Assembly: GCA_035528375.1 (NCBI GenBank)
Contig: DATKYS010000059.1
Coordinates: 1 to 7,246 of the forward strand
Origin: a bacterium
GTDB taxonomy: Bacteria; RBG-13-66-14
Length of the DNA stretch: 7,246 nucleotides
Direction of reading: 5' to 3'
In this document: one piece after another, positions 1 to 7,246 of the stretch
Layout of the letters: each line of letters begins with the position of its first letter
How positions within the stretch are numbered: the stretch's first letter is position 1
Notes under the pieces: generated by a model
Database searches by the model: none
The model's input: the letters and a program-made list of their open reading frames with translations, nothing else
Told to the model about the DNA's origin: nothing
Translations under genes and position numbers: made by a program

Positions 1-594
1 GTGGGTGGCCACGATGACCGTGGTCCCGCGCGAGGCGATTTTGCGCAGCAGGTCCATGATTTTCTGCGAGAGGTCGGGATCCAGGTTGCCCGTCGGCTCG
101 TCGGCCAGCAGAAGCTCGGGGTCGCCGGAGATGGCGCGGGCGATGGCGACGCGCTGTTGCTCGCCGCCGGAAAGCTCCTCGGCGAAGGAATCGGCCCGTC
201 CCTCGAGCTCCACGATGCGCAGGATGGAGTCTATGCGCCGCCGGCGCTCGTCTTTGGACAGGCGCCGGATCCGCAGCGCGATGTCCAGGTTTTCCACGGT
301 GGTCCGCCGGGACAGAAGGCGGAAGTCCTGAAACACAACGCCGATCCGCCGCCGCAACCCGGGCAGGTGGCGGATTTTCAGGCGGTTCATGTCGTGCCCC
401 AGAACCGCGAGCTCGCCCTCCGTGGGGCGCTCCTCGCCGAAGAGGAGCTTGAGGAAAGTGGTCTTGCCGGCCCCGGAGGGACCGGTGAGGAAGGTGAACT
501 CGCCCTTGGGGAGCTCGAGGTTGACGTCGTGGAGGGCCAGGATGCCGCGGGAGTAGCGCATGGCGACGTGCTGGAAGATGGCGACTTGGACCAC
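1..594 (-). CDS. ftsE: FtsE-like cell-division ABC transporter ATP-binding protein (3' end cut by window edge)
   Basis: This is the ATPase of the FtsEX complex, which sits at the inner face of the division septum and activates periplasmic cell-wall hydrolases through FtsX. The visible 198 residues contain the full ABC core: Walker A GPSGAGKTT (38-46), Q-loop Gln89 in VVFQDFRLL, signature LSGGEQQ (141-147), Walker B LLLADE (161-166) followed by PTGNLDP, and the switch histidine as the last residue before the edge. The VVFQDFRLL stretch and the RY-x-x-G start of the fold are typical of FtsE rather than LolD or MacB. The GTG start at 594 is chosen because AGAGGA (606-601) lies 6 bases upstream and the N-terminus then has the usual FtsE length. 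The gene has its own promoter downstream of thiL. ftsX would be expected just beyond the left edge. About 20-30 C-terminal residues are missing. LolD-type exporter ATPase is the main alternative. Confidence 0.93.
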   Translation of the reverse strand, partial: MVQVAIFQHVAMRYSRGILALHDVNLELPKGEFTFLTGPSGAGKTTFLKLLFGEERPTEGELAVLGHDMNRLKIRHLPGLRRRIGVVFQDFRLLSRRTTVENLDIALRIRRLSKDERRRRIDSILRIVELEGRADSFAEELSGGEQQRVAIARAISGDPELLLADEPTGNLDPDLSQKIMDLLRKIASRGTTVIVATH

Positions 595-640
595 GGGGGT
601 TCCTCTGCGCTAACTCAATGTCAGTCTTAAAGTTGAGGTG

Positions 641-669
641 ATTATAGTCCAGGGCCGGTCGGAGGTCAA
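641..669 (-). promoter_or_regulatory. Sigma-70 promoter of ftsE
   Basis: On the minus strand, TTGACC (669-664) and a perfect TATAAT (646-641) are separated by exactly 17 bases. Transcription should start near 634, giving a leader of about 40 bases before the GTG at 594. It is one of the best promoter matches in the window and shows that ftsE can be transcribed independently of thiL. Confidence 0.8.
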
Positions 670-670
670 T

Positions 671-706
671 CCATATGGGGCGGCCCGGGGGGGTCGCCCC
701 GCATGG
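671..706 (-). terminator. GC-rich hairpin after thiL, possible terminator
   Basis: A 36-base imperfect inverted repeat has outer arms CCAT/ATGG and a GGGGCG/CGCCCC core closing a C-rich loop. It lies between the thiL stop (723) and the -35 of the ftsE promoter (669), where a terminator for the upstream operon would be expected. There is no U-tract after the stem, so intrinsic termination is uncertain; it could instead be a 3'-end stabilising or pausing structure. Confidence 0.45.
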
Positions 707-722
707 AATCGTGTGTAAAACG

Positions 723-1838
723 CTATTCCGTCGCGCCGCCGAAGTGGCTGAACATCGGACCGGGCAGCTCCCGGCGCACGCCGTCGAGGCCGAGGAGGCG
801 GACCCCCTCCTCCCGGGGGAGCACCTTGCCGATGGGCACGAGGCCCTTCTCGCGCTGCTCGAGCCCCGCGGGCCCGGTGACCAGCAGCCGGAAATCCTCG
901 CCGCCGCCCAGGGCCAGACGCACCGGCTCGATTCCCATGGCTTCGGCGACCACCACGAGCGTCGGCGGTAGAAGCAGGCGGTCCTCGGAAACCTGCACCC
1001 CCACGTCGGAGGCCTCCGCGAGAAGCCGGAGCTGCTCGGAGAGGGAATCGGAGGTGTCGGCGCAGGTGGTGAGCCGGGTGTCGCGCCAGAGTCGGACGCC
1101 GAGCTCCAGCTCGACTTCCGGCCACAGGAAGGCCTTGCGCAGCTTCTCGGAGCCGGAGAAGGTGGTTTTCTGGTTCGTTAAAAGCCAGAAGCCCCCCGCG
1201 GCCATCCCGGTGGGACCGCTCAGGTAGATCGTGTTGCCGGGCTTCGCCCCCGCCCTGCCCCCGGGCGCCCAGGTGCTGGGGCGCTGGCCGATGACGCAGA
1301 TGTCCAGGTAGATGGGCCCCCGGGTCGTGGCCAGGTCGCCGCCGACGAAGGCCAGCTTCGACCAGCCCCCGCTGGAAAAAGGCGCGGACAACTCATCGGC
1401 CGCCCAGGCCAGCCCGCGGAAAACCTGCTCGAGGGTCTCCAGCCTGACCTCCGGCGATGCAGCCACGGCGATGGTGGCCCAGAGAGGCGTGGCGCCGAAG
1501 GGGGCCAGATCGCTCACCGCCGCGGCCAGGGCCCGCCGGCCGACCGCCTCCTCCCCCATGAGCTCGAGGTCGAAGTGGGTGCCCTCGACCTGCTGGTCAC
1601 AGGTGATCACCAGATCGAACCCGGCGTTCGGGGTGACCACGGCGGCGTCGTGGCCCGGCCCGACGCGCACACCGCGCATCAGCGGGGGCCTGAATCGCCC
1701 GCTGCCGCTGGAGGGCTGCCTGTCCTCGCGAGAGGTGCGCAGGACGTCAGTCTCGGCGACCCGCGTCGGGCTGTCCGACAACAAGATAGCGGTCAGCCGC
1801 TTGATGATGTCCTGCTCTGACAATTCCTTTAAATGCAT
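723..1838 (-). CDS. thiL: Thiamine-monophosphate kinase (ThiL), divergent
   Basis: ThiL phosphorylates thiamine monophosphate with ATP to thiamine diphosphate, the last step of cofactor synthesis in the cytoplasm. Family motifs occur in order (numbering from the ATG at 1841): GPGHDAAVV (61-69), CDQQVEGTHF (81-90), SDLAPFGATP (110-119), VGGDLATTRG (166-175), the RAGAKPGNTIYLSGPTG block (196-212), TSDSLSEQL (263-271) and GGGEDFRLL (312-320). Two usual motifs are altered: GDDAA is GHDAA and SDGL is SDSL. The usual RPxPR segment reads FLWPEVEL. Against E. coli ThiL the N-terminus carries about 35 extra residues, polar and proline-rich, before the first motif. Two in-frame ATGs exist (1841 and 1838); AGGAG at 1849-1845 gives 3- or 6-base spacing, so 1838 is preferred. 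It is the last gene of the transporter-PhoU-thiL operon. Another member of the AIR synthase/ThiL/HypE superfamily is less likely. Confidence 0.88.
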   Translation of the reverse strand: MHLKELSEQDIIKRLTAILLSDSPTRVAETDVLRTSREDRQPSSGSGRFRPPLMRGVRVGPGHDAAVVTPNAGFDLVITCDQQVEGTHFDLELMGEEAVGRRALAAAVSDLAPFGATPLWATIAVAASPEVRLETLEQVFRGLAWAADELSAPFSSGGWSKLAFVGGDLATTRGPIYLDICVIGQRPSTWAPGGRAGAKPGNTIYLSGPTGMAAGGFWLLTNQKTTFSGSEKLRKAFLWPEVELELGVRLWRDTRLTTCADTSDSLSEQLRLLAEASDVGVQVSEDRLLLPPTLVVVAEAMGIEPVRLALGGGEDFRLLVTGPAGLEQREKGLVPIGKVLPREEGVRLLGLDGVRRELPGPMFSHFGGATE

Positions 1839-1844
1839 CATGTG

Positions 1845-1850
1845 CTCCTA
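1845..1850 (-). promoter_or_regulatory. thiL ribosome binding site overlapping the upstream stop codon
   Basis: On the minus strand TAGGAG contains both the TAG stop of the PhoU-domain gene (1850-1848) and the AGGAG Shine-Dalgarno of thiL. This arrangement implies translational coupling and helps decide the thiL start, because the second ATG (1838) has the better 6-base spacing. Confidence 0.75.
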
Positions 1851-2537
1851 ATCCAGCTCCTTGGCATCCGCGGGGTCCCCGTCGTACTGGTAGCTGACCC
1901 AGTCGAAGGGGTTGATGACCGTCGAGGCCACGTTCATCAGGTGGGCGCTGATCCGCTTCAGGTAACGGCACACCAGGACCGCCATCACCGCGTCCTTCAC
2001 CGACAGGTCGGTTTTGACGAAGAGCTCGTTGATCAGCTCGTTGGTCTTCGCGGACACGTTCTTGTGGTTTACCAGTACCTGTTGGGCGGCCCCGGCGTCC
2101 AGCTCCATGAAGCCCTTCAGCGTGAGCCCGAAACCGTCCTTCACCAGTTCCTCGGTCGCCAGGAGCTCGGCGAGGCGGTGGTACTTCGATTCGAGGATGG
2201 GACCGGGGTACGCCACGGCCACCTCGTAGAGGTTCTTCGTGAAGTCGCCCACCCTCTCCAGGTCTATGTTCACGTTCAGGAGAACGAGACCCGCCATGGG
2301 ATTGTCCCCCGGTTTGACCACCAGGTGCTCGGCGATGAGGCGCCGGATCTCCCGGTTGAGGTGGTTGACGAACCGGTCCCTCCCGTACACGTCCACGTCG
2401 GGCTTGACACCGTGCAGGAGGTACTCCCGGACGTAGGAGTAGGTTTTAGCCACGGTCTCGATCATGGCCTGCGTCTTTTCCAGGGCCTGGTTCAAGAGCC
2501 CCTTGCTCCGCCAGGCCTCCATGAACTTCTCAAACAT
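1848..2537 (-). CDS. PhoU-domain protein, second metal motif degenerate
   Basis: PhoU proteins are all-helical, peripheral cytoplasmic proteins made of two similar three-helix bundles. They bind metal clusters and regulate phosphate transporters or phosphate sensing. The 229-residue length fits a stand-alone two-domain PhoU. The first-bundle signature is clear: IDLERVGDFTKNL (91-103), with the E-R-x-G-D core. The matching second signature is recognisable as RYLKRISAHLMNVAS (191-205), but its usual E-R-I-G-D-H core reads K-R-I-S-A-H, so acidic metal ligands are replaced by Lys194 and Ala198. The gene lies 10 bases after the Na+/phosphate cotransporter gene; in many bacteria the PhoU domain is fused to the C-terminus of that transporter, so it probably regulates this neighbour. 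The Shine-Dalgarno GGGAAG (2548-2543) shares its first G with the transporter's TAG stop, with 5-base spacing to ATG. No PstSCAB or PhoR genes are in view, so the canonical PhoU role is not implied. Confidence 0.87.
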   Translation of the reverse strand: MFEKFMEAWRSKGLLNQALEKTQAMIETVAKTYSYVREYLLHGVKPDVDVYGRDRFVNHLNREIRRLIAEHLVVKPGDNPMAGLVLLNVNIDLERVGDFTKNLYEVAVAYPGPILESKYHRLAELLATEELVKDGFGLTLKGFMELDAGAAQQVLVNHKNVSAKTNELINELFVKTDLSVKDAVMAVLVCRYLKRISAHLMNVASTVINPFDWVSYQYDGDPADAKELD

Positions 2538-2547
2538 GGTCGCTTCC

Positions 2548-3684
2548 CTAGTTGAAGACGAAAATGACGAGGACGGGAATCAGGAAGAAAATAACACCGA
2601 TGAACACGATGGCGACGGCTCGATTTTTCTTGACCAGATTGCTGAGTGTCTTGGCCAGCGTGAGCGGCACCACGCGCAGGGGATAGAAAATGGCTATTCC
2701 GAAGACGTTGAAGAACATGTGGACGAAGGCCACCGCGAGACCGGCCGGCTCACCCGCCGCCAGGGCGGCCAGGAGCGCGGTCACCGTCGTACCCACGTTC
2801 GCGCCCAAAGTGTAGGGGAAAACCTGTTCCACCGTCAACAGCGCCGCCCCAACGAGGGGGACCACCAGGGAGGTAGTGACGGAGCTGGACTGGACGATGG
2901 CGGTGAACAGGAGCCCGAGAACGAAAGCCCTGATCGGCGTCTTGAAGAGATAACCGTGGAGAACCCGCTCGAACCGCTCGATCAACAGGCTACGTATCAG
3001 CTTCACCAGGTACCGGAGCGAGACGAACAGGAGGGCCAGGGCGATTGCCAGGGCCAGCCAGTATGTCCCTCCGGTGAGCCCGATTATGTGGTCCACAATG
3101 GGATCGGTGACAGCGTTCAGGGGGCTCATGAAGGCGAAGCCGCCGCCGCCGCCGGTCGCCGAGACACCGGCCAGCCAGCACCCGAGCTTTTCCAGGGGGT
3201 GGAAGAGGTACTCGACGGGCATCAACACCGCGACGGCGCAGATGTTGAACATGTCGTGGACGGTCGCCCCGGCCATTGCGCGGTGGAACTCGTCCCGCCG
3301 GGTGATGTGGGTCAGGCTGACGATGGTGTTGGTGATGGTGGTGCCGATGTTCGCCCCCAGGACGATGGGTACCGCCACGCCGATGCCCATGGAACCGGTG
3401 GCGACCAAAGCCACCAGCATGCTGGTGACGGTGGAGGAGCTCTGGATGATGCTGGTGGTCAGGATGCCCACGAAGAGGCCGACGATGGGGCTGGAGGTTC
3501 CCGCGACCAGGCCCTCGGCGAAATCCTGGCCGAACCCCTTGAAGGACGAGCCCATCAGCTTGATGGACAGCATGAAGAGGTACAGAAAGGCGAGGACGCC
3601 GAATATCTTTAAGACGCTGAGAAACGGGGACGCAGCCTGCGGTTTGGTCCGCCCCGCTTCCCGGTCCGCCCGTGGTTCGTCCAT
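2548..3684 (-). CDS. Na+/phosphate cotransporter family protein (NptA/YjbB type, without fused PhoU domain)
   Basis: This is a polytopic inner-membrane protein of the type II Na+/Pi cotransporter family (Na_Pi_cotrans domain), moving phosphate with sodium. The internal duplication typical of the family is plain: repeat 1 has QSSSTVTS (81-88), LGANIGTT (109-116) and VHDMFN (142-147); repeat 2 has QSSSVTTS (265-272), LGANVGTT (293-300) and VHMFFN (321-326). Hydrophobic helices begin near residue 21 and the chain ends in a hydrophobic segment, so the PhoU domain that family members often carry is instead encoded by the next gene. The reading frame is open back to 3891, but the promoter at 3767-3738 lies inside that extension, so the ATG at 3684 is chosen (378 residues). 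It has no convincing Shine-Dalgarno at the usual distance, the nearest GAGG being about 19 bases upstream. Related YjbB proteins export phosphate, so transport direction is open. Confidence 0.9.
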   Translation of the reverse strand: MDEPRADREAGRTKPQAASPFLSVLKIFGVLAFLYLFMLSIKLMGSSFKGFGQDFAEGLVAGTSSPIVGLFVGILTTSIIQSSSTVTSMLVALVATGSMGIGVAVPIVLGANIGTTITNTIVSLTHITRRDEFHRAMAGATVHDMFNICAVAVLMPVEYLFHPLEKLGCWLAGVSATGGGGGFAFMSPLNAVTDPIVDHIIGLTGGTYWLALAIALALLFVSLRYLVKLIRSLLIERFERVLHGYLFKTPIRAFVLGLLFTAIVQSSSVTTSLVVPLVGAALLTVEQVFPYTLGANVGTTVTALLAALAAGEPAGLAVAFVHMFFNVFGIAIFYPLRVVPLTLAKTLSNLVKKNRAVAIVFIGVIFFLIPVLVIFVFN

Positions 3685-3737
3685 TTCAGGGATAAACAGG
3701 CACCTCGGCGCAGTGTGAAAACCGTTACAAAAAGGAC

Positions 3738-3767
3738 ATATTACGGGGGGGTGGTGAGGATTGTCAA
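3738..3767 (-). promoter_or_regulatory. Sigma-70 promoter of the transporter-PhoU-thiL operon, with a poly-G tract in the spacer
   Basis: On the minus strand a perfect -35 TTGACA (3767-3762) is followed after 18 bases by TAATAT (3743-3738). Seven G on the plus strand (3745-3751) fill the spacer next to the -10, so tract length directly sets promoter spacing. The start site is expected near 3731, leaving a leader of about 47 bases to the ATG at 3684 and ruling out translation from the far upstream ATG at 3891. Confidence 0.72.
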
Positions 3768-3889
3768 CAACACGGGGTGCGGCGGCGACGGGATGCCGGA
3801 GCGTCGGGGAGGCGGGCGCGAAGCGCGGCAATCCAGGGGTGAGCGTCGGTTTTCGGTCGGGGGGAAGGAAACCGGGAGCGCGCCGGGGC

Positions 3890-3926
3890 AAAAAAAATGG
3901 AAATTAGCTCTACCCTGTGCTAAACT
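3890..3926 (+). promoter_or_regulatory. Extended -10 promoter of first barrel gene, with A-tract
   Basis: TAAACT (3921-3926) is preceded by TGC, an extended -10 motif, and by TGGAAA (3898-3903) at 17-base spacing as a weak -35. A run of eight A (3890-3897) directly upstream resembles an UP element. The CTGTGCTAAACT core matches the promoter core of the second barrel gene at 11 of 12 bases. The leader would be about 78 bases. Confidence 0.55.
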
Positions 3927-4010
3927 TACGTAATCTTTTCCGGGTTGAGTTTGCGGTTCTGTAGTTATCAACGTCTCTTTGCCCGAAAGGGCTCAAGCAA
4001 AGGAGAAACC

Positions 4011-4661
4011 GTGAAAAAGCTTCTGCCGCTTCTTCTGGTTCTGGCGCTGATCATGCCGGCCACGGCTCTGAACAAAGACGGCCTGTTGTCCATCGGCGGC
4101 CGGGTCTTCTACTGGCTCCCCATGGGTGACTTCGCCAACGCTTACACCAGCTCGGTGGGCTTCGGCGCGAAGGTGGGCTACGGCCTGGCCGAAAACTTCG
4201 AGTTCCTCGGCGAGGCGTGGTACGGCATGGCCGGCTTCAACGAGGACTTCTGGGGCGATACGAACCTTGGCGATGAGGATACCACCTACTACCTGGTGAC
4301 CTTCCAGCTGGGCGGCCGGTTGAACCTCTCCCCTTACAGCCCCTTCGACCCGTACGTCCAGGTCGGCGCCGGTTACTACTCCTGGGCGTACACCAAGGTT
4401 GACAATGAGGCCGGAACCTACACCTACGGCGATGCCTCAGTAGACAAGTTCGGCATCAACCTGCGCGCCGGCGGTGAGTTCTTCACCTCCAACCAGATGA
4501 GCGTGGACGTGGGCCTGGAGTGGAACTCCATCTTCGGCGTCACCGTGCCGATCAAGGACTGGCACGACCCCGACGACCACAGCCAGGGCTGGGATTACGA
4601 CACCGAGGACCAGACGGTCAACATCCTCACCTTCGGCATCGGGCTGAACCTCTACTTCTAG
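4011..4661 (+). CDS. Small outer-membrane beta-barrel protein, copy 1 (function unknown)
   Basis: The 216-residue protein begins with a classical signal peptide: KK at 2-3, a leucine-rich core, and ATA at 17-19 with cleavage expected before Leu20. The rest shows alternating hydrophobic and polar strands rich in Gly, Tyr and Phe and ends in GLNLYF, with the terminal aromatic residue recognised by the BAM assembly machinery. This fits an 8-stranded or similarly small barrel of the OmpA/OmpW-like porin-fold type in the outer membrane. Two likely loops (about 76-92 and 183-202) are strongly acidic. The GTG start at 4011 is chosen over the ATG at 3945 because AGGAG (4001-4005) lies 5 bases upstream and the signal peptide begins there. 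It is paralogous to the next gene, sharing WLPMG, FDP(Y/F)VQ, GGEFFT and ILT-GLNLY. No specific substrate or role can be named. Confidence 0.85.
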   Translation: MKKLLPLLLVLALIMPATALNKDGLLSIGGRVFYWLPMGDFANAYTSSVGFGAKVGYGLAENFEFLGEAWYGMAGFNEDFWGDTNLGDEDTTYYLVTFQLGGRLNLSPYSPFDPYVQVGAGYYSWAYTKVDNEAGTYTYGDASVDKFGINLRAGGEFFTSNQMSVDVGLEWNSIFGVTVPIKDWHDPDDHSQGWDYDTEDQTVNILTFGIGLNLYF

Positions 4662-4682
4662 TCGCCTGAAGATTCAGTGATG

Positions 4683-4712
4683 AGGGGGCCCCGCGGGGTC
4701 CCCTTAACTTTT
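4683..4712 (+). terminator. Rho-independent terminator after first barrel gene
   Basis: A stem of eight or nine base pairs (4684-4692 with 4695-4703, one G-U pair) closes a tiny loop and is followed by TTAACTTTT. It lies 22 bases after the stop codon. The T-tract is interrupted, so termination may be partial, but the next gene has its own promoter. Confidence 0.7.
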
Positions 4713-4756
4713 GGGGTGCTCCATCCACCCGCCGGTCAGGAACCGAACGACGGTCC

Positions 4757-4786
4757 TTGGGCGTATTAAACGGGCTGTGCTATACT
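4757..4786 (+). promoter_or_regulatory. Extended -10 promoter of second barrel gene
   Basis: TATACT (4781-4786) is preceded by TGC (extended -10) and by TTGGGC (4757-4762) at 18-base spacing. Transcription should begin near 4793, about 23 bases before the GTG start. The core CTGTGCTATACT nearly repeats the promoter core of the first barrel gene. Confidence 0.68.
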
Positions 4787-4815
4787 AAACCCGTCCGACC
4801 GACCGGGAGTCAATC

Positions 4816-5481
4816 GTGCGCAACTTGTTGATAGCAGGCCTGATATTGTTTCTCTGCCTCCCCGCGGCGGCGATAGACAAGACCGGCCTCTTCTCCGTGG
4901 GGCCTCAGCTGGCCATCTGGCTCCCAATGGGGCCGATAAACCAGTCGGTCCTCGAGCAGGGCAGCTTCGGGGGTCTGTTCAGTTTCGGCCTCGGCGAGGC
5001 GTGGTCCATCGTGGTCCGGGCGGCGCTGGACCTCGCCGGGAAGGATGGGGGTTACTTCGAGAACGCCTTCCCGGCGGGCTCCGACGTGGACTTTAACCTC
5101 TTCCAGGCGCACCTGGGCCTGCGGTGGAACATGACCCCCCGCGCCCGATTCGACCCCTTCGTCCAGTTCGGGGTGGGCTACTTCGGCTGGCCGGTGTACG
5201 AGGGTGAGGATCCGGTAACCATCCGGGGGAGACAGATGTACGAGTCGCTGACGACGGAGCGCGACCCCACCCGGGGGCAGGTTTTCAGCGGCTGGGTCGC
5301 CGTCGGCGGCGAGTTCTTCACCGATGCCGCCCTCTCCCTGGAGTTCGAGATAGGCTACGACGCCGTCTTCGACTTCCCCCGGCCAATCAAGGAGGAGACC
5401 GAGGACCTGGTGGGCTGGAACTACGAGGAGGAACTCCTCCACATCCTCACCCTGGGTCTCGGGCTCAACCTCTACATCTGA
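4816..5481 (+). CDS. Small outer-membrane beta-barrel protein, copy 2 (function unknown)
   Basis: The 221-residue protein is a diverged tandem paralogue of the preceding gene. It has a signal peptide with AAA at 17-19 (cleavage before Ile20), then the shared landmarks WLPMG (35-39), FDPFVQ (112-117), GGEFFT (164-169), RPIK (189-192) and the C-terminal strand LTLGLGLNLYI. The last residue is Ile rather than the usual Phe/Tyr/Trp, preceded by Tyr, so the barrel-assembly signal is slightly off-consensus. Cys14 in the signal peptide lacks the small residues of a lipobox and is not conserved in copy 1, so a lipoprotein is unlikely. The GTG start at 4816 is supported by GGGAG (4805-4809) six bases upstream and by alignment of the signal peptides. 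Separate promoters suggest the two copies can be expressed independently. Pairwise similarity is concentrated in strands; the loops differ. The role is unknown. Confidence 0.84.
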   Translation: MRNLLIAGLILFLCLPAAAIDKTGLFSVGPQLAIWLPMGPINQSVLEQGSFGGLFSFGLGEAWSIVVRAALDLAGKDGGYFENAFPAGSDVDFNLFQAHLGLRWNMTPRARFDPFVQFGVGYFGWPVYEGEDPVTIRGRQMYESLTTERDPTRGQVFSGWVAVGGEFFTDAALSLEFEIGYDAVFDFPRPIKEETEDLVGWNYEEELLHILTLGLGLNLYI

Positions 5482-5553
5482 GGGTGAGGGTTGCGATAAT
5501 GCCGGGGCGGGCCTCTACGCCCGTTCGCCGACTCATCCGCCACCGTGATAAAT

Positions 5554-5580
5554 GTAGGGCGGGGACTTTAGTCCCCGCCG
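5554..5580 (+). repeat. Palindromic element A (GTAG + 10-2-10 hairpin)
   Basis: GTAG (5554-5557) is followed by a perfect 10-bp inverted repeat, GGCGGGGACT with AGTCCCCGCC, around a TT centre, then G. TTGTTT follows, so it could also terminate the barrel transcript. Its size and flanks match element B in inverted orientation, marking both as members of one repeat family. Confidence 0.75.
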
Positions 5581-5624
5581 TTGTTTAGACAATCTTCACG
5601 CTCTCTCCTGCACATAGAGCGGAG

Positions 5625-5651
5625 CGGGCCGACCTGAAGGTCGGCCCCTAC
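5625..5651 (-). repeat. Palindromic element B (inverted copy of the element A architecture)
   Basis: Read on the minus strand, GTAG (5651-5648) is followed by a perfect 10-bp inverted repeat, GGGCCGACCT with AGGTCGGCCC, around a TC centre, then G. The layout equals element A base for base in length, but arm sequence differs in a compensated way. Such short GTAGGG-type palindromes are, from memory, common between genes of environmental bacteria. Confidence 0.72.
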
Positions 5652-5688
5652 GTCATCGTAATATGTAGGGTATAGGTTGGCGCGCTCC

Positions 5689-5711
5689 CCCTCTCCCTCC
5701 TAGGGAGAGGG
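5689..5711. repeat. Palindromic element C, pyrimidine/purine-rich
   Basis: A perfect 10-bp inverted repeat, CCCTCTCCCT with AGGGAGAGGG, surrounds CCT. It is flanked by CC on the left and ATGGGGTGAGGGT on the right. This composition resembles a palindrome seen between genes in many GC-rich genomes. A second GTAGGG (5665-5670) just upstream is not followed by a palindrome and may be a remnant. Confidence 0.65.
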
Positions 5712-5780
5712 ATGGGGTGAGGGTCAAAGCGGCGGAGTGCAAAGTCCCTGCCCTTCCGTCATCGCAATTCGAGAGGTAAT

Positions 5781-5806
5781 GGCCGGAACGGTTTCCTTCT
5801 CCGGCC
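5781..5806 (-). terminator. Hairpin at the end of purN, possible terminator
   Basis: A perfect 7-bp inverted repeat (GGCCGGA at 5781-5787 with TCCGGCC at 5800-5806) begins on the last base of the purN stop codon. The 12-base loop and the absence of a U-tract make it a weak intrinsic terminator; it may act together with the palindromes further on. Confidence 0.4.
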
Positions 5807-6420
5807 TACGTGCGAATCACCCGCCTCCCCTCGACGCGGTACTTTCCCGAGAGCACCAGCCCCGCGGCCTCGGGGTAGAGCGCGTGCTCCTCGACCAGGA
5901 TGCGCTCCGCCAGCGTATCCGGGGTATCATCATCCAGGATCGGCACCACGCGCTGGGCGACTATCGCCCCGCCGTCCAGGCTTGAGTCCACGAAGTGTAC
6001 GGTGCAGCCGGAGAACTTCACCCCGTACTCCAGGGCCTGACGCTGGACCTCCAGGCCGGGGAAGCTGGGCAGGAGGCTGGGGTGGATGTTGAGGATGCGG
6101 CCGGCGAACGGTTCCAGAAGCGGCGCCTTCACCACCCGCATGAAGCCGGCCAGACAGACGAGATCCACGCCGGCCTCGCGGAAGGCCTCGGCGTAATCCC
6201 GGGCGTCGTCGCCGTCCAGCTTGGTCCGGTACTTCGCCGGCACCAGGACCCGAGCGGTCACTCCCAGGGCGCGGGCCTTCTCCAGACCGGCGGCGTCGGG
6301 CCTGTCGGAGAGGACCAGGGCAACTTCGGCGTCCAGCCTCCCGTCGCGGCAGGCCTCGATGAGGGCGACCATGTTGCTGCCGCGACCACTAATCATTATC
6401 CCGATCCGTTTGCCTGGCAA
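5806..6420 (-). CDS. purN: Phosphoribosylglycinamide formyltransferase (PurN)
   Basis: PurN transfers the formyl group of 10-formyl-tetrahydrofolate to glycinamide ribonucleotide, the third step of purine synthesis in the cytoplasm. The 204-residue length matches the family (E. coli 212). Landmarks are the phosphate-binding loop ISGRGSN (10-16), AGFMR (91-95), the catalytic NIHPSLLP (111-118) with Asn111 and His113, and VDSSLDGG (144-151) with the catalytic Asp149. The C-terminal EEHALYP segment (177-183) is also typical. A TTG start at 6420 is chosen: a perfect AGGAGG (6432-6427) lies 6 bases upstream and the protein then begins two residues before the first beta strand. The open frame continues to 6615 but that part covers the divergent promoter and the antisense of the next gene. 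It stands alone, divergent from rfaE2, with no other pur gene in view. Confidence 0.95.
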   Translation of the reverse strand: MPGKRIGIMISGRGSNMVALIEACRDGRLDAEVALVLSDRPDAAGLEKARALGVTARVLVPAKYRTKLDGDDARDYAEAFREAGVDLVCLAGFMRVVKAPLLEPFAGRILNIHPSLLPSFPGLEVQRQALEYGVKFSGCTVHFVDSSLDGGAIVAQRVVPILDDDTPDTLAERILVEEHALYPEAAGLVLSGKYRVEGRRVIRT

Positions 6421-6426
6421 CGCCCA

Positions 6427-6432
6427 CCTCCT
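6427..6432 (-). promoter_or_regulatory. Consensus ribosome binding site that fixes the TTG start of purN
   Basis: AGGAGG on the minus strand lies 6 bases before TTG (6420-6418). No ATG or GTG in frame lies at a suitable distance, so this site decides the start. Confidence 0.8.
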
Positions 6433-6445
6433 GGTACGGCCGAAC

Positions 6446-6474
6446 TTGACCCGTCGGGGAGAGGAGTCTACAAT
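6446..6474 (+). promoter_or_regulatory. Sigma-70 promoter of rfaE2-kdsB
   Basis: TTGACC (6446-6451) and TACAAT (6469-6474) are separated by 17 bases. The start site is expected near 6481, about 24 bases before the ATG at 6505. Its -10 is superimposed on the -10 of the purN promoter on the other strand. Confidence 0.75.
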
Positions 6475-6498
6475 ACCCGCCGTTGCCCACGAGGTCAA
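6470..6498 (-). promoter_or_regulatory. Sigma-70 promoter of purN, mirror image of the rfaE2 promoter
   Basis: On the minus strand TTGACC (6498-6493) and TATTGT (6475-6470) are separated by 17 bases. The start site is expected near 6463, about 43 bases before the TTG start. The -35 lies within the rfaE2 leader, next to that gene's start codon. Confidence 0.65.
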
Positions 6499-6504
6499 GG
6501 TCCG

Positions 6505-7107
6505 ATGAACCGAGTCCTGTCCACCGAGGAGCTGCTCGTCCACTGGGAAGCCGAGGGAAGACCGCGCAAGGTGGTTTTCACCAACGGCTGCTTCGACCTG
6601 CTGCACCCCGGCCACGTCCGGTATCTAACCGCGGCGCGGGGACTGGGCGACTGCCTGGTCGTGGGCCTGAATGACGACGCGGGGGTATCGCGTCTGAAGG
6701 GTCCGTACCGACCGTACCTGACCTTGGCGGTTCGTGCCGAGCTTCTGGCGGCCCTAGAAGCGGTGGATTACGTGGTCCCCTTTTCCGAGGACACGCCGCT
6801 GGAACTGGTAAAGCGACTGCGTCCTGATGTTTTAGTCAAAGGTGGAGGCTACGAGAAGGACATGATCGTAGGTGGCCAAGAGGTTGTGTCCTGGGGGGGC
6901 GAGGTGGTCGTGCTGCCCTTGGAAGATGACTTCTCCACCACGGCTATGGCGCTTGCCATTGGCGATTCGACGAACGCCGAGATGGAGGAAGACATTTCGG
7001 CCATATTCAGGCCTTATGGGGTCGGGATGGGTGGTCGGGCCACTAAGCACAAGGCCAAGCGGGATAAACGAATTCACCGGGCCGGCGGCAGAAGGGGCAG
7101 AAAGTAG
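6505..7107 (+). CDS. rfaE2: D-glycero-beta-D-manno-heptose 1-phosphate adenylyltransferase (RfaE2/HldE C-terminal type) with basic tail
   Basis: This cytoplasmic nucleotidyltransferase converts heptose 1-phosphate and ATP to ADP-heptose, the precursor of the LPS inner core. The cytidylyltransferase-like fold is evident from [16 protein letters not shown] (26-41), containing the HxGH motif HPGH (34-37), then RLKGPYRP (63-70), RAELLAAL (77-84), the [19 protein letters not shown] block (94-114) and STTAM (144-148). It is the stand-alone form; the HldE kinase domain is not fused. The family usually ends near residue 155-160, but this protein continues to 200 with an unusual tail: an acidic patch (159-163) followed by a Gly-, Lys- and Arg-rich end (173-200). 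No frameshift is apparent. The ATG at 6505 has only a weak AAGG 5 bases upstream. Its TAG stop overlaps the kdsB GTG by one base. A related adenylyltransferase with another sugar or glycerol phosphate is possible, but the kdsB neighbour favours heptose. Confidence 0.9.
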
Positions 7108-7246
7108 TGAAATCCCCTCGGACGCTCTGCGTTATCCCCGCCCGCTATGCGAGCACCCGCCTGCCCGGCAAGCCCTTGAAGAACCTGGGCGGTCGGCCGC
7201 TCATTCTCCACACCGTCGAGAGGGCCGAGGCCGCGGCCAGCGTTGA
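7107..7246 (+). CDS. kdsB: 3-deoxy-manno-octulosonate cytidylyltransferase (CMP-Kdo synthetase), 5' part only
   Basis: KdsB activates Kdo with CTP to CMP-Kdo for lipid A and inner-core assembly in the cytoplasm. Only the first 46 residues are in the window. They contain the diagnostic nucleotide-binding N-terminus [16 protein letters not shown] (9-24), followed by [13 protein letters not shown] (28-40), which aligns well with E. coli KdsB. The GTG start at 7107 shares its G with the TAG stop of rfaE2 (TAGTG), and AGGGG lies about 9 bases upstream, so translation is probably coupled. The adjacent heptose-activating gene fits an LPS inner-core precursor operon. Other sugar cytidylyltransferases such as NeuA share parts of the motif, but the [13 protein letters not shown] form is characteristic of KdsB. 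Confidence 0.93.

Follow-up and report, generated by a model that had tools for sequence, protein, structure and literature searches.

The divergent genes purN and rfaE2 are separated by 84 bp, and this gap raises the question of whether one promoter region can serve both genes. Within the window (the whole stretch of DNA that was analysed, 7,246 nucleotides), the pattern TTGACC, 17 bases, TACAATA, 17 bases, GGTCAA is found at 6446-6498, exactly where a first-pass annotation had reported it. It is the single exact match in the window, and 200 shuffles of the window produced none. The best explanation, to which we assign a probability of roughly 0.7, is that the gap would act as a sigma-70-type bidirectional promoter. 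This explanation was accepted because the mirrored form between purN and rfaE2 is genus-wide, because the bases GTCAA are invariant amid varying neighbours, and because of the way in which promoters are used across this genome. The features concerned are:

5806..6420, minus strand: purN, phosphoribosylglycinamide formyltransferase (TIGR00639, 220.6 bits; cutoff 150.1)
6446..6451, plus strand: putative -35 facing rfaE2, TTGACC, identical in 4/4 genus members
6469..6474, plus strand: putative -10 of the rfaE2-facing promoter, TACAAT, with a predicted start at 6481-6482
6470..6475, minus strand: putative -10 facing purN, TATTGT, which overlaps the rfaE2-facing -10, with a predicted start at about 6463
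6493..6498, minus strand: putative -35 of the purN-facing promoter, TTGACC (TTGACG in the genus member G003), GTCAA invariant in 4/4 genus members
6497..6500, plus strand: AAGG, which may be the ribosome-binding site of rfaE2, 4 nt before the ATG and kept in 4/4 genus members
6505..7107, plus strand: rfaE2 (hldE C-terminal type), heptose-1-phosphate adenylyltransferase (TIGR02199, 186.2 bits; cutoff 181.5)

The gene identities first proposed are secure, with PurN and RfaE domain II both above their TIGR cutoffs; the rfaE2 product has a C-terminal extension. Translation of purN starts at a TTG (6420-6418) with AGGAGG upstream, and both the start position and the ribosome-binding site are kept within the genus, the start codon being GTG in G003. 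The rfaE2 ATG at 6505 is likewise conserved in position. Elsewhere in the window, a hairpin at 5558-5579, GGCGGGGACTTTAGTCCCCGCC, lies between purN and a convergent outer-membrane protein gene and is a member of a dispersed palindrome; exact copies of GGGGACTTTAGTCCCC number 18 in the genome (both strands counted) versus 0 for the reversed control, and the palindrome may be a REP-like element or a shared terminator. Two adjacent, similar-looking outer-membrane beta-barrel genes occupy 3945-4661 and 4816-5481, although their barrel-family matches are weak. A near-consensus promoter, TTGACC-17-TATAAT (11/12), is found on the minus strand at 641-669, directly upstream of an open ABC-ATPase frame of FtsE-like look (1-594, minus strand) that runs off the window.

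The arrangement between purN and rfaE2 had been described as perfectly mirror-symmetric. This is true of the -35 and -10 elements and of their spacing, but the spacers match at only 7/17 positions, which rules out a perfect palindrome at 6446-6498. Overall, 30 of the 53 bases equal their reverse complement; the centre of symmetry is base 6472, and the mirror extends to both -35 hexamers and, within the -10, to the outer TA/TA. An independent consensus scan found both strands promoter-like (10/12 rightward and 9/12 leftward, with a 17-bp spacer in each case), and both -35 boxes match 5/6 of the consensus at exactly 17 bp. Because the two arms are perfect 6-base complements, TTGACC and GGTCAA might instead be read as the well-separated halves of an inverted repeat, to which a dimeric or looping protein binds to regulate both genes, and not as a pair of -35 boxes. 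That would be very improbable, since the distance from each arm to a -10 is exactly 17 bp, the genome itself uses TTGAC as its -35, the spacers are asymmetric, and the arms of G003 differ from one another (TTGACC/CGTCAA).

The promoter usage of the genome bears directly on the bidirectional reading. The pattern TTGAC-N18-TANNNT occurs at 251 sites in the 2.63-Mb genome versus 11 for a reversed-pattern control, and TTGAC-N18-TANNNTA at 71 sites versus 2. The sample of promoters consisted of 98 flanking stretches of TTGAC-N18-TANNNT sites; a ribosome-binding site and an open frame lie downstream of 59/99 sampled sites, compared to 24% of random positions. This usage (251 versus 11, and 59/99) makes TTGACC and TACAAT credible elements here. 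In the sampled promoters the discriminator (-4 to -1) is strongly C-rich and leads into G at +1/+2. The phylum is sparsely sampled, and this composition next to the start could be compared with that of other phyla. When 97 promoters were ranked on their variable positions, the rightward site came 70th and the leftward site (TATTGT) 86th, so that neither is among the strongest promoters of the genome. Among 30 sampled TANNNTA sites, a mirrored -35 (at least 4/6, 16-18 bp) was found only at the purN-rfaE2 site, on both strands, and judged on these 30 sites there is no genome-wide enrichment of mirrored -35 boxes.

The strict mirrored form occurs once per genome in all four species of the genus that were examined, each time between purN and rfaE2, and is absent from the ten other genomes of the phylum that were examined; relaxing the boxes to TTG..CAA reveals no second mirrored site common to the genus. 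When the four intergenic regions are aligned, which needs no gaps, TTGACC, TACAATA and GTCAA do not vary, whereas 8 of the 9 bases immediately ahead of the leftward -35 do. The proportion of invariant fourfold-degenerate columns in the same species is 34.5% for purN and 17% for rfaE2, and by this yardstick the 5/5 invariance of GTCAA has a chance probability of about 0.0001-0.005, a figure for four species with one shared history. Base composition alone predicts about 0.002 strict mirrored sites per genome. Chance alone would not explain the same gene pair in four species. In 50 genomes of other groups the strict pattern was found twice (control, 0), probably by chance. The rightward promoter block from -15 to +3 is also strongly conserved in the genus, and one might ascribe this to control at the RNA level by a riboswitch or leader hairpin. 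We find that hardly credible: the window has no Rfam match, and both leaders fold no better than shuffled sequences (z +1.2 and +0.6).

A more serious alternative, unlikely but deserving real weight, is that the rfaE2-facing promoter alone is real. GGTCAA would then be a coincidence preserved by the rfaE2 leader (GTCAAGG), and purN would have a weak or remote start. The possible ribosome-binding site AAGG adjoins the GTCAA box and takes in the final two bases of the purN-facing -35. It is a confounder, since translation of rfaE2 could account for some of the conservation of GTCAA. However, a distance of 4 nt to the ATG suits AAGG poorly to that role, and the GTC that lies outside AAGG is also invariant, with a chance probability of about 0.005-0.04 in the same four species. 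A coincidence is made easier by the roughly 70 TTGAC-N18-TANNNTA sites of the genome, among which about 0.05 mirrored -35 boxes are expected by chance, but it would also have to account for a spacing of exactly 17 in all four species. In addition, purN comes first on its strand and needs a promoter, and no other leftward promoter-like site is present within 250 bp upstream of it in any of the four.

The predicted leftward start argues in the other direction. It falls in TCCTCTCC, a conserved run of pyrimidines that lacks any purine from -1 to +4. Only 3/99 promoters of the genome share this condition, and leftward transcripts would have to begin with a pyrimidine. Pyrimidine initiation is possible but usually weak. 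The purN-facing -10, TATTGT, is itself weak, and weaker than the rfaE2-facing TACAAT; a T at -18, which corresponds to a start with A on the opposite strand, is absent in both directions (the plus strand has G at 6463 and C at 6481). The initial inference that each strand carries a full promoter is supported in 4/4 genus members for both -35 boxes, the 17-bp spacings and the shared -10. To call the promoter the same in both directions would go too far, given the weaker purN-facing -10 and a start region that lacks a purine. As a separate observation, the purine-rich stretch GGGAGAGGRGTC at 6452-6468, left of the -10, is conserved at 12/17 positions in the genus, which exceeds the needs of a plain spacer; for purN, this stretch would correspond to the region of the pyrimidine start. 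On balance, the rfaE2-facing promoter is nearly certain to be real and the purN-facing promoter is likely to be real but weaker; both directions would fire, with that of rfaE2 the stronger.

The divergent purN-rfaE2 pair is also present in three other genera of the family (G004, G005 and G006), and their rightward promoters are recognizable: TTGACC-17-TAGAATT in G004, TTGCCC-18-TACAATA in G005 and TTGCTT-17-TACAATA in G006, the -35 boxes of the last two being weaker than TTGACC. A leftward TTGAC at the correct distance is absent from all three, and the best leftward candidate in both G005 and G006 is TGGTCA-18-TAGACT. Loss of one -35 box in close relatives with the same gene pair had been named as grounds for rejection. 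Within the genus no such loss is seen (4/4 keep both boxes and their spacing), but one level up, in these three genera, the leftward box is gone. Retention of the rightward half and absence of the leftward -35 across the family is what one would expect if only the rfaE2-facing promoter mattered. The data are most simply explained by an older rightward promoter, whose partly symmetric -10 was probably already present in the family ancestor, and a leftward -35 that this genus added to it. The family comparison suggests how bidirectional promoters may be completed step by step. Outside the family a different gene lies upstream of purN (purM-like and murein-hydrolase-like frames, identified by eye alone), and a scan of genome contigs for close relatives returned distant rfaE2 homologues only. 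A possible PurBox of the B. subtilis type, CCGAAC at 6440-6445, was ruled out because it occurs in this genome only, the sister species having CCCAAC or CTCAGC.

In the proposed mechanism, a single -10 region would be read on either strand, with a separate -35 box on each side, and the housekeeping RNA polymerase would bind in one of two mutually exclusive orientations. The rightward orientation would start transcription near 6481-6482, so that the rfaE2 mRNA has about 23 nt of leader; the leftward one would start near 6463 and give the purN mRNA about 43 nt. Because the -10 elements overlap, the two orientations should exclude each other by geometry. One hypothesis is that the promoter sets the ratio of purine to LPS synthesis. 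In its most developed form, which we regard as a long shot, a naturally strong promoter, anchored by two -35 boxes and fixed in one genus, would use steric exclusion, with no regulator at all, to set the ratio between the synthesis of purines through purN and the activation of LPS heptose through rfaE2. The purN transcript would start with a pyrimidine and could make this ratio sensitive to CTP/UTP levels.

Bidirectional promoters with a shared -10 have been described in bacteria by Warman, Forrest, Middlemiss, Grainger and colleagues (PMC10268837, PMC12825309). The class is defined by opposite-strand -10 elements that overlap with reciprocal -7T/-11A (PMC10268837) and by opposite-strand transcript starts 7-25 bp apart, with -35 elements on both sides optional. 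In TACAATA (6469-6475), the rightward -11 coincides with the leftward -7 at 6470, and the rightward -7 with the leftward -11 at 6474. The predicted purN and rfaE2 starts are 18 bp apart, which, with the reciprocal -7/-11 overlap, is the configuration reported as commonest in bacteria, from work on E. coli and Salmonella (PMC10268837, PMC12825309). The site thus resembles the E. coli and Salmonella promoters in its overlapping opposite -10s, its -7/-11 overlap, its predicted 18-bp separation and its divergent genes. It differs in having no T at -18 in either direction, a base that is favoured in those organisms but typical rather than obligatory (PMC10268837), in having no leftward purine start, and in coming from a sparsely sampled phylum. 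As in an ordinary divergent promoter pair, one intergenic region would serve two divergent genes; however, ordinary pairs have separate -10s, whereas here they overlap and two polymerases could not bind at once.

Five E. coli bidirectional promoters, each with two flanking -35 hexamers, showed no competition at basal activity and did compete once one -35 was improved; in E. coli, competition appears only at high activity (PMC12825309). The purN-rfaE2 site shares the two-sided hexamers, with TTGACC at 17 bp on both sides and TTGAC on both sides in 4/4 genus members, and it is set apart from the reported promoters by a 5/6 match on each side at exactly 17 bp. These boxes could place it nearer the competing regime, although its weak leftward -10 argues against this. 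The reported E. coli examples are weak and free of competition at basal activity, which makes the purN-rfaE2 site a candidate for a promoter that operates naturally in the strong, competing regime: it would be a conserved natural bidirectional promoter with near-consensus -35 boxes and optimal spacing on both sides. The kind of promoter is already known, but the purN-rfaE2 example is new and has an unusually complete set of elements.
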